Below are positions 1-64,000 of a DNA stretch of 64,000 bases, piece by piece. This stretch comes from an uncultured Methylibium sp. (GTDB lineage: Bacteria; Pseudomonadota; Gammaproteobacteria; Burkholderiales; Burkholderiaceae_C). The DNA is taken from positions 19,121 to 83,120 of the forward strand of contig NZ_CADEFR010000013.1 of the NCBI RefSeq assembly GCF_902826655.1, read 5' to 3'. A program made the translations under genes and the position numbers. The notes beneath the pieces are model-generated. The model saw only the letters and a program-made list of their open reading frames with translations. It was not told the DNA's origin and searched no databases. The first letter of the stretch is position 1; each line of letters begins with the position of its first letter.

Positions 1-375
1 GGTGACGGCATCTGCACGGCCAAGCTGGCCGAGCTGTCGGCCGGCGCCAAGACGCTGAACAACGTGGTGTGCGCCGAAGGCGGTGCCTCGCTCGACAAGA
101 TGCCCGCCGGCAAGGCCTGGAAGGCCAAGTACGACGCCAAGTACCCGGGCCAGTTCCAGGTCTACTCGCCGTACGTCTATGACGCGACGATGGTCCTGGT
201 CGACGCGATGAAGCGCGCCAACTCGGTCGACCCGAAGGTCTACCTGGCCAAGCTGGTCGAGACCAACTACACCGGCGTCACCGCCAAGGTCGGCTTCGAA
301 GCCGACGGCGAGCTGAAGAACCCGGCGATGACCCTCTACGTCTACAAGGACGGCAAGAAGGTCCCGCTGAACTGA
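1..375 (+). CDS. Branched-chain amino acid ABC transporter substrate-binding protein, C-terminal part
   Basis: Partial gene: the reading frame is open from the first base and only the last 124 codons are in the window. The visible part reads like the C-terminal lobe of a Leu/Ile/Val-binding (LivK-type) periplasmic protein: a stretch with YSPYVYDATMVLVDAMKRA, followed by a segment ending in a typical closing beta strand (TLYVYKDGKKV). This placement of YDA followed by a helix is characteristic of the periplasmic-binding-protein type 1 family. The protein would deliver branched-chain amino acids or a related ligand to an inner-membrane ABC permease, whose genes are not visible here. A strong terminator follows 23 bases after the stop, so this is the last gene of its transcript. 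The ligand cannot be told from this fragment. Confidence 0.8.
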   Translation, partial: GDGICTAKLAELSAGAKTLNNVVCAEGGASLDKMPAGKAWKAKYDAKYPGQFQVYSPYVYDATMVLVDAMKRANSVDPKVYLAKLVETNYTGVTAKVGFEADGELKNPAMTLYVYKDGKKVPLN

Positions 376-398
376 GTCGGCATTGCCGATCTGGAGAA

Positions 399-421
399 GG
401 CGCCCCGCGGGGCGCCTTTTT
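399..421 (+). terminator. Intrinsic terminator after the amino-acid-binding protein gene
   Basis: Perfect GC-rich stem GGCGCCCC/GGGGCGCC (399-406 with 409-416) closed by a minimal loop and followed by five T residues. It sits 23 bases downstream of the stop codon. Confidence 0.9.
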
Positions 422-450
422 CATGGCCGGCAGCATGACCCCGAAACGGC

Positions 451-473
451 GACGCCACCGTTCAGGTGGCGTC
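451..473 (-). terminator. Possible terminator of tRNA-Ser
   Basis: A perfect 9-bp stem (GACGCCACC at 451-459 with GGTGGCGTC at 465-473, 5-nt loop) lies just beyond the 3' end of the minus-strand tRNA gene. The U-tract on that strand is weak (GCCGTTT), so this may be a processing or weak termination signal. Confidence 0.5.
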
Positions 474-479
474 TTGATC

Positions 480-570
480 TGGCGGAGAGAGCGGGATTCG
501 AACCCGCGGAGGGCTGTTAACCCTCACACGCTTTCCAGGCGTGCGACTTAAACCGCTCATCCATCTCTCC
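480..570 (-). tRNA. tRNA-Ser (anticodon GGA)
   Basis: The reverse strand folds as a class II tRNA of about 91 nt including an encoded CCA (480-482). The acceptor stem GGAGAGA pairs with TCTCTCC, the anticodon stem CACGC/GCGTG carries the loop CTGGAAA (anticodon GGA, reading UCC/UCU serine codons), a long variable arm typical of serine tRNAs is present (GAGGGTTAACAGCCCTC region), and the T loop is GTTCGAATC. A TACAAT -10 box lies 10 bases upstream (586-581 on the minus strand), although no good -35 box is visible. Confidence 0.95.
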
Positions 571-601
571 GGAGCGCCGCATTGTAGCGACGCACGCTGC
601 C

Positions 602-1519
602 TCAGGCGGCCGGCTTGCCCTTGCCGATCAGCGTCATCGCGGTACCGATCAGCGTCGCGACCTCGCCCATGTGGCCCGGCACGATCATCGTGTTGTTCTT
701 CTGGGCCAGCTGGCCGTAGGCGTCGACGGCGCGCTCGGCGACCTTGAGCTGCACGGCCTGCTCGCCGCCCGGCTCGCGGATCGCCGCGGCGACCTTGCGG
801 ATCGCATCGGCCGTCGCTTCGGCGACGGCGACGATCGCCGCCGCTTCGCCCTGGGCGTTGTTGATCTCGGCCTGCTTCTCGCCTTCGGAGCGCGCGATGA
901 AGGCTTCGCGCTCGCCGGTCGCGATGTTGATCTGCTCCTGGCGGCGGCCCTCGGAGGCGGCGATCAGGGCGCGCTTCTCGCGCTCGGCGGTGATCTGCGC
1001 CTGCATCGCGTGCAGGATCGCGGCCGGCGGCGTCAGGTCCTTGATCTCGTAGCGCAGCACCTTGACGCCCCAGTTCAGCGCCGCCTCGTCGAGCGCGTTG
1101 ACGACGGCCGCATTGATGGCGTTGCGCTCCTCGAAGGTCTTGTCGAGTTCCATCTTGCCGATCACGCTGCGCAGCGTGGTCTGCGCCAGCTGCGTGATCG
1201 CGACGATGTAGTTCGACGCGCCGTAGCTCGCGCGCATCGGGTCGGTGACCTGGAAGTACAGGATGCCGTCGACGGTGAGCTGGGTGTTGTCCTTGGTGAT
1301 GCAGACCTGGCTGGGCACGTCGAGCGGGATCTCCTTCAGCGAGTGCCGGTAGGCCAGCCGGTCGACGAAGGGCACCAGGAAGTTGAGCCCCGGCACCAGC
1401 GTCGCGTGGTACTTGCCGAGCCGCTCGACCACCCAGGCGCTCTGCTGGGGCACGACCTTGATGGCGCGGGCCACGAAGATGACGGCGATGACGAGGAAGA
1501 GGATCGCGACGATTTCCAT
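602..1519 (-). CDS. SPFH/band 7 (stomatin-like) membrane protein, QmcA type
   Basis: Protein of 305 residues. One N-terminal membrane segment (about residues 2-18) is followed by the SPFH domain: VPQQSAWVVERLGKYHATL and a proline-rich NFLVPFVDRL stretch are hallmark slipin/stomatin positions. After it comes a long Ala/Glu-rich coiled-coil (AEREKRALIAASEGRRQEQ) typical of the oligomerising C-terminal half. Such proteins build cage-like membrane microdomains and often work with NfeD partners and FtsH-type proteolysis. The gene lies 41 bases downstream of the NfeD gene on the same strand, so the two probably form an operon. ATG at 1519 is chosen because it begins directly with the membrane segment; the frame stays open upstream but loses family character. 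Molecular substrate unknown. Confidence 0.9.
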   Translation of the reverse strand: MEIVAILFLVIAVIFVARAIKVVPQQSAWVVERLGKYHATLVPGLNFLVPFVDRLAYRHSLKEIPLDVPSQVCITKDNTQLTVDGILYFQVTDPMRASYGASNYIVAITQLAQTTLRSVIGKMELDKTFEERNAINAAVVNALDEAALNWGVKVLRYEIKDLTPPAAILHAMQAQITAEREKRALIAASEGRRQEQINIATGEREAFIARSEGEKQAEINNAQGEAAAIVAVAEATADAIRKVAAAIREPGGEQAVQLKVAERAVDAYGQLAQKNNTMIVPGHMGEVATLIGTAMTLIGKGKPAA

Positions 1520-1560
1520 GGCTCGGGCAGTTGAAGAAGAGAACGGAGGAGGGGCGAGGC

Positions 1561-1989
1561 TCAGCGGCCGAGCAGCAGCCGGTTGCCGTCGAGGCCGCGG
1601 ATCACGAACTCGCCGGGCTCGGGCACGCCGTCGCCGGCGAAGCGCGCGGTCCACTGCGCGCCGCGGTAGAGGATGCTGGCCGAGCCATCGGCACGCCACG
1701 ACTCGACATGGACGCGTTCGCCGATGTCGAGGTTGACGTTGCGGTCGTTGCTCGCGGAGGTCGTCGTCGGATGGCGCTGGCGGCGGAAGTGCCACGCAGC
1801 GACGGCGCCGCCCCCCACCAGGGCCGCGGCCATCATCTGGCTGCTGAAGCCCAGGCCGGCGTGCGCGCACAGCGCAGCAGCGGCAGCGCCGAGGGCCAGC
1901 ATCAACAGGTAGAAGGTGCCGGTGGTCATCTCGGCGGCGATCAGCGCGCCGGTCACGATCCACCACCAGGTGGCGGCAGTCCAGTCCAT
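1561..1989 (-). CDS. NfeD family protein
   Basis: Protein of 142 residues with two or three hydrophobic segments in the first 70 residues (WWWIVTGALIAAEMTTGTFYLLMLALG) and a short C-terminal OB-fold-like domain (GERVHVESWRADGSASILYRGAQW ending in GLDGNRLLLGR), as in the short NfeD1b class. NfeD proteins pair with SPFH/stomatin proteins, and here the SPFH gene follows directly, so the products probably assemble in the same inner-membrane complex. A good ribosome binding site (GAGGAGA) precedes the ATG. Role inferred from family and neighbour only. Confidence 0.85.
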   Translation of the reverse strand: MDWTAATWWWIVTGALIAAEMTTGTFYLLMLALGAAAAALCAHAGLGFSSQMMAAALVGGGAVAAWHFRRQRHPTTTSASNDRNVNLDIGERVHVESWRADGSASILYRGAQWTARFAGDGVPEPGEFVIRGLDGNRLLLGR

Positions 1990-2147
1990 CGGGTCTCCTC
2001 GGCGCCGGTAAGCGCCATCGCGGTAGCGCGGCAGTGTACGCCGCGCCCCTGTCAGCGATCGGTCGTCGAAGCGGCGCGGACGAAGCCCTAAACTGCGCGC
2101 TTTCCGGCGCGGCGGCAGCTCGCCGCGCTGTCCAGAAAGGCCCCGAG

Positions 2148-4412
2148 ATGCTGCGTTTCCGCTTCCCCATCGTCATCATCGACGAGGATTTCCGCTCCGA
2201 GAACACCTCGGGCCTCGGCATCCGCGCACTGGCCGACGCGATCCAGAAGGAAGGCTTCGAGGTGCTGGGCGTCACCAGCTACGGCGACCTCAGCCAGTTC
2301 GCCCAGCAGCAGAGCCGCGCCAGTGCCTTCATCCTGTCGATCGACGACAACGAGTTCACCGGCGGCCCGGAGATCGACCCTGCGGTCGTGAACCTGCGGC
2401 TCTTCATCAAGGAGATCCGGCGCAAGAACGCCGAGATCCCGATCTACCTCTACGGCGAGACGCGCACCTCGCAGCACCTGCCCAACGACGTGCTGCGCGA
2501 GCTGCACGGCTTCATCCACATGTTCGAGGACACGCCGGAGTTCGTGGCCCGGCACATCATCCGCGAAGCCAAGAGCTATCTCGACGGCCTGGCGCCGCCG
2601 TTCTTCAAGGCGCTGATGGGCTATGCGCAGGACGGCTCGTACTCCTGGCACTGTCCGGGCCACTCCGGCGGCGTGGCCTTCCTGAAGAGCCCGGTCGGGC
2701 AGATGTTCCACCAGTTCTTCGGCGAGAACATGCTGCGCGCCGACGTCTGCAACTCGGTCGACGAACTCGGCCAGCTGCTCGACCACACCGGGCCGGTGGC
2801 CGCCTCGGAGCGCAATGCGGCGCGCATCTTCAACGCCGACCACTGCTACTTCGTCACCAACGGCACCAGCACCAGCAACAAGATGGTGTGGCACCACACC
2901 GTCGCGCCCGACGACATCGTCGTGGTCGACCGCAACTGCCACAAGTCCATCCTGCACGCGATCATCATGACCGGCGCGGTGCCGGTGTTCCTGACGCCGA
3001 CCCGCAACCACCTGGGCATCATCGGCCCGATCCCGCAGAGCGAGTTCGAGCCCGAGGCGATCCGCCGCAAGATCGCCGCGCACCCGCTGCTGCAGGGTGT
3101 GGAGTCCGCCAAGGCCAAGCCGCGCATCCTGACGCTGACGCAGAGCACCTACGACGGCGTGCTCTACAACACCGAGACCATCAAGGGCATGCTCGACGGC
3201 TGGATCGACAACCTGCACTTCGACGAGGCCTGGTTGCCGCACGCCGCCTTCCATCCGTTCTACGGCGGTTATCACGCGATGGGCAAGTACCGCCCGCGGC
3301 CGAAGTCGGCGGTGGTCTATTCGACGCAGTCGACGCACAAGCTGCTGGCGGGCATCAGTCAGGCCTCGCAGGTGCTGGTGCAGGACTCGCAGACGGTCAA
3401 GCTCGACCGGCACCTCTTCAACGAGGCCTACCTGATGCACACGTCGACCTCGCCGCAGTACTCGATCATCGCGAGCTGCGACGTGGCCGCCGCGATGATG
3501 GAGCCGCCCGGCGGTACCGCGCTGGTCGAAGAGAGCATCCAGGAGGCGCTGGACTTCCGCCGTGCGATGCGCAAGGTCGACAAGGAGTTCGGCAACAAGG
3601 ACTGGTGGTTCAAGGTCTGGGGCCCGGACAAGCTGTCGGAAGACGGCATCGGCAAGCCCGACGACTGGATGATCAAGGCCGACGCCAAGTGGCACGGCTT
3701 CGGCGACCTGGCCCCGGGCTTCAACATGCTCGACCCGATCAAGTGCACGGTGGTGAACCCCGGGCTCGACGTGGCCGGCAAGTTCGCCAGGAGCGGCATC
3801 CCCGCGTCCATCGTCACCAAGTTCCTGGCCGAGCACGGCGTGATCGTCGAGAAGACGGGGCTCTACTCGTTCTTCATCATGTTCACGATCGGCATCACCA
3901 AGGGCCGCTGGAACACGCTGCTGACCGCGCTGCAGCAGTTCAAGGACGACTACGACAAGAACGCACCGCTGTGGCGCATCCTGCCGGAGTTCTGCGCCCA
4001 GCATCCGCGCTATGAACGCATGGGCCTGCGCGACCTGGCACAGAGCATCCACGAGGCCTACGTCAAGGGCGACATCGCCCGGCTGACCACCGAGATGTAC
4101 CTGTCCGACCTGCAGCCGGCCATGAAGCCGAGCGAGGCCTACGCCTACATCGCGCACCGCAAGACCGAGCGCGTCGAGATCGAGGCGCTGGAAGGGCGCA
4201 TCACGACCTCGCTGCTGACCCCGTACCCGCCGGGCATCCCGTTGCTGATCCCGGGCGAGCGCTTCAACAAGAAGATCGTCGACTACCTGCGCTTCACGCG
4301 GGACTTCAACAAGCGCTTCCCCGGCTTCGACACCGACGTGCACGGCCTGGTCGAGGAAGAGGCCGAAGAGGGCGCCGAGCGCCGCTACTACGTGGACTGC
4401 GTGGCGGCCTGA
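2148..4412 (+). CDS. Orn/Lys/Arg decarboxylase class I (biodegradative type)
   Basis: Protein of 754 residues, close to the length of E. coli arginine decarboxylase AdiA and longer than the lysine enzymes. It has the N-terminal receiver-like wing domain (FPIVIIDEDFRSENTSGLG), the PLP fold with HFDEAW, the Schiff-base lysine at about residue 398 in STHKLLAG, and the C-terminal domain with the LLTPYPPGIPLLIPGER stretch typical of this family. It would decarboxylate arginine, lysine or ornithine to the di-/polyamine (agmatine, cadaverine or putrescine). The ATG at 2148 is preceded by an AGAAAGG ribosome binding site; the frame is open further upstream but that part is not family-like. An agmatinase and a putrescine catabolic island lie elsewhere in this window, which favours arginine, but specificity cannot be settled from sequence reading alone. 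Confidence 0.9.
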   Translation: MLRFRFPIVIIDEDFRSENTSGLGIRALADAIQKEGFEVLGVTSYGDLSQFAQQQSRASAFILSIDDNEFTGGPEIDPAVVNLRLFIKEIRRKNAEIPIYLYGETRTSQHLPNDVLRELHGFIHMFEDTPEFVARHIIREAKSYLDGLAPPFFKALMGYAQDGSYSWHCPGHSGGVAFLKSPVGQMFHQFFGENMLRADVCNSVDELGQLLDHTGPVAASERNAARIFNADHCYFVTNGTSTSNKMVWHHTVAPDDIVVVDRNCHKSILHAIIMTGAVPVFLTPTRNHLGIIGPIPQSEFEPEAIRRKIAAHPLLQGVESAKAKPRILTLTQSTYDGVLYNTETIKGMLDGWIDNLHFDEAWLPHAAFHPFYGGYHAMGKYRPRPKSAVVYSTQSTHKLLAGISQASQVLVQDSQTVKLDRHLFNEAYLMHTSTSPQYSIIASCDVAAAMMEPPGGTALVEESIQEALDFRRAMRKVDKEFGNKDWWFKVWGPDKLSEDGIGKPDDWMIKADAKWHGFGDLAPGFNMLDPIKCTVVNPGLDVAGKFARSGIPASIVTKFLAEHGVIVEKTGLYSFFIMFTIGITKGRWNTLLTALQQFKDDYDKNAPLWRILPEFCAQHPRYERMGLRDLAQSIHEAYVKGDIARLTTEMYLSDLQPAMKPSEAYAYIAHRKTERVEIEALEGRITTSLLTPYPPGIPLLIPGERFNKKIVDYLRFTRDFNKRFPGFDTDVHGLVEEEAEEGAERRYYVDCVAA

Positions 4413-4427
4413 GCCGCCCGGCGTCGC

Positions 4428-5213
4428 TCAGGCGTCGGCCATGCCGCTGGCCACGCGGCTGAAGCCGCCGTCGACGTAGGTGATCTCGGCCGTCACGCCG
4501 GCGGCCAGGTCGCTCAGCAGGAAGGCCGCGACGTTGCCCACATCGTCGACCGTCACGTTGCGGCGCAAGGGGGCGTTGTTCTCGACCACGTCGAGGATCT
4601 TGCCGAAGCCCTTGATACCCGAGGCCGCCAGCGTCTTGATCGGCCCGGCCGAGATGCCGTTCACCCGGATGCCCTTGGGGCCCAGGCTGCCGGCCAGGTA
4701 GCGCACGCCGGCCTCGAGCGAGGCCTTGGCCAGACCCATGGTGTTGTAGTTGGGCACCACGCGCTCCGAACCCAGGTAGGTCAGCGTCAGCAGCGCCGCC
4801 TTCTCGTTGAGGCGCGGCAGCGCCGCCTTGGCCATCGCCGGGAAGCTGTAGGCCGAGATGTCGTGGGCGATCCGGAAGCCCTCGCGCGACAGGCCGTCCA
4901 GGAAGTCGCCGGCGATCGCCTCGCGGGGGGCGAAGCCGATCGAGTGCACGAAGCCGTCGAAACGGGGCCAGGTCTGCCCGAGCGCATCGAACATGGCCTG
5001 GATCTGGGCGTCGTCGCCGACGTCGCAGTCGAAGATCAGCGTCGAGTCGAACTCCCGGGCGAAGTCGGTGATGCGCTCCTTGAAGCGCTCGCCGACGTAG
5101 CTGAAGGCCAGCTCGGCGCCTTCGCGCCGGCAGGCGCGGGCGATGCCATAGGCGATCGAGCGGTTGGACAGCAGCCCGGTGATCAGAAGGCGCTTGCCGG
5201 CGAGAAAGCCCAT
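4428..5213 (-). CDS. fabI: Enoyl-[acyl-carrier-protein] reductase (NADH), FabI
   Basis: Protein of 261 residues catalysing the last step of each fatty-acid elongation cycle, reduction of trans-2-enoyl-ACP with NADH in the cytosol. The start shows the FabI nucleotide-binding pattern ([17 protein letters not shown] rather than the classical SDR TGxxxGxG). The catalytic residues fall at exactly the E. coli numbers: Tyr146, Tyr156 and Lys163 in the segments [14 protein letters not shown] and [10 protein letters not shown]. The frame extends upstream to 5288, but ATG 5213 matches the family N-terminus. The gene converges on the decarboxylase gene (15-base gap) and diverges from the rimP operon. 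Confidence 0.97.
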
Positions 5214-5297
5214 GGTGTCTCCGTCTGCGGGTGGGTTCTGGGGCTGGAAATTCTGGCACGCGGGGCCGCCGCCCCGGGCGCTTGACACCCTGCAGGC

Positions 5298-5326
5298 TTG
5301 CCGGTAAGGGTCAGTCCGGCTACAAT
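5298..5326 (+). promoter_or_regulatory. Promoter of the rimP-nusA-infB operon
   Basis: -35 TTGCCG at 5298-5303 and -10 TACAAT at 5321-5326 with an ideal 17-bp spacer, 112 bases before the rimP start. A TTGACA at 5282-5287 looks better but is 33 bp from this -10 box. Confidence 0.65.
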
Positions 5327-5350
5327 GCGCGCTTCGCTAGACCAGAAATT

Positions 5351-5378
5351 GGGCAGGGGAATCCAGCCCTTTTTTTTT
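5351..5378 (+). promoter_or_regulatory. Attenuator-like hairpin with T9 run in the rimP leader
   Basis: GGGC-A-GG pairs with CC-A-GCCC (5351-5357 with 5363-5369, one internal mismatch, 5-nt loop), immediately followed by nine T residues (5370-5378). It lies about 20-45 bases after the predicted transcription start and 60 bases before the rimP ATG, so it would stop transcripts early unless read through. It is the only T-run of this length I noticed in an otherwise GC-rich region. Confidence 0.6.
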
Positions 5379-5437
5379 GCTTGAACCTTTCTGCAACCCG
5401 GGTCCGGGTCGCACACGGAGCAGCAGGACACCGATCG

Positions 5438-5971
5438 ATGAATTGGCAGGCCGCCGTCGAGAAGACCGTCACCGGTCTCGGCTACGAACTGGTGGAGTGC
5501 GAGCGCGGCTCGCAGGGGCTGCTGCGCGTTTTCATCGACCGGCTGCCAGGCAAGACCTACCCGTCCGGCGGCGAGGACTTCGTGACGGTCGAGGATTGCG
5601 AGCTCGTCACACGGCAACTGCAGTATGTGCTCGAGGTCGAGGGCTGCGACTACACGCGCCTCGAGGTGTCGTCGCCGGGTCTGGACCGGCCGCTGAAGAA
5701 GGACGCCGACTACGGGCGCTTCCAGGGCGAGCGGATCGACCTGGTGCTGAAGCTGCCGTTCCAGGGCCGCAAGAAGTACCAGGGCGTGCTGGCCGGTGCC
5801 GGCGAAGGCTGGGAACTGCATTTCCACGATGGCAAGCAGGATCAGGTGCTGGGATTCAAGCTCGATGAGGTCCGCGAGGCTCGGCTGGTGCCCGTGCTGG
5901 ACTTCAAGGGTCGCAAGGGCAGGGCTCCCGCCCCGGCCGCGCCCCAGGCAATCGGAGGTCAAGAACAATGA
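5438..5971 (+). CDS. rimP: Ribosome maturation factor RimP
   Basis: Protein of 177 residues needed for late 30S subunit assembly. N-terminal alpha/beta domain ([20 protein letters not shown]), the conserved [14 protein letters not shown] motif near residue 85, and a C-terminal SH3-like barrel (GERIDLVLK to [13 protein letters not shown]) agree with the family. The C-terminal tail is Ala/Pro/Arg rich and somewhat longer than in E. coli. ATG 5438 is the family start; the frame is open upstream without homology. The stop overlaps the nusA start by four bases (ATGA), which implies translational coupling. First gene of the rimP-nusA-infB-rbfA-truB-typA operon. Confidence 0.96.
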
Positions 5972-7446
5972 ACCGTGAACTGTTGATGCTGGTGGATGCG
6001 ATCGCACGCGAGAAGAGCGTCGAGCGCGAAGTGGTGTTCGAGGCCGTCGAGGCCGCGCTCGCGTCGGCCAGCAAGAAGCTGCACGGCGGCGAGGTCGAGA
6101 TGCGCGTCTCGATCGATCGCGAGACCGGCAACTACGAGACCTTCCGCCGCTGGCACGTCGTGCCCAACGAGGCCGGCCTGCAACTGCCCGATTCCGAGAA
6201 GCTGCTGTTCGAGGCCCAGGAGGAGATCCCGGACATCGAGGTCGACGACTACATCGAAGAGCAGGTCGAGTCGGTGTCTATCGGCCGCATCGGCGCCCAG
6301 GCTGCCAAGCAGGTGATCCTGCAGAAGATCCGCGACGCCGAGCGCGAGCAGCTGCTCAACGACTTCCTGTCGCGCGGCGACAAGATCTTCGTCGGTACCG
6401 TCAAGCGCCTCGACAAGGGCGACCTGATCGTCGAGAGCGGTCGCGTCGAGGGCCGATTGCGCCGCAGCGAGATGATCGCCAAGGAGAACTTGCGCACCGG
6501 CGACCGCGTCCGCGCCTACATCCTGGAGGTCGACACGACCCAGCGCGGTCCGCAGATCATGCTGTCGCGCAGTGCGCCGGGCTTCATGATGGAGCTGTTC
6601 CGCCACGAGGTGCCCGAGATCGAGCAAGGCCTGCTCGAGATCAAGAGCTGTGCCCGCGACGCCGGCTCGCGCGCCAAGATCGCCGTGCTGTCCCACGACA
6701 AGCGCGTCGACCCGATCGGCACCTGCGTCGGTGTGCGCGGGTCGCGCGTCAACGCGGTCACCAACGAGCTCGCCGGCGAGCGCGTCGACATCGTGCTCTG
6801 GTCGGCCGACCCGGCGCAGTTCGTCATCGGCGCCCTCGCGCCGGCCAACGTGCAGTCGATCGTCGTCGACGAGGAGAAGCACGCGATGGACGTCGTGGTC
6901 GACGAGGAGAACCTCGCGATCGCGATCGGCCGCGGCGGCCAGAACGTGCGCCTCGCCTCCGAGCTGACCGGCTGGCGCATCAACATCATGAGCGCCGAGG
7001 AGTCGCAGGACAAGCAGGCCACCGAGACCGAGTCGATCCGCAAGGTGTTCGTCGAGAAGCTCGACGTCGACGTCGAGGTTGCCGACATCCTGATCGCCGA
7101 AGGCTTCACCAGCCTCGAGGAAGTGGCCTACGTGCCGCTGACCGAGATGCTGGAGATCGAGTCCTTCGACGAAGACACCGTCAACGAGCTGCGCACCCGC
7201 GCCAAGGACGCGCTGCTGACGATGGAGATCGCCAAGGAAGAGTCGCTCGACGGCGTCTCGCAGAACCTGCGCGACCTCGAAGGGCTGACGCCCGAGCTGA
7301 TCGCCAAGCTGGCCGAAGGCGGCGTGCAGACCCGCGACGACCTGGCCGACCTGGCCGTCGACGAGCTGACCGAGCTGACCGGCATGGCCGAGGAGCAGGC
7401 CAAGGATCTGATCATGAAGGCCCGCGAGCACTGGTTCACCGCCTGA
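5968..7446 (+). CDS. nusA: Transcription termination/antitermination factor NusA
   Basis: Protein of 492 residues that binds RNA polymerase and nascent RNA, modulating pausing, termination and antitermination. Domains in order: N-terminal polymerase-binding domain ([18 protein letters not shown]), S1 domain starting near residue 135 ([20 protein letters not shown]), two KH domains ([14 protein letters not shown] and [14 protein letters not shown]), and two C-terminal acidic repeats ([11 protein letters not shown] and [16 protein letters not shown]) as in proteobacterial NusA. Start overlaps rimP. The hairpin in the operon leader is a plausible point for feedback by NusA itself. Confidence 0.98.
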
Positions 7447-7513
7447 GCCGCCGTTCCTCAGACCCCAGACCGCCCCCTGCCAGGCCCCCGAGACCCACCA
7501 AGGACCACCCACA

Positions 7514-10330
7514 ATGGCCGTGACCACCGTCGCACAATTGGCCGCCGAGCTCAACCGGCCGGCCGCGACGCTGCTCGAGCAGCTGCATTCCGCCGGCGTC
7601 GCCAAGGCGTCGAGCGACGACGCCCTGACCGAAGGCGACAAGGAGCGCCTGCTCGACTACCTGCGCAGCGCGCACGGCACCAGCGCCGGCGGCGAGCGCA
7701 AGAAGATCACGCTCACCAAGAAGTCGACCACCGAGATCAAGCAGGCCGATGCCTCCGGCAAGGCGCGCACGATCCAGGTCGAGGTGCGCAAGAAGCGTGT
7801 CTTCGTCAAGCGTGACGACACGCCGGCACCCGAGGAAGCCGCCCCGGCCGCGCCTGTGATCGACGAGGCCGAGCTCCGCAAGCGCGAGGAAGAAGCGAGC
7901 CGCCAGGCCGAGCTGCTGCGTCGCCAGGAAGAAGACCTGGCCGAGAAGCGCCGTGCCCGCGAGGCCCAGGAGCAGGCCGAACGCGACGCCGCCGAGCAGC
8001 GCCAGCGTGCCGCCGCCGAGCAGGCTGCGGCCGCGCTGGCCGCCGCCGCCGAAGTGCCGACCGGCAAGAAGGACAAGGCGGCCGCCGCGCCGGCTGCAGC
8101 CGCGGTGGTTCCGGCCGCTCCGGCAGAGCCGGTCAAGCCGGCGGTGCGCGTCGTCAAGGCCGCTGACATCGAGGCCGAAGAGAAGCTCAAGGCCGCCGAG
8201 CTCGCCAAGCGGCGCAAGGCGGCCGAAGACGAGGCCTCGGCGATCCGCGCGATGATGAACGCACCGAAGAAGGTGCTCGTCGCGAAGAAGCCCGAGGAAC
8301 CGAAGCCGGCCGAAGGCATCAAGGGCACGATCCACAAGCCCACCGCCAAGCCGGGTGCCACGACGGCCCCGGGTGCTGCCAAGCCGGGCGACAAGAAGTC
8401 GGTCAAGTCCGAGAAGCTGTCGTCCAGCTGGGCCGATGACGCGGCCAAGAAGCGCGCGGCGCTCAAGGGCCGCCCCGACACCGGCGGCCGTGGCGGCTGG
8501 AAGGCGCCGCGCGGCGGTCGCCGCGGCGATCGCGGCGATGGCATGTCGTCCGCGCCGATCCAGGTCGAGGCGCAGGTCCACGAGGTGCACGTGCCCGAGA
8601 CCATCTCGGTCGCCGACCTCGCGCACAAGATGAGCGTCAAGGCCTCCGAGGTCATCAAGCAGCTGATGAAGCTGGGCCAGATGGTCACGATCAACCAGCA
8701 GCTCGACCAGGAGACCGCGATGATCCTGGTCGAGGAGATGGGCCACAAGGCCTTTGCGGCCAAGCTCGACGACCCGGATGCCTTCCTCGAGGAGGAAGCC
8801 GCGGTATCCGAGGCCGAGATGCTGCCGCGCGCGCCGGTGGTCACCGTGATGGGCCACGTCGACCACGGCAAGACCTCGCTGCTGGACTACATCCGCACCA
8901 CGCGCGTGGCGGCGGGCGAGGCCGGCGGAATCACGCAGCACATCGGGGCTTACCACGTGGAAACGCCGCGCGGCATGATCACCTTCCTCGACACGCCGGG
9001 CCACGAGGCCTTCACGGCCATGCGTGCCCGCGGCGCCAAGGCGACCGACCTGGTGATCCTGGTCGTGGCCGCCGACGACGGCGTCATGCCGCAGACCAAG
9101 GAAGCGATCCACCACGCCAAGGCGGCCGAGGTGCCGCTGGTCGTGGCCATCAACAAGATCGACAAGCCCGGCCACAACATCGAGCGCGTGCGCAGCGAGC
9201 TGATCGCCGAGCAGGTCGTGCCCGAGGACTTCGGCGGCGACTCGCCGTTCGTGCAGGTGTCGGCCAAGACCGGCCAGGGCATCGACGACCTGCTGGAGCA
9301 GGTCCTGCTGCAGGCCGAGGTGCTGGAGCTCAAGGCGCAGAAGGACGCGCCGGCCAAGGGCCTGGTCATCGAGGCGCAGCTGGACAAGGGCCGCGGCCCG
9401 GTGGCCACGGTGCTGGTGCAGAGCGGCACGCTCAAGCGCGGCGACGTGGTGCTGGCCGGCTCGACCTACGGTCGCGTGCGCGCGATGCTCGACGAGAACG
9501 GCAAGCCCGCCAACGAGGCCGGGCCTTCCATCCCGGTCGAGATCCAGGGCCTGACCGAGGTGCCGCAGGCCGGCGACGAGTTCATGGTGCTGGCCGACGA
9601 GCGGCGTGCGCGTGAGATCGCGACCTTCCGCTCGGGCAAGTACCGCGACGTGAAGCTGTCCAGGCAGCAGGCCGCCAAGCTCGAGAACATGTTCGAGAAC
9701 ATGGGCGAGGGCCAGGCGCAGACGCTGCCGCTCATCATCAAGGCCGACGTGCAGGGCTCGCAGGAGGCGCTGTCGGCGTCGCTGCTCAAGCTCAGCACGG
9801 CCGAGGTCAAGGTGCAGGTGGTGCACGCGGCGGTCGGCGGCATCAGCGAGAGCGACGTCAACCTGGCGATCGCGTCCAAGGCCGTCATCATCGGCTTCAA
9901 CGTGCGTGCCGACGCCGGCGCGCGCAAGCTGGCCGAAGGCAACAGCGTCGACCTGCGCTACTACAACATCATCTACGACGCGGTCGACGAGATCAAGGCG
10001 GCGATGAGCGGCATGCTGGCGCCGGAGCAGAAGGAAGAACTGCTCGGCACCGCCGAGATCCGGCTGGTCTTCGTGGCCTCCAAGATCGGCACGGTGGCCG
10101 GCTCGATGGTCACCTCGGGCCTGGTGCGTCGCGGTGCGCGCTTCCGCCTGCTGCGCGACAACGTCGTCGTCTACAGCGGCGAGGTCGAGTCGGTGCGGCG
10201 CCTCAAGGACGACGTGCGCGAGGTCAAGGAAGGCTTCGAGTGCGGCATCAAGCTGAAGAACTACAACGAGATCAAGGAAGGCGACCAGCTCGAGTTCTTC
10301 GAGATCAAGGAAGTCGCCCGAACGCTGTAA
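7514..10330 (+). CDS. infB: Translation initiation factor IF-2
   Basis: Protein of 938 residues. GTPase that brings fMet-tRNA to the 30S subunit and promotes subunit joining. An N-terminal IF2-N domain ([24 protein letters not shown]) is followed by a long charged Ala/Lys/Glu/Pro-rich linker (about residues 110-340), a second IF2-N-like domain ([23 protein letters not shown]), then the G domain with GHVDHGKT at residues 447-454, DTPGHEAF and NKID motifs, and the C-terminal tRNA-binding domains ending in GDQLEFFEI. The length is typical of betaproteobacteria. It starts 67 bases after nusA and is followed by a hairpin before rbfA. Confidence 0.98.
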
Positions 10331-10352
10331 GGCGGTCCTTGCTCATCCTCGA

Positions 10353-10387
10353 ACAAGCCCCGCCCTCCGAAAGATGGCGGGGCTTGT
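10353..10387 (+). terminator. 12-bp hairpin between infB and rbfA
   Basis: Perfect 12-bp stem: ACAAGCCCCGCC (10353-10364) with GGCGGGGCTTGT (10376-10387), 11-nt loop. Only CTTT follows, so termination would be partial; it may instead protect or separate the infB and rbfA messages. Confidence 0.55.
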
Positions 10388-10405
10388 CTTTGGAGGCGCC
10401 CCACG

Positions 10406-10771
10406 ATGAAACACAAGCGAGTCATTCCCAACCGCAGCTTCCGCGTCGCCGACCAGATCCAGCGCGACGTCGCCGAGCTGATCCGCGAGCTGAAGGATCC
10501 GCGCGTCGGCATGGTGACGGTGCAGGCCGTCGAGGTGTCGGCGGACTACGCGCACGCGAAGGTGTTCTTCTCGGTGCTGATGGGCGACCCGGCCGAGTGC
10601 GAGACCGCGCTGAACGAGGCCGCCGGCTGGCTGCGCAACAGCCTCTTCAAGCGCCTGCAGATCCACACCGTGCCGACGCTGCATTTCCAGTTCGACCGCA
10701 CCACCGAGCGGGCGGCCGACCTGAATGCACTCATCCATCAGGCCAACGCGACCCGCGCCAAGGAAGACTGA
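10406..10771 (+). CDS. rbfA: 30S ribosome-binding factor RbfA
   Basis: Protein of 121 residues that binds the 30S subunit near the 5' end of 16S rRNA and assists its maturation, notably in the cold. The KH-like fold is recognisable by [27 protein letters not shown] near the start, the [12 protein letters not shown] strand and the [11 protein letters not shown] segment close to the C-terminus. Normal length for the family. It lies in the conserved infB-rbfA-truB order and ends 7 bases before truB begins. Confidence 0.97.
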
Positions 10772-10778
10772 GCCTGTC

Positions 10779-11758
10779 ATGTCCGCGAGCTCCCGTCCGC
10801 CGCGCCAGCCGCGCCGTGCCCTGCACGGCGTGCTGCTGCTCGACAAGCCGCTGGGCTGGTCGAGCAACGATGCGCTGCAGAAGGTCAAGGGAATGCTGCG
10901 CGCCGAGAAGGGCGGCCACACCGGGACGCTGGACCCGCTGGCCACCGGCCTGCTGCCGCTGTGCTTCGGCGCGGCGACCAAGTTCTCGCAGGCCAGCCTG
11001 GACGCCGACAAGACCTACCGTGCGACGCTGAAGCTCGGCGTCACGCGGGTCGGCGGCGACCTGGAAGGCGAGGTCCTCGAGACCCGGCCGGTCGCCTTCG
11101 ACGATGCCGCACTGGCCGCTGCCTGCGCCGCGCTGACCGGCAGCATCGAGCAGCTGCCGCCGATGCAGTCGGCGCTCAAGCACGAAGGCCGCGCGCTGTA
11201 CGAGTACGCCCGCGCCGGCGTCGAGGTCGAGCGCCTGCCGCGCCGCGTCCAGGTTCATCGGCTCGACATCGTCGGCCGGCAGGATGATGAACTGCAGATC
11301 GAGGTCTGCGTCAGCAAGGGCACCTACGTGCGCACCCTGGCCGAAGACCTGGGCGCCGCGCTCGGTTGCGGGGCGCACCTGATTGCCTTGCGCCGCACCG
11401 CCAGCGGGCCGGTCCGCGTGGACGACGCCATCACGATCGACGCCCTGCAGGCCCTCGAACCCGCCGAACGCGAATCGCGGCTGCTGCCGCCCGACGTGCT
11501 GCTGTCCGGCTGGCCTGCGGTCCAGCTGGCGACCGACGAGGCCGCGCGCTTCCTGACGGGCCTGCGCCGCCGCACCGAAGCCCGCGACTGCGCGGCCGTG
11601 CGCGTCTACGGCCCCGAGCCGCGCGCCTTCCTGGGCAGCGCCCACGTCAAGGGCGGCGAGCTGATCCCTGGCCGGCTGTTGAGCCCACCCGAGGTGCAGG
11701 CGCTGGTCGCCGTTGCACCGCCTCCGAATCCCGCATCCCCGCATCCCGTGAGCACGAC

Positions 11759-11762
<4 letters not shown>
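10779..11762 (+). CDS. truB: tRNA pseudouridine(55) synthase TruB
   Basis: Protein of 327 residues forming pseudouridine 55 in the T loop of tRNAs. The catalytic aspartate is Asp52 in [15 protein letters not shown]; other family marks are [14 protein letters not shown] near the start, [21 protein letters not shown] and the [14 protein letters not shown] motif, with a C-terminal PUA-like segment. ATG 10779 is the family start, although the frame is open to 10725. The stop overlaps the typA start codon (ATGA), so translation of the two is probably coupled. Confidence 0.97.
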
Positions 11763-13591
<1,829 letters not shown>

Positions 13592-13610
13592 GCCGGCGCC
13601 GGGCCGCTGC

Positions 13611-14519
13611 ATGACGCACGGGCGAGCCGTCGCCTCGATGATCCTGGTGACGCTCCTCTGGAGCATCGCCGGCGTCGTGACGCGGCATCTGGACGCCGCG
13701 CGCAGCTTCGAGGTGACGTTCTGGCGCAGTCTCTTCAATGCGCTGGCCCTGGCCGTCGCGCTGACCGCGATGCGCGGGCCGGCGTTGTGGCGCGGCCTGC
13801 TGCGGGCGCCGGGGCCGGTGTGGGTCTCGGGCCTGTGCTGGTCGGTGATGTTCACGGCCTTCATGGTCGCCATCACGCTGACGACGGTGGCCAATGTGCT
13901 GGTCACGATGGCGATCGGGCCGCTGATCACCGCACTGTTCGCGCGCCTCTTCCTGCACCACCGCCTGCCGGTGCGCACCTGGGTGGCCATCGCGGTCGGT
14001 GGCGCCGGCATCGCATGGATGTTCGGTCGCGAGGCCAGCGAAGGCCTGTCGGTCGTCGGCACGCTGGTCGCGCTCGCGGTGCCGCTGGCCGCAGCGACCA
14101 ACTGGACGCTGCTGCAGCACATCGGCCACGGCTCCGGCGACCCGGACGGCGAGGGCGCCCCGCAGGACATGCTGCCCGCGGTGCTGATCGGTGCCGTGAT
14201 CTCGGCGGCGACGACCCTGCCGCTGGCCTGGCCCTTCCAGGCCTCGACGCACGACCTGGGCCTGCTGGCGATGCTGGGCGTCGTCCAGCTCGCCATCCCC
14301 TGCCTGCTGGTCGTGCGCCTGACGCGCGAGCTGCCGGCGCCCGAGATCGCACTGCTGGGCCTGCTGGAAGTGGTGTTCGGTGTCGCCTGGGCCTGGCTCG
14401 GCGCCGGCGAGCATCCGGGCGCCAGCGCGCTGACCGGCGGTGCGCTGGTGCTGGGGGCGCTGGTGGCCAACGAACTGCTGGCGCTGAAGCGCCGACCCGA
14501 GGAGAACCTGCGCCCATGA
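13611..14519 (+). CDS. DMT superfamily transporter, EamA domains
   Basis: Integral inner-membrane protein of 302 residues with about ten hydrophobic segments arranged as two EamA repeats (the first opens with SMILVTLLWSIAGVV, the second near VPLAAATNWTLLQ). Members export metabolites such as amino acids or nucleotide derivatives; the substrate is unknown here. A loop rich in Gly/Asp (GHGSGDPDGEGAPQD, about residues 177-191) between the two halves is unusually polar. The gene begins 19 bases after typA and its stop overlaps the start of the following hydrolase gene (ATGA), so these two may be co-translated. Confidence 0.85.
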   Translation: MTHGRAVASMILVTLLWSIAGVVTRHLDAARSFEVTFWRSLFNALALAVALTAMRGPALWRGLLRAPGPVWVSGLCWSVMFTAFMVAITLTTVANVLVTMAIGPLITALFARLFLHHRLPVRTWVAIAVGGAGIAWMFGREASEGLSVVGTLVALAVPLAAATNWTLLQHIGHGSGDPDGEGAPQDMLPAVLIGAVISAATTLPLAWPFQASTHDLGLLAMLGVVQLAIPCLLVVRLTRELPAPEIALLGLLEVVFGVAWAWLGAGEHPGASALTGGALVLGALVANELLALKRRPEENLRP

Positions 14520-15634
14520 GTCCCCGTCCGCTGCCGCCGCTGGTCGGCGACTCCCAGGTGCTGGCCGAGGTGCGCGGCACGATCGGCCTCGTCACCCTGA
14601 ACCGCGCGGGTGCGCTGAACGCGCTGTCGCTGGGCATGATCCGCGACCTGACGGCGCTGCTGCGCCACTGGGCCGGCGACGCGGCGGTGCAGGCCGTCGT
14701 GGTGCGCGGCGCGGGCCGCGAGGGCAAGGCCCCGGCCTTCTGCGCCGGCGGCGACATCCGCTTCTTCCATCAGGCGGCGCTGGCCGGGGATCCGCGGCTG
14801 GAGGACTTCTTCACCGAGGAGTACGCCCTCAACCACCTGATCCACCGCTACCCCAAGCCCTACCTTGCGCTGATGGACGGCATCACGATGGGTGGCGGCA
14901 TGGGCATCTCGCAGGGCGCGCGGCTGCGCGTCGTGACCGAGCACAGCAAGCTCGCGATGCCCGAGACCCACATCGGCCTCTTCCCCGACGTCGGCGGCGG
15001 CTGGTTCCTCGGCCGCTGCCCGGACCATGTGGGCGAGTACCTCGCACTGACCGGTCACGTGCTCGGCGCCGGCGACGCGATCGCGCTCGGTCTGGCCGAC
15101 GTGATGCTGTCGTCGGGCGGCCTGCCGGCGCTGGTCGAGGCGCTGTGCGACCAGCCGCACGGCAGCGACGAGGCCTTGCTGGCCGCCGTCCGCGCGCGAG
15201 CCCAGGCCGCGCCGCCGGCCGCGCTGGACGCACATCGCACGGCCATCGACCGGCACTTCGCGCAGCGTGATGTGGCGGCGATCGCCGCATCGCTCGGGGC
15301 CGAAGACAGCGACTGGGCTCGCCACACGCTCGCCGCCCTGCGCCAGCGTTCGCCGCTGATGCTGGCCGTGACGCTGGAGCAGGTCCGCCGTGCGCGCACG
15401 ATGAGCCTGCCCGAGGACCTGCGCATGGAGCGCGACCTGGTGCGCCACTGCTTTCACCTGCGGCCCGGTGTCGCGAGCGAGACAGTCGAGGGCATCCGTG
15501 CGCTGGCCGTCGACAAGGACCACGCGCCGCGCTGGAGTCCGGCGCGCATCGAGGACGTCGGCGCCGATCAGGTCGCGGCCTTCTTCGCGAGTCCCTGGCC
15601 GGCCCACGCTCACCCGCTGCGCGACCTGGGCTGA
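14516..15634 (+). CDS. Enoyl-CoA hydratase/isomerase family protein, 3-hydroxyisobutyryl-CoA hydrolase type
   Basis: Protein of 372 residues. The crotonase fold is evident from VTLNRAGALNALS, the oxyanion-hole segments FCAGGDIRFFH and MDGITMGGGMGIS, and the MPETHIGLFPDVGGGWFL motif. The last motif, the length above 350 residues, and the C-terminal SLPEDLRMERDLVRHCF and EGIRALAVDKDHAPRW segments match 3-hydroxyisobutyryl-CoA hydrolases of valine breakdown rather than ordinary hydratases of about 260 residues. In that role it would release 3-hydroxyisobutyrate from its CoA ester. No other valine pathway gene is adjacent, so a different acyl-CoA hydrolase or hydratase role remains possible. Confidence 0.85.
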   Translation: MSPRPLPPLVGDSQVLAEVRGTIGLVTLNRAGALNALSLGMIRDLTALLRHWAGDAAVQAVVVRGAGREGKAPAFCAGGDIRFFHQAALAGDPRLEDFFTEEYALNHLIHRYPKPYLALMDGITMGGGMGISQGARLRVVTEHSKLAMPETHIGLFPDVGGGWFLGRCPDHVGEYLALTGHVLGAGDAIALGLADVMLSSGGLPALVEALCDQPHGSDEALLAAVRARAQAAPPAALDAHRTAIDRHFAQRDVAAIAASLGAEDSDWARHTLAALRQRSPLMLAVTLEQVRRARTMSLPEDLRMERDLVRHCFHLRPGVASETVEGIRALAVDKDHAPRWSPARIEDVGADQVAAFFASPWPAHAHPLRDLG

Positions 15635-15722
15635 CGGTTCCCGCGCGCTAGCGCAAACCCGCTGCATCGCGCCGCGCACCCGCGGCTAGCATGGTCCGGA
15701 CCCAGGGGCCAGGAGGCGAAGC

Positions 15723-17408
15723 ATGGTGCAGCAACTGAGCGGACTCGACGCGGCATTCCTCTATCTCGAGACGCCACAGATGCCCATGCACGTGGGCGCG
15801 CTGCACACCTTCAGCCTGCCGCCGGGCTATGCGGGGGACTTCGTCGCCGACGTGCGCCGTCACCTCCGCGAACGTGCACACCTCGCGCCGCCGCTGGGCC
15901 GCAAGCTGCTGCCGCTGCCGATGAACCTGGCGACGCCGGCGTGGACCGACGCCAGCGTCGACTTCGACTGGCACGTGATCGGCCTCAAGCTGCCGCGGCT
16001 GGCACGCGGCAGCACCGGCATGGCCGAAGCGCAGGCGCTGGTGTCCAGGCTGCACAGCCACCTGCTCGACCGCGACCGGCCGATGTGGCGATTTCACGTG
16101 CTCACCGGCTTCAAGCCGCTGCCCGACGGCTCGCCGGTGTTCGGCCTCTACACGCAGCTGCATCACGCCGCGGTCGACGGCCAGGCGGCGGTGGCGCTGG
16201 GGCAGGCCATCCTCGACCTCAGTGCCGACGGCCGCGCGATCAACATGCCGAGCGAGCGGCCGGCCAGCGTCGCCCTCGGCATGGCCGAACGCCTGGGCGG
16301 CGCGCTGGCCCACCAGATGAAGCAGATCGCCGACCTGGCGAAGGCGCTGCCGGGGACCGCCACCGCCGTCGGCAAGGCGGCGGGCCAGGTGGCCGCGAGC
16401 GGCGCCAAGGACGCGATGCTCGACGCCGCCAGGAAGGCCGCCAGCCGCTGGGTCGAGGTGCAGGACGCGAAGGGCCGCAAGCTGCAGGGCGGCATGCGCA
16501 ACCTGAAGATCGCGCCGCGCACCGTCTTCAACGTCACCGTCGGCCGGCGCCGCGCGTTCGCCGCGGTCAGCCTGTCGATGGCCGAGCTGAAGGTCCTGCG
16601 TACGGCTTTCGAGGCGACGCTCAACGACGTCGTGCTGGCCGTGTGCAGCGGAGCCCTGCGGCGCTACCTGCAGGCGCGCAAGGCGCTGCCTAAGGAGTCG
16701 CTGATCGCCGCGGTGCCGATCTCGCTGCGCGCGGCGGGCGACACGTCCGCCAGCAACCAGGCCTCGATGTCGGTCGTGAGCCTGGGCACGCACCTGGCCG
16801 CGCCGGCCCGGCGCGTGGCGCACGTCAAGGCCGCGACCGCCGCGATGAAGTCGGCCCTGGTGGACCTGAAGAGCGTGATGCCGACCGACTTTCCGACGCT
16901 GGGCGTGCCCTGGCTGCTGACCGGCATGGTCTCGCTGTACGGCCGCACGCGGCTGGCCGACCGCATCCCCCCGATCGCCAACGTGACGATCTCCAACGTG
17001 CCGGGGCCGGCCGTGCCGCTCTACCTGGCCGGCGCCAAGATGCTGAGCAACCACCCGACCTCGATCGTCGTGCACGGCGTGGCGCTGAACATCACGGTGC
17101 AGAGCTACAACGGCGCGCTCGAGTTCGGCGCGATGGCCTGCGCCAAGGCCATGCCCGACGTCGCGCTGTTCGCGCAGGCACTGCACGAGAGCCATGCCGA
17201 GCTGCTGGCGCTGGCGCACAAGACGCTGGCCCGATCGGCGGCGAAGCAGGCCGCCACCAAGGCCACCAAGGCCACCAAGGCACCGGCCGGCAAGGTCGCG
17301 AAGAAGGCCGCCGCGAAGACCGTCAGGAAGACGCCAGCGAAGGTCGCTGCCAAGGCGCCGCTGCGCAAGCCGCGCGCCCCGGCAACCGCCTCTAGAACGG
17401 CCCGTTAG
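15723..17408 (+). CDS. Wax ester synthase/diacylglycerol acyltransferase (WS/DGAT) with lysine-rich tail
   Basis: Protein of 561 residues that would join acyl-CoA to fatty alcohols or diacylglycerol, making neutral storage lipids at the inner membrane. The active-site motif HHAAVDG is at residues 147-153 (HHxxxDG), with the family start LSGLDAAFLYLET, the NDVVLAVCSGALRRYL motif and the later NVTISNVPGPAVPLYLAGAK. The last 60 residues are an Ala/Lys/Thr/Pro-rich basic tail resembling histone H1 tails; it is partly built from three 9-bp tandem repeats encoding ATK (17253-17279). The following gene is a lipase-like hydrolase. The SD-like GGAGG precedes the ATG. Confidence 0.92.
   Translation: MVQQLSGLDAAFLYLETPQMPMHVGALHTFSLPPGYAGDFVADVRRHLRERAHLAPPLGRKLLPLPMNLATPAWTDASVDFDWHVIGLKLPRLARGSTGMAEAQALVSRLHSHLLDRDRPMWRFHVLTGFKPLPDGSPVFGLYTQLHHAAVDGQAAVALGQAILDLSADGRAINMPSERPASVALGMAERLGGALAHQMKQIADLAKALPGTATAVGKAAGQVAASGAKDAMLDAARKAASRWVEVQDAKGRKLQGGMRNLKIAPRTVFNVTVGRRRAFAAVSLSMAELKVLRTAFEATLNDVVLAVCSGALRRYLQARKALPKESLIAAVPISLRAAGDTSASNQASMSVVSLGTHLAAPARRVAHVKAATAAMKSALVDLKSVMPTDFPTLGVPWLLTGMVSLYGRTRLADRIPPIANVTISNVPGPAVPLYLAGAKMLSNHPTSIVVHGVALNITVQSYNGALEFGAMACAKAMPDVALFAQALHESHAELLALAHKTLARSAAKQAATKATKATKAPAGKVAKKAAAKTVRKTPAKVAAKAPLRKPRAPATASRTAR
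17253..17279 (+). repeat. Three 9-bp tandem repeats in the WS/DGAT tail
   Basis: GCCACCAAG three times in perfect tandem, encoding ATK-ATK-ATK in the basic tail of the acyltransferase. Repeat number could vary by slippage without breaking the frame. Confidence 0.9.
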
Positions 17409-17439
17409 GATCGGGGCGTTCGTTCCCTTCGACGATTCC

Positions 17440-18240
17440 ATGTCCTTCTTTCCCGGCTCCGACGCCCGTTCCGTCCCGACCGAAGTCAAGGCGCCATCGC
17501 CTTTCCTGCTGATGCTCGAGGCGCGTGCGCCCTGGGAGTACGCGGCGCTGTGGCTCAGCAGCCCCTGGCTGCGCGAGCTGCCGCGCGGCGACGGGCATCC
17601 GGTGCTGGTGTTCCCGGGCCTCGGCGCCAACGACCTGTCGACCTATCCGCTGCGCAACCTGCTGACGGTGCTGGGCTACACGCCCTATCCCTGGAACTTC
17701 GGCTTCAACTTCGGGCCCCGGCCGGGCGTGCTGCGCGGCTGCGCCGAGCTGACGCGCGAGCTCTGCGACAAGCACGGCCAGCCCGTCAGCCTGATCGGCT
17801 GGAGCCTGGGTGGCGTCTACGCGCGCGAGGTCGCGAAGCTGGCGCCCGAGGCGACGCGCTGCGTCGTCACGCTGGGCACGCCCTTCGCCGGCCCGCCGAA
17901 GGCCAACCACGCATGGCGCGTCTACGAGTTCCTCAGCGGCCAGAAGATCGACGACCCGCACGAGCTGCGCGACCAGATCCACATCGCGCCGCCGGTGCCG
18001 ACCACGTCGGTCTACTCGCGCAGCGACGGTGTCGTCGCCTGGCCCTGCAGCCTGAACGAGGACGGGCCGCTGACCGAGAACATCGAGGTCTTCGCCAGCC
18101 ATGTGGGCCTCGGGCTCAACCCGCTGGCGCTGACGGCCGTCGCCGACCGCCTGACGCAGGACCCCAAGCGCTGGCGCAAGTTCGACCGGCCCGGCGCGCT
18201 GGCCTGGCTGGTGAAGCACGGCCCGGCACGTCCCGCCTGA
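17440..18240 (+). CDS. Alpha/beta hydrolase, lipase-like
   Basis: Protein of 266 residues with an alpha/beta hydrolase fold: HPVLVFPGLGANDLSTYPLRNLL near the start (oxyanion region), the nucleophile elbow GWSLGG with Ser122, and SHVGLGLNPLALTAVADRL carrying the likely catalytic His near the end. The region between, TRCVVTLGTPFAGPPKANHAW, is typical of esterase/lipase proteins of the PGAP1-like group. ATG 17440 begins 31 bases after the WS/DGAT gene, so the pair probably makes and mobilises neutral lipid. No signal peptide is seen, consistent with an intracellular enzyme. The actual substrate is inferred from the neighbour only. Confidence 0.8.
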   Translation: MSFFPGSDARSVPTEVKAPSPFLLMLEARAPWEYAALWLSSPWLRELPRGDGHPVLVFPGLGANDLSTYPLRNLLTVLGYTPYPWNFGFNFGPRPGVLRGCAELTRELCDKHGQPVSLIGWSLGGVYAREVAKLAPEATRCVVTLGTPFAGPPKANHAWRVYEFLSGQKIDDPHELRDQIHIAPPVPTTSVYSRSDGVVAWPCSLNEDGPLTENIEVFASHVGLGLNPLALTAVADRLTQDPKRWRKFDRPGALAWLVKHGPARPA

Positions 18241-18249
18241 TGACGACCA

Positions 18250-18322
18250 CCCCCGTTGCGGCTGCGCCGCTCCCCCTCCAGGGGGCGCCGCTAGCGGACC
18301 GGCAGAGCCGGATCCACGGCGG
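18250..18322. repeat. Extragenic palindromic repeat (three successive hairpins)
   Basis: In 73 bases there are three short palindromes in a row: GCGGC-TGC-GCCGC (18258-18270), CCCCC-TCCA-GGGGG (18272-18285) and CCGGC-AGA-GCCGG (18299-18311). I recognise this composite (CCCCCTCCAGGGGGCGCC core) as a kind of interspersed repeat common between genes in Burkholderiales. It fills most of the 145-base gap after the lipase-like gene and may act as an mRNA end-stabiliser or a REP-like element. Confidence 0.65.
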
Positions 18323-18385
18323 CTGCTGGGTTGGCACCGGTGCATGGGTAGTGGTGGGCGTTGGGCGGCAACCGTCTAGCTCAAG

Positions 18386-19282
18386 ATGAAGATCCAGGCC
18401 GGCAGCACCACACTCGAAGTCGAAGTCCACGGTCCCGACAGCGGCGAACCGCTGCTGCTGATCATGGGCCTGGGCATGCAGCTGATCGCCTGGCGCGAAG
18501 GCCTGGTCGAGCAATTGGTGGCGCGGGGCTTCCGCGTGATCCGCTTCGACAACCGCGACGTCGGCCTGTCGCAGCGCTTCGACCACCTCGGCACGCCCAA
18601 CCTCATGTGGCAGACGCTGCGCTTCCTGGCGCGGCTGCCGGTGCAGGCGCCGTACACGCTGCGCGAGCTGGCGGCCGACACCGTTGCGCTGCTCGATGCG
18701 CTGGGCATCGCGAAGGCGCATGTCTGCGGCGCGTCGATGGGCGGCATGATCGCGCAACGCGTCGCGGCCGATCATCCGTCGCGCGTGAAGAGCCTGACGC
18801 TGATGATGACGACATCGGGCGCGCGCCACCTGCCGCAGCCGACGCGCGCCGCGCGTGCCGCCTTGCTGGCGCGCCCGGCATCGCCGACGGCCGACGCCGT
18901 GCTGGACCACTACGTGCGCCTGTTCCGCGTGATCGGCAGCCCCGGCTACCCGGCCCCCGAGGAAGAGCTGCGCGCCACGCTGCGCCGCAGCCTGGACCGC
19001 GGCGGCCTGAAGAGCGGCCCCGGCGTCGCCCGGCAACTCGTCGCGATCGCTGCCGACGGCGACCGCACGCCGCTGCTGGGCCGCATCGCCGTGCCGACGC
19101 AGATCATCCATGGCCAGGCCGACCCGCTGGTGCCGCTGGCCTGCGGCGTGCAGCTCTCGCAGGCGATCAAGGGTGCGCAGTTCGACGCCGTCGAAGGCAT
19201 GGGCCACGACCTGCCGGCGCCGCTGTGGCCGCTGTTCGCGGACCGCATCGAGCAGGCGGCGCGGCGGGCGTCGCCACCATGA
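18386..19282 (+). CDS. Alpha/beta hydrolase
   Basis: Protein of 298 residues. The fold is shown by LLLIMGLGMQLIAW (HG-like oxyanion region), RVIRFDNRDVGLSQ, the nucleophile elbow GASMGG with Ser117, the acid-bearing QIIHGQADPLVPL and the terminal GMGHDLP histidine. The pattern FDNRDVGLS is typical of a hydrolase subgroup close to esterases and the aclacinomycin methylesterase RdmC; a defined substrate cannot be named. The stop overlaps the start of a small lipoprotein gene by four bases. Confidence 0.85.
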   Translation: MKIQAGSTTLEVEVHGPDSGEPLLLIMGLGMQLIAWREGLVEQLVARGFRVIRFDNRDVGLSQRFDHLGTPNLMWQTLRFLARLPVQAPYTLRELAADTVALLDALGIAKAHVCGASMGGMIAQRVAADHPSRVKSLTLMMTTSGARHLPQPTRAARAALLARPASPTADAVLDHYVRLFRVIGSPGYPAPEEELRATLRRSLDRGGLKSGPGVARQLVAIAADGDRTPLLGRIAVPTQIIHGQADPLVPLACGVQLSQAIKGAQFDAVEGMGHDLPAPLWPLFADRIEQAARRASPP

Positions 19283-19653
19283 AGCTGTACCTCGCCGTCG
19301 CTGCCACCGTCGCGCTGTCCGCCTGTGCGGTCCCGCCGCCGGCCCCGGAGCCGTCGGTGCTGGTCGGTACCTGGCGGGTCGACCTTCGGCCCAGGCCGGA
19401 CGCTCCGGCGTACTACCAGGAGCTGGTCGTGCGGTCGGTGTCCGGCAAGTCCTTCGAAGGCACGTTCTACGGGGCGCCGGTCAGTCAGGCGCGCATCAAT
19501 ACCGACTGGGGCGCCGTGCGCATCGCCTTCGTCACCGCGGACGTGTCGGGCCCCTACAACCACTCGGCCGTGCTCACCGGCGGCAAGCTCGAAGGCCTGA
19601 CCAACGCCACCGGTCGCGACTTCCTGTCCTACTGGTCGGCGGTCAAGCAGTAG
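19279..19653 (+). CDS. Small predicted lipoprotein of unknown function
   Basis: Protein of 124 residues with a lipoprotein signal: a hydrophobic stretch then the lipobox LSAC with Cys16. The mature part is proline-rich at first and then a compact domain (LVGTWRVDLRPRPD, FEGTFYGAPV, GGKLEGLTNATGRDFLSYWSAVK), which looks like a small beta-barrel, with GTW and NATGRDFL as possible conserved points. I do not recognise the family. It is translationally coupled to the hydrolase upstream (ATGA overlap), so the two may act together at the envelope. Confidence 0.75.
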   Translation: MKLYLAVAATVALSACAVPPPAPEPSVLVGTWRVDLRPRPDAPAYYQELVVRSVSGKSFEGTFYGAPVSQARINTDWGAVRIAFVTADVSGPYNHSAVLTGGKLEGLTNATGRDFLSYWSAVKQ

Positions 19654-19699
19654 GCTCACGCCCGCTGCGGCGTCGGATCGTCGCGAACCACTCGGATCG

Positions 19700-20731
19700 A
19701 TGAGTCACCACCCGCAAGCCCAGCCCGCACGAATCGCCTCGCCGTGGCGACTCAGCGTCGCGCCGATGATGGACTGGACCGACCGCCATTGCCGCGTCTT
19801 CCATCGCCTGCTGACGCGCCGCACGCGCCTGTACACCGAGATGGTGACGACCGGGGCGCTGCTGCACGGCGACGTGCCGCGGCACCTGGACTTCGATGCG
19901 CGCGAGCATCCGGTCGCGCTGCAGATCGGCGGCAGCGAGCCCGACGACCTGGCCGCCTGCGCGAAGCTGGGGCAGCGCTGGGGCTACGACGAGATCAACC
20001 TCAACTGCGGCTGCCCGAGCGAGCGGGTGCAGCGCGGGGCCTTCGGCGCCTGCCTGATGGCCGAGCCGGCGCTGGTGCGCGACGGCGTGAAGGCCATGCT
20101 CGACGCGGTGAGCATTCCCGTGACTGTCAAGCACCGCATCGGCATCGACAAGGGGGAGGACTACGACTTCGTGCGCGACTTCGTCGGCACCGTGGCCGAG
20201 GCGGGCTGCAGCGTGTTCATCGTGCACGCACGCAATGCCTGGTTGAAGGGCCTGTCGCCGAAGGAGAACCGCGAGGTCCCGCCGCTGCGCTACGAGACGG
20301 TGCACCGGCTCAAGCGGGACTTTCCGGGACTCACGCTCGTGCTCAACGGCGGCGTGAACAGCGATGCGGTGATCACCGACCAGCTGCAGCAGCTCGACGG
20401 CGTGATGATCGGCCGGCATGCCTACCACGAGCCCTGGGCGATGGCGGCCTGGGACCGCAGCTTCTTCGGCGAGGAACCGCCATCGACCGCGGCCTCGCGC
20501 AGCGCCGCCGAGTCGGCCTGGGTCGACTACCTCGAGACGCTGCACGCCGCCGGCCAGCCGTGGATGAGCGCGATGCGTCACGCGATGGGCCTGTGGAATG
20601 GCGTGCCGGGCGCGCGTCGCTGGCGCCAGGTGTGGAGCGACCATCGCCTGCGCGGCGAATCGCCGCGCGCGGTGCAGGCTAGCGCCGCCGAGGCGCTGGC
20701 GCAGGTGCTGGCCGAGACCTCGACGGGCTGA
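19700..20731 (+). CDS. dusA: tRNA-dihydrouridine(20/20a) synthase DusA
   Basis: Protein of 343 residues, a flavin enzyme reducing uridines 20/20a in the tRNA D loop. It opens with LSVAPMMDWTDRHCRVFHRLL, the signature of the DusA branch, and carries the catalytic Cys105 in NLNCGCPSERVQRGAFGACLM, the FMN-binding VKHRIGIDKGEDYDFVRDF and the LVLNGGVNSD and GVMIGRHAYHEPW segments. Length is normal for DusA. It lies 46 bases after the lipoprotein gene and converges with the next DMT transporter gene. Confidence 0.95.
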   Translation: MSHHPQAQPARIASPWRLSVAPMMDWTDRHCRVFHRLLTRRTRLYTEMVTTGALLHGDVPRHLDFDAREHPVALQIGGSEPDDLAACAKLGQRWGYDEINLNCGCPSERVQRGAFGACLMAEPALVRDGVKAMLDAVSIPVTVKHRIGIDKGEDYDFVRDFVGTVAEAGCSVFIVHARNAWLKGLSPKENREVPPLRYETVHRLKRDFPGLTLVLNGGVNSDAVITDQLQQLDGVMIGRHAYHEPWAMAAWDRSFFGEEPPSTAASRSAAESAWVDYLETLHAAGQPWMSAMRHAMGLWNGVPGARRWRQVWSDHRLRGESPRAVQASAAEALAQVLAETSTG

Positions 20732-20740
20732 CTCTGAGGT

Positions 20741-22867
<2,127 letters not shown>

Positions 22868-22875
22868 GCGCGCGC

Positions 22876-24207
22876 TCAGAACGCGGCGCCGTAGCGCGCG
22901 TGCTCCCAGTCGCTGACGTGGCGTGCGTACTCGATCCACTCGGCGCGCTTGAGGCGCACGAACTCGAGGTGCAGCGTCTCGCCGAGGGTCGTGCGCATCA
23001 GCGCGCTGGCCTCCAGCGCGTCGGCGGCCTCGCCCAGGCTCTGGGGCAGCAGGCCGATGCCGCGGCGGCGGATCTCGGCCAGGCCCAGCTCGAACAGGTC
23101 GTCGGTGCAGGCCGGGCCCGGGTCGAGCTGGCGGTCGATGCCGTCCAGGCCGGCGGCGATCAGGCCCGCGGTCGCCAGGTAGGGATTGGCCGAGGCATCG
23201 GGCACGCGCCACTCGAAGCGGCCGGGCAGGGTGCGCACCAGTGCGGTCCGGTTGTTGGGACCGTGCGCCACGTAGGCCGGCGCCCAGCTGGTGCCCGACA
23301 GCGATTCGCCGACCACCAGGCGCTTGTAGCTGTTGACCGTGGGGGCGGCCAGCGCGCACAGGGCGGCGCTGTGGACCAGCACGCCGCCGATGAAGTGGCG
23401 CATCTGCGGCTCGTCGTCGAACAGGCAACGCTCGCCGTTCCACAGCGAGACATGGAAGTGCAGCCCGCTGCCAGGCTGGTTGGCAAAGGGCTTGGGCATC
23501 ATCGAGAACACCGCACCGTCCTGCTCGGCCAGGTGGTGGGCCGCCAGCTTGAAGAGCATCAGGTGGTCGGCGCTGCGCAGGGCCTCGTCGTGCAGGAAGT
23601 TCAGCTCGTACTGGCCGTGCGCGTCTTCGTGGTCGATCTGCAGCACCTGCAGGCCGGCGGCCTCGAGCGCCTCGCGCAGCGCGTGCAGGAAGCCGGCCTG
23701 GCGCGGCAGGCTCTTCAGGTCGTAGCTGGGCTTGTCGAGGCGGTCGGCATCGTCGACCGGCAGGTAGCGCGCGCTGTCTCGCTGGCGCTTCATCAGGAAG
23801 AACTCGGGCTCGATGCCGGTCTGCAGCGTCCAGCCGCGCTCGGCCAGCCGCGCGACCTGGCGCTTCAAGACCTGCCGCGGGCAGGCGTCGAAGGCCTGGC
23901 CCGCCACGAAACCGTCGCCGACGATGCGTGCCACGCCGGGCATCCACGGCAGGGCCTGCAGGGTGCCGGCGTCGCCGCGCGCGTAGTACTCGGCGCGCGG
24001 GCCGGTCCGCGGCAGCGCCGTGCCCCAGATCGACGGGCCGGCGAAGCCTGCGCCGTCGCGCAGCACCGCGTCCAGCTGGTCCAGCGGCACGAGCTTGCCC
24101 TTGGCCACGCCGTGCACGTCGGTGAACTGCACCAGCAGCGTGTGCACGCCCTGGGCAGCGAGCGACTCGCGCGCCGGGGCGGTGAAGGCGGCAGGTTCGA
24201 TCTTCAC
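22876..24207 (-). CDS. Glutamine synthetase family ligase, GlnT/type III-like (gamma-glutamyl amide synthetase)
   Basis: Protein of 443 residues with a GTG start at 24207 chosen because it begins just before the first conserved segment (FTDVHGVAKGKLVP). Glutamine-synthetase features: GIEPEFFLM (metal-binding glutamates), DHEDAHGQYELNF, MPKPFANQPGSGLHFHVSLW and NRTALVRTLPGRFEWRVPDASANPYLA (ATP and metal site). The DGAGFAG and QIDHEDAHGQYE patterns look closer to GlnT and gamma-glutamylmethylamide synthetases than to PuuA. It would ligate glutamate to an amine using ATP. It is 8 bases downstream of the PuuC-like gene and last in the island, so a gamma-glutamylpolyamine role is likely (compare SpuI), but methylamine is an alternative. 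Confidence 0.85.
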   Translation of the reverse strand: MKIEPAAFTAPARESLAAQGVHTLLVQFTDVHGVAKGKLVPLDQLDAVLRDGAGFAGPSIWGTALPRTGPRAEYYARGDAGTLQALPWMPGVARIVGDGFVAGQAFDACPRQVLKRQVARLAERGWTLQTGIEPEFFLMKRQRDSARYLPVDDADRLDKPSYDLKSLPRQAGFLHALREALEAAGLQVLQIDHEDAHGQYELNFLHDEALRSADHLMLFKLAAHHLAEQDGAVFSMMPKPFANQPGSGLHFHVSLWNGERCLFDDEPQMRHFIGGVLVHSAALCALAAPTVNSYKRLVVGESLSGTSWAPAYVAHGPNNRTALVRTLPGRFEWRVPDASANPYLATAGLIAAGLDGIDRQLDPGPACTDDLFELGLAEIRRRGIGLLPQSLGEAADALEASALMRTTLGETLHLEFVRLKRAEWIEYARHVSDWEHARYGAAF

Positions 24208-24215
24208 GCGCCGAC

Positions 24216-25712
24216 TCAGGAGTTGATGCGCAGCCAGGTCGTCTTCAATTCGGTGTACTTGTCGAAGGCGTGCAGCGACTTGTCGCGGCCGTTGCCGCTC
24301 TGCTTGTAGCCGCCGAAGGGCACGGTGATGTCGTCGTCGTCGTACTGGTTGACGTGCACCGTGCCGGCGCGCAGCGCGCGGGCCACGCGGTGGGCGCGGT
24401 CGACGTTGGAGCTCCAGACGCTGGCCTGCAGGCCGTAGGCGGAGTCGTTGGCCAGGCGCACGGCCTCGGCCTCGTCCTTGAAGCGGATGATCGAAAGCAC
24501 CGGGCCGAAGATCTCCTCCCGCGCGATCCTCATGTCGTTGCGCACGCCGTCGAAGACCGTCGGCTCGACGTAGTAGCCGCCGGTCTCGGCGCGCGCCTGC
24601 GCGCCGCCGGCCAGCAGCCGCGCGCCCTCGGTCTGACCGGCGTCGATGTAGCTCATCACGGTGCGCAGCTGCCCGTCGTCGACCAGCGCGCCCATCACGG
24701 TCTTGGGATCCAGCGGGTCGGCGGGGCGGTATTTCGGCGCCTCGGCGGCGACGCGCTTCGCGAAGTCGTCGGCGATGGACTCGTGGACCATCAAGCGCGA
24801 GGGCGCGTTGCAGCTCTCGCCCTGGTTGAAGAAGATGCTGCCGGCCAGCGTCTTGGCGCAGCGGTCCAGGTCGTCGAAGTCGGGGAAGACGAGGAAGGCG
24901 CTCTTGCCGCCCAGCTCGTTGTAGACGCGCTTGAGGTTGCTGCGGCCCGCGTACTCCAGCATCTTGCGGCCCACGCGCGTCGAGCCGGTGAAGCCGATCG
25001 CGTCGACATCGGGGTGCAGCGCCAGCGCCTCGCCGGCCTCGTGGCCGTAGCCGGGAACGACGTTGAAGACGCCCGGCGGCAGGCCGGCGGCCAGCGCCAG
25101 CTCGGCCAGCTTCAGTGCGGTCAGCGGGCTTTTCTCGCTGGGCTTCAGGACCACAGAATTGCCGGCCGCGAGCGCGGGACCGAGCTTCCAGGCGGCCATG
25201 ATCATCGGGTAGTTCCAGGGCACGATCACGCCGATCACGCCCATGGCTTCGCGCTGGATCAGCGCCAGCGCGTTGTGACCCGTCGGTGCGATCTCGTCGT
25301 AGATCTTGTCGACGGCCTCGGCGTACCAGGCGATCGTGCGCGCCGTGGAGGGCACGTCGACCGACAGCGAGTACTGGATGGGCTTGCCCATGTCCAGCGT
25401 CTCGAGCAGCGCGAGTTCCTCCTTGGCGGCGAGGATCCTGTCGGCGAAGACCTGCAGCGTGCGCTTGCGCTGCGCCGGCGAGCGGCGCGCCCAGCGGCCG
25501 TCCTCGAAGGCGGCGCGTGCCGCCTTGACCGCGAGGTCGATGTCGGCCGCCTGGCCGCGCACGACGCGGCCCAGCACGCGGCCGTCGATCGGCGAGATGC
25601 AGTCGAAGCGTTCGCCACCGACGGCGTCGTGCAGGTCGCCGTCGATGAAGCTGCGGCCGTCGACGACGGTCTTGGCGGCGCGTTCGCGCCAGTCGATCAC
25701 GGGGTTTGCCAT
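24216..25712 (-). CDS. puuC: Aldehyde dehydrogenase, PuuC type
   Basis: Protein of 498 residues. NAD(P)-dependent oxidation of gamma-glutamyl-gamma-aminobutyraldehyde to the acid is the expected step in the Puu pathway. The catalytic Cys301 lies in FFNQGESCNAPSRL and the general base Glu266 in ELGGKS; VPWNYPMIMAAWKLGPALAAGN and FTGSTRVGRKM are the cofactor-binding segments. ATG 25712 gives the normal length; the frame is open to 25796 but without family similarity. It lies between a terminator and the ligase gene, so it may be transcribed apart from the porin upstream. A different small aldehyde as substrate cannot be excluded. Confidence 0.88.
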   Translation of the reverse strand: MANPVIDWRERAAKTVVDGRSFIDGDLHDAVGGERFDCISPIDGRVLGRVVRGQAADIDLAVKAARAAFEDGRWARRSPAQRKRTLQVFADRILAAKEELALLETLDMGKPIQYSLSVDVPSTARTIAWYAEAVDKIYDEIAPTGHNALALIQREAMGVIGVIVPWNYPMIMAAWKLGPALAAGNSVVLKPSEKSPLTALKLAELALAAGLPPGVFNVVPGYGHEAGEALALHPDVDAIGFTGSTRVGRKMLEYAGRSNLKRVYNELGGKSAFLVFPDFDDLDRCAKTLAGSIFFNQGESCNAPSRLMVHESIADDFAKRVAAEAPKYRPADPLDPKTVMGALVDDGQLRTVMSYIDAGQTEGARLLAGGAQARAETGGYYVEPTVFDGVRNDMRIAREEIFGPVLSIIRFKDEAEAVRLANDSAYGLQASVWSSNVDRAHRVARALRAGTVHVNQYDDDDITVPFGGYKQSGNGRDKSLHAFDKYTELKTTWLRINS

Positions 25713-25766
25713 GGCAGGACTCGATGGAGAGCGCGGGAAAGCGATTCGGACTTGTAGCGCAAAAGC

Positions 25767-25794
25767 GCATGACGCTGCCTGGGCAGCGTCATGC
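25767..25794 (-). terminator. Terminator downstream of the porin gene
   Basis: Perfect 13-bp stem (25767-25779 with 25782-25794, 2-nt loop) followed on the minus strand by GCTTTTGCGC. It lies 22 bases after the porin stop and upstream of puuC, separating the two. Confidence 0.8.
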
Positions 25795-25816
25795 ACGGAC
25801 CAGGGGCACTCCCCGG

Positions 25817-27232
25817 TCAGAAGCTCACGACCACCGCCGCGCCGAACAGGTGGTTGGTCTTCTTGTAGCTGCCGTCCTTGACGTCGATGAAGACCGCCTG
25901 GTTGGCGCGGTCGAGGCGGTACTCGGCCTTGAAGGTCGTGTTGAGGTTGAACAGATAGCTCAGGCCGAAGGAGACCGCCGTGCGCGTCGCGCCCTTCTCG
26001 GTGTCGGACTGGATCCAGGAGCCGGTGCCTTCGTCGAACACGTAGCCGGGGCCGATGCCGTTGCGGTAGTCGGCGAAGCCGTAGCCGAGCAGGCCGCCGC
26101 CGTTCTTGTCGTTCTTGATGTAGTCGGCCCGGACGATGCCTTCCAGGCGCGGCGTGAACTTGTAGGCCGCCAGGCCCGACAGGCCGTACCAGCGCGCGTC
26201 GCGCAGTTCGCCGGTGACCGGGTCGGCGGTGACGGCGGCGTTCTTCTGCTGGCCGTAGCTGACCTGGCCCTGCACCGTCCAGTCGCCGCGGATGAAGTAG
26301 GCGTCGAACTCGAACAAGTTGAGTGATGTCTTCCTGGCGTCGTACGGCGAGCCGCTGATTGGGTTCACGTCGTCGCTCCTGAGATTGGCGGACTTCCCAT
26401 GGACGCCGGCGAAGCCGAAACCCTGGAACTCGCCTCGCGAGTAGTCCACTCGATACACAAGTGCCGCCCCCTTTTCGCCGGCCTCATTCTTCGTCGCGTT
26501 GACCTGTGCGAGCATGCTCTTTACGATCCACTTGCCGCGAGTGATCTCCACGCCGGCGCCGGTGTATCCGTAAGGCAGCGTCGTGTCGAACAAGAGGTTG
26601 TGCGTGATGAGCTTGGTCAAGGTCGGCTGCACATACTCGTAGCCCGACCAATCAGGCACTTGGCCTGCGATGAAGCGCGTCTGCAAGTCGCCCAGTGGCA
26701 GCGACACGGACGCTTCGTGAACGATGCTCTTGCCGTCGATGAACGCGCCGATACCGCGCTGCGGGGTCAACGTCAGACGCCAGCGAGCACCGCTGTCGGT
26801 CTCTTTCAGGAAGTCGACGGAGACTGCGCCGAAGTAGGAGTTGTCATAGCTGTAGGGGTCGTCGATCGCCGAGTTCAAGAACTGGAAGCCGCTGCGGCCC
26901 TGGTTCTTGTTGTAGATGTAGGTCGGGTCCATGTAGCCGCTGATCTTCAGGCCCTTCAGGCCCGAGGCGTCGCGCGCGTCCTCCAGCGCCTCGGTCTTGA
27001 CCGCGATGCGGTTGAACTCGGCCGCCTGCTCGGGCGTCATGCCCCACTGCGCAGAACCTGCCGGCACCGCGGGCTTGGCGCCCTGGGCGGCCTTGAGCTT
27101 GGCTTCGAGCTCGGCCACGCGGTCCTTCAGCGCCTGCAACTCCTTCAGCACCTCGGCATTGCTCTGGGCCATCGCGGCCGGGAAGGCGCTGGCCAGTGCG
27201 AGGGCGAGAGCGGTTTGTTTCCAGGTTCTCAT
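25817..27232 (-). CDS. Outer-membrane beta-barrel protein, DUF3138 family porin
   Basis: Protein of 471 residues. Signal peptide with cleavage after AMA (residue 22), then a short coiled coil (NAEVLKELQALKDRVAELEAKL, about residues 25-46) as in trimeric porins, followed by many alternating amphipathic strands (ISGYMDPTYIYN, GYGFADYRNG, AAYKFTPRLEGIVRADYIKN) and a terminal aromatic strand ending VVVSF, the outer-membrane sorting signal. I recognise it as DUF3138-like, a Burkholderiales family with no settled function. Its place between the polyamine ABC transporter genes and puuC suggests an uptake pore for amines. Codon use drops in GC between about 26330 and 26850, hinting at an exchanged segment. 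A GAGAGGAG ribosome binding site precedes the ATG. Confidence 0.85.
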   Translation of the reverse strand: MRTWKQTALALALASAFPAAMAQSNAEVLKELQALKDRVAELEAKLKAAQGAKPAVPAGSAQWGMTPEQAAEFNRIAVKTEALEDARDASGLKGLKISGYMDPTYIYNKNQGRSGFQFLNSAIDDPYSYDNSYFGAVSVDFLKETDSGARWRLTLTPQRGIGAFIDGKSIVHEASVSLPLGDLQTRFIAGQVPDWSGYEYVQPTLTKLITHNLLFDTTLPYGYTGAGVEITRGKWIVKSMLAQVNATKNEAGEKGAALVYRVDYSRGEFQGFGFAGVHGKSANLRSDDVNPISGSPYDARKTSLNLFEFDAYFIRGDWTVQGQVSYGQQKNAAVTADPVTGELRDARWYGLSGLAAYKFTPRLEGIVRADYIKNDKNGGGLLGYGFADYRNGIGPGYVFDEGTGSWIQSDTEKGATRTAVSFGLSYLFNLNTTFKAEYRLDRANQAVFIDVKDGSYKKTNHLFGAAVVVSF

Positions 27233-27286
27233 GTCGTGGGCTCCTCTCTTGAAGGTCGTTCGGGTTCGTGGATGCGGTGAGGCGTA

Positions 27287-28150
27287 TCAGCCGCCGGCGC
27301 GTTGCGCGGCGGCCATGGCCAGGGCGCGCTGGCGCTCGGCGCGGGCGATCAGGTAGCTGGCGGTCAGCACGCCGATGGCGACGACGGCGATGATCACGGT
27401 CGCCATCGCGTTGACGCTCGGGTTCACGCCCAGTCGGGCGCGCGAGAAGATCACCAGCGGCATCGTGGTCGAGCCGGGCCCGGACAGGAAGGCCGACAGC
27501 ACGACGTCGTCGAGCGAGATCGTGAAGGTCAGCAGCCAGGCCGAGAACAGCGACTGCGCGATCATCGGCAGCGTGACCAGGTAGAACACCTGGTGCGGTC
27601 GGGCGCCGAGGTCCATCGCGGCTTCCTCGAGCTGCGGGTTCAGGTCCTGCAGGCGGGCCTGGATCACGACGGTCGCGTAGGCCATGCCCAGCAGCAGGTG
27701 GCCGAGCCAGATGGTCAGCATCCCGCGCTCGGGGAAGCCCAGCGCGCGCTGCACCGACACCAGCATCAGCAGCAGCGACAGGCCGACGATGACCTCGGGC
27801 ATCACGAGCGGCGCGTTGACCATGCCCGAGAACAGCGTGCGCCCGGTGAAGCGCCGGTACTTGACCAGCGCGAAGGCCGCCAGCGTGCCCAGCACCACCG
27901 AGCCGCAGGCGGTGAAGAAGGCGATCTTCAGGCTGAGCCACAGGCCGCCGATCATCTCGCGGTCGGCCGGCAGGGCCGCGTACCACTTCAGCGTGAAGCC
28001 GGTCCAGACGCTGGGGATCGGCGAGTCGTTGAACGAGTAGATGACGAGCGCGAGGATCGGCAGGTAGAGGAACAGATAGCCCGCGCCGAGCCAGCCGAAG
28101 CCGAAGCGGCGCGCGAAGGTTGCGCCGAAGAAGGTGCGGCGCGCCGTCAT
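27287..28150 (-). CDS. potI: Putrescine/polyamine ABC transporter permease PotI
   Basis: Inner-membrane protein of 287 residues with six predicted membrane segments. The EAA loop that contacts the ATPase reads QLEEAAMDLGARPHQVFYLVTLPMI. The opening (GAGYLFLYLPILALVIYSFND) and the DDVVLSAFLSGPGSTTMPLVIFS stretch are typical of the PotC/PotI branch. It forms the channel with PotH. Its start overlaps the potH stop by four bases, as usual in this operon. Confidence 0.93.
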   Translation of the reverse strand: MTARRTFFGATFARRFGFGWLGAGYLFLYLPILALVIYSFNDSPIPSVWTGFTLKWYAALPADREMIGGLWLSLKIAFFTACGSVVLGTLAAFALVKYRRFTGRTLFSGMVNAPLVMPEVIVGLSLLLMLVSVQRALGFPERGMLTIWLGHLLLGMAYATVVIQARLQDLNPQLEEAAMDLGARPHQVFYLVTLPMIAQSLFSAWLLTFTISLDDVVLSAFLSGPGSTTMPLVIFSRARLGVNPSVNAMATVIIAVVAIGVLTASYLIARAERQRALAMAAAQRAGG

Positions 28151-29079
28151 GGCCGCTTCTCCTGGGCCTGCGCCTGGTAGCGGTTGAACAGCGCCAGCGG
28201 CACGATGATCAGCAGCACCATCACGACGGCGACCGTCGATGCCATCGGCCAGTCGTTGTTGCTGAAGAACTCGTCCCACAGCACGCGCCCGATCATCAGG
28301 GTCTGCGGCCCGCCGAGCAGCTCGGGGATGACGAACTCGCCGACGCAGGGGATGAAGACCAGCATCGAGCCGGCGATGATCCCGGCCTTGGAGAGCGGTA
28401 CCGTGATCTTCCAGAACGCGGTCGCTGGCGTCGCGCCCAGGTCCTGCGCCGCCTCGAGCAGCCGCAGGTCCATCTTGGACAGGTTGGCGTACAGCGGCAG
28501 GATCATGAACGGCAGGTAGGTGTAGACCATGCCCACGACCAGCGAGAAGGGCGTGTTCATGAACTTGCCCTCGGCGGCGATCAGGCCGGCGGCCAGCAGC
28601 ACGTGGTCCAGCCTCAGCGCGATCAGCAACTCGGAGACCCAGCCGTTCTCGCCCAGCAGACCCTTCCAGGCATAGACGCGCAGCAGGAAGGAGGTCCAGA
28701 ACGGCAGCATCACCAGCATCAGGAGGGCCGGCTGCAGCGTGGCCTTGGCTCGCGCCATGAAGTAGGCGAAGGGGTAGCCGATGGCCAGGCACAGCACGGT
28801 GGTGATGGCCGCGTACTTGACGCTCGACACGTAAGTCGCGAAGTAGAGGTCGTCCTCGGTGATGAAGACGTAGTTCGACAACTTCAGCGACAGCGCCAGC
28901 ACGCCGTCCTTCAGCACCAGCAGATCCTTGAAGCGGACGTTCTCCATCTCGGAGACGCTGATCTTCAGGACGATCAGGAAGGGCGCCAGGAAGAAGGCGA
29001 GCAGCCACAGGTAGGGCAGCCCGATCACGGCCGTGCGGCCGCGCTTCAGCCAGGTCCACAGGGCGGTCAGGCGGCGCAT
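28147..29079 (-). CDS. potH: Putrescine/polyamine ABC transporter permease PotH
   Basis: Inner-membrane protein of 310 residues with six membrane segments (PYLWLLAFFLAPFLIVLKIS is the first). The coupling loop is LRLLEAAQDLGATPATAFWKITVPL, and the CVGEFVIPELLGGPQTLMIG segment is characteristic of PotB/PotH permeases. It pairs with PotI and is energised by PotG. It begins 7 bases after potG and overlaps potI, so the order in the minus-strand transcript is potF-potG-potH-potI. Confidence 0.93.
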   Translation of the reverse strand: MRRLTALWTWLKRGRTAVIGLPYLWLLAFFLAPFLIVLKISVSEMENVRFKDLLVLKDGVLALSLKLSNYVFITEDDLYFATYVSSVKYAAITTVLCLAIGYPFAYFMARAKATLQPALLMLVMLPFWTSFLLRVYAWKGLLGENGWVSELLIALRLDHVLLAAGLIAAEGKFMNTPFSLVVGMVYTYLPFMILPLYANLSKMDLRLLEAAQDLGATPATAFWKITVPLSKAGIIAGSMLVFIPCVGEFVIPELLGGPQTLMIGRVLWDEFFSNNDWPMASTVAVVMVLLIIVPLALFNRYQAQAQEKRP

Positions 29080-29086
29080 GCGGGCC

Positions 29087-30184
29087 TCACTGCGTCAGCA
29101 CCACTTGCGCGGACGGAGTCCACGAGGCCCAGGCGGCGTCGCCCCAGGTCAGCTCGTTGTCGCGGTGGCGGTCGACGTTGCTCTGGCTGATCTTGAGCGT
29201 GCGGCCGCTCTGCAGCTTGAGGTGGTAGACCGTGAAGCTGCCGAAGTAGGACAGGTCCTGGACCGTGCCCTGCACGCGGTTGTGCGGGCCGGCGGGTTCG
29301 TCGCGCGCGAGCCGGATCTTCTCGGGCCGCACCGCGACGCTGACCGCCATGCCTTCGGTGCCGGTGATGCCGTGGCCGACGAGGTGGCTGCAGTCCTCGC
29401 AGTCGATGACGACGCGGTCCGGGTGGTCCTCGGTCAGCCGGCCGTCCATCAGGTTGACGTTGCCGATGAAGTCGGCGACGAAACGCGTGGCCGGCGTCTC
29501 GTAGATCTCGCTCGGCGCGCCGACCTGCAGCACGCGGCCCTCGCTCATCACGGCGATGCGCGAGGCCATGGTCATCGCCTCTTCCTGGTCGTGGGTGACC
29601 ATCACGCAGGTGACGCCGACCTCCTCGATGATGTTGACCAGTTCGATCTGCGTTTCCTCGCGCAGCTTCTTGTCGAGCGCGCCCAGCGGCTCGTCGAGCA
29701 GCAGCAGCTGCGGCCGCTTGGCCAGGCTGCGTGCCAGCGCCACGCGCTGCTGCTGGCCGCCCGACAGCTGGTGCGGCTTGCGCTGCGCGTACTTGCCCAG
29801 CTGCACCAGCTTGAGCATGGTCTCGACGCGCTCGACCATCTTGTCCTTGGCCATGCCCTCGCGTCGCAGGCCGAAGGCGATGTTCTCCCACACCGTGAGG
29901 TGCGGGAAGAGCGCGTAGCTCTGGAACATCATGTTGATCGGGCACTCGTAGGGCGGCATCTTCGCGAGGTCCTGCCCGTTGAGGAGGATGCGCCCCGAGG
30001 TCGGCGTCTCGAAGCCGGCCAGCATGCGCAGCAGCGTCGTCTTGCCGCAGCCGGACGAACCGAGCAGCGCGAAGATCTCGCCCTTGGCGATCTCCAGGCT
30101 GACGTGGTTGACCGCGACGGCACCGCCGCCGAAGTCCTTGACCACGTCCTGGATCTGCAGGAAGGCCTGCGGTATGGCGCTCAT
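29087..30184 (-). CDS. potG: Putrescine/polyamine ABC transporter ATP-binding protein PotG
   Basis: Protein of 365 residues, the ATPase of the importer. Walker A GSSGCGKTT, Q-loop MMFQSYALFPHLTVWEN, signature LSGGQQQRVALARS and Walker B LLLLDEPLGALD are all intact, followed by the switch His in VMVTHDQEEAM. A C-terminal TOBE-like regulatory domain (VRPEKIRLARDEP) is present as in PotA/PotG. It lies 23 bases downstream of potF and 7 bases before potH. Confidence 0.95.
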   Translation of the reverse strand: MSAIPQAFLQIQDVVKDFGGGAVAVNHVSLEIAKGEIFALLGSSGCGKTTLLRMLAGFETPTSGRILLNGQDLAKMPPYECPINMMFQSYALFPHLTVWENIAFGLRREGMAKDKMVERVETMLKLVQLGKYAQRKPHQLSGGQQQRVALARSLAKRPQLLLLDEPLGALDKKLREETQIELVNIIEEVGVTCVMVTHDQEEAMTMASRIAVMSEGRVLQVGAPSEIYETPATRFVADFIGNVNLMDGRLTEDHPDRVVIDCEDCSHLVGHGITGTEGMAVSVAVRPEKIRLARDEPAGPHNRVQGTVQDLSYFGSFTVYHLKLQSGRTLKISQSNVDRHRDNELTWGDAAWASWTPSAQVVLTQ

Positions 30185-30207
30185 GCTCCCTCTCCCGGCG
30201 CCGAGGG

Positions 30208-31323
30208 TCAAAGACCGGTCTTGAAGCTCGTGTACAGCCGCGTCATCGTCCGCCGGATGTCGTTGGACAGGGCGTCCGGTGCCTGCATCTTCTTCATCTC
30301 GGCGTCCGGCAGGAAGACCGTCGGGTTGCCGGCGACCTCGGGCTTGATGAACTTCTTCGATTCCTTGTTGGGATTGGCGTAGAAGACCTTGTTGGTCAGG
30401 CTCGCGCTGACCTCGGGGCGCAGCATGTAGTCGATGAACTTGTGGGCGTTGCCGGGGTGGGGCGCGTCGACCGGGATCACCATCACGTCGAAGAACAGGA
30501 TGCCGCCGGTCTTGGGCACCAGGGCCTCGATCTTCTGGCCGGTCTTGCCGTCGATGGCGCGCTGCTTGGCGATGTTGATGTCGCCCGACCAGCCGAGGGC
30601 CAGGCAGATCGAGCCGTTGGCCATATCGTTGATGTAGCCCGACGAGCTGAACAGCGTCACGTACGGCCGCACGCTCTTGAGCAGCGGCGCCACGCCGGCG
30701 TAGTCGGCCTGGCTCTTGGAATAGGCCGGCTTGCCCAGGTAGTGCAGCGCGGCCGGGATGATCTCGGTGGCCGAATCGAGGAAGCTGACGCCGCAGCTCT
30801 TGAGCTTGGAGATGTACTCGGGCTTGAACACCAGGTCCCAGACGTTGTCCGGCATCGGCGTGCTGCCGAGCGCGGCCTTGACCTTGTCGACGTTGACGCC
30901 GATGGTGGTGAAGCCCCACAGCCAGTTGACCTGGTACTGGTTGCCCGGATCGAGCTTGGCCAGCTGCTCCTGCAGCGCGGGGTCGAGGTTCTTGTAGTTC
31001 GGGATCTTGCCCTTGTCGAGCTTGGCGAGCAGGCCGCCGTCGGCCTGGATCTTGGCCCAGTACGAGGACGGCACGACGATGTCGTAGCCGGTCTTGCCGG
31101 CCACCAGCTTGGCGTGGACGATCTCGTTGTTGTCGAAATTGTCGTAGCGGACCTTGATGCCGGTTTCCTTCTCGAAGTTCTTGAGCGTGTCCTCGGCGAT
31201 GTAGTCGGACCAGTTGTAGACGTTGAGGACCTTCTCCTCTTCCTGGGCCCGCGCGCCGGCCGACGCGAGCGCAAGGACGGTGAAGGCAAGAACACTCAAG
31301 GCACCGACGGGCAACAGCTTCAT
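30208..31323 (-). CDS. potF: Periplasmic putrescine/polyamine-binding protein PotF (SpuD-like)
   Basis: Protein of 371 residues. Signal peptide ending in ARA (about residue 26), then LNVYNWSDYIAEDTLKNFEKETGIKV, the well-known N-terminal segment of PotF/SpuD including the Trp and Asp that line the ligand site. VPSSYWAKIQADGGLLAKLD and the EALVPKTGGILFFDVMVIP segments also match. It captures putrescine or a longer polyamine and feeds the PotGHI importer. The ribosome binding site GGAGGA is well placed. First gene of the potFGHI unit, 93 bases downstream of the aminotransferase gene. Confidence 0.93.
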   Translation of the reverse strand: MKLLPVGALSVLAFTVLALASAGARAQEEEKVLNVYNWSDYIAEDTLKNFEKETGIKVRYDNFDNNEIVHAKLVAGKTGYDIVVPSSYWAKIQADGGLLAKLDKGKIPNYKNLDPALQEQLAKLDPGNQYQVNWLWGFTTIGVNVDKVKAALGSTPMPDNVWDLVFKPEYISKLKSCGVSFLDSATEIIPAALHYLGKPAYSKSQADYAGVAPLLKSVRPYVTLFSSSGYINDMANGSICLALGWSGDINIAKQRAIDGKTGQKIEALVPKTGGILFFDVMVIPVDAPHPGNAHKFIDYMLRPEVSASLTNKVFYANPNKESKKFIKPEVAGNPTVFLPDAEMKKMQAPDALSNDIRRTMTRLYTSFKTGL

Positions 31324-31416
31324 GATGGGCAGTCCTCCAGGTTGAAACCGATCAGGGATGTCAGGAAAATCCGTTAACGCAAAGCTTGTCCGAGACGCCG
31401 ACCGCTGGCCATGCGG

Positions 31417-32820
31417 TCAGACCCAGCCCCGGGCCTGCGCGTCGGCCCAGGTCAGGTCCAGGCAGCGGCGGATCAGGCTCATCATCTCGTCGATCTGCTC
31501 GCGCGTGATCACCAGCGGCGGGGCGATGATCATGCGGTCGCCGACGGCCCGCATGATCAGGCCGTTGCCGAAGCAGTGGCCGCGGCAGACCATGCCGACC
31601 TCGAGCTCGCTTGCAAACGGCGTGCCTCGGTCCTTTTCCTTGACCAGCGTGATGGCGCCCATCAGGCCGCAGGTCTCGGCGTTGCCGACCAGCGGGTGCT
31701 CGTCCAGCGTGGCGAACTGCTGCGCCAGGTAGGGGCCGGTCTCGGTGCGGACCTTTTCGACCAGGCGCTCGCGCTGGATCAGGCGGATGTTGGCCAGCGC
31801 CACCGCGCAGGCCACCGGGTGGCCGCTGTAGGTGTAGCCGTGGTTGAACTCGCCGCCCTGCTCGATCAGCACCTTGGCGACCCGCTCGCCGACCATCACG
31901 CCACCCAGCGGGATGTAGCCCGAGGTCACGCCCTTGGCGAAGGTCATCAGGTCGGGCTTCGAGCCCAGGGTCTCGCAGCCCCACCAGTTGCCGGTGCGGC
32001 CGAAGCCGCAGATGACCTCGTCGGACACCAGCAGGATGCCGTACTTGTCGCAGATCGCCTGCACGGCGGGCCAGTAGGTCTCGGGCGGGATGATCACGCC
32101 GCCGGCGCCCTGGATGGGCTCGCCGATGAAGGCCGCGACGCGCTCGGGGCCGACCTCGAGGATCTTCTTCTCGAGCCATGACGCCGCCAGGCGGCCGAAC
32201 TCGGCGCGCGACAGGCCCTGCGGGCGGCCGAGTTCGTACCAGTGCGGCTGCTCGATGTGCGTGATGTCGGGGATCGGCAGGCCGCCCTGGGCGTGCATGC
32301 CGCTCATGCCGCCCAGCGAGGCGCCGGCCATCGTCGAGCCGTGGTAGGCGTTGTTGCGGCTGATGATGACCTTGCGCTCGGGCTGGCCCAGCACGTCCCA
32401 GTAGCGGCGCACCATGCGCACGACGGTGTCGTTGCCCTCCGAGCCCGAGCCCGAGAAGAACACGTGCTGGAACTGCGGCGGCGTGACCTCGGCCAGCAGT
32501 TCGGCCAGCTCGATGGCCGGCGGCGTCGCCGTCTGGAAGAAGGCGTTGTAGAAGGGCAGCTGCTTCAGTTGCGCGGTGGCGGCGTCGATCAGCTCGGCCC
32601 GGCCATAGCCGACGTTGACGCACCACAGGCCGCTCATCGCGTCGAGGATGCGCTGGCCTTCGCTGTCGCGCAGGTAGATGTTGTCGGCCTGCGTGATGAT
32701 GCGAGAGCCCTTCTTCGCCAGGGCATGGAAGTCGGTGAAGGGATGCAGGAAGTGGGCGGCGTCGGCGGCCTGCCAGGCCTGGGTGTCGCGCGCCTGGCGC
32801 GGGTGGAGGACGGCGTTCAT
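31417..32820 (-). CDS. spuC: Class III aminotransferase, SpuC-like putrescine-pyruvate transaminase
   Basis: Protein of 467 residues. PLP enzyme of fold type I: GSGSEGNDTVVRMVRRYW (cofactor phosphate), SRNNAYHGSTMAGASLGGM, VSDEVICGFGRTG, and the Schiff-base Lys296 in TFAKGVTSGY. The size and the HPFTDFHALAKKGSRIIT opening fit SpuC, which moves an amino group from putrescine or other polyamines to pyruvate. Together with the adjacent glutamine-synthetase-like gene and potFGHI the order mirrors the Pseudomonas spu cluster. A ribosome binding site AAGGAA precedes the ATG. Other omega-amine donors are possible. Confidence 0.88.
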   Translation of the reverse strand: MNAVLHPRQARDTQAWQAADAAHFLHPFTDFHALAKKGSRIITQADNIYLRDSEGQRILDAMSGLWCVNVGYGRAELIDAATAQLKQLPFYNAFFQTATPPAIELAELLAEVTPPQFQHVFFSGSGSEGNDTVVRMVRRYWDVLGQPERKVIISRNNAYHGSTMAGASLGGMSGMHAQGGLPIPDITHIEQPHWYELGRPQGLSRAEFGRLAASWLEKKILEVGPERVAAFIGEPIQGAGGVIIPPETYWPAVQAICDKYGILLVSDEVICGFGRTGNWWGCETLGSKPDLMTFAKGVTSGYIPLGGVMVGERVAKVLIEQGGEFNHGYTYSGHPVACAVALANIRLIQRERLVEKVRTETGPYLAQQFATLDEHPLVGNAETCGLMGAITLVKEKDRGTPFASELEVGMVCRGHCFGNGLIMRAVGDRMIIAPPLVITREQIDEMMSLIRRCLDLTWADAQARGWV

Positions 32821-32851
32821 GGCGGATTCCTTGGGTGCGTCGGTCGGCGGG

Positions 32852-34219
32852 TCAGACGTGCAGCAGCAGGTGCTCGCGCTCCCAGGGCGAGATCACCTTC
32901 ATGAACTCGGCGTACTCGATCTCCTTGACCTCGGTGTAGACGGTGACGAAGGGAGTGCCCAGCACCTCGGCCAGGTCCTTCTCGGCGCGCAGCAGTTCCA
33001 GCGCCTCGCCCAGGCTGCGCGGCAGCTGGAAGTCGCCGAGGTAGGCGTCGCCCTTGCACTCGGGCGTCGGTTCGATGCGGTGCTTGATGCCGAGGTAGCC
33101 GCAGGCCAGCGTGGCGGCCAGGGCGGCGTAGGGGTTGGCGTCGGCGCCGATCACGCGGTTCTCGATGCGCCGCGCCATCGCGGTGGCCACCGGCGAGCGG
33201 ATGCCCACCGTGCGGTTGTCGGTGCCCCACTGGATGTTGATCGGCGCGGCGTTGCTGCGCACCAGCCGTCGGTAGCTGTTGACGTAGGGCGCGAACAGCG
33301 CCATCGCCGCCGGCACGTACTTCTGCAGGCCGCCGATGTACCAGTAGAACTCCTGGCTCGGCGAGCCGTCCTCGTTGCTGAACAGGTTGCGGCCGGTCTG
33401 CTTGCTGACGATGCTCTGGTGCACGTGCATCGCGCTGCCCGGCTCGCCGGCGATCGGCTTGGCCATGAAGGTGGCGAACATGTCGTGGCGCATCGCCGCC
33501 TCGCGCAGCGTGCGCTTGAAGAAGAACACCTCGTCGGCCAGGCCCAGCGGGTGGGCGTGGAAGAAGTTGATCTCCATCTGGCCGGCACCGATCTCGTGGA
33601 TCAGCGTGTCGACGTTGAGCTCCATCTTCTCGCAGTAGTCGTACACGTCCTCGAACAGCGGGTCGAACTCGTTGACCGCATCGATCGAGTAGGCCTGGCG
33701 CGAGGTCTCGGCGCGGCCGCTGCGACCGATCGGTGCCTTCAGCGGCACGTCTGGGTCGGTGTTGCGGGCCACGAGGTAGAACTCCAGCTCGGGCGCGACG
33801 ACCGGGTCCCAGCCCTCGGCGTCGTAGAGCTCGCAGACGCGGCGCAGCACCGAGCGCGGCGCGAACGGCACCAGCTTGCCGTCGCGGTCGAAGCAGTCGT
33901 GGATCACCTGCGCGGTCGGGTCGGTCGCCCAGGGGACGATGCGCACCGTGCTGGGATCGGGACGCAGGTGCATGTCCTGATCGGTCGGGCTGATGACGTC
34001 GTAGTACGGCCCTTCCTCGGGGAACTCGCCGGTCACGCCCATGGCGACGACCGCCTCGGGCAGCCGCATGCCGCGGTCCTCGGTGAACTTCTGGCGCGGC
34101 AGGATCTTGCCGCGGGCCACGCCGGTGAGGTCGGGCACCAGGCACTCGATCTCGGTCACGCGCCGTTCATTGAGCCACTGCTCGAGTTCGCTGAAAGTGA
34201 AATTGTCTCGGACCACCAT
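32852..34219 (-). CDS. puuA: Gamma-glutamylputrescine synthetase, PuuA/SpuB-like
   Basis: Protein of 455 residues of the glutamine synthetase superfamily. It would join glutamate to putrescine with ATP, the first step of the Puu route. Family marks: ECLVPDLTGVARGKILP, APELEFYLVAR, GAGQMEINFFHAHPLGLADEVFFFKR, MAKPIAGEPGSAMHVHQS and GTDNRTVGIRSP. It differs clearly from the second ligase of the island at 22.9-24.2 kb, so the two are not recent duplicates. It lies 31 bases before spuC on the minus strand and about 90 bases after puuD. Confidence 0.9.
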   Translation of the reverse strand: MVVRDNFTFSELEQWLNERRVTEIECLVPDLTGVARGKILPRQKFTEDRGMRLPEAVVAMGVTGEFPEEGPYYDVISPTDQDMHLRPDPSTVRIVPWATDPTAQVIHDCFDRDGKLVPFAPRSVLRRVCELYDAEGWDPVVAPELEFYLVARNTDPDVPLKAPIGRSGRAETSRQAYSIDAVNEFDPLFEDVYDYCEKMELNVDTLIHEIGAGQMEINFFHAHPLGLADEVFFFKRTLREAAMRHDMFATFMAKPIAGEPGSAMHVHQSIVSKQTGRNLFSNEDGSPSQEFYWYIGGLQKYVPAAMALFAPYVNSYRRLVRSNAAPINIQWGTDNRTVGIRSPVATAMARRIENRVIGADANPYAALAATLACGYLGIKHRIEPTPECKGDAYLGDFQLPRSLGEALELLRAEKDLAEVLGTPFVTVYTEVKEIEYAEFMKVISPWEREHLLLHV

Positions 34220-34311
34220 ATGTCACCTGTTCGGTTGCTGCGCGCTGTGCAGGGAAGGGGAGGCGGCGCGCCATCGCATCGCACCCCGGCCGGGCCGGGG
34301 CCGCCAGGGAC

Positions 34312-35148
34312 CTAGGGCACGCGGGGACGCTCGCGCACCGACTCTCGGTTCAGCTCCCGGAAACTGCGGCAGGCATCCCCGAAGGCGCGCAGCAGCGTCA
34401 TCGAGACGGGGTTGTCGCGCGCCTGCCATTCGGGATGCCATTGCACCCCGAGGTTGAAGCCCGGCGCCGACGGGCGCGAGAAGGCCTCGACCACGCCGTC
34501 CGGCGCCAGGGCCTCGACGCGCAGGCCGTCGGCCAGGCGCTTGACGCCCTGGCCATGCAGGCTGTTGACCTTGAACTCCGTCTCGCCCAGCAGCGTGGCC
34601 AGCAGGCCGCCCGGCTGCACGTGCACGGGATGGGCCGGGCCGTACTGCACCTCGACCGGATCATCGTGACGATCGCGGTGGTCCATCAGCCCCGGCTGCT
34701 CCTGCACCGCCTGGTGCAGGCTGCCACCGAGCGCCACGTTGGTCTCCTGGAAGCCGCGGCAGACGGCGAACAGCGGGATGCCGCGTTCCAGCGTCCGCGG
34801 GATCAGCGGCAGGGTCCAGTCGTCGCGCGCGGGGTCCAGCGGCAGCGAGGGGTCGTGGACAGCCTCGCCGAAGTGACGCGGATGCACGTTGCTCGGCGAG
34901 CCGGTGAGGAAGACGCCATCGGCCAGGTCCAGCAGTTCGTCGATCTCCTGCAACTGCGCCGACGGCACGACCAGCGGCAGGCAGCCGGCCAGCCGCACCG
35001 CGTCGACGTACTTCTGGCCGGCGATGTGGAAGGGGTGGTGGCCGATCCGGCGGTTGCAGGCCGGGACCAGCACGACCGGGCGAGCGGAGGAGCCCATGGC
35101 CGGGCCTCGTGCAAGCGGCATGCCACGCAGGGCTTCGGGCTTGTTCAC
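34312..35148 (-). CDS. puuD: Gamma-glutamyl-gamma-aminobutyrate hydrolase, PuuD-like
   Basis: Protein of 278 residues of the class I glutamine amidotransferase-like family. It would hydrolyse gamma-glutamyl-GABA to glutamate and GABA. The nucleophile is Cys130 in FAVCRGFQE and the catalytic histidine His238 in VQWHPEWQ; TGSPSNVHPRHFGE is typical of PuuD/SpuA. The start is taken as GTG 35148, because it overlaps the puuB stop as GTGA, a clean coupling signal; ATG codons lie further in (at 35121 and 35097) and cannot be excluded. Confidence 0.9.
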   Translation of the reverse strand: MNKPEALRGMPLARGPAMGSSARPVVLVPACNRRIGHHPFHIAGQKYVDAVRLAGCLPLVVPSAQLQEIDELLDLADGVFLTGSPSNVHPRHFGEAVHDPSLPLDPARDDWTLPLIPRTLERGIPLFAVCRGFQETNVALGGSLHQAVQEQPGLMDHRDRHDDPVEVQYGPAHPVHVQPGGLLATLLGETEFKVNSLHGQGVKRLADGLRVEALAPDGVVEAFSRPSAPGFNLGVQWHPEWQARDNPVSMTLLRAFGDACRSFRELNRESVRERPRVP

Positions 35149-36470
35149 AGCGCGTCCTTCAGCCGGTAGTAGGCCATGCCCAGCACCAGCGCGGGCGTGC
35201 GCAGCAGGCGCCCGCCGGGAAAGCGACGGTGCTTCAGGCGCGCGAAGGTGTCGAAGCGCGAGGCGTCGCCGGCCATCGCCTCGGCCACCAGCTTGCCAGC
35301 CAGGCCGGTGAGGGCCAGGCCGTGGCCCGAGAAGCCCTGCAGGTAGTAGACGTTGGCGGCCTGGCCCGGCAGCCGGCCGAAGTCCGGCGCCCGGTTCATC
35401 GAGATGTCGACGAAGCCGCCCCAGGCGTAGTCGACGCGCGTGCCCTGCAGCTGCGGGAAGGTGGTCGCCATGCGCTGCTGCATCCCGTCGGCCAGGTGCA
35501 TGGGCGTGACGGTGCTGTAGCTGACCCGTCCGCCGTAGAGCAGGCGGTGGTCGGCGGTCGGGCGGAAGTAGTCGAGCACGAAGTTGGTGTCGCAGACGGC
35601 CGAACGCGACGGGATCAGCGACGCGCACAGCGCCGGGTCCAGCGGTTCGGAGCAGACGATGTAGGTGCCGACCGGCATGATGCGCGCACCGAGCTGCGGC
35701 GCGATCTGCGGTGCCAGCTCCTGCAGGTAGACGTTGCCGGCGAGCAGCACCTGCCGCGCCCGCACGCTGCCCTGCGCCGTGCGCACGAGGTTGGACGTGC
35801 CGGGCGCGATCGCCGGCTCGAGCGCCGTCACGGCCGACTGCTCGAAGATCCTCACACCCAGCGATCGCGCCGCATTCGCCAGCCCCAGGCTGTACTTCAG
35901 CGGATGCAGGTGGCCGGAGCGCGGGTCGTGAAGGCCGCTGTGGAAACGCGGGCTCGCGATCCACTGCGGCAGTTCGTCGGGGCCGATCCAGCGCAGCGGG
36001 TAGTCGTAGACCGAGACGGTGCGCGCATGCCAGCGCTGCAGCTCGGCGGCCTTGCGGGCGCCGACCGCCACACCGAGGTAGCCGTCCTGCCAGTCGCAGT
36101 CGATCGCGAAGCGGCGGCAGCGCTCGCGGATCAGGTCCAGCGCCTCGATCGACATCGACCAGACGCGCCGGGCTTCGTCGAGGCCCAGCTGCGACTCGAT
36201 CTCGTCCTGGTCGCAGGCCAGGCCGTGGATGGCCTGCCCGCCGTTGCGGCCCGACGCGCCCCAGCCGATCTGCCGCGCCTCGAGCAGCGCGACGCTGAAG
36301 CCGCGGTCGGCCAGCTCGATGGCGGCCGACAGGCCGGCCAGGCCGCCACCGACGATGGCCACGTCGGCGGTGATGCCGCCTTCGAGCGCCGGAAAGTCCG
36401 TCTCGCGCGGCGCGGTGGCCACGTAGTAAGAGTCTCGCGTGAGGTCCTGGTCGGCGCGAAGGAGGCTCAT
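35145..36470 (-). CDS. puuB: Gamma-glutamylputrescine oxidase, PuuB-like
   Basis: Protein of 441 residues, an FAD-dependent amine oxidase of the DAO family. The dinucleotide site VAIVGGGLAGLSAAIELADRG has its glycines at residues 41-46, and GWGASGRNGGQAIHGLACDQ is the flavin-contact segment seen in PuuB and related oxidases. The C-terminal YYLQGFSGHGLALTGLAGKL closes the FAD fold. It would oxidise gamma-glutamylputrescine to the aldehyde used by PuuC, releasing ammonia and peroxide. It is coupled to puuD by a 4-base overlap. Confidence 0.92.
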   Translation of the reverse strand: MSLLRADQDLTRDSYYVATAPRETDFPALEGGITADVAIVGGGLAGLSAAIELADRGFSVALLEARQIGWGASGRNGGQAIHGLACDQDEIESQLGLDEARRVWSMSIEALDLIRERCRRFAIDCDWQDGYLGVAVGARKAAELQRWHARTVSVYDYPLRWIGPDELPQWIASPRFHSGLHDPRSGHLHPLKYSLGLANAARSLGVRIFEQSAVTALEPAIAPGTSNLVRTAQGSVRARQVLLAGNVYLQELAPQIAPQLGARIMPVGTYIVCSEPLDPALCASLIPSRSAVCDTNFVLDYFRPTADHRLLYGGRVSYSTVTPMHLADGMQQRMATTFPQLQGTRVDYAWGGFVDISMNRAPDFGRLPGQAANVYYLQGFSGHGLALTGLAGKLVAEAMAGDASRFDTFARLKHRRFPGGRLLRTPALVLGMAYYRLKDAL

Positions 36471-36531
36471 ACGGTATGCGCTAGGCAGTGCCCTCGTGTG
36501 CGTGTCGTCGTGGCGGCCGGCGGACGCGGGC

Positions 36532-37836
36532 TCAGGCCGCGCGCTTCAACGCGTCGGCCAGGCTGCCGATCAGCTGGTCGACCTGCTGGCGGTTGATGAT
36601 CAGCGGCGGCGACATCGCGACCGTGTCGCCGGTGGTACGGATCAGCACGCCCTTCTCCCAGCAGGCGAGGAAGATGTCGAAGGCGCGCTTGCCGGGGCTG
36701 CCCTCGATCGGCTGCAGTTCGACGCCGCCCACCAGGCCGATGTTGCGGATGTCGATCACGTGCGGCAGCCCCTTCAACGCATGCAGCGACTCGGCGAAGT
36801 AGGCCTCCATCTCGCTGGCGCGCGTCAGCAGGCCCTCGTCGGCGTAGGTGTCCAGCGTGCCGATGGCCGCGGCGCAGGCCAGCGGGTGGCCCGAGTAGGT
36901 GTAGCCGTGGAAGAACTCGATGATGTGCTCGGGGCCGTTCATGAAGGTGTCGTGGATGGCCTGCTTGGCAAACACGGCGCCCATCGGCACGCAGCCGTTC
37001 GTCAGGCCCTTGGCGACCGTCATCAGGTCCGGCGTCACGCCGAAGCGCTGCGCCGCGAAAGGCGCGCCGGTGCGCCCGAAGCCGGTGATGACCTCGTCGA
37101 AGATCAGCAGGATGCCGTGCTTGTCGCAGATCGCACGCAGGCGCTCGAGGTAGCCCTGCGGCGGCAGCAGCACGCCGGTGGAGCCGGCGACCGGCTCGAC
37201 GATGACGGCCGCGATGGTGCTGGCGTCGTGCAGTGCGACCAGGCGCTCCAGGTCGTCGGCGAGTTCGACGCCGTGCGCCGGCTGGCCGACCGAGAACAGG
37301 TTGCGCGCATCGTGCGTATGGCGGATGTGGTCGACGCCGCCCAGCATCGTGCCGAACATCTTGCGGTTGGCGACCATGCCCCCCACCGAGATGCCGCCGA
37401 AGTTGACGCCGTGGTAGCCGCGCTCGCGGCCGATCAGCCGGGTGCGCTGGCCCTCGCCGCGGGCGCGGTGGTAGGCGATCGCCATCTTCAGCGCGGTGTC
37501 GACCGACTCGGAGCCCGAGTTGGTATAGAAGACCTTGTTCATGCCGGCCGGCGCGATCTGCACCAGACGCTCGGCCAGCTCGAAGGCCTTGGGGTGGGCC
37601 ATGTTGAAGGGCGGCGCGAAGTCGAGCTCGCCGGCCTGCTTGCGGATCGCCTCGATGATCTTCGGGCGCGCATGGCCGGCATTGACGCACCACAGGCCGG
37701 CGATGCCGTCCAGCACCTGGCGGCCTTCGGGCGTCCAGAAGTGCATGCCTTCCGCGCGCGACAGCAGACGCGGCGCCTTCTTGAATTGCCGGTTCGCCGT
37801 GAAGGGCATCCAGTAGGCGTCGAGATCGGTCGTCAT
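36532..37836 (-). CDS. Class III aminotransferase, beta-alanine/omega-amino acid-pyruvate type
   Basis: Protein of 434 residues. The opening DAYWMPFTANRQFKKAPRLL is the hallmark of beta-alanine-pyruvate (omega-amino acid-pyruvate) aminotransferases. PLP-binding segments are TNSGSESVDTALKMA, FDEVITGFGRTG and Lys276 in TVAKGLTNGCVPMGAVF. In this island it is the obvious candidate to transaminate GABA to succinate semialdehyde with pyruvate, since no GabT is visible. It is the first gene of the minus-strand polyamine transcript, next to the divergent Lrp-type regulator. Confidence 0.9.
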   Translation of the reverse strand: MTTDLDAYWMPFTANRQFKKAPRLLSRAEGMHFWTPEGRQVLDGIAGLWCVNAGHARPKIIEAIRKQAGELDFAPPFNMAHPKAFELAERLVQIAPAGMNKVFYTNSGSESVDTALKMAIAYHRARGEGQRTRLIGRERGYHGVNFGGISVGGMVANRKMFGTMLGGVDHIRHTHDARNLFSVGQPAHGVELADDLERLVALHDASTIAAVIVEPVAGSTGVLLPPQGYLERLRAICDKHGILLIFDEVITGFGRTGAPFAAQRFGVTPDLMTVAKGLTNGCVPMGAVFAKQAIHDTFMNGPEHIIEFFHGYTYSGHPLACAAAIGTLDTYADEGLLTRASEMEAYFAESLHALKGLPHVIDIRNIGLVGGVELQPIEGSPGKRAFDIFLACWEKGVLIRTTGDTVAMSPPLIINRQQVDQLIGSLADALKRAA

Positions 37837-37915
37837 CGGGTCTTCCTCGTGAAGCAGGTCACGTCACTGCTGCAGGCTGTGACAGTGCATGCAATCCAGT
37901 CTAGTCGGGCCCGCA

Positions 37916-37973
37916 CGCAATGTGATTGCGCAATGACCGGGTAGAAGCCCCCGAAGGCGGCATAAGATTGCGC
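37916..37973. promoter_or_regulatory. Candidate Lrp/AsnC operator in the divergent promoter region
   Basis: A 15-bp dyad CGCAATGTGATTGCG (37916-37930, perfect 6-bp arms) overlaps a second palindrome ATTGCGCAAT (37925-37934). The octamer GATTGCGC recurs in direct orientation at 37924-37931 and 37966-37973, 42 bp apart, i.e. four helical turns on one DNA face. This fits multimeric Lrp-family binding between the aminotransferase and regulator genes. Confidence 0.6.
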
Positions 37974-37998
37974 TGTCTAGTCGTCAGCTCGAAACAAT

Positions 37999-38490
37999 AT
38001 GCCACCCAAGACAGTTCGCGCGCAATCCGATGCGTCCCTGGACGCCATCGATCGAGCCATCCTGGGCGAATTGCAGGTCGACGGGCGCGTCTCCAACCTG
38101 GAGCTGGCGCAGCGCGTGCACCTGTCGCCCTCGGCCTGCCTGCGGCGCGTCAAGCAGCTGGAGGAGGGCGGCGTCATCGCCAGCTACGTGGCCCTGGTGA
38201 ACCCCCGCGCCGTCGGCCAGCCGGGCACGAGCTACACGATCGTCAACCTCGAGCGGCTGACCAGCATCGCGATCGAGGCCTTCGAGGGCGCGGTGCGGGG
38301 CGTGCCCGAGATCCTGGACTGCTTCTATGTCGCCGGGACCAACGACTACCTGATCCGCTTCACCTACCGGGACGCCGATGACCTGGAGCGCTTTCACAGC
38401 CAGGTGCTGATGCGGTTGCCGGGCGTGCTGCGCTCGAACTCGATGCTGGTGCTGCGGACCATCAAGAAGACCACGGCGCTGCTGGTCTGA
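37999..38490 (+). CDS. Lrp/AsnC family transcriptional regulator
   Basis: Protein of 163 residues. N-terminal winged helix-turn-helix (LDAIDRAILGELQVDGRVSNLELAQRVHLSPSACLRRVKQLEEGGVI) followed by the RAM effector domain (VPEILDCFYVAGTNDYLIRFTYRDADDLERF), exactly the Lrp arrangement and length. Such proteins bind an amino acid or related metabolite and regulate nearby transport and catabolic genes. Its divergent position next to the polyamine island makes it the probable local regulator; the dyads between the genes are the candidate operator. The effector is unknown. Confidence 0.93.
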   Translation: MPPKTVRAQSDASLDAIDRAILGELQVDGRVSNLELAQRVHLSPSACLRRVKQLEEGGVIASYVALVNPRAVGQPGTSYTIVNLERLTSIAIEAFEGAVRGVPEILDCFYVAGTNDYLIRFTYRDADDLERFHSQVLMRLPGVLRSNSMLVLRTIKKTTALLV

Positions 38491-38596
38491 GGCGTGCCGT
38501 TCCGGGACGCTCCCGGGGAAAGCCCGCAGCTTGTGTCGGGCCGCCGGCTTTGCGATGCTCGACCGACACGGCTTCGACGGTCGTGCAAGGAAACGC

Positions 38597-39619
38597 ATGG
38601 ATTCGAATGACGGCCTGCTGGCCGACTGGCGCGGCCGGGCACTGGAACTCGAGGCGCTGGCGGGTCGCGCCGTGATCGGGCAGGCGCGCGCACTGCGACT
38701 GATCACCACCGCCGTGTTCGCGCGGGGGCATGTGCTGCTGCAGGGCGACGTCGGCGTCGGCAAGACGACCTTGCTGCGCAGCGTGGCACGCCTGATCGGC
38801 GGCGCCTTCGGCCGCACCGAGGGCACCGTCGACCTGATGCCGGCCGATCTGGTCTATCACACGCACATCAACACCGACGGGCGGCCGCAGGTGGATCCGG
38901 GTCCGCTGACCGAGCACGGCGACGACCTGGCGATCTTCTTCTTCAACGAGATCAACCGTGCCCGGCCGCAGGTGCACGCACTGCTGCTGCGCGTGATGGC
39001 CGAACGCAGCCTGACGGCCTTTAACCGCGAGTTCCGCTTTCCGCACCTGCTGGTGTTCGCCGACCGCAACCGGGTCGAGCGCGAGGAGACGTTCGACATC
39101 TCGGCCGCGGCGCGCGACCGCTTCATGATGGAGATCGCGATCGACGCGCCGGCGAGCGACGCCGACCGCCGCGCGCTGATGTTCGATCCGCGCTATCACG
39201 ACACCGATGCGCTGGTCGGCGAGCTGCCCTTCGGCATGCTGCCCTACCGCGAGCTGGGCACGGTGGCGGCGGCGGTGCAGCACGGCATCCAGGCGTCCGA
39301 CGCGCTGCGCGACTACGCGCTCCACCTGTGGCGCGCCACCGGCGCGCCGGCCGACTACGGCGTGGCGCTGGAGCAGGCCGACACACGCGACCTGATGCTG
39401 GCCGGCGCCAGCCCGCGTGGCATGAGCCTGATGCTGCGGGCCGCCCGCACTGCGGCCTGGCTCGACGGCCGCAGCTACGCGACGCCCGAGGACCTGCGTG
39501 CCGTCTTCTACGAGACCATCGCGCACCGGCTGTGCCTGCAGCCGGTGTACGAGCTGCGGCGCACCGAGATCATCGACGCGCTGATGGACGGCATCGTGTC
39601 GCGCGTCGCCGCGCCCTGA
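38597..39619 (+). CDS. mxaR: MoxR-type AAA+ ATPase, MxaR
   Basis: Protein of 340 residues. Walker A GDVGVGKT spans residues 50-57. The Walker B region reads FFFNEINRARPQ, with Asn117 where most MoxR proteins have Asp before Glu118. ADRNRVEREETFDISAAARDRFMMEI replaces the usual sensor segment, as in MxaR proteins of methylotrophs. MoxR ATPases act as chaperones that insert cofactors or assemble complexes with VWA partners. It heads a tight run of six genes matching mxaR-S-A-C-K-L. ATG 38597 is preceded by CAAGGA; the frame is open to 38531. Confidence 0.88.
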   Translation: MDSNDGLLADWRGRALELEALAGRAVIGQARALRLITTAVFARGHVLLQGDVGVGKTTLLRSVARLIGGAFGRTEGTVDLMPADLVYHTHINTDGRPQVDPGPLTEHGDDLAIFFFNEINRARPQVHALLLRVMAERSLTAFNREFRFPHLLVFADRNRVEREETFDISAAARDRFMMEIAIDAPASDADRRALMFDPRYHDTDALVGELPFGMLPYRELGTVAAAVQHGIQASDALRDYALHLWRATGAPADYGVALEQADTRDLMLAGASPRGMSLMLRAARTAAWLDGRSYATPEDLRAVFYETIAHRLCLQPVYELRRTEIIDALMDGIVSRVAAP

Positions 39620-39623
39620 GCCG

Positions 39624-40463
39624 ATGGCCGTCTCCGAGTTCCACTACCGCGTGCGGGGCCGCGCGAGCGGCCACGGGCCGGGGGCACATCGCAGCCGCCG
39701 CGGCGAGTCGGGCCTGGAGTTCCGCGGCCATGTGCCGCTGCTGGATGCCGCCGACGTGCGCCGCATCGACGTGCATGCCAGCCTGCGCGACGCCTTCGGG
39801 CAGTGGCAGCTCAAGGTGTTCAGCGAACCGATGGCGGTCCCGGTGATCGTCGTCGCCGATCTGTCGGCCTCGATGGCCTATCGCGGCGAACGCGCCAAGC
39901 TGGACGTGCTGGCGGACTTCACCGAAGCGGCGGCGCAGTCGGCCTGGCGCCATGGCGATCCCTTCGGCTTCGTGGGCTGCGACGACGCGGTGCGCCGCGA
40001 CTGGCTGACGCCGCCGACGCGGCGCCGCGGGCAGGGCGGGCTGCTCGCGCAGCGGCTGCGCGCCCTGCAGCCGCACGGCTCGGCGCGCGGTCTCGCACTG
40101 GCCGCGCGCGCCCTGCCGCAGCGGCGCAGCCTGGTATTCGTGGTCTCGGACTTCCACCTGCCGGTGCCCGAGCTGGACAGCGTGCTGGCCGCCCTGGCGC
40201 ATCACGAGGTCGTGCCGGTGCTGCTGTGGGATCGGCACGAGTTCGAGCCGCCCCGCAACGGCATCCTGCAGCTGAGCGACCCCGAGACCGGCCAGCAGCG
40301 GCTGGTCTGGATGCGTACGGCCTTGCGCGAGCGCTGGGTCGCCGCGCAGGCCGCGCGTCGCGCGGCCCTGCAGGCGCTGTTCCATCTCCATCGCCTCGAC
40401 CCGCTGGTGCTGGACGACGGCTACCGCGCCGACGCGGTGAGCGCGCATTTCGTGCGGGCCTGA
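39624..40463 (+). CDS. mxaS: DUF58/VWA-like protein MxaS
   Basis: Protein of 279 residues starting 4 bases after mxaR. The DUF58-type core is recognisable: EFRGHVPLLDAADVRRIDVHASLRD, then a metal-ion-dependent adhesion-like motif DLSAS at residues 79-83 inside a VWA-like fold, and a SLVFVVSDFHLPVPELD strand. MoxR ATPases normally pair with a DUF58 partner, and in methanol oxidation clusters this is MxaS, implicated in making active methanol dehydrogenase. Cytosolic; no membrane segment seen. Confidence 0.85.
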   Translation: MAVSEFHYRVRGRASGHGPGAHRSRRGESGLEFRGHVPLLDAADVRRIDVHASLRDAFGQWQLKVFSEPMAVPVIVVADLSASMAYRGERAKLDVLADFTEAAAQSAWRHGDPFGFVGCDDAVRRDWLTPPTRRRGQGGLLAQRLRALQPHGSARGLALAARALPQRRSLVFVVSDFHLPVPELDSVLAALAHHEVVPVLLWDRHEFEPPRNGILQLSDPETGQQRLVWMRTALRERWVAAQAARRAALQALFHLHRLDPLVLDDGYRADAVSAHFVRA

Positions 40464-40464
40464 G

Positions 40465-41385
40465 ATGACGACGTCGCGTTGGCGTGGCCTGCTGCTCGGC
40501 CTGGCTTGCGGGCTCGCGGTGGTCGGCGCGCTCGCCGCCGAGCCCGATGCGATCGGCGTGCAGATCACGGAGCCGCGCGCCTTCGGGCACATGGTCGGCG
40601 ATGTCGTGACGCGCCGCATCGTGCTGGACGTGCCGGCGCGGCTGAAGCTCGTCGAGGGATCGCTGCCGGCGCCCGGCCGCGTCGGCCAGAGCTTCGAACT
40701 GCGGCGCGTGCAGCACGAGCGCGACACCACGATCGGCGGCGTGCGGCACCTGCTGCAGCTCGACTACCAGGTGTTCCGCGCACCCGGCGAGCCGCGCGTG
40801 CTGGACCTGCCGAGCTTCGTGCTGCGCTTCGAGGGCCAGCCGCGCGGCGAGGAGCTGCGCGTCGACTACGCACCGGTCGGCGTGGTGCCGCTCGCGCCGG
40901 CCGAGCCGGTGCTGCGCGCCGGCTTCGGCGCGCTGCGGCCCGATCGCCTGCCGCGGCCCGTCGACACGCGGCCGGAACGCGTGCGGCTGCTGCTGTATGC
41001 GGTGCTGGCCCTCGGCCCGCTCGCCTACCTGGCCTATGTCCACGTCGGCTGGCCGTGGTGGCGCCGTCGGCAGCAGCCCTTCGCGGTCGCTCAACGGCAG
41101 CTGGCCAGCTTGCCGCTCGACGCGCCGGCCGAGCGCTGGCTCGGCGCCTGGCGGGCGCTGCACGCCGCGCTGGATGCCAGTGCCGGTCGCGTCGTGCAGG
41201 CCGACGGGATCGAACGCTTCGTCGGCGAGCGGCCGCGCTTCGCCGCACTGCGCGACGACCTCGGCCGCTTCTTCGATCGATCGCAGGCCTTGTTCTTTCG
41301 CGAAAGCGCGCTGATCGATGCCGACCGGCAGTGGCTGCGGGACTTCTGCCGGCGTTGCTTCGATGTCGAGCGGGGGGCAGCATGA
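40465..41385 (+). CDS. mxaA: MxaA-like protein (calcium insertion/maturation factor)
   Basis: Protein of 306 residues. A signal or anchor segment covers about residues 7-24, a periplasmic beta-rich domain follows (VQITEPRAFGHMVGDVVTRRIVLDVP), and one membrane segment lies near residues 173-192 (RLLLYAVLALGPLAYLAYVHVGW), then a cytosolic helical tail (FDRSQALFFRESALIDADRQWLRDFCRRCF). The layout and position between mxaS and mxaC match MxaA, reported to help load calcium into methanol dehydrogenase. One base separates it from mxaS and it overlaps mxaC by ATGA. Assignment leans on gene order as much as sequence. Confidence 0.78.
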   Translation: MTTSRWRGLLLGLACGLAVVGALAAEPDAIGVQITEPRAFGHMVGDVVTRRIVLDVPARLKLVEGSLPAPGRVGQSFELRRVQHERDTTIGGVRHLLQLDYQVFRAPGEPRVLDLPSFVLRFEGQPRGEELRVDYAPVGVVPLAPAEPVLRAGFGALRPDRLPRPVDTRPERVRLLLYAVLALGPLAYLAYVHVGWPWWRRRQQPFAVAQRQLASLPLDAPAERWLGAWRALHAALDASAGRVVQADGIERFVGERPRFAALRDDLGRFFDRSQALFFRESALIDADRQWLRDFCRRCFDVERGAA

Positions 41386-42446
41386 GCGTGGCCGGGCTGT
41401 GGCTGTCGATCGGCTGGGCGCATCCGGCCTGGCTGCTGCTGCTGCCCCTGCTGCTGCTGCCGCTGTGGCGCGACGGCCGCGCCGAGCGCGCCCATTCCTG
41501 GCTCGGACTGCTGCCGGCCGACCGGGCGTCGGACGTGCTGCACTGGCTGCTGCGCGTCGTGGGCGCGCTGGCCGTGGCCGCCCTGGTCATCGGCCTTGCC
41601 GGCGTCTACCGCGCGGAGTACGAGGTCGAGCGCGTCGGTCAGGGCGCCGAGATCGTGGTGCTGCTCGACCGCAGCCGCAGCATGGACGAGCGCTTTGTCA
41701 GCAGCGCGCCGCGGGGCCGCGCCCCCGCGCCCGGCACGGCGGCCTGGTATGCCTACAACCAGCCCGACGACAGCGAGCGGGTCACCAAGGGCCAGGCGGC
41801 CCGGCGCATGCTGTCGGAGTTCGCGGCGGGCCGTACGGAAGACCGTTTCGCCATGGCGATCTTCAGCACGCTGCCGATGCGCGTGCTCGACTTCACCCAG
41901 AAGCCCGAGATGGTCCAGGCCGCGATCGCGGCCGGCGAGATCGGCCGCGGCCTGGGCGAGACCGACATCGCGACCGCGCTGCTGCACGGCCTGAGCTTCT
42001 TCGACGACCGTCCCTACACCGGCTCGCGCATCGTCCTGCTGGTCTCCGACGGCGGCGACCACATCGACCCCGGCGTGCGCCAGGCCCTCACGGACCGCCT
42101 GCGCGAGCAGCGCGTGTCGCTGTACTGGATCTACATCCGCTCGGCCCGCAGCCCGGGCCTCAAGGCCGCGGCCGGGGACACACCGGGCAAGGCCGACACC
42201 GTGCCCGAGGTCTTCCTCGACCGCTTCTTCGCGTCGGCCGGCACGCCCTACCGCGCCTACGAGGCCGAGAACCCCGAGGCCCTCCAGCGCGCCATCGCCG
42301 ACGTGGGCCGGCTCGAGAACCTGCCGATCACCTATCGCGACGTGGTGCCGCGGCGCGACCTCTCGTCGATGGCCTATGCGGTCGCCCTGGCGGCGGTGCT
42401 GCTGCTGCTGGCCAGCCGCTGGATGGAGCATCGGGCATGGCGCTGA
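41382..42446 (+). CDS. mxaC: VWA-domain membrane protein MxaC
   Basis: Protein of 354 residues with two N-terminal membrane segments (about 15-29 and 56-75), a VWA domain whose metal site DRSRSM is at residues 96-101 (DxSxS), IVLLVSDGGDHIDPGV further on, and a last membrane helix (VALAAVLLLLASRW, about 333-346). This BatA-like topology and the position after mxaA fit MxaC. The metal site faces the periplasm, so it may interact with the dehydrogenase during maturation. Overlaps mxaA by four bases and mxaK by ten. Confidence 0.82.
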   Translation: MSVAGLWLSIGWAHPAWLLLLPLLLLPLWRDGRAERAHSWLGLLPADRASDVLHWLLRVVGALAVAALVIGLAGVYRAEYEVERVGQGAEIVVLLDRSRSMDERFVSSAPRGRAPAPGTAAWYAYNQPDDSERVTKGQAARRMLSEFAAGRTEDRFAMAIFSTLPMRVLDFTQKPEMVQAAIAAGEIGRGLGETDIATALLHGLSFFDDRPYTGSRIVLLVSDGGDHIDPGVRQALTDRLREQRVSLYWIYIRSARSPGLKAAAGDTPGKADTVPEVFLDRFFASAGTPYRAYEAENPEALQRAIADVGRLENLPITYRDVVPRRDLSSMAYAVALAAVLLLLASRWMEHRAWR

Positions 42447-42985
42447 TGACGCCGCGACAACGACTCGCCTCGGCCTGGCTGCTGCTGGGCCTGCTGGCCG
42501 CGGCCGCGGCGCTGGACGGCTGGCGCTGGCGCGACAAGGCGGCCGACAACGCGCACATCGCGGCGGGCGTGCCGGCGCGCCCGCCGCTGTCGGCGCGCGA
42601 GGAAGTCCGTTTCGCGCACGCCAGCGAACTGGCGACGCGCAAGTCGCACGAGGCGGCCGTCGACGCCTACCGCCTGCTGCAGGGCGACGACGAGTTGGGA
42701 CAGGCCGCGCGCTACAACGCCGCCAACCAGCTGTTCCTGCAGGCGCTGGTCCTGCGCGAGTCGCCGCTGCCCGGCCAGGCGCTGCCCCTGATCGAGCTGG
42801 CGAAGTCCGGCTACCGGGAGGTGCTGCGCGTCGATCCGCAGCACTGGGATGCCCGCTACAACCTCGAGCGCGCGCAGCGTCTCCAGCCCGATCCCGACGA
42901 CGCGCCGGTCGACGCGGGCGGACCGCCCGAGAACGCGGAGCGCGCCGCGACGACGATGCGCGGCGTGTCGCGCGGACTGCCATGA
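42437..42985 (+). CDS. mxaK: MxaK-like protein
   Basis: Protein of 182 residues with one N-terminal membrane anchor (about residues 10-27, SAWLLLGLLAAAAALDGW) and a periplasmic helical part resembling a single TPR-like pair (AVDAYRLLQGDDELGQAARYNAANQLFLQAL and YREVLRVDPQHWDARYNLERAQ). It fits MxaK in size, topology and place between mxaC and mxaL. It overlaps both neighbours, so all three are probably co-translated. The precise role of MxaK is not settled. Confidence 0.75.
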   Translation: MALMTPRQRLASAWLLLGLLAAAAALDGWRWRDKAADNAHIAAGVPARPPLSAREEVRFAHASELATRKSHEAAVDAYRLLQGDDELGQAARYNAANQLFLQALVLRESPLPGQALPLIELAKSGYREVLRVDPQHWDARYNLERAQRLQPDPDDAPVDAGGPPENAERAATTMRGVSRGLP

Positions 42986-44058
42986 AGTCGCCGCTGCCCG
43001 GCTGGCGGGCGACCGCCACGAGCCTGCGGCGCAGCGGGGCGCGCGGGCTGTTGCTCGTCGCCGCGCTGGCGCTGCTGGCGGCCCTCGGGCGGCCGGCCCT
43101 CCACTGGCCGCAGCAGCAACACGATCTGCTCATCGTGCTCGACGTCACGCAGAGCATGGAGGTGGCCGACCTGCTGCGCGACGGTGAACCGGTGACGCGG
43201 CTCGAGCAGGCGCGCTGGGCACTGGCGCAATCGCTGCGGCGTCTGCCCTGCGGCAGCCGGGTCGGCTGGGGCTTGTTCACCGAGTACCGGTCCTTCCTGC
43301 TGCTCGAGCCGGTCGAGGTCTGCGAGCATCAGCGCGAACTGCTGGCGATGCTGGGCCACATCGACGCCCGCATGGCCTGGACCGGCAACAGCGAGGTCGC
43401 CAAGGGCCTGTACAGCGGGCTGAAGATCGCCAAGGCGCTGTCGTCGAAGCCGGCACTGGTGTTCGTCACCGATGGCCACGAGGCGCCGCCGGTCCATCCG
43501 CAGTACCGGCCCAGCGACGAGGGCGCGGTGCGGGTCGTGCCGGGTCTCGTCGTCGGCGTCGGTGGCGACCGACCCGCGCCGATCCCGAAGCTCGACCCCG
43601 AAGGCCGCACCTATGGCTACTGGGCCGCCGACGAGGTCATGCAGCGCGACCCGCGCAGCTTCGGGCGCGGCGGCAGCGTCGCCGGCGAGCAGATGGTGGA
43701 CGATGGGCCGGGGGGGGCGCCGGCCCTGGTGGGCGCAACGCCCGGCACCGAGCATCTGTCCTCGCTCAGGGAACCCTATCTGCGCCTGCTGGCCGAGGAG
43801 ACGGGCCTCGTCTATCACCGGCTGAATGATCCCGAAGCGCTGTACCGCGCGCTCACGGACCGCCGCCTGGCCCATCCGATCGTCTCCCGGATGGATGTCG
43901 GCTGGATGCTCGCCCTCGTCGCACTGGCCGCCGTGCTGGCGGTCTACCTGCCGTGGCCGGCGCTGAGGGACCGGATCAGCGCGCTGAGCGCTGGCGGTCG
44001 CGAGCGGCACGACCGCTCAGGTAGGTCCACACGAAGTTCGCTGCCGCGTAGCTCGTGA
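42982..44058 (+). CDS. mxaL: VWA-domain protein MxaL
   Basis: Protein of 358 residues. N-terminal membrane helix (about 22-36), periplasmic VWA domain with metal site DVTQSM at residues 54-59 (DxTxS), KPALVFVTDGHEAPP further on, and a C-terminal helix (MLALVALAAVLAVYLPW). It matches MxaL, thought to work with MxaA and MxaK in calcium insertion into methanol dehydrogenase. The last 83 bases overlap the 3' end of the convergent agmatinase gene, and the final 25 or so residues (Arg/Ser-rich) look unconserved. Confidence 0.82.
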   Translation: MKSPLPGWRATATSLRRSGARGLLLVAALALLAALGRPALHWPQQQHDLLIVLDVTQSMEVADLLRDGEPVTRLEQARWALAQSLRRLPCGSRVGWGLFTEYRSFLLLEPVEVCEHQRELLAMLGHIDARMAWTGNSEVAKGLYSGLKIAKALSSKPALVFVTDGHEAPPVHPQYRPSDEGAVRVVPGLVVGVGGDRPAPIPKLDPEGRTYGYWAADEVMQRDPRSFGRGGSVAGEQMVDDGPGGAPALVGATPGTEHLSSLREPYLRLLAEETGLVYHRLNDPEALYRALTDRRLAHPIVSRMDVGWMLALVALAAVLAVYLPWPALRDRISALSAGGRERHDRSGRSTRSSLPRSS

Positions 44059-44914
44059 GCTCGGCGTGGTCGTAGGGCGGGGCGACCTCGACGCAATCCA
44101 TGCCGATGAAATCGAGGTCGGCGAGTTCCTCCAGCAGTGTGAGCACCTGGTTGGTGTTGAGCCCGCCCGGCTCGGGCGTGCCGGTCCCGGGGGCGAATGC
44201 CGGGTCCAGGCAGTCGATGTCCAGGCTCAGGTAGACCGGTGGATGGCCGTGCGCGGCGAGGCGCTCGCGCACCGCCTGCAGCGCCGGCGCGAGCTGGGCC
44301 GGACTCTCGAGACCGCGGAGGTCGCGCGCCGTGAAGATCTGCCCGCCCTGGTCGCGGACGTACTCGCGTGCCTCGCGTGCCCCGGGCGAGCGGATGCCGA
44401 TCTGCGTGAAGCAGGGCGCGACCACCAGGCCTTCGCTGATCGCCTCGTAGACCCAGGTGCCGTGGCCGCTCGGCTCGCCGAAGTGATCCTCCCAGGTGTC
44501 GCAGTGCGCATCGAAGTGGATGACGGCCACCGGCCGGCCGAGCCATTCGACATAGGCCCGCAGCAGCGGCAGGGTGATCGAGTGGTCGCCGCCGAGCCAG
44601 GCGAGATGATGCTCGCGCAGCAGGGGGGCCACCACCGGCAGCATCGCACCACGCATGCGCTCGAGGCTGGTGTTCGGCAGGGGCAGGTCGCCCAGGTCCG
44701 TGAGCACGGCTTGGGGACTGACGTCGAAGTGGGGATGCGTGCCGTCGCAGAGCATGTGGCTCGCCTCGCGGATCGATCGGGGCCCGAAGCGCGCCCCCGG
44801 GCGATTCGTCACCGATCCGTCCCAGGCGACGCCGGCGACGGCGTAGCGGCGGCTCGGATCGCTCGGCGGCGACTTCAAGAAGGTGGTGTTGGAGAGGTAG
44901 GCGAAGCTGCTCAT
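43976..44914 (-). CDS. speB: Agmatinase (ureohydrolase family)
   Basis: Protein of 312 residues hydrolysing agmatine to putrescine and urea. The binuclear manganese ligands are intact: GGDHS at 108-112, DAHCD at 135-139 and SLDIDCLDPAFAPGTGTPEPGG. The last stretch is diagnostic of the arginase/agmatinase family, and the CFTQIGIRSPGAREAREY segment favours agmatinase, though guanidinobutyrase or a related ureohydrolase is possible. ATG 44914 is preferred over an in-frame TTG at 44929. Its product would feed the polyamine island upstream. Confidence 0.85.
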   Translation of the reverse strand: MSSFAYLSNTTFLKSPPSDPSRRYAVAGVAWDGSVTNRPGARFGPRSIREASHMLCDGTHPHFDVSPQAVLTDLGDLPLPNTSLERMRGAMLPVVAPLLREHHLAWLGGDHSITLPLLRAYVEWLGRPVAVIHFDAHCDTWEDHFGEPSGHGTWVYEAISEGLVVAPCFTQIGIRSPGAREAREYVRDQGGQIFTARDLRGLESPAQLAPALQAVRERLAAHGHPPVYLSLDIDCLDPAFAPGTGTPEPGGLNTNQVLTLLEELADLDFIGMDCVEVAPPYDHAELTSYAAANFVWTYLSGRAARDRQRSAR

Positions 44915-45230
44915 GTCCACATCATGCAATGGCGCCGGGACAGCGTCTGCCCGATCGAACGCGCGATCGCAGCGAAGACGCAGCCATCACATTCTCCGCA
45001 TTGCGGAATCGCCTTTTCGTATCGAGAAATTTTATGTTGTTGCGTCACCGCAAAATTTTTCATTGCGGTAGATGGGATTTCGCATACGGAAATTCTGTTC
45101 CTAAATCATTGTTTTTCAACAAGATAATTTCAACTCTTCTATAAGACATAAGTCTTGCCGTACGGCACACGTGCGCTTAGGCTACAGAGCATCCGCTTCC
45201 TCATCACTTTTCATCCAACCGGAGTCCGAC
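44915..45230. promoter_or_regulatory. AT-rich divergent regulatory region between speB and aceA with four dyads
   Basis: A 316-base non-coding gap. The part from 44990 to 45150 is strikingly AT-rich compared with its surroundings. Dyads: ATTCTCCGCATTGCGGAAT (44991-45009), TTTC-N7-GAAA (45015-45029), ACCGCAA-N9-TTGCGGT (45047-45069) and ATTTC-N7-GAAAT (45077-45093). A perfect 12-bp palindrome TGCCGTACGGCA is at 45156-45167. A TATAAG box at 45140-45145 may be the aceA -10. This looks like an operator array for control of the glyoxylate shunt. Confidence 0.6.
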
Positions 45231-46529
<1,299 letters not shown>

Positions 46530-46545
46530 AGCAGGTGCCGGCGGC

Positions 46546-46551
46546 TAGAAT
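46546..46551 (+). promoter_or_regulatory. Candidate -10 box of the thrS transcript
   Basis: TAGAAT 17 bases after the aceA stop and 40 bases before the thrS leader peptide. No recognisable -35 box at the right spacing, so the promoter is a weak call. Confidence 0.4.
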
Positions 46552-46590
46552 CAAGCCTCAACGGCAAGAACGGGAAAGGCACGACGGGTT

Positions 46591-46644
46591 ATGACACCGC
46601 GAACTACGACGACCTTCGACAGGGTTTGTCCGACCGCGGCCTGA
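46591..46644 (+). CDS. Threonine-rich leader peptide of thrS
   Basis: A 17-codon reading frame, MTPRTTTTFDRVCPTAA, too short for routine gene calling. Six of 17 codons are threonine and four (46603-46614) are consecutive (ACT ACG ACG ACC). A GAAAGG ribosome-binding-like sequence lies 11 bases upstream. The reading frame overlaps the antiterminator strand and is followed 23 bases later by the terminator hairpin ahead of thrS. This is the classical arrangement of a leader peptide whose translation senses charged tRNA-Thr. Seen: the codons and structures. Inferred: translation and function. Confidence 0.8.
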   Translation: MTPRTTTTFDRVCPTAA

Positions 46645-46694
46645 GCACGTCTGTTTTTCTCGTCTCGAAGCGCGGTCTCCACCGCGCTTTTTTG
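46632..46694 (+). promoter_or_regulatory. thrS transcription attenuator (antiterminator and terminator)
   Basis: Terminator: AAGCGCGGT (46668-46676) with ACCGCGCTT (46681-46689), CTCC loop, then a run of T residues (TTTTTTG). Antiterminator: GACCGCG (46632-46638, inside leader codons 14-16) pairs perfectly with CGCGGTC (46671-46677), which destroys the terminator. A protector pairing CCGCG (46597-46601) with CGCGG (46635-46639) is also possible. A ribosome stalled at the Thr run would leave 46632-46638 free; one reaching the stop codon would cover it. Confidence 0.8.
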
Positions 46695-46713
46695 TTTGTC
46701 CCAGAGGTTCACG

Positions 46714-48633
46714 ATGGTTTCGATCCAACTCCCAGACGGCTCCCGACGCGAGTTCCCCGGGCCGGTGACGGTCGCCGAAGTCGCCGCATCCATCGGCGCC
46801 GGCCTCGCCAAGGCTGCGCTCGGTGGCCGGATCGGGCAGGGTGCCGATGCCCGGCTGGTCGACACGAGTCATCGCATCGACCACGACGCGGTGCTTTCGA
46901 TCGTGACAGAGAAGGACCCGGACGGGCTCGATCTGATCCGCCACTCGACGGCGCACCTGCTGGCGTACGCCGTGAAGGAGCTGTTCCCGGAAGCCCAGGT
47001 CACGATCGGCCCGGTGATCGAGAACGGCTTCTACTACGACTTCTCCTACAAGCGGCCTTTCACGCCCGAGGATCTGGCGTCGATCGAGGCACGCATGGCC
47101 GAACTCGCGAAGAAGGACGAGAAGGTCGAGCGCCGTGTGCTGCCGCGCGATGAGGCGGTGGCGCATTTCAAGGCGCAGGGCGAACACTACAAGGCCGAGA
47201 TCATCGGCAGCATCCCGGCGGGCGAACAGGTTTCGCTGTACCGCGAGGGCGCGTTCGAGGACCTGTGCCGTGGCCCGCACGTGCCCTCCACGGGCAAGCT
47301 CAAGCACTTCAAGCTGATGAAGGTGGCGGGAGCCTACTGGCGCGGCGACCATCGCAACGAGATGCTGCAGCGCATCTACGGCACGGCCTGGGCGACGAAG
47401 GACGACCTGCAGGCCTACCTGACACGGCTCGAGGAGGCCGAGAAGCGCGACCACCGCAAGCTCGGGCGCGAACTCGACCTGTTCCACCTCGACGAGCACG
47501 TGCCAGGCCTGGTGTTCTGGCATCCGAAGGGCTGGACCGTCTGGCAGCAGGTCGAGCAGTACATGCGGCAGGTGTACCGCGACAACGGCTACCTGGAGGT
47601 CAAGGGCCCGCAGATCCTGGACAAGGGGCTGTGGGAGAAGACCGGCCACTGGGACAAGTACCGCGAGAACATGTTCGTCACGGAGTCCGAGAAGCGCGAC
47701 TACGCACTCAAGCCGATGAACTGCCCGGGGCACATCCTCATCTACAAGCAGGGCATCAAGAGCTACCGCGACTTGCCGCTGCGCTACGGCGAGTTCGGTC
47801 AGTGCCACCGGAACGAGCCGACGGGTGGCCTGCACGGGATCATGCGGGTGCGCGGGTTCACGCAGGACGACGGCCACATCTTCTGCACGGAAGAGCACAT
47901 CCTGCCGGAGTGCGTCGCCTACACGGCGCTGCTGCAGAAGGTCTATGCCGACTTCGGCTTCAAGGACATCGTCTACAAGGTCGCGACGCGGCCTGCCGCC
48001 CGGATCGGGTCGGACGCGAGCTGGGACAAGGCCGAGGCGGCCCTGATGGAGAGCCTGCGCGCGTCAGGATGCCAGTTCACGATCTCTCCTGGAGACGGAG
48101 CCTTCTACGGGCCGAAGATCGAGTACACGCTCAAGGATGCCCTGGGCCGCGAGTGGCAGTGCGGCACGATGCAGGTCGACTTCTCGCTGCCGGAACGTCT
48201 GGATGCCGAGTACGTGGCCGAGGACGGCTCGCGCCAGCGGCCGGTCATGCTGCATCGGGCGATCGTCGGCAGCCTCGAGCGCTTCATCGGGATCCTCATC
48301 GAGCAGCACGCAGGCGCGCTGCCGGCCTGGCTGGCTCCGACGCAGTTGGCGGTGCTCAACATCACCGACGGACAGGCTTCCTACGCCGCAGAGATTGCGA
48401 AAACGCTGCAAAAACAAGGAGTTAGAGTCGCCGTTGATTTGCGCAACGAGAAAATCACGTATAAAATCCGCGAGCATTCCATGCAAAAGCTCCCCTACAT
48501 CCTTGTCGTCGGCGACAAGGAGAAGGTAGCGGGAGCTGTTGCGGTGCGCGCCCGAGGCAATCAGGACCTCGGCGTGATGCCCCTAGAAGCCTTCTCCCAG
48601 AGGATCGCTAGTGACATCACCCGGAAGGTGTGA
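46714..48633 (+). CDS. thrS: Threonyl-tRNA synthetase
   Basis: Protein of 639 residues charging tRNA-Thr. N-terminal TGS domain (residues 1-65, [23 protein letters not shown]), editing domain with [16 protein letters not shown], catalytic class II core ([35 protein letters not shown] with the zinc-ligand Cys) and the C-terminal anticodon-binding domain ([31 protein letters not shown]). An AGAGG ribosome binding site precedes ATG 46714. It is first in the thrS-infC-rpmI-rplT-pheS-pheT-ihfA cluster and appears controlled by the threonine attenuator upstream. Near the 3' end the codon use turns AT-rich over about 110 bases, probably to house the infC promoter. Confidence 0.98.
48439..48467 (+). 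promoter_or_regulatory. Candidate internal promoter for infC within thrS
   Basis: -35 TTGCGC (48439-48444) and -10 TAAAAT (48462-48467) with a 17-bp spacer, inside an AT-rich patch of thrS (about 48390-48500) that uses codons such as AGA, GTT and AAA which are rare elsewhere in this window. An internal promoter for infC in thrS is known in E. coli. Confidence 0.5.
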
Positions 48634-48720
48634 TGCGGCTTGATGTTTGCCGCTCTCCATCGTCCGCGGGTGCGTGTGTGTTGAACGTGAGAGGTCGCAA
48701 GACCCGGAAGGATTCGAACC

Positions 48721-49269
48721 ATCGCTAATTTCTTTGATCGTCGAACCCGGAACGACGAACGCAAGCACCGGCTGAACCGGGAGATCATGGCCCCGGAAGT
48801 GCGCCTCAACGGCCCCGAGAACGAACCCCTCGGCATCGTGAGCATCCAGGAAGCCCTGCGCATGGCTGGTGAGCTTGACGTCGATCTGGTCGAGATCGCT
48901 GCGACGGCCGACCCCCCGGTCTGCCGGCTGATGGACTACGGCAAGTTCAAGTACTCGGAGCAGAAGAAGGCCGCCGAGGCCAAGGCCAAGCAGCATGTCA
49001 TCGACATCAAGGAAGTGAAGTTCCGGCCCGGCACGGACGAAGGCGACTACGTGATCAAGATGCGCAACCTGCGTCGCTTCCTCGAGGAAGGCGACAAGGG
49101 CAAGGTGACCTTGCGGTTCCGGGGCCGCGAGATCACGCACCAGGACATCGGCATGCGGCTGCTGGAGCGGATCCGTGACGAGTTGGCCGACGTCTCGGTG
49201 GTCGAGAACATGCCGAAGCTCGAAGGCCGCCAGATGATCATGGTCCTGGGGCCGAAGAGGAAGAAGTGA
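48721..49269 (+). CDS. infC: Translation initiation factor IF-3
   Basis: Protein of 182 residues that keeps ribosomal subunits apart and proofreads the start codon. N-domain [50 protein letters not shown] and C-domain [40 protein letters not shown] are both complete. The start is placed at the rare codon ATC (48721), 8 bases after a strong GGAAGGA ribosome binding site; this restores the N-terminal segment ([21 protein letters not shown]) that a start at ATG 48787 would lose. Non-AUG starts allow IF-3 to repress its own synthesis. Confidence 0.95.
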
Positions 49270-49278
49270 TTCGAGTTT

Positions 49279-49310
49279 CCGGCGTTGCGGTCTGGTCACC
49301 GCAGCGCCGG
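49279..49310 (+). promoter_or_regulatory. 13-bp hairpin in the infC-rpmI intergenic leader
   Basis: CCGGCGTTGCGGT (49279-49291) pairs with ACCGCAGCGCCGG (49298-49310) with one G-U pair and a 6-nt loop. There is no T-run, so it is not a terminator. It sits about 75 bases before rpmI, where ribosomal protein L20 controls translation in E. coli. Confidence 0.5.
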
Positions 49311-49385
49311 CAAGTGCCCGGAGGCCTGAGCCAAGTCCGCGATCGGTTCGCGGCGCCTCACGGGAACAACGAAGAAGGAGCAGTC

Positions 49386-49589
49386 ATGCCCAAGATGAAG
49401 ACCAAGAAGAGCGCGGCCAAGCGGTTCCGCGTGCGTCCGGGTGGCACCGTCAAGCGGGGCCAGGCGTTCAAGCGCCACATCCTCACCAAGAAGAGCACGA
49501 AGAACAAGCGCCACCTGCGTGGTGCGACCAACGTGCACGAGACCAACATGGGCCACATGGCCCAGATGCTGCCGTTCGCGGGCCTCTGA
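49386..49589 (+). CDS. rpmI: 50S ribosomal protein L35
   Basis: Protein of 67 residues, small and basic, opening [19 protein letters not shown] and ending with the usual hydrophobic [10 protein letters not shown]. It binds the large subunit rRNA. An AAGGAG ribosome binding site precedes ATG 49386. It lies 48 bases before rplT, the invariant L35-L20 pair, and downstream of a hairpin that may be used for L20 feedback. Confidence 0.97.
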
Positions 49590-49637
49590 GCCATTGCGTC
49601 CGTCAGGTCTCCGAACATCTTGAAGAAGGAGTAAGAC

Positions 49638-49994
49638 ATGCCTCGCGTCAAACGTGGTGTCACCGCCCGCGCTCGTCACAAGAAGGTCCTGGAGCTCGCC
49701 AAGGGCTTCCGCGGCCGCCGCAAGAACGTCTACCGCATCGCCAAGCAGGCGGTGATGAAGGCCGGCCAGTACGCCTACCGCGACCGCCGCAACCGCAAGC
49801 GCGTGTTCCGTCGCCTGTGGATCGCTCGCATCAATGCCGCGGCCCGCAGCTTCGGCGTGACGTACAGCCGCTTCATGGCCGGCCTGAAGAAGGCCTCGAT
49901 CGAGATCGATCGCAAGGTGCTGGCCGACATGGCGGTCAACGATCCGGCTGCCTTCGGCAGCATCGTCGAGAAGGCGAAGGCCCAGCTCGCTTGA
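49638..49994 (+). CDS. rplT: 50S ribosomal protein L20
   Basis: Protein of 118 residues. Basic N-terminal extension ([54 protein letters not shown]) that threads into 23S rRNA, and the C-terminal globular part starting [27 protein letters not shown]. Family length is exact. L20 is the autoregulator of the rpmI-rplT operon in other proteobacteria. Preceded by AAGGAG and followed by a terminator-like hairpin before pheS. Confidence 0.98.
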
Positions 49995-50028
49995 TCGTGT
50001 CTCGGGCCCACTGGGCCCGGCACGTGGC

Positions 50029-50064
50029 AAGGGCCGAGGCGCGAGCGTCGGCCCTTTGCTTTTT
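50029..50064 (+). terminator. Terminator-like hairpin between rplT and pheS
   Basis: 9-bp stem AAGGGCCGA (50029-50037) with TCGGCCCTT (50048-50056), 10-nt loop, followed by TGCTTTTT. It probably ends many rplT transcripts with some read-through into pheST. No Phe-rich leader frame was found upstream, so it does not look like a phenylalanine attenuator. Confidence 0.7.
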
Positions 50065-50096
50065 CCAGTATCCGATCACAGCACGAGACGGTTCCG

Positions 50097-51140
50097 ATGG
50101 AAGCATTCAGCCAGCTGGTCCAGCGAGCCGAACAGGCCTTCGGGCAGGCCCGCACGCCCGCTGAACTCGAGGATGCCAAGGCACGCTTCCTGGGCAAGGC
50201 CGGCGAGCTGACGGCCCGGATGAAGGAGCTGTCCAGCCTGTCCGTCGACGAGAAGAAGGCGCGGGGCGCGGAGATCAACGCCGCCAAGCAGGAAGTCGAG
50301 GGCCTGCTGGCCGCGCGCCGCCAGGCGCTGGCCGACGCCGAACTGACCCGGCAGCTTCAGGCCGAGTCGCTCGACGTCAGCCTGCCCGGCCGCCGTCGCG
50401 GCAGCGGCGGCTTGCACCCGATCACGCGGGCGATGGAGCGCATCGAATCCATCTTCGGCTCGATGGGCTTCGACGTGGCCGACGGTCCCGAGATCGAGAC
50501 CGACTGGTACAGCTTCACGGCGCTGAACAACCCCGAGAACCACCCGGCCCGGTCGATGCAGGACACGTTCTACGTCGACCTGAACGACGCAGAGGGCCGG
50601 CCGCTGAACCTGCGTCCGCACACGTCGCCGATGCAGATCCGCTATGCGCAGGCGCATGCGCGCAGGTACGCCGGCGCGGCGACGATGCCCGAGATTCGAG
50701 TGATCGCGCCGGGCCGCACCTACCGCGTCGACAGCGATGCGACGCACTCGCCGATGTTCCATCAGGTCGAAGGCCTCTGGGTCGGCGAGAGCATCAGCTT
50801 CAAGGACCTGAAGGCGGTCTACCTGCGCTTCATCCGCGCCTTCTTCGAGACCGACGACCTGCAGATCCGCTTCCGGCCGAGCTATTTCCCGTTCACCGAA
50901 CCCAGCGCCGAGATCGACATGATGTTCGGCAGCGGTCCGCTGAAGGGGCGTTGGCTCGAGGTGTCGGGCTCCGGCCAGGTGCATCCGCAGGTGATCCGCA
51001 ACATGGGCCTGGACCCGGAGCGGTACATCGGATTTGCATTCGGTTCGGGGATCGATCGCCTCGCGATGCTCCGCTACGGTGTCGGCGACCTGCGGCTGTT
51101 CTTCGATGGCGACCTGCGTTTCCTGACCCAGTTCAAGTAA
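50097..51140 (+). CDS. pheS: Phenylalanyl-tRNA synthetase alpha subunit
   Basis: Protein of 347 residues. N-terminal coiled coil ([26 protein letters not shown]) for tRNA contact, then the class II catalytic core with [31 protein letters not shown] (motif 2 region), [16 protein letters not shown] and [19 protein letters not shown] (motif 3). It forms the alpha2beta2 enzyme with PheT, whose gene starts 15 bases after. Start and length are as in the family. Confidence 0.98.
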
Positions 51141-51155
51141 GCCCCGGACTCGACG

Positions 51156-53576
51156 ATGCAGTTTCCTGAATCCTGGTTGCGCGAGTTCTGCAACCCGCCG
51201 ATCTCCACCGCCGAACTGGCGGACACGCTGACGATGGCCGGCCTCGAGGTCGAGGACCTGCGTCCGGTCGCGCCTGCATTCACGCACGTCGTCGTCGGCC
51301 ACGTGCTGGCCGTCGACCGGCATCCCAATGCCGACCGGCTCAACGTCTGCCGCGTCGACGCAGGCACCGGCGAAGCGCTCGCGATCGTCTGCGGGGCACC
51401 GAACGTCCGGCCGGGGATCAAGGTGCCTTGCGCCCTGGTCGGGGCCGAACTGCCGCCGGCCGAGGAGGGCGGCGCGCCGTTTGCGATCAAGCTGGGCAAG
51501 CTGCGCGGCGTCGAGAGCCAGGGCATGCTGTGCTCGGCACGCGAGCTCAAGCTGTCCGAGGATCACGGTGGCCTGCTCGTCCTCGACGACGCCGCACCGG
51601 TCGGGCTCGATCTGCGCGAGCACCTGCAGCTCGACGACACGCTGTTCACGCTGAAGCTCACCCCCAACCTGGCGCATGCGCTCAGCGTCTACGGCATCGC
51701 ACGCGAGGTCAGCGCGCTGACCGGTGCACCGCTGCGCACCCCCGACTTCCCGCCGGTCGGCGCAACGCACGATGCGCGTCTGCCGGTCCGCATCGAGGCG
51801 CCGGACCTGTGCGGGCGCTTCTCCGGCCGCATCGTCCGCGGCGTGAATCCGAAGGCGCAAACGCCGTCCTGGATGGTGGAGCGCCTGGCGCGCTGCGGCC
51901 AGCGCCCGGTGAGTCCGCTCGTGGACATCTCCAACTACGTGATGTTCGAGTTCGGCCGGCCTTCGCACATCTTCGATCTGGACAAGATCCATGGTGGCCT
52001 GGTGGTCCGCTGGGGACGCCAGGGCGAATCGCTCGAGCTGCTGAACGGCAACACCATCACGGTCGATGCGGCGGTCGGCGTGATTGCCGACGACCGGCAG
52101 GTCGAATCGCTGGCCGGCATCATGGGGGGGCAGGCGACCGCCGTGTCCGACGACACGCGCAACGTCTACGTCGAGGCCGCGTTCTGGTGGCCCGAGGCCG
52201 TGGCAGGCCGGTCGCGCCGCTACAACTTCAGCACCGATGCCGGCCATCGCTTCGAGCGGGGCGTCGACCCGGCCGGGACCGTGCCGCACATCGAGCGCAT
52301 CACGCGCCTCATCCAGGACATCTGCGGCGGCGAGGCAGGCCCGATGGACGACCAGACCGCGCGACTGCCCGAGCGGCCGCCGGTCACGTTGCGCGTCGCT
52401 CGCGCGGCCAAGATCATCGGCCTGCCGATCACCCAGGCGCAGTGCGTCGACGTGTTCCGGCGGCTAGATCTGCCCTTCGTCGAAGGGCCAGGCACGGTCA
52501 CCGTCACGCCGCCGAGCTGGCGCTTCGACCTGACGATCGAGGAAGACCTGATCGAGGAGGTGATCCGCGTGGTCGGCTACGGCGCGTTGCCGGACGATCC
52601 GCCGGTGGCGCCGGTGGTGCCGCGAGTCCGGTCGGAGACGCGCCGCGGTCCCCACGCGCTGCGCCGCGCGGTCGCGGCCCTGGACTACCAGGAGACCGTC
52701 AACTTCAGCTTCGTCGAGGCGCGCTGGGAGCACGATCTCGCCGGCAACGCCAATCCGATCCGGCTGCTCAACCCGATCGCCGCACCGCTGGCGGTGATGC
52801 GCAGCAGCCTGATCGGCAGTCTGGTCGACGTGCTGCGCCGCAACCTGGCCCGCAAGGCGGCGCGCGTGCGCGTGTTCGAGCTGGGCCGCGTGTTCCTGCG
52901 CACGGCGGACGCCCTCGATGGCGACGGCAGCGTCGCCGGTCTGCGCCAACCGCTGCGGCTGGCCGGCCTGGCCTACGGTGCCGCCGACGACCTGCAATGG
53001 GCCGCCACCGACCGCCCGGTCGACCTTTTCGACATCAAGGGCGACGTCGAGACCCTGCTCGTGCCGCGGCAGGCGCGTTTCGTGCCCGCCGAACATCCGG
53101 CTCTGCACCCGGGCCGGAGCGCCCGGATCGAGCTCGATGGCCAATCCATCGGCTGGGTCGGCGAGCTCCACCCGCGCTGGCGCCAGGCCTACGAGCTGCC
53201 GCAGGCGCCGGTCGTCTTCGAGCTCGATGCCGCAGCCTTGTTCGACGGCACGCTGCCGATCTACGCACCGATCGCCAAGCAGCAGGCCGTGGTGCGCGAT
53301 CTGGCGGTCGTCGTCGGCGAGCCGGTGACCCATGACGCGCTGATGCGCGCCATCGCCGAGGCTCCGGCCGGCGGCATCGTCCGCGCCGCGCGGCTGTTCG
53401 ACGTCTACCGGCCGAAGGCGGCCACGCCTGAACTTGGCCCCCAGGAGCGCAGCCTCGCCGTGCGCCTGGAACTTCTGGACGACGACACACCGCTCACCGA
53501 AGAACGCATCGACGGCGCCGTGCGGGCCGTCATCGACACGCTGTCGACCCGCCTCGGCGCCCGGCTGCGCGGCTGA
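51156..53576 (+). CDS. pheT: Phenylalanyl-tRNA synthetase beta subunit
   Basis: Protein of 806 residues. Domains in order: N-terminal B1 plus tRNA-binding EMAP-like domain ([22 protein letters not shown]), B3/B4 editing domain, B5 domains ([25 protein letters not shown]), catalytic-like core ([25 protein letters not shown]) and C-terminal anticodon-binding B8 domain ([38 protein letters not shown]). It supplies editing and anticodon recognition to PheS. It is followed 23 bases later by ihfA, a conserved junction. Confidence 0.98.
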
Positions 53577-53599
53577 CCCTTCCCATCGAGGACATAGCC

Positions 53600-53941
53600 A
53601 TGGACCGCGCGATCCTTCCCAGCCTGGAAACGCCGACCCTGACCAAGGCCGAGCTGGCCGACCTGCTGTTCGAGCGCCTGGGCCTGAACAAGCGCGAGTC
53701 CAAGGACATGGTCGAGGCCTTCTTCGAGCTGATTCACGGTCAGCTGGTGGAGGGCCACGACGTCAAGCTGTCGGGCTTCGGCAATTTCCAGATCCGGCGA
53801 AAGGCGCCCCGCCCGGGGCGCAACCCCCGGACCGGCGAGGCGATCCCGATCAAGGCCCGCAACGTGGTGACGTTTCATGCGAGCCACAAACTCAAGGGCA
53901 TCGTGCAAGGCGACATACCTGCTGGGGAGGACTTCGAGTAA
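53600..53941 (+). CDS. ihfA: Integration host factor subunit alpha
   Basis: Protein of 113 residues that pairs with IHF-beta to bend DNA sharply. The HU/IHF fold is clear: [31 protein letters not shown], then the beta-arm region [41 protein letters not shown], with the intercalating Pro in RNPRTGE. It is longer than E. coli IhfA by about a dozen residues, mainly a short N-terminal extension and an acidic C-terminal tail. Follows pheT as usual and precedes the MerR gene. Confidence 0.96.
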
Positions 53942-53977
53942 AGTCTGAGGTAATACGTCATAGGGCCTTGATTTCCA

Positions 53978-54433
53978 ATGGAAAAAGCGCTCCCGCCGAT
54001 CCCAGCCAAGCGCTACTTCACGATCGGCGAGGTCAGTGAGCTCTGTGGGGTCAAGCCCTACGTGCTGCGCTATTGGGAGCAGGAGTTCACCCAGCTCAAG
54101 CCCATGAAGCGCCGAGGCAACCGGCGCTACTACCAGCATCACGAGGTGCTGCTGATCCGGCGGATCCGCGAACTGCTCTACGAGCAGGGCTTCACCATCA
54201 GCGGCGCGCGCAACCGCTTGTCCGAAGCGGGTGTGCGCGCAGCCCTGGCCGCCGAAGCGGCCCAGCAGGTCGGAGACGATGGCCTGCCGGTCGACGCCAC
54301 CGAGGAAGCGATGGAGGCCGCCGCCGCCGTGCCGAATGCCGCGGCCGTGGCGCTCGTGAGGGTCAGCGTGCCGCCGACCCTGGCGGCGATGCGCGACGAG
54401 CTCGTGTCGATCCGCCAGTTGCTCACGCCCTGA
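53978..54433 (+). CDS. MerR family transcriptional regulator
   Basis: Protein of 151 residues. N-terminal winged helix ([70 protein letters not shown]) of the MerR type and an Ala-rich C-terminus without metal-binding cysteines. The same gene follows ihfA in many betaproteobacteria; its effector is unknown. A hairpin terminator closes the unit 30 bases downstream. Confidence 0.92.
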
Positions 54434-54462
54434 CGCGCCGCAGGTCGCCGACGCTCAAAGCA

Positions 54463-54494
54463 GAAGGCCCGACCGCGTGAGCGGTCGGGCCTTC
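54463..54494. terminator. Bidirectional terminator between merR and tRNA-Pro
   Basis: Perfect 14-bp stem, GAAGGCCCGACCGC (54463-54476) with GCGGTCGGGCCTTC (54481-54494), closed by a GTGA tetraloop. On the plus strand GTTC follows; on the minus strand TGCTTTG follows, so it can serve merR and, in the other direction, tRNA-Pro. Confidence 0.75.
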
Positions 54495-54503
54495 GTTCAT
54501 CGA

Positions 54504-54581
<78 letters not shown>

Positions 54582-54628
54582 CAAGCCGCGCAGTATATCG
54601 CAGCGACCTCTCGCGACGGCCCCGCTCC

Positions 54629-56107
54629 TCAGCGCGAGGGCGTCGCCGGCGGGGTCGGCGCGGCCTGCGCGCGGCTGGCCGACAAGGCCTTGGCGCGTGC
54701 ATCCAGCTCGTTCATCGGCGTGGAGGTCGGCACCACGTCGGCGACCGGGCAGCGAGCCGCCGCGTCCTCGCCGGCCTGGAAATCGGCCTCGATCGACGCG
54801 GCACCGGTCTCGATGCGAGACAGACCCAGCGCCGCCGTCAGCCGGCTGGTGGCCGCATGGGTGCGCACGTAGGCGATGCGCAGGTCGTGCTCGGCATTCG
54901 CATAGGCACGGCGTGAGGTGTAGACCTCGTTCTCGGCGTTCAGCAGGTCGAGCAGGCTGCGCTGGCCGATGTCGAACTGCTGGCGGTAGGCGTCGCGTGC
55001 CCGCTCGATGGCGCCCACGTTGCGCTGCAGGTAGCCGAGCTGGTCGGCCAGCTTGCCGGTGTCGTTGTAGGCGATCGACGCGGTCTGGCGCGCATCGCGG
55101 CAGGCACGGTCCCGCTGGTCGGCGGCCTGGGTCACGAGATCGGCGAACTGGCGAACCCGCGCCCGGTCCGAGCCGCCGCGAAAGAGGTTCCAGCTGAGCA
55201 CGATCTCGGCCGCCGTGTCACGCGACTGGTCGAACTGGCCGTTGAGGTTGCGGCCGTCGCTGGTCCGGGCGCGCGCCTCGACGCGCGGCTGGAAGGCGCT
55301 GCGCTGCACATCCGCCTGCGAGCGGACCGCACGCAGGTTCTCGATCGCCGCGGTGATGGCCGCGTTGCGCACCGTCGCCTGACGCTGGGCATCGGCGGCG
55401 CTGGGGGGCAGCCCGTCCTTCAGGCCGGCGTCGATCCGCGCCTGGACCGGCGGAGCCTCGCCGATGACCCGCTGGTAGCGCGCAGTGACGTCGTGCAGGT
55501 TGGCGATCTCGGTGGCGAGGTTGGACTCGGCCAGGGCCAGTCGCGCGCCGGCCTGCTCGGTGTCGACGCCGCGTCCGACGCCGGCCTTGAAGCGGCTCTG
55601 GATCTGGTCGAACGAGGCCTTGTGCTGAACGTAGTTGTCCTCGGCCAGCTGCACCAGCCGGCGATAGCGCAGCACGTCGTAGTAGGCGCGCGCAGCCTCG
55701 AGGGCGGTCTGCTCCGTTGCCTCGACGAACTCGAAGTAGCGGCTGCTGCGGGCGTGGTCGAGCCGGCTCACGTCGTTGCGGGTCGCCCAGCCGTCCCACA
55801 GCAGCTGGGTCACGCTGACACCGACGCCGTGCCGCGACAGGCTCTGGTCGGGCGGCACGCGCGAGTCGAACCGGTCGCGCGAGCGGCCCACATCGGCATT
55901 CAGGTCGACGCGCGGGTAGTACGCACCGCGCGCCACGTCGATCTCGTTCTCGGAGGCACGGAACGAGTTGAACCGTGCGGTCACCTCGGGGTTGGTCTGG
56001 ATCGCCTTCTGCACGGCCGCCTTCAGCGGGTCGGCGGGCTGGGCCTGGGCGCTGGCGGCGGCGAGGGCTGCGATCACGACCATCGTCAGCGAGAGGATCT
56101 TCTTCAT
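54629..56107 (-). CDS. TolC family outer-membrane protein, LapE-like type I secretion component
   Basis: Protein of 492 residues. A signal peptide (cleavage after AQA, about residue 23) is followed by two TolC repeats rich in heptad-like helices, with conserved [27 protein letters not shown]-like segments, the central [19 protein letters not shown] and the equatorial [39 protein letters not shown]. This second stretch is typical of type I secretion channels paired with RTX adhesins. Its neighbours are lapG, lapD and the giant adhesin, so it probably exports, and in Lap-like systems holds, that adhesin. A C-terminal Ala/Pro-rich extension follows the barrel. The inner-membrane ABC and adaptor genes are not in view. 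Confidence 0.9.
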
Positions 56108-56341
56108 CTCAGGATGCTTGAAGTGGACACGGGACAGCGCGCATTGTCGTTGGCAAGCGACCGGCCATGCTGCGTACAAACCGATACCTGCCCCTCGACC
56201 ACGGTGGGGCGATCGCCATTGGGGGCCACGTACCGGCCTTTCGCGTGACTTCTGCAACGACCGGCCGACGCAGGCCAGTGGCGATGCGCCAACGCTCGCG
56301 TCGCGTTGAAGCGCCGGGCCGATCGTGCCGATAAGGCTCCG

Positions 56342-57055
56342 ATGGTACCGAGCGTGGCCACCGCCCCCCCTTTGCCGCTGACGTGGCCGGCCGCCGTGCC
56401 GGCCAGCGGCGTGGCCCGGCGCCTGGCCCCGTTCCTGGCCGTGTGGCTGCTGCTTCAGATGGCCTTGCCGTGGTCGTGGGACCGCGACCGCATGCTGGCC
56501 GCCGGCCAGCGGCTGGGCGGGCAGGGACCGGCCGGCGTGGCGGCGCTGCAGGCGACGATCGCCTCGGCGCAGGGCCGCCCCGAGGCCGCGCGCCTGCAGG
56601 CGATCAACCGGCTCTTCAACGAGCGCATCGTATTCGCCGAGGACATCGACACCGCCGGCCAGGTCGACCACTGGAGCAGCCCGATCGAGCTGCTGGCGCG
56701 CGGTGCCGGCGATTGCGAGGACTACGCCATCGCCAAGTACTTCTCGTTGATCGCCGCCGGCGTGCCCTCGGCCCGGCTGCGCATGGTCTACGTCAAGGCC
56801 GACCTCGGCGGCAGCGTGCGGGCCCACATGGTGCTGGCCTACTACCCGCGGCCCGACGCCGAGCCGCTGATCCTCGACAACCTCGATCCCGAGATCAAGC
56901 CGGCCTCGGCGCGCCGCGACCTGAGCCCGGTCTTCAGCTTCAACGCCGAGGGCCTGTGGCAGGGCACCGGCGCCCAGGCCGCCGGCGATCCGGTGGCGCG
57001 ACTGTCCCGCTGGCGCGACGTGCTCGCCAAGGCGCGGGCCGAAGGATTCGTATGA
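56342..57055 (+). CDS. lapG: Transglutaminase-like periplasmic cysteine protease LapG
   Basis: Protein of 237 residues of the bacterial transglutaminase-like cysteine protease family. An N-terminal membrane segment (FLAVWLLLQMALPW) is followed by the catalytic triad Cys125 in GDCEDYA, His162 in RAHMVLAYY and Asp179 in LDNLD; spacings between the three (37 and 17) are close to those of Pseudomonas LapG. LapG cuts the N-terminal retention module of a giant adhesin and releases cells from a biofilm when c-di-GMP is low. ATG 56342 is preferred over an in-frame TTG at 56306. It is divergent from the TolC gene and 37 bases before lapD. Confidence 0.93.
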   Translation: MVPSVATAPPLPLTWPAAVPASGVARRLAPFLAVWLLLQMALPWSWDRDRMLAAGQRLGGQGPAGVAALQATIASAQGRPEAARLQAINRLFNERIVFAEDIDTAGQVDHWSSPIELLARGAGDCEDYAIAKYFSLIAAGVPSARLRMVYVKADLGGSVRAHMVLAYYPRPDAEPLILDNLDPEIKPASARRDLSPVFSFNAEGLWQGTGAQAAGDPVARLSRWRDVLAKARAEGFV

Positions 57056-57092
57056 GCCGTTACCCTGTGAACGGACGGTGCAAGGAGTGCCC

Positions 57093-59027
57093 ATGTCCCT
57101 GATCCGACAACTCTGGCTCCTGCTGCTGGCGACCGTGGTCGTCGGCGTGCTGGGCAGCGCATTGGTCACGGTGGGGGCCGCCCGCGGCTACATCGAGACC
57201 GAGCTGCGCCTGAAGAACAGCGACAACGCCCAGGCGCTGGCGTTGACGATCTCGCAGCAGGGCGGCGACCTCGCGCTGGCCGAACTGGCCATCGCGGCCC
57301 AGTTCGACACCGGCTACTACGAGCGCATCCGCCTGGTCTCGCCGGACGGCAAGGCACTGGTCGAGCGCCAGGCCGAGCCCCAGCCCCACAGCGCGCCGGC
57401 CTGGTTCGTGCGCCTGACGCCGATCGCCTCTCAGCCTGGCGTGGCGCAGGTCTCGAGCGGCTGGCGCACGCTGGGCACGCTCGAGGTCGTCAGCGCCTCG
57501 AGCTTCGCCTATGCCGACCTGTGGCGCGGCAGCCTGCGCTCGGCCGGCTGGCTGGCGCTGGTGGGTGCGGTGGCCGCAGCGATCGCGACCCTGGTGCTGC
57601 GCCGCATCCGCACGCCGCTCGACGCCACGGTCGAGCAGGCCCAGGCGCTGGTCGATCGCCGCTTCGTCATCGTCGACGAGCCCCGCGTGCCCGAGCTGCG
57701 CCAGCTCAGCCGCGCGATGAACACCATGGTGCAGCGCCTGCGCGCGGTGTTCGCGGAGCAGGGCGCCCAGCTGGAGTCGCTGCGCCGCCAGGCCCAGACC
57801 GATCCGCTGACCGGGATGAGCCACCGGGCGCACTTCATGGCCCAGCTGGGCTCGCTGCAGGACCGCGAGGACGCGCCGGCCGCTGCGAGCCTGCTGCTGC
57901 TGCGCGCCCAGCCGCTCGCGGCGCTGAACCTTCGACAGGGCCACGCCGCGACCGACGCGATGCTGCGCCGCCTCGCCGATACGCTCGGTGCCCAGGCGGC
58001 GCGCCACGGCATCGGCCTGGGCGGCCGGCTCAACGGCGCCGACTTCGCGCTGCTGCTCTCCGATGCCGATGGGCCGTCCTGTGCGCACGACGTCCAGGCG
58101 GCGCTGCGCGAGGCGCTCGCACCCTGGCCCGAGGCCAGCGTCGCGATCGGCGCGGTGCCCTGGCGGGCCGGCACGCCGCCGGGCGCCTTGATGCAGGCCG
58201 CCGACGCCGCGCTGGCCCGCGCCGAGGCGCAGGGCGGCTTCGGCCTGGCCGTCGACGCCGCCGGCCCGGCCGAAGCGGCACCAGCGCCGTCGATGGGCGA
58301 GGCCGCGTGGCGACGCGTGCTGCAGTCGTCGCTGGACAGCGGCGCGGCCGAGCTCGGAGCCTTTCCGGTGCTCGATCGCGACGGCCGCCTGATCCACCTC
58401 GAGTGCCCGCTGCGGCTGCGCCTGCACTCCGGCGGCCCGCTGGAGCCGGCCGCCCGCTGGCTGCCCTGGGCGCTGCGCGGTCAGCTCAGCGCCCAGGCCG
58501 ATCTGGTCGCCGTCGGCCTGGCGCTGGACCAGATCGACGCCGACGGCCGGCCGCGCGGCGTCAACCTCGCCGTCCATTCGCTGGGCAACAGCGCCTTCGT
58601 CGTCGCTTTGCTGACGCTGCTGGGCGGGCAGGCCGACGCAGCGCGCCGGCTGTGGCTCGAGGTGGGCGAGCGTGCGGCCGTCGAGCAGCTCGACGTGCTG
58701 CGGGCGCTGGCCCAGCAACTGCGCCCGCAGGGCGTGAAGCTGGGCCTCGAGCATGCCGGCGAGCGCCTCGCGCGCATCGACCGCCTCTACGAGGCCGGGC
58801 TCGACTACATCAAGCTCGATGCATCGCTGGCCACAGGACTGGGCGACGACGCCAACCGCGGCGAGTTCGTCCGCGGTCTGGTCTGGACCTTGCACGGCCT
58901 GGGCATGCAGGTCTATGCCGAGGGCGTGCGCAGCGCCGCCGATGCCGAGGCCCTGTGGGCCTGCGGTGTGGACGGCGTGACCGGTCCCTGGGTCGGCGGC
59001 AGCCCTGCGAAGGCGCCGCTCGACTGA
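57093..59027 (+). CDS. lapD: Inner-membrane c-di-GMP receptor LapD (degenerate GGDEF-EAL)
   Basis: Protein of 644 residues. One membrane helix at residues 5-28, a periplasmic LapD/MoxY-type domain, a second helix near 150-170, HAMP (RIRTPLDATVEQAQALVDRR), then GGDEF and EAL domains. Both are degenerate: the diguanylate cyclase motif reads RLNGADF (about 311-317) and the EAL motif reads ECP at Glu437, so no synthesis or hydrolysis is expected, while LEHAGERLARIDRLYEAGLDYIKLDASL keeps the c-di-GMP-binding character of LapD. When c-di-GMP is bound LapD sequesters LapG. Strong AAGGAG site before ATG 57093. Adjacent lapG confirms the assignment. Confidence 0.93.
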   Translation: MSLIRQLWLLLLATVVVGVLGSALVTVGAARGYIETELRLKNSDNAQALALTISQQGGDLALAELAIAAQFDTGYYERIRLVSPDGKALVERQAEPQPHSAPAWFVRLTPIASQPGVAQVSSGWRTLGTLEVVSASSFAYADLWRGSLRSAGWLALVGAVAAAIATLVLRRIRTPLDATVEQAQALVDRRFVIVDEPRVPELRQLSRAMNTMVQRLRAVFAEQGAQLESLRRQAQTDPLTGMSHRAHFMAQLGSLQDREDAPAAASLLLLRAQPLAALNLRQGHAATDAMLRRLADTLGAQAARHGIGLGGRLNGADFALLLSDADGPSCAHDVQAALREALAPWPEASVAIGAVPWRAGTPPGALMQAADAALARAEAQGGFGLAVDAAGPAEAAPAPSMGEAAWRRVLQSSLDSGAAELGAFPVLDRDGRLIHLECPLRLRLHSGGPLEPAARWLPWALRGQLSAQADLVAVGLALDQIDADGRPRGVNLAVHSLGNSAFVVALLTLLGGQADAARRLWLEVGERAAVEQLDVLRALAQQLRPQGVKLGLEHAGERLARIDRLYEAGLDYIKLDASLATGLGDDANRGEFVRGLVWTLHGLGMQVYAEGVRSAADAEALWACGVDGVTGPWVGGSPAKAPLD

Positions 59028-59031
59028 TATC

Positions 59032-59054
59032 GCTCCGGCCGCAGCGGCCAGAGC
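59032..59054 (-). terminator. Hairpin between lapD and adhesin 3' ends
   Basis: 11-bp stem, 59032-59042 with 59044-59054, that pairs fully (one G-U) in the minus-strand transcript but has a C-A mismatch in the plus-strand one. It lies 7 bases past the adhesin stop; no T-run, so it may be a weak terminator or 3'-end protector for the adhesin message. Confidence 0.4.
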
Positions 59055-59060
59055 CGGGGA

Positions 59061-62000
59061 TCAGCTCCCGTCGGTGATCAGCTTGCCGCGCGCCAGCAGG
59101 TCGTTGATGATCTGCGTGTCGTTGCTGAAGCCGGCCACCAGGTTCACGTTGCTCAGCTGGATGATCTGGTCCGTGCTCCCATTGCCGGCGCTGCTGACCG
59201 TGATGGTCGTGTTGGTGCCGTCGGTCGTGAAGTGCAGGTAGTTGCTGAGGTTGGCAGCGTTCTCGCCGACCAGCAGGTCGCGCAGATCCAGCACGTCCCC
59301 GCCGGCGGCGTTGTTGAAGTCTGCGATCGTGTCCGTCGCCGGCGTACCGGCGCTGCCCTGGTCGCCAAATGTCCAGGCGAACACGTCGGCCCCGGTGCCA
59401 CCAGTCAGCGCATCGTTGCCGGCGCCACCGTACAGCACGTCGTTGCCCCCGCCGCCGTTCAAGGAGTCGTTGCCGGCTCCGCCATCGAGGTAGTCGGCGC
59501 CACCGGCGGCGGAGAGGGTGTCGTTGCCCGCCCGGCCGATGAGGTAATCGGCGCCGCCCGTGCCATTCAGCGTGTCGGTGCCTGTCGTGCCGATGATGTT
59601 GTTCAGGCCGTCGCCGCCGATGTCGGCGGCAGTAAAGACGGGCAGGACGTCGAGCTCGAGCGAACCGCTGTTCGTCGCAGTCGCGCCGTTGGCGGTTTCG
59701 GTGGCCGTCGCGGTGACGCCCAGGCTCAGGTGCCCGGTGATCGACGAGCTGAACTGCAGCTGTGCCGACGCGAGTTCGGCGCCCGAGATCGTGATCGAGC
59801 CGCCGCTTGCGGCATAGCCGCCGGGGTTGGCGCTGGTCACGATCACCGCTCCCGCGGGCACACCCGAGAAGATCAGGGACAGTGACTCGCTGCCGTCGCC
59901 GTCCACGAGCGGTGCCGTCACGAAAGTCGCCAGCGCGACCGAGGTCAGCGTGCCTGAACCTGCATTGCCGGCCACGACACCCTGGGTGCCCTCGAGCCGC
60001 ACGTCGTCGATGAACGCGCCGCGGCCGGCGGTGTTGAACTGGCTCGCGTCCGTCCGGATCGTCAGGACGTGATCGGCGCCGTCACCGACGAAGGCGAACG
60101 ACAGGCTCTTCCAGTCGATATAGGTCTGCGGGCTGGTCGCTGAGTACTGCTGAATCAGCACGCCGTCCAGGTAGACGCCGATGCGCGTGAAGTCCGTCCC
60201 GAAGCCCGGCCGGCCGGCGTAGTCGAGCGACAGGTCGTAGACCATGCCGACCTGCGTCGACACCGTCCGCGACAGACCGAGCGTCTGCACCAGCGTCGCG
60301 GCGTTGTTCAGTTCGATGAAGTTGTCGCCGTTGCCGGCCGACGCGACGATGGTGTTGCTGTTGCCGTCCTGGCGCTGCTGCGTGTCGCCGGTCGTCCACA
60401 CCTCGATCGCGTTGGTGCCGCCGGCATAGGCGTCGGGGCCGTCGACGCGCGTCCAGCCTTCGAAGGGGTTGGTCAGGATCGACTCGCTGGTGGTGCTGGT
60501 GTTCGGTGCAGTCTCGCCGCTGCTCGCGAACGAAGTCGTGGCACTCCGCGTGGACAGTACGAGCGTCGGCACGTCGGCCACCGGGGTGACCGTGATCGCC
60601 ACGCTGTCCGTGTCGGTAAGGCTGCCGTCGTTCGTCGTGACGGTCAGGCTGGTCGTGCCGCTGTAGTTCGCCGTCGGCTGGAAGGTAGTGCCGTTCAGCG
60701 CCGCATTGATCGCGGCCGGACTGCCGGTGACCGTGACCGTGCCGCTGCCGTTGCCGCTGACGGTCACACCGCTGGTCGAGCCGAGCGTCAGCGTGCCGTT
60801 GGCGACCGTGAGCGTGGTCGTCACCGAGGCGCTGTCCACGTCGGCCACCGTGATGGCATTGCCGTTGGCGGTCGAGAAGACGCGGTTGGTATCCTCCAGC
60901 GTCGACTGCGCGGCGGGCACCGTGTTGACCGGCGCATCGTTGACCGGACTGACCGTGAGGCTCAGTGTGGCGGTGGCCGTGGCCGCACCGTCGCTGACCG
61001 TATAGGTCGCGACCGGCACGCTGCCGTTGTAGTTGGCCACGGGGGTGAAGGTGTAGGCGCCGCTGGCGGCGATCAGCAGCGTGCCGACGCCGGCGATCAC
61101 TGCCGTCGAGCCGGCAGCGAAAGTACCGCTGACGCCGGCGACGGTGAACTGCGTGACCGCCAGCGTGGCGCCGAGGTCGACGTCGCTGTCGTTCGTCAGC
61201 ACATTGCCGGTCGCGGCGTTGTCCTCGTTGACGGTCAGGGAGTCGGCCGTCGCCACCGGGGCGTCATTCGTGCCGTTGACGGTGACGACGACGGTGCGCG
61301 TCGTGCCATCGGCGGTCGTCACGGTGAAGCTGTCGCTGACCGAGGTGCCGCCGGCCAGCGTCTGCACGTTGGCGGCCGCGTTGTTGAGCGTGTAGGTCCA
61401 GGCGCCGCCGGTCGTGATCGAGAAGCTGCCGTAGGTGCCGGTGCTGCCGGTCTGCGCCACGAAGCTCGACTGGCCGGCATCCGGATCCACGACCGTCAGC
61501 GTGCCGCTCGAGCTGAGGGTCGTGTCTTCGGTCACGCTGCCGGTCGAGGTGCCGGTGATGGTCGGTGCATCGTTGGCACCCGTGACCGTGAACGTGAGGG
61601 TCGCGGTCGAGGTTGCTCCGGCCGTGTCGCGCACGGTGTAGCTGAACTGTTCGGTGACGACCTGACCGGCCACCAGCGCCTCGGCCGCCGGGCGGCTGGC
61701 CGAGTAGCTGTAGCTGCCGTCGGCGTTGAGCGTGAGCGTGCCGTAGGTGCCGTTCAGTGCCGTGCCGACCGTGCCGCCCGTGACGCCGAAGCTCACCGCC
61801 GAGACGCTGCGGGTATCGCTGCTGTCCACGTCGGTGTCGTTGGCCAGCACGCCGGTCGCGGCGGTGGTCGCCAGCGTCGCGTTCTCCAGCAGCGAGCCGG
61901 TGTCGGCGGTGGCGACCGGCGCGTCGTTGCTGCCCTGGATCGTGACCGTCAGCGTCGTGCTGCTGGTGGCTCCGGCGGCATCGCGGACCGTGTAGGTGAA

Positions 62001-64000
62001 GACCTCGGTCAGCGTGTTGGCGGCCGTGCGCAGGGCCTGGACCGCGGCGTTGGCGTTGTTGACGACGTAGCTGTAGCTGCCGTCGGCATTGAGCGTCAGC
62101 GTGCCGTAGGCGCCGGCCAGGCCGGTACCGACGGTGCCGCTCGTGGCACCGAAGCTGAATGCCGACACCGAGCGCGTGTCGCCGGCATCGACATCGGTGT
62201 CGTTGGTCAGCACGTTGCCGGCGGGGTTGGTGCCGGCGATGGCGTTGCCCACGCCGCCCGCTTCGACGGCGGTGGCGGTATCCGCCACGGTGACGGGCGC
62301 GTCGTTGACCGGGCTGACCGTGAGGGTGAGGGTACCGGTGGCGGTGGCGGTGCCGTCGCTGACGGTGTAGGAGGCGACGGGGACGCTGCCGTTGTAGTTG
62401 GCCGCCGGGGTGAAGGTGTAGGCGCCGCTGGCGGCGATCGTCAGCGTGCCGACGCCGGCGATGGTGGCGGTGGAGCCGGCGGTGAAGGTTCCGGCGACGC
62501 CGGCCACGGTGAACTGGGTGACGGCCAGCGTGGCGCCGGCATCGACATCGGTGTCGTTGCCGAGCACGTTGCCGGACACCGGGGTGTCCTCGGGCGTCGT
62601 GCCGACGTCGGCCACCGCCACCGGCGCATCGTTGGTGCCGGTGATGGTGAAGGTCAGCGTGGTGGTGCTGGTGGCGCCGGCGGCGTCGCGGGCGGTGTAG
62701 CTGAAGACCTCGGTGGCGGTCTGGCCGGCCGCCAGCGCCTGGCTGGCCGGGCGGGTGGCGACGTAGCTATAGCTGCCGTCGGCGTTGAGGGTGAGCGTGC
62801 CGTAGGTGGCGACGAGCGCCGAGCCGACGGTGCCGGGGGTGGCGCCGAAGCTGAACGCCGAGACGCTGCGGGTGTCGCCAGCGTCCACGTCGGTGTCGTT
62901 GGCGAGCACGCCGGTGGCGGCCGTCGCGGTGACGGTCGCATCCTCGGCGACCGCACGCGTGTCGGCCACGGCCACCGGGGCGTCGTTGACCGGCGTCACG
63001 GTGACGTTGACCGTCGCGGTCTCGGTGACCCCGCCCGAGCTGACGGTGTAGGTGAAGCTGGCCGCGCCGTTGTAGTTGGCGGCCGGCGTGAAGATCAGCT
63101 GGCCGCTGGCGTTGAGGGCCACGCTGCCGTTGGTGACCGAGACCGACGCGCCGCCGGCCGTGATCGCCGTGCCGTTGACCGCGCTGATGCTGCGGCCAGC
63201 GTTCTCGAAGCTGTCGTTGGCCAGCACGCTGATCGTGATCGGCGTGTCCTCGCTGGTCGTGACGCTGTCCGCCGCGATGTCCACGACCGGGCTGACCGTG
63301 ATCGCCACCGTGTCGGTGTCGCTCAGCGAGCCGTCGCTGGTGGTCAGCGTCAGTGTGGCGCCGCCGTTGTAGTCGGCCGTGTTGACGTAGCTGCTGCCGG
63401 CCAGCGCGGCATTGATCGCCGCGGCGCTGCCGACCAGCTGCACGCTGCCGCTGCCGTTGCCGGTCACGGTGACGCCGGCGGTCGAGCCGAGCGTGAAGCT
63501 GCCGTTGGTGACGGCGACGGTGACGGTCAGGCTCCCGCCGTCGACGTCGGCCACGCTCAGCGCGTTGCCGTTGGCGCTGGAGAAGACCAGCGCCGAGTCC
63601 TCGGCGGTCGTCTGCGCCGCCGGCACGGTGTTGACCGGTGCGTCGTTGACCGCGACGACGGTGACGTTGACGGTCGCCGTCGAGGTGCCGCCCTGGCCGT
63701 CGCTGACGGTGTAGGTGAAGGACGCCGGGCCGTTGTAGTTGGCCGCCGGCGTGAAGACCACGTTGCCGCCGACGAGGGCGACCGTGCCGTTGACGGCGCC
63801 CTGGACCGACTGGATCGTCAACGGGTTGCCGTCGACGTCGGTGTCGTTGGCCAGCAGCGTGGCCGGGGCGATGGTGAGTGCCGTGTCCTCGTTGGTCGTC
63901 GCCGTGTCGGCGACGGCCACCGGCGCGTCGTTGACCGGGCTGACGGTGAGGGTGAGGGTACCGGTGGCGGTGGCGGTGCCGTCGCTGACGGTGTAGGAGG
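59061..64000 (-). CDS. Giant repeat/RTX adhesin, C-terminal part (LapA-like)
   Basis: Partial: the frame is open to the right edge, giving at least 1646 residues; the N-terminus lies outside. From N to C: about eleven tandem extracellular repeats of 95-125 residues, mostly cadherin/VCBS-like with DAPVAVAD, EDT, VLANDTDVDAGDTRSV, YGTLTLNADGSYSY and FTPAANYNGS motifs; a non-repeat jelly-roll-like domain (about 60470-59980); an Ig-like stretch; RTX calcium-binding nonapeptides (GGAGNDSLNGGGGNDVLYGG); and a type I secretion signal domain (DTIADFNNAAGGDVLDLRDLL). It is a secreted surface adhesin for biofilm formation. LapG and LapD lie next to it, so its missing N-terminus should carry a LapG-cleavable retention module. 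Codon use is as GC-rich as its neighbours. Confidence 0.93.
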   Translation of the reverse strand, partial: SYTVSDGTATATGTLTLTVSPVNDAPVAVADTATTNEDTALTIAPATLLANDTDVDGNPLTIQSVQGAVNGTVALVGGNVVFTPAANYNGPASFTYTVSDGQGGTSTATVNVTVVAVNDAPVNTVPAAQTTAEDSALVFSSANGNALSVADVDGGSLTVTVAVTNGSFTLGSTAGVTVTGNGSGSVQLVGSAAAINAALAGSSYVNTADYNGGATLTLTTSDGSLSDTDTVAITVSPVVDIAADSVTTSEDTPITISVLANDSFENAGRSISAVNGTAITAGGASVSVTNGSVALNASGQLIFTPAANYNGAASFTYTVSSGGVTETATVNVTVTPVNDAPVAVADTRAVAEDATVTATAATGVLANDTDVDAGDTRSVSAFSFGATPGTVGSALVATYGTLTLNADGSYSYVATRPASQALAAGQTATEVFSYTARDAAGATSTTTLTFTITGTNDAPVAVADVGTTPEDTPVSGNVLGNDTDVDAGATLAVTQFTVAGVAGTFTAGSTATIAGVGTLTIAASGAYTFTPAANYNGSVPVASYTVSDGTATATGTLTLTVSPVNDAPVTVADTATAVEAGGVGNAIAGTNPAGNVLTNDTDVDAGDTRSVSAFSFGATSGTVGTGLAGAYGTLTLNADGSYSYVVNNANAAVQALRTAANTLTEVFTYTVRDAAGATSSTTLTVTIQGSNDAPVATADTGSLLENATLATTAATGVLANDTDVDSSDTRSVSAVSFGVTGGTVGTALNGTYGTLTLNADGSYSYSASRPAAEALVAGQVVTEQFSYTVRDTAGATSTATLTFTVTGANDAPTITGTSTGSVTEDTTLSSSGTLTVVDPDAGQSSFVAQTGSTGTYGSFSITTGGAWTYTLNNAAANVQTLAGGTSVSDSFTVTTADGTTRTVVVTVNGTNDAPVATADSLTVNEDNAATGNVLTNDSDVDLGATLAVTQFTVAGVSGTFAAGSTAVIAGVGTLLIAASGAYTFTPVANYNGSVPVATYTVSDGAATATATLSLTVSPVNDAPVNTVPAAQSTLEDTNRVFSTANGNAITVADVDSASVTTTLTVANGTLTLGSTSGVTVSGNGSGTVTVTGSPAAINAALNGTTFQPTANYSGTTSLTVTTNDGSLTDTDSVAITVTPVADVPTLVLSTRSATTSFASSGETAPNTSTTSESILTNPFEGWTRVDGPDAYAGGTNAIEVWTTGDTQQRQDGNSNTIVASAGNGDNFIELNNAATLVQTLGLSRTVSTQVGMVYDLSLDYAGRPGFGTDFTRIGVYLDGVLIQQYSATSPQTYIDWKSLSFAFVGDGADHVLTIRTDASQFNTAGRGAFIDDVRLEGTQGVVAGNAGSGTLTSVALATFVTAPLVDGDGSESLSLIFSGVPAGAVIVTSANPGGYAASGGSITISGAELASAQLQFSSSITGHLSLGVTATATETANGATATNSGSLELDVLPVFTAADIGGDGLNNIIGTTGTDTLNGTGGADYLIGRAGNDTLSAAGGADYLDGGAGNDSLNGGGGNDVLYGGAGNDALTGGTGADVFAWTFGDQGSAGTPATDTIADFNNAAGGDVLDLRDLLVGENAANLSNYLHFTTDGTNTTITVSSAGNGSTDQIIQLSNVNLVAGFSNDTQIINDLLARGKLITDGS
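59382..59628 (-). repeat. RTX nonapeptide array within the adhesin
   Basis: About eight or nine tandem GGxGxDxLx-type units (GTTGTDTLN, GGADYLIGR, AGNDTLSAA, GGADYLDGG, AGNDSLNGG, GGNDVLYGG, AGNDALTGG), which fold as a calcium-bound parallel beta roll after secretion. Confidence 0.9.
60560..64000 (-). repeat. Tandem adhesin domains (cadherin/VCBS-like)
   Basis: Eleven consecutive domains of at least three kinds: VCBS-like (VLANDTDVDAGDTRSVSAFSF), cadherin-like (TLAVTQFTVAGV), and an NTVPAAQ type. DNA identity between some copies is very high; 79 bases at 62296-62374 recur at 63922-64000 with a single mismatch. Confidence 0.9.

Follow-up and report, generated by a model that had tools for sequence, protein, structure and literature searches.

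The window, a stretch of 64,000 nucleotides from an uncultured Methylibium sp., carries the gene thrS for threonine--tRNA ligase (ThrRS), and directly before it lie a short reading frame rich in threonine codons and a hairpin followed by a run of T. This arrangement raises the question of how thrS is controlled in these bacteria, and whether a ribosome translating the short frame could decide if transcription reaches the gene. The features on which the answer depends are the following.

45171-46529: ORF of aceA (isocitrate lyase), upstream of thrS, ending 137 bases before the hairpin
46546-46551, + strand: TAGAAT, putative -10-like hexamer (by eye)
46572-46579, + strand: GGGAAAGG, purine-rich ribosome-binding segment of the leader frame (alignment A1)
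46587-46604, + strand: GGTTATGACACCGCGAAC, 18-base conserved core across the leader start (pattern search)
46591-46644, + strand: leader frame MTPRTTTTFDRVCPTAA, 17 codons, ATG at 46591 and stop TGA at 46642-46644 (direct reading)
46597-46601, + strand: strand 1, CCGCG, which pairs with CGCGG at 46635-46639 in the ribosome-free fold
46632-46638, + strand: strand 2, GACCGCG, predicted 5′ strand of the antiterminator, pairing with strand 3 (stalled-ribosome prefix fold, cognate-pair test)
46667-46697, + strand: intrinsic terminator hairpin with T-rich tail, stem 46667-46690 (terminator scan)
46671-46677, + strand: strand 3, CGCGGTC, predicted 3′ strand of the antiterminator (direct reading, scan, folds, cognate-pair test)
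46703-46707, + strand: AGAGG, ribosome-binding site of thrS (direct reading)
46714-48633, + strand: thrS (TIGR00418, 716.7 bits)

The gene thrS is the first of a cluster in the order thrS-infC-rpmI-rplT-pheS-pheT. Its genome has no other full-length thrS match, two further matches being partial and 26-28% identical. Among the closest relatives by ThrRS identity are Piscinibacter, Rubrivivax and Roseateles (83-85%) and a Burkholderiales MAG (86%), and the window therefore probably belongs to this section of the Burkholderiales. Two observations were made further along the cluster. The infC gene, which encodes initiation factor 3 (IF-3), may start at a non-standard ATC at 48721-48723, as read by hand: the frame of the ATG at 48787 extends upstream by 22 residues, and AAGGA at 48708-48712 precedes it. 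In E. coli, the infC start codon is AUU. In the gap between rplT and pheS (50031-50064), a hairpin GGGCCGAGGCGCGAGCGTCGGCCC followed by TTTGCTTTTT was seen by eye, preceded by a possibly competing hairpin GGGCCCACTGGGCCC; its loop of 10 lies outside the limits of our terminator scan (loop 3-8). A hairpin with a T-run likewise stands before pheS in most of the gaps viewed by eye (22 of 60 relatives), and no Phe-rich leader was seen by eye in these gaps or in that of the window. The hairpin before pheS is a candidate for a second attenuator or an internal terminator.

The leader frame of the window contains six Thr codons, at positions 2, 5, 6, 7, 8 and 15, four of which are consecutive at 46603-46614. 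The terminator has 10 pairs (6 of them G-C), a loop of 4 and the tail TTTGTTTGTC; 23 bases separate the end of its stem from the thrS start, and most of its columns are at least 90% conserved in 46 leaders. Strands 2 and 3 are perfect 7-base complements, and strand 3 consists of part of the terminator 5′ arm plus the first loop base. The initial annotation had described the frame, its six Thr codons, the pairing of GACCGCG with CGCGGTC and the terminator, all of which proved correct to the base on direct reading. In dinucleotide-preserving shuffles of the region 46530-46713 (n = 20,000), four Thr codons in a row within a short ORF arose 11 times and a terminator of equal quality 3 times. On the + strand between 46450 and 50110, the scan, which admits loops of 3-8, found no second terminator-like site, and a search of 45800-49500 against Rfam at E-values up to 1 matched no family, T-box and Thr_leader (RF00506) included. 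A scan for the sigma-70 consensus found no promoter; by eye, TAAAAT-like hexamers are placed similarly to the putative -10 hexamer of the window in several relatives, and we infer a transcript start near 46558.

To see how widely the leader occurs, we gathered 80 loci with ThrRS, 78 of which include the thrS start. With the window counted, 47 of the 79 upstream regions contained a strict core, ATGAC.CC.CG.AC; the MTPRT start of these strict-core leaders is a result of selection. By a wider definition (MTPRT start or variant), a leader precedes thrS in 51 of the 78 close relatives; there were 52 leader calls, one of which (L045) is spurious and by eye represents a decayed leader in which ATG has become ATA. 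A covariance model of 46 leaders scored 98 bits at the site in the window, and no other site of the same genome exceeded 19 bits; the second-best match (19 bits) was, by eye, only a terminator-like hairpin and was rejected as another leader. When the model was run on 300 genomes of the order, the best 30 matches all lay directly before thrS. Weaker matches are no measure of abundance, and the 120 of 300 genomes matched at E 0.01 overstate the element; among 40 stretches read (39 weaker or secondary model matches, and L142 from the core search), 19 had thrS and 21 had no thrS in the stretch examined.

Within the order, the core GGTTATGACACCGCGAAC, with at most one mismatch, was found in 46 of 399 genomes, a single time in each, spread over 8 families and including 11 of 12 genomes in the window's own family (own genome counted) and 11 of 12 in family f8, compared with 1 of 399 for the reversed pattern. 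Loci could be read for 33 of the 46 core-bearing genomes, and in all of them the core was upstream of thrS. It was absent from all 271 genomes searched from other orders of the class, and the thrS attenuator proposed below thus appears restricted to this order, as far as sampled.

The leaders have the parts expected of a ribosome-mediated attenuator. A short ORF that is predicted to be translatable is accompanied by a ribosome-binding segment: positions G8-C14 of the first sequence of alignment A1 are kept at 90% or more, and in 82 of the 100 leader calls the ATG is preceded by AAAGG, GAAGG or AGGAA. An intrinsic terminator lies between the leader and the first gene in 99 of the 100, L033 being the one without. 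The length of 17 codons is a local feature, 12-13 codons being found in 58 of the 100; because the TCGGCCGCG/GTTTAG stop of the near relatives L007, L008 and L024 is absent in the window (by eye), its frame enters the antiterminator strand. Two sequence variants were observed by eye outside the frame. A repeat like TAGCTACNAAATTNATAG, possibly an intergenic repeat of Polaromonas/Rhodoferax types, lies between leader and terminator in L006, L026, L047, L069 and L074. The terminator arm AAGTGCGG replaces AAGCGCGG in 11 loci (L075, L080, L083, L116, L117, L124, L132, L133, L135, L140 and L163), and in 9 of these (not L116 and L124) the other arm is the matching CCGCACTT, a compensatory change within the terminator stem.

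Relatives that keep thrS and lack the Thr run and the paired strands had been named in the initial annotation as evidence against attenuation, and in part this is what is seen: the leader is absent in 27 of 78, and 51 keep it. Among the 26 relatives without a leader call, 18 retain a GCGCGG-type hairpin and a T-run near thrS. In ten leaderless loci (L013, L016, L018, L029, L034, L035, L046, L049, L051 and L058), the hairpin GCGCGG...CCGCGC (or ACGCGG) with its T-run lies directly before thrS, and a TAAAAT-like box begins 24-30 bases upstream of the hairpin. The absence looks like lineage loss of the leader, and lineages that have kept the hairpin and lost the leader would be natural experiments on attenuator decay.

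If the leader senses threonine, its Thr codons should matter as codons. After the conserved core, Thr accounts for 180 of 674 in-frame codons (26.7%) as opposed to 8 of 574 and 18 of 574 in the other two frames, and the in-frame count exceeds that of shuffled sequences (180 versus 90.6, z = 13.9; z = 7.1 for 38 mutually dissimilar leaders). Synonyms are mixed at codon 6 (ACG in 28, ACA in 18 and ACC in 12 of 92 leaders), and leaders without an MTPR start, namely MAVRTTTTHP, MAFRTTTTGISTLA, MIQAPRTTTASERQ and MFRTTLTGS, retain consecutive Thr. Because the enrichment is confined to one frame, the synonyms vary and Thr is kept in groups without MTPR, we conclude that the Thr codons are selected as codons, and the amino acid in question is that of the controlled gene, thrS. 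Their number varies from 1 to 9 per leader and is most commonly 4; of 100 leader calls, 21 contain no more than two, and in 28 no two are adjacent. The six Thr codons of the window with their run of four are at the high end, and the long run of the earlier description is not what the relatives conserve.

The second requirement is a pairing that excludes the terminator by using its 5′ arm. In the 47 strict-core leaders, the duplexes of strands 2 and 3 were stronger than those with shuffled spacers (Wilcoxon p = 1 × 10−12; 18 of 47 individually at 0.05), as were the duplexes of strands 1 and 2 (p = 4 × 10−10; 13 of 47 at 0.05), in a test whose simple terminator finder misplaced at least L036. 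The window alone gave p = 0.075 for strands 2 and 3 and p = 0.87 for strands 1 and 2. Because the spacers are G+C-rich, which does inflate pairing at single loci, such single-locus shuffle tests are underpowered. Over 99 leaders, the energy of strands 2 and 3 was −14.6 kcal/mol compared with −12.1 kcal/mol in shuffles (p = 1.5 × 10−15; 23 of 99 at 0.05), and a control with reversed strand 3 was not passed (−14.2 versus −14.6 kcal/mol for the real strand, p = 0.14). This control is weak, since reversed GCGCGG still complements CGCGCC-like segments.

Because the reversed-strand control was not passed, we ran a cross-species cognate-pair test, in which strand 2 was found to prefer its own strand 3 over that of other species (interaction −1.24 kcal/mol, z = −6.0, 99 loci). 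The preference was seen in 56 leaders of own-family types (z = −3.0), in the 43 others (z = −4.0) and in 29 dissimilar leaders (z = −3.4, p = 0.001), with permutations that leave some relatedness in. In L074, the terminator arm reads AGCAGCTTCTG in place of AGCGCGG, and the best partner contains CAGAAGC, the complement of GCTTCTG (p = 0.06 alone). RNAalifold on A1 recovered the terminator with hardly any covariation (2 of 11 pairs changed on both sides, covariation term −0.13), because strand 2 cannot be aligned across groups. The initial annotation had asked for a test of compensatory changes in related Burkholderiales, and covariation of the paired strands was found by the cognate-pair test; the window has its perfect 7-base complementarity. 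Together with the frame-specific Thr enrichment and the placing of the antiterminator next to the stop of the leader, the covariation favours the attenuator reading.

In 86 of 99 leaders, the strand 2 match starts between −16 and +12 relative to the leader's stop codon, where a ribosome at the stop would mask strand 2 and a ribosome stalled on the Thr codons would leave it free. We folded the leaders with assumed ribosome footprints, the first free base being 16 after the start of the P-site codon. With a ribosome at codon 6 of the window and RNA up to the terminator loop, GACCGCG:CGCGGTC forms (−20.7 kcal/mol); with a ribosome at the stop, only the terminator forms; and with no ribosome, the terminator forms as well, alongside pairing of 46597-46601 with 46635-46639. 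Averaged over 99 leaders, the probability that upstream RNA has captured the 5′ arm while the 3′ arm is still to be transcribed was 0.83 for the stalled ribosome, 0.61 for the ribosome at the stop and 0.49 for ribosome-free RNA; it was higher in the stalled state than at the stop by more than 0.1 in 59 of 99 leaders and lower by that margin in 4. The geometry of stall and stop proposed in the initial annotation agrees with these folds. When the full leader was folded with a stalled ribosome, the terminator was still more stable (P = 0.96 in the window, mean 0.90 over 99). Because the model favours the terminator at equilibrium even under stalling, the switch would be kinetic, set by the order of folding.

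From the leader sequences and these folds, we consider it very probable that the element is a ribosome-mediated transcription attenuator of the trp/his/pheM type, through which the availability of charged tRNA-Thr determines transcription of thrS. We infer a promoter, ribosome stalling, termination and a response to threonine, which would be connected as follows. Transcription would begin near 46558, and a ribosome would translate the MTPRTTTT... leader. When charged tRNA-Thr is short, the ribosome would stall on the Thr codons and cover strand 1, and strand 2 (46632-46638) could capture strand 3 (46671-46677) before the 3′ arm of the terminator exists; with the antiterminator formed, polymerase would continue into thrS and perhaps into infC-rpmI-rplT-pheST as well. 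When tRNA-Thr is charged, the ribosome would reach the stop at 46642 and cover strand 2, and the terminator would form. With no ribosome on the leader, strand 1 would pair with strand 2, and the terminator would again form. These bacteria probably sense threonine shortage at thrS by a stalled ribosome, as judged from the conserved leaders and the modelled folds.

Thr coding alone leaves one property of the leaders unaccounted for. In 92 leaders, codons 2-5 are frozen even among synonyms (ACA for 84 of 84 Thr, CCG for 91 of 91 Pro, CGA for 78 of 82 Arg and ACT in 82 of 92), and synonymous sites are free from codon 6 onward. The reason may be the pairing of strand 1 or a second input; pairing with a variable strand 2, however, does not obviously demand that codons 2-5 be invariant. 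A switch with two inputs, in which stalling on Thr codons is combined with a putative binding site in the frozen AAGAGCGAGAAAGGC...GGTTATGACACCGCGAACT (for example for ThrRS, or for dedicated initiation control), is an unlikely elaboration suggested by this conservation. Occupancy of the frozen segment would block leader translation and force termination, and one switch would then read both the synthetase level and tRNA charging. The idea that the segment UGGUUA mimics the tRNA anticodon was dropped after inspection by eye, no flanking stem being seen and the base before GG being variable.

The same GGTTATGACACCGCGAACT, frozen even among synonyms in 92 leaders, is what would be expected if ThrRS or another factor bound the segment around the leader start as in E. 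coli and the Thr codons were incidental. Against such feedback, which we regard as very unlikely, stand the enrichment of Thr codons after the core in a single frame with varied synonyms and the absence, by eye, of any stem presenting an anticodon-like loop or a tRNA-like arm. No short ORF with three or more Thr codons was found in the 400 bases before E. coli thrS, although TTTTT occurs there at a distance of 55 bases from the gene, and to our knowledge the E. coli design includes no terminator with a covarying antiterminator. The near invariance of Pro and Arg at codons 3 and 4 of the MTPRT class, together with the two or fewer Thr codons in 21 of 100 leader calls, could instead point to an attenuator that responds to the overall speed of translation or to a different amino acid; yet whole groups have Leu or Pro in place of Arg (MTPLT in 5, MRPPT in 3, MVPPT in 2) with the next codon still Thr, the Thr run but not the start is retained in the distant leaders MAVRTTTTHP, MAFRTTTTGISTLA and MIQAPRTTTASERQ, and the controlled gene is the Thr synthetase, so that we give an input other than threonine even less credence.

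It is scarcely credible that the hairpin is a mere transcription terminator of aceA beside a Thr frame that arose by chance, even though aceA ends at 46529, only 137 bases upstream, and 15 leaderless relatives have aceA upstream, several of them with the hairpin. With a stem ending 23 bases from the thrS start, there is no room for a thrS promoter behind it. Because the leader is kept with no aceA match in the locus in 34 of the 49 leader calls with at least 450 upstream bases (one of them, L045, spurious), the hairpin goes with thrS and not with aceA. Moreover, 28 leader calls have a tRNA-Val(GAC) gene within 450 bases upstream. This tRNA gene occurs within that distance of thrS in 30 of 127 upstream regions, the same 28 included. 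Examples from other families are L109, L113, L114, L124 and L135, and the order tRNA-Val(GAC)-thrS may be the older arrangement. This neighbour raises the question of whether leader transcripts begin at the tRNA promoter.

The proposed threonine-sensing attenuator can be compared with several known systems. In E. coli, the thrS protein represses its own translation through a tRNA-like leader, a textbook case of translational feedback. That operator serves the same gene and the same physiological goal as the leader described here; it differs in that the 400 bases preceding thrS in K-12 contain no short frame rich in Thr, whereas the present element has a predicted translated leader and a terminator. 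The thrS and thrZ leaders of Bacillus subtilis are T-boxes, in which uncharged tRNA binds the RNA directly. They resemble the present leader in having a terminator before thrS and in induction by threonine starvation, but no T-box match was obtained at the leader in the window. A survey by Lopatovskaya et al. (2010) is said, to go by its title, to cover attenuation in bacterial amino acid and aminoacyl-tRNA operons, and may already contain the thrS case; among the matches listed in our literature search, no title or abstract start mentioned leader-peptide attenuation of thrS in this order. Judged by these sources, the thrS case is new, and its kind, the classical ribosome-mediated attenuator, is already known.

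The leader terminators and processing of B. subtilis thrS/thrZ are described in PMC3997798. In PMC2965389, E. coli threonyl-tRNA synthetase is named once, among autoregulated proteins, and the word thrS does not occur. The study in PMC3766115, whose groups include Burkholderia and Ralstonia, names four leaders, His, Trp, Thr (RF00506) and Leu, as the amino acid attenuators it had to draw on. Lopatovskaya et al. 2010 (Mol Biol 44:128) is cited in PMC4833913.

Closest in design are two groups of E. coli attenuators. The trp, his and thr leaders share the architecture of strands 1:2, 2:3 and 3:4 and a leader stop that adjoins strand 2, but they control biosynthetic operons, and here it is a synthetase gene. 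The pheM-pheST attenuator likewise has a short leader rich in cognate codons, a terminator directly before synthetase genes and an alternative antiterminator; it differs in its amino acid and gene, the present leader standing before thrS at the head of a cluster that also carries pheST. If our reading is correct, initiation factor 3, two ribosomal proteins and PheST could all be downstream of a threonine-sensing switch, and stalling of a ribosome on the leader would be a third wiring of thrS, beside the feedback of E. coli and the T-box of Bacillus.
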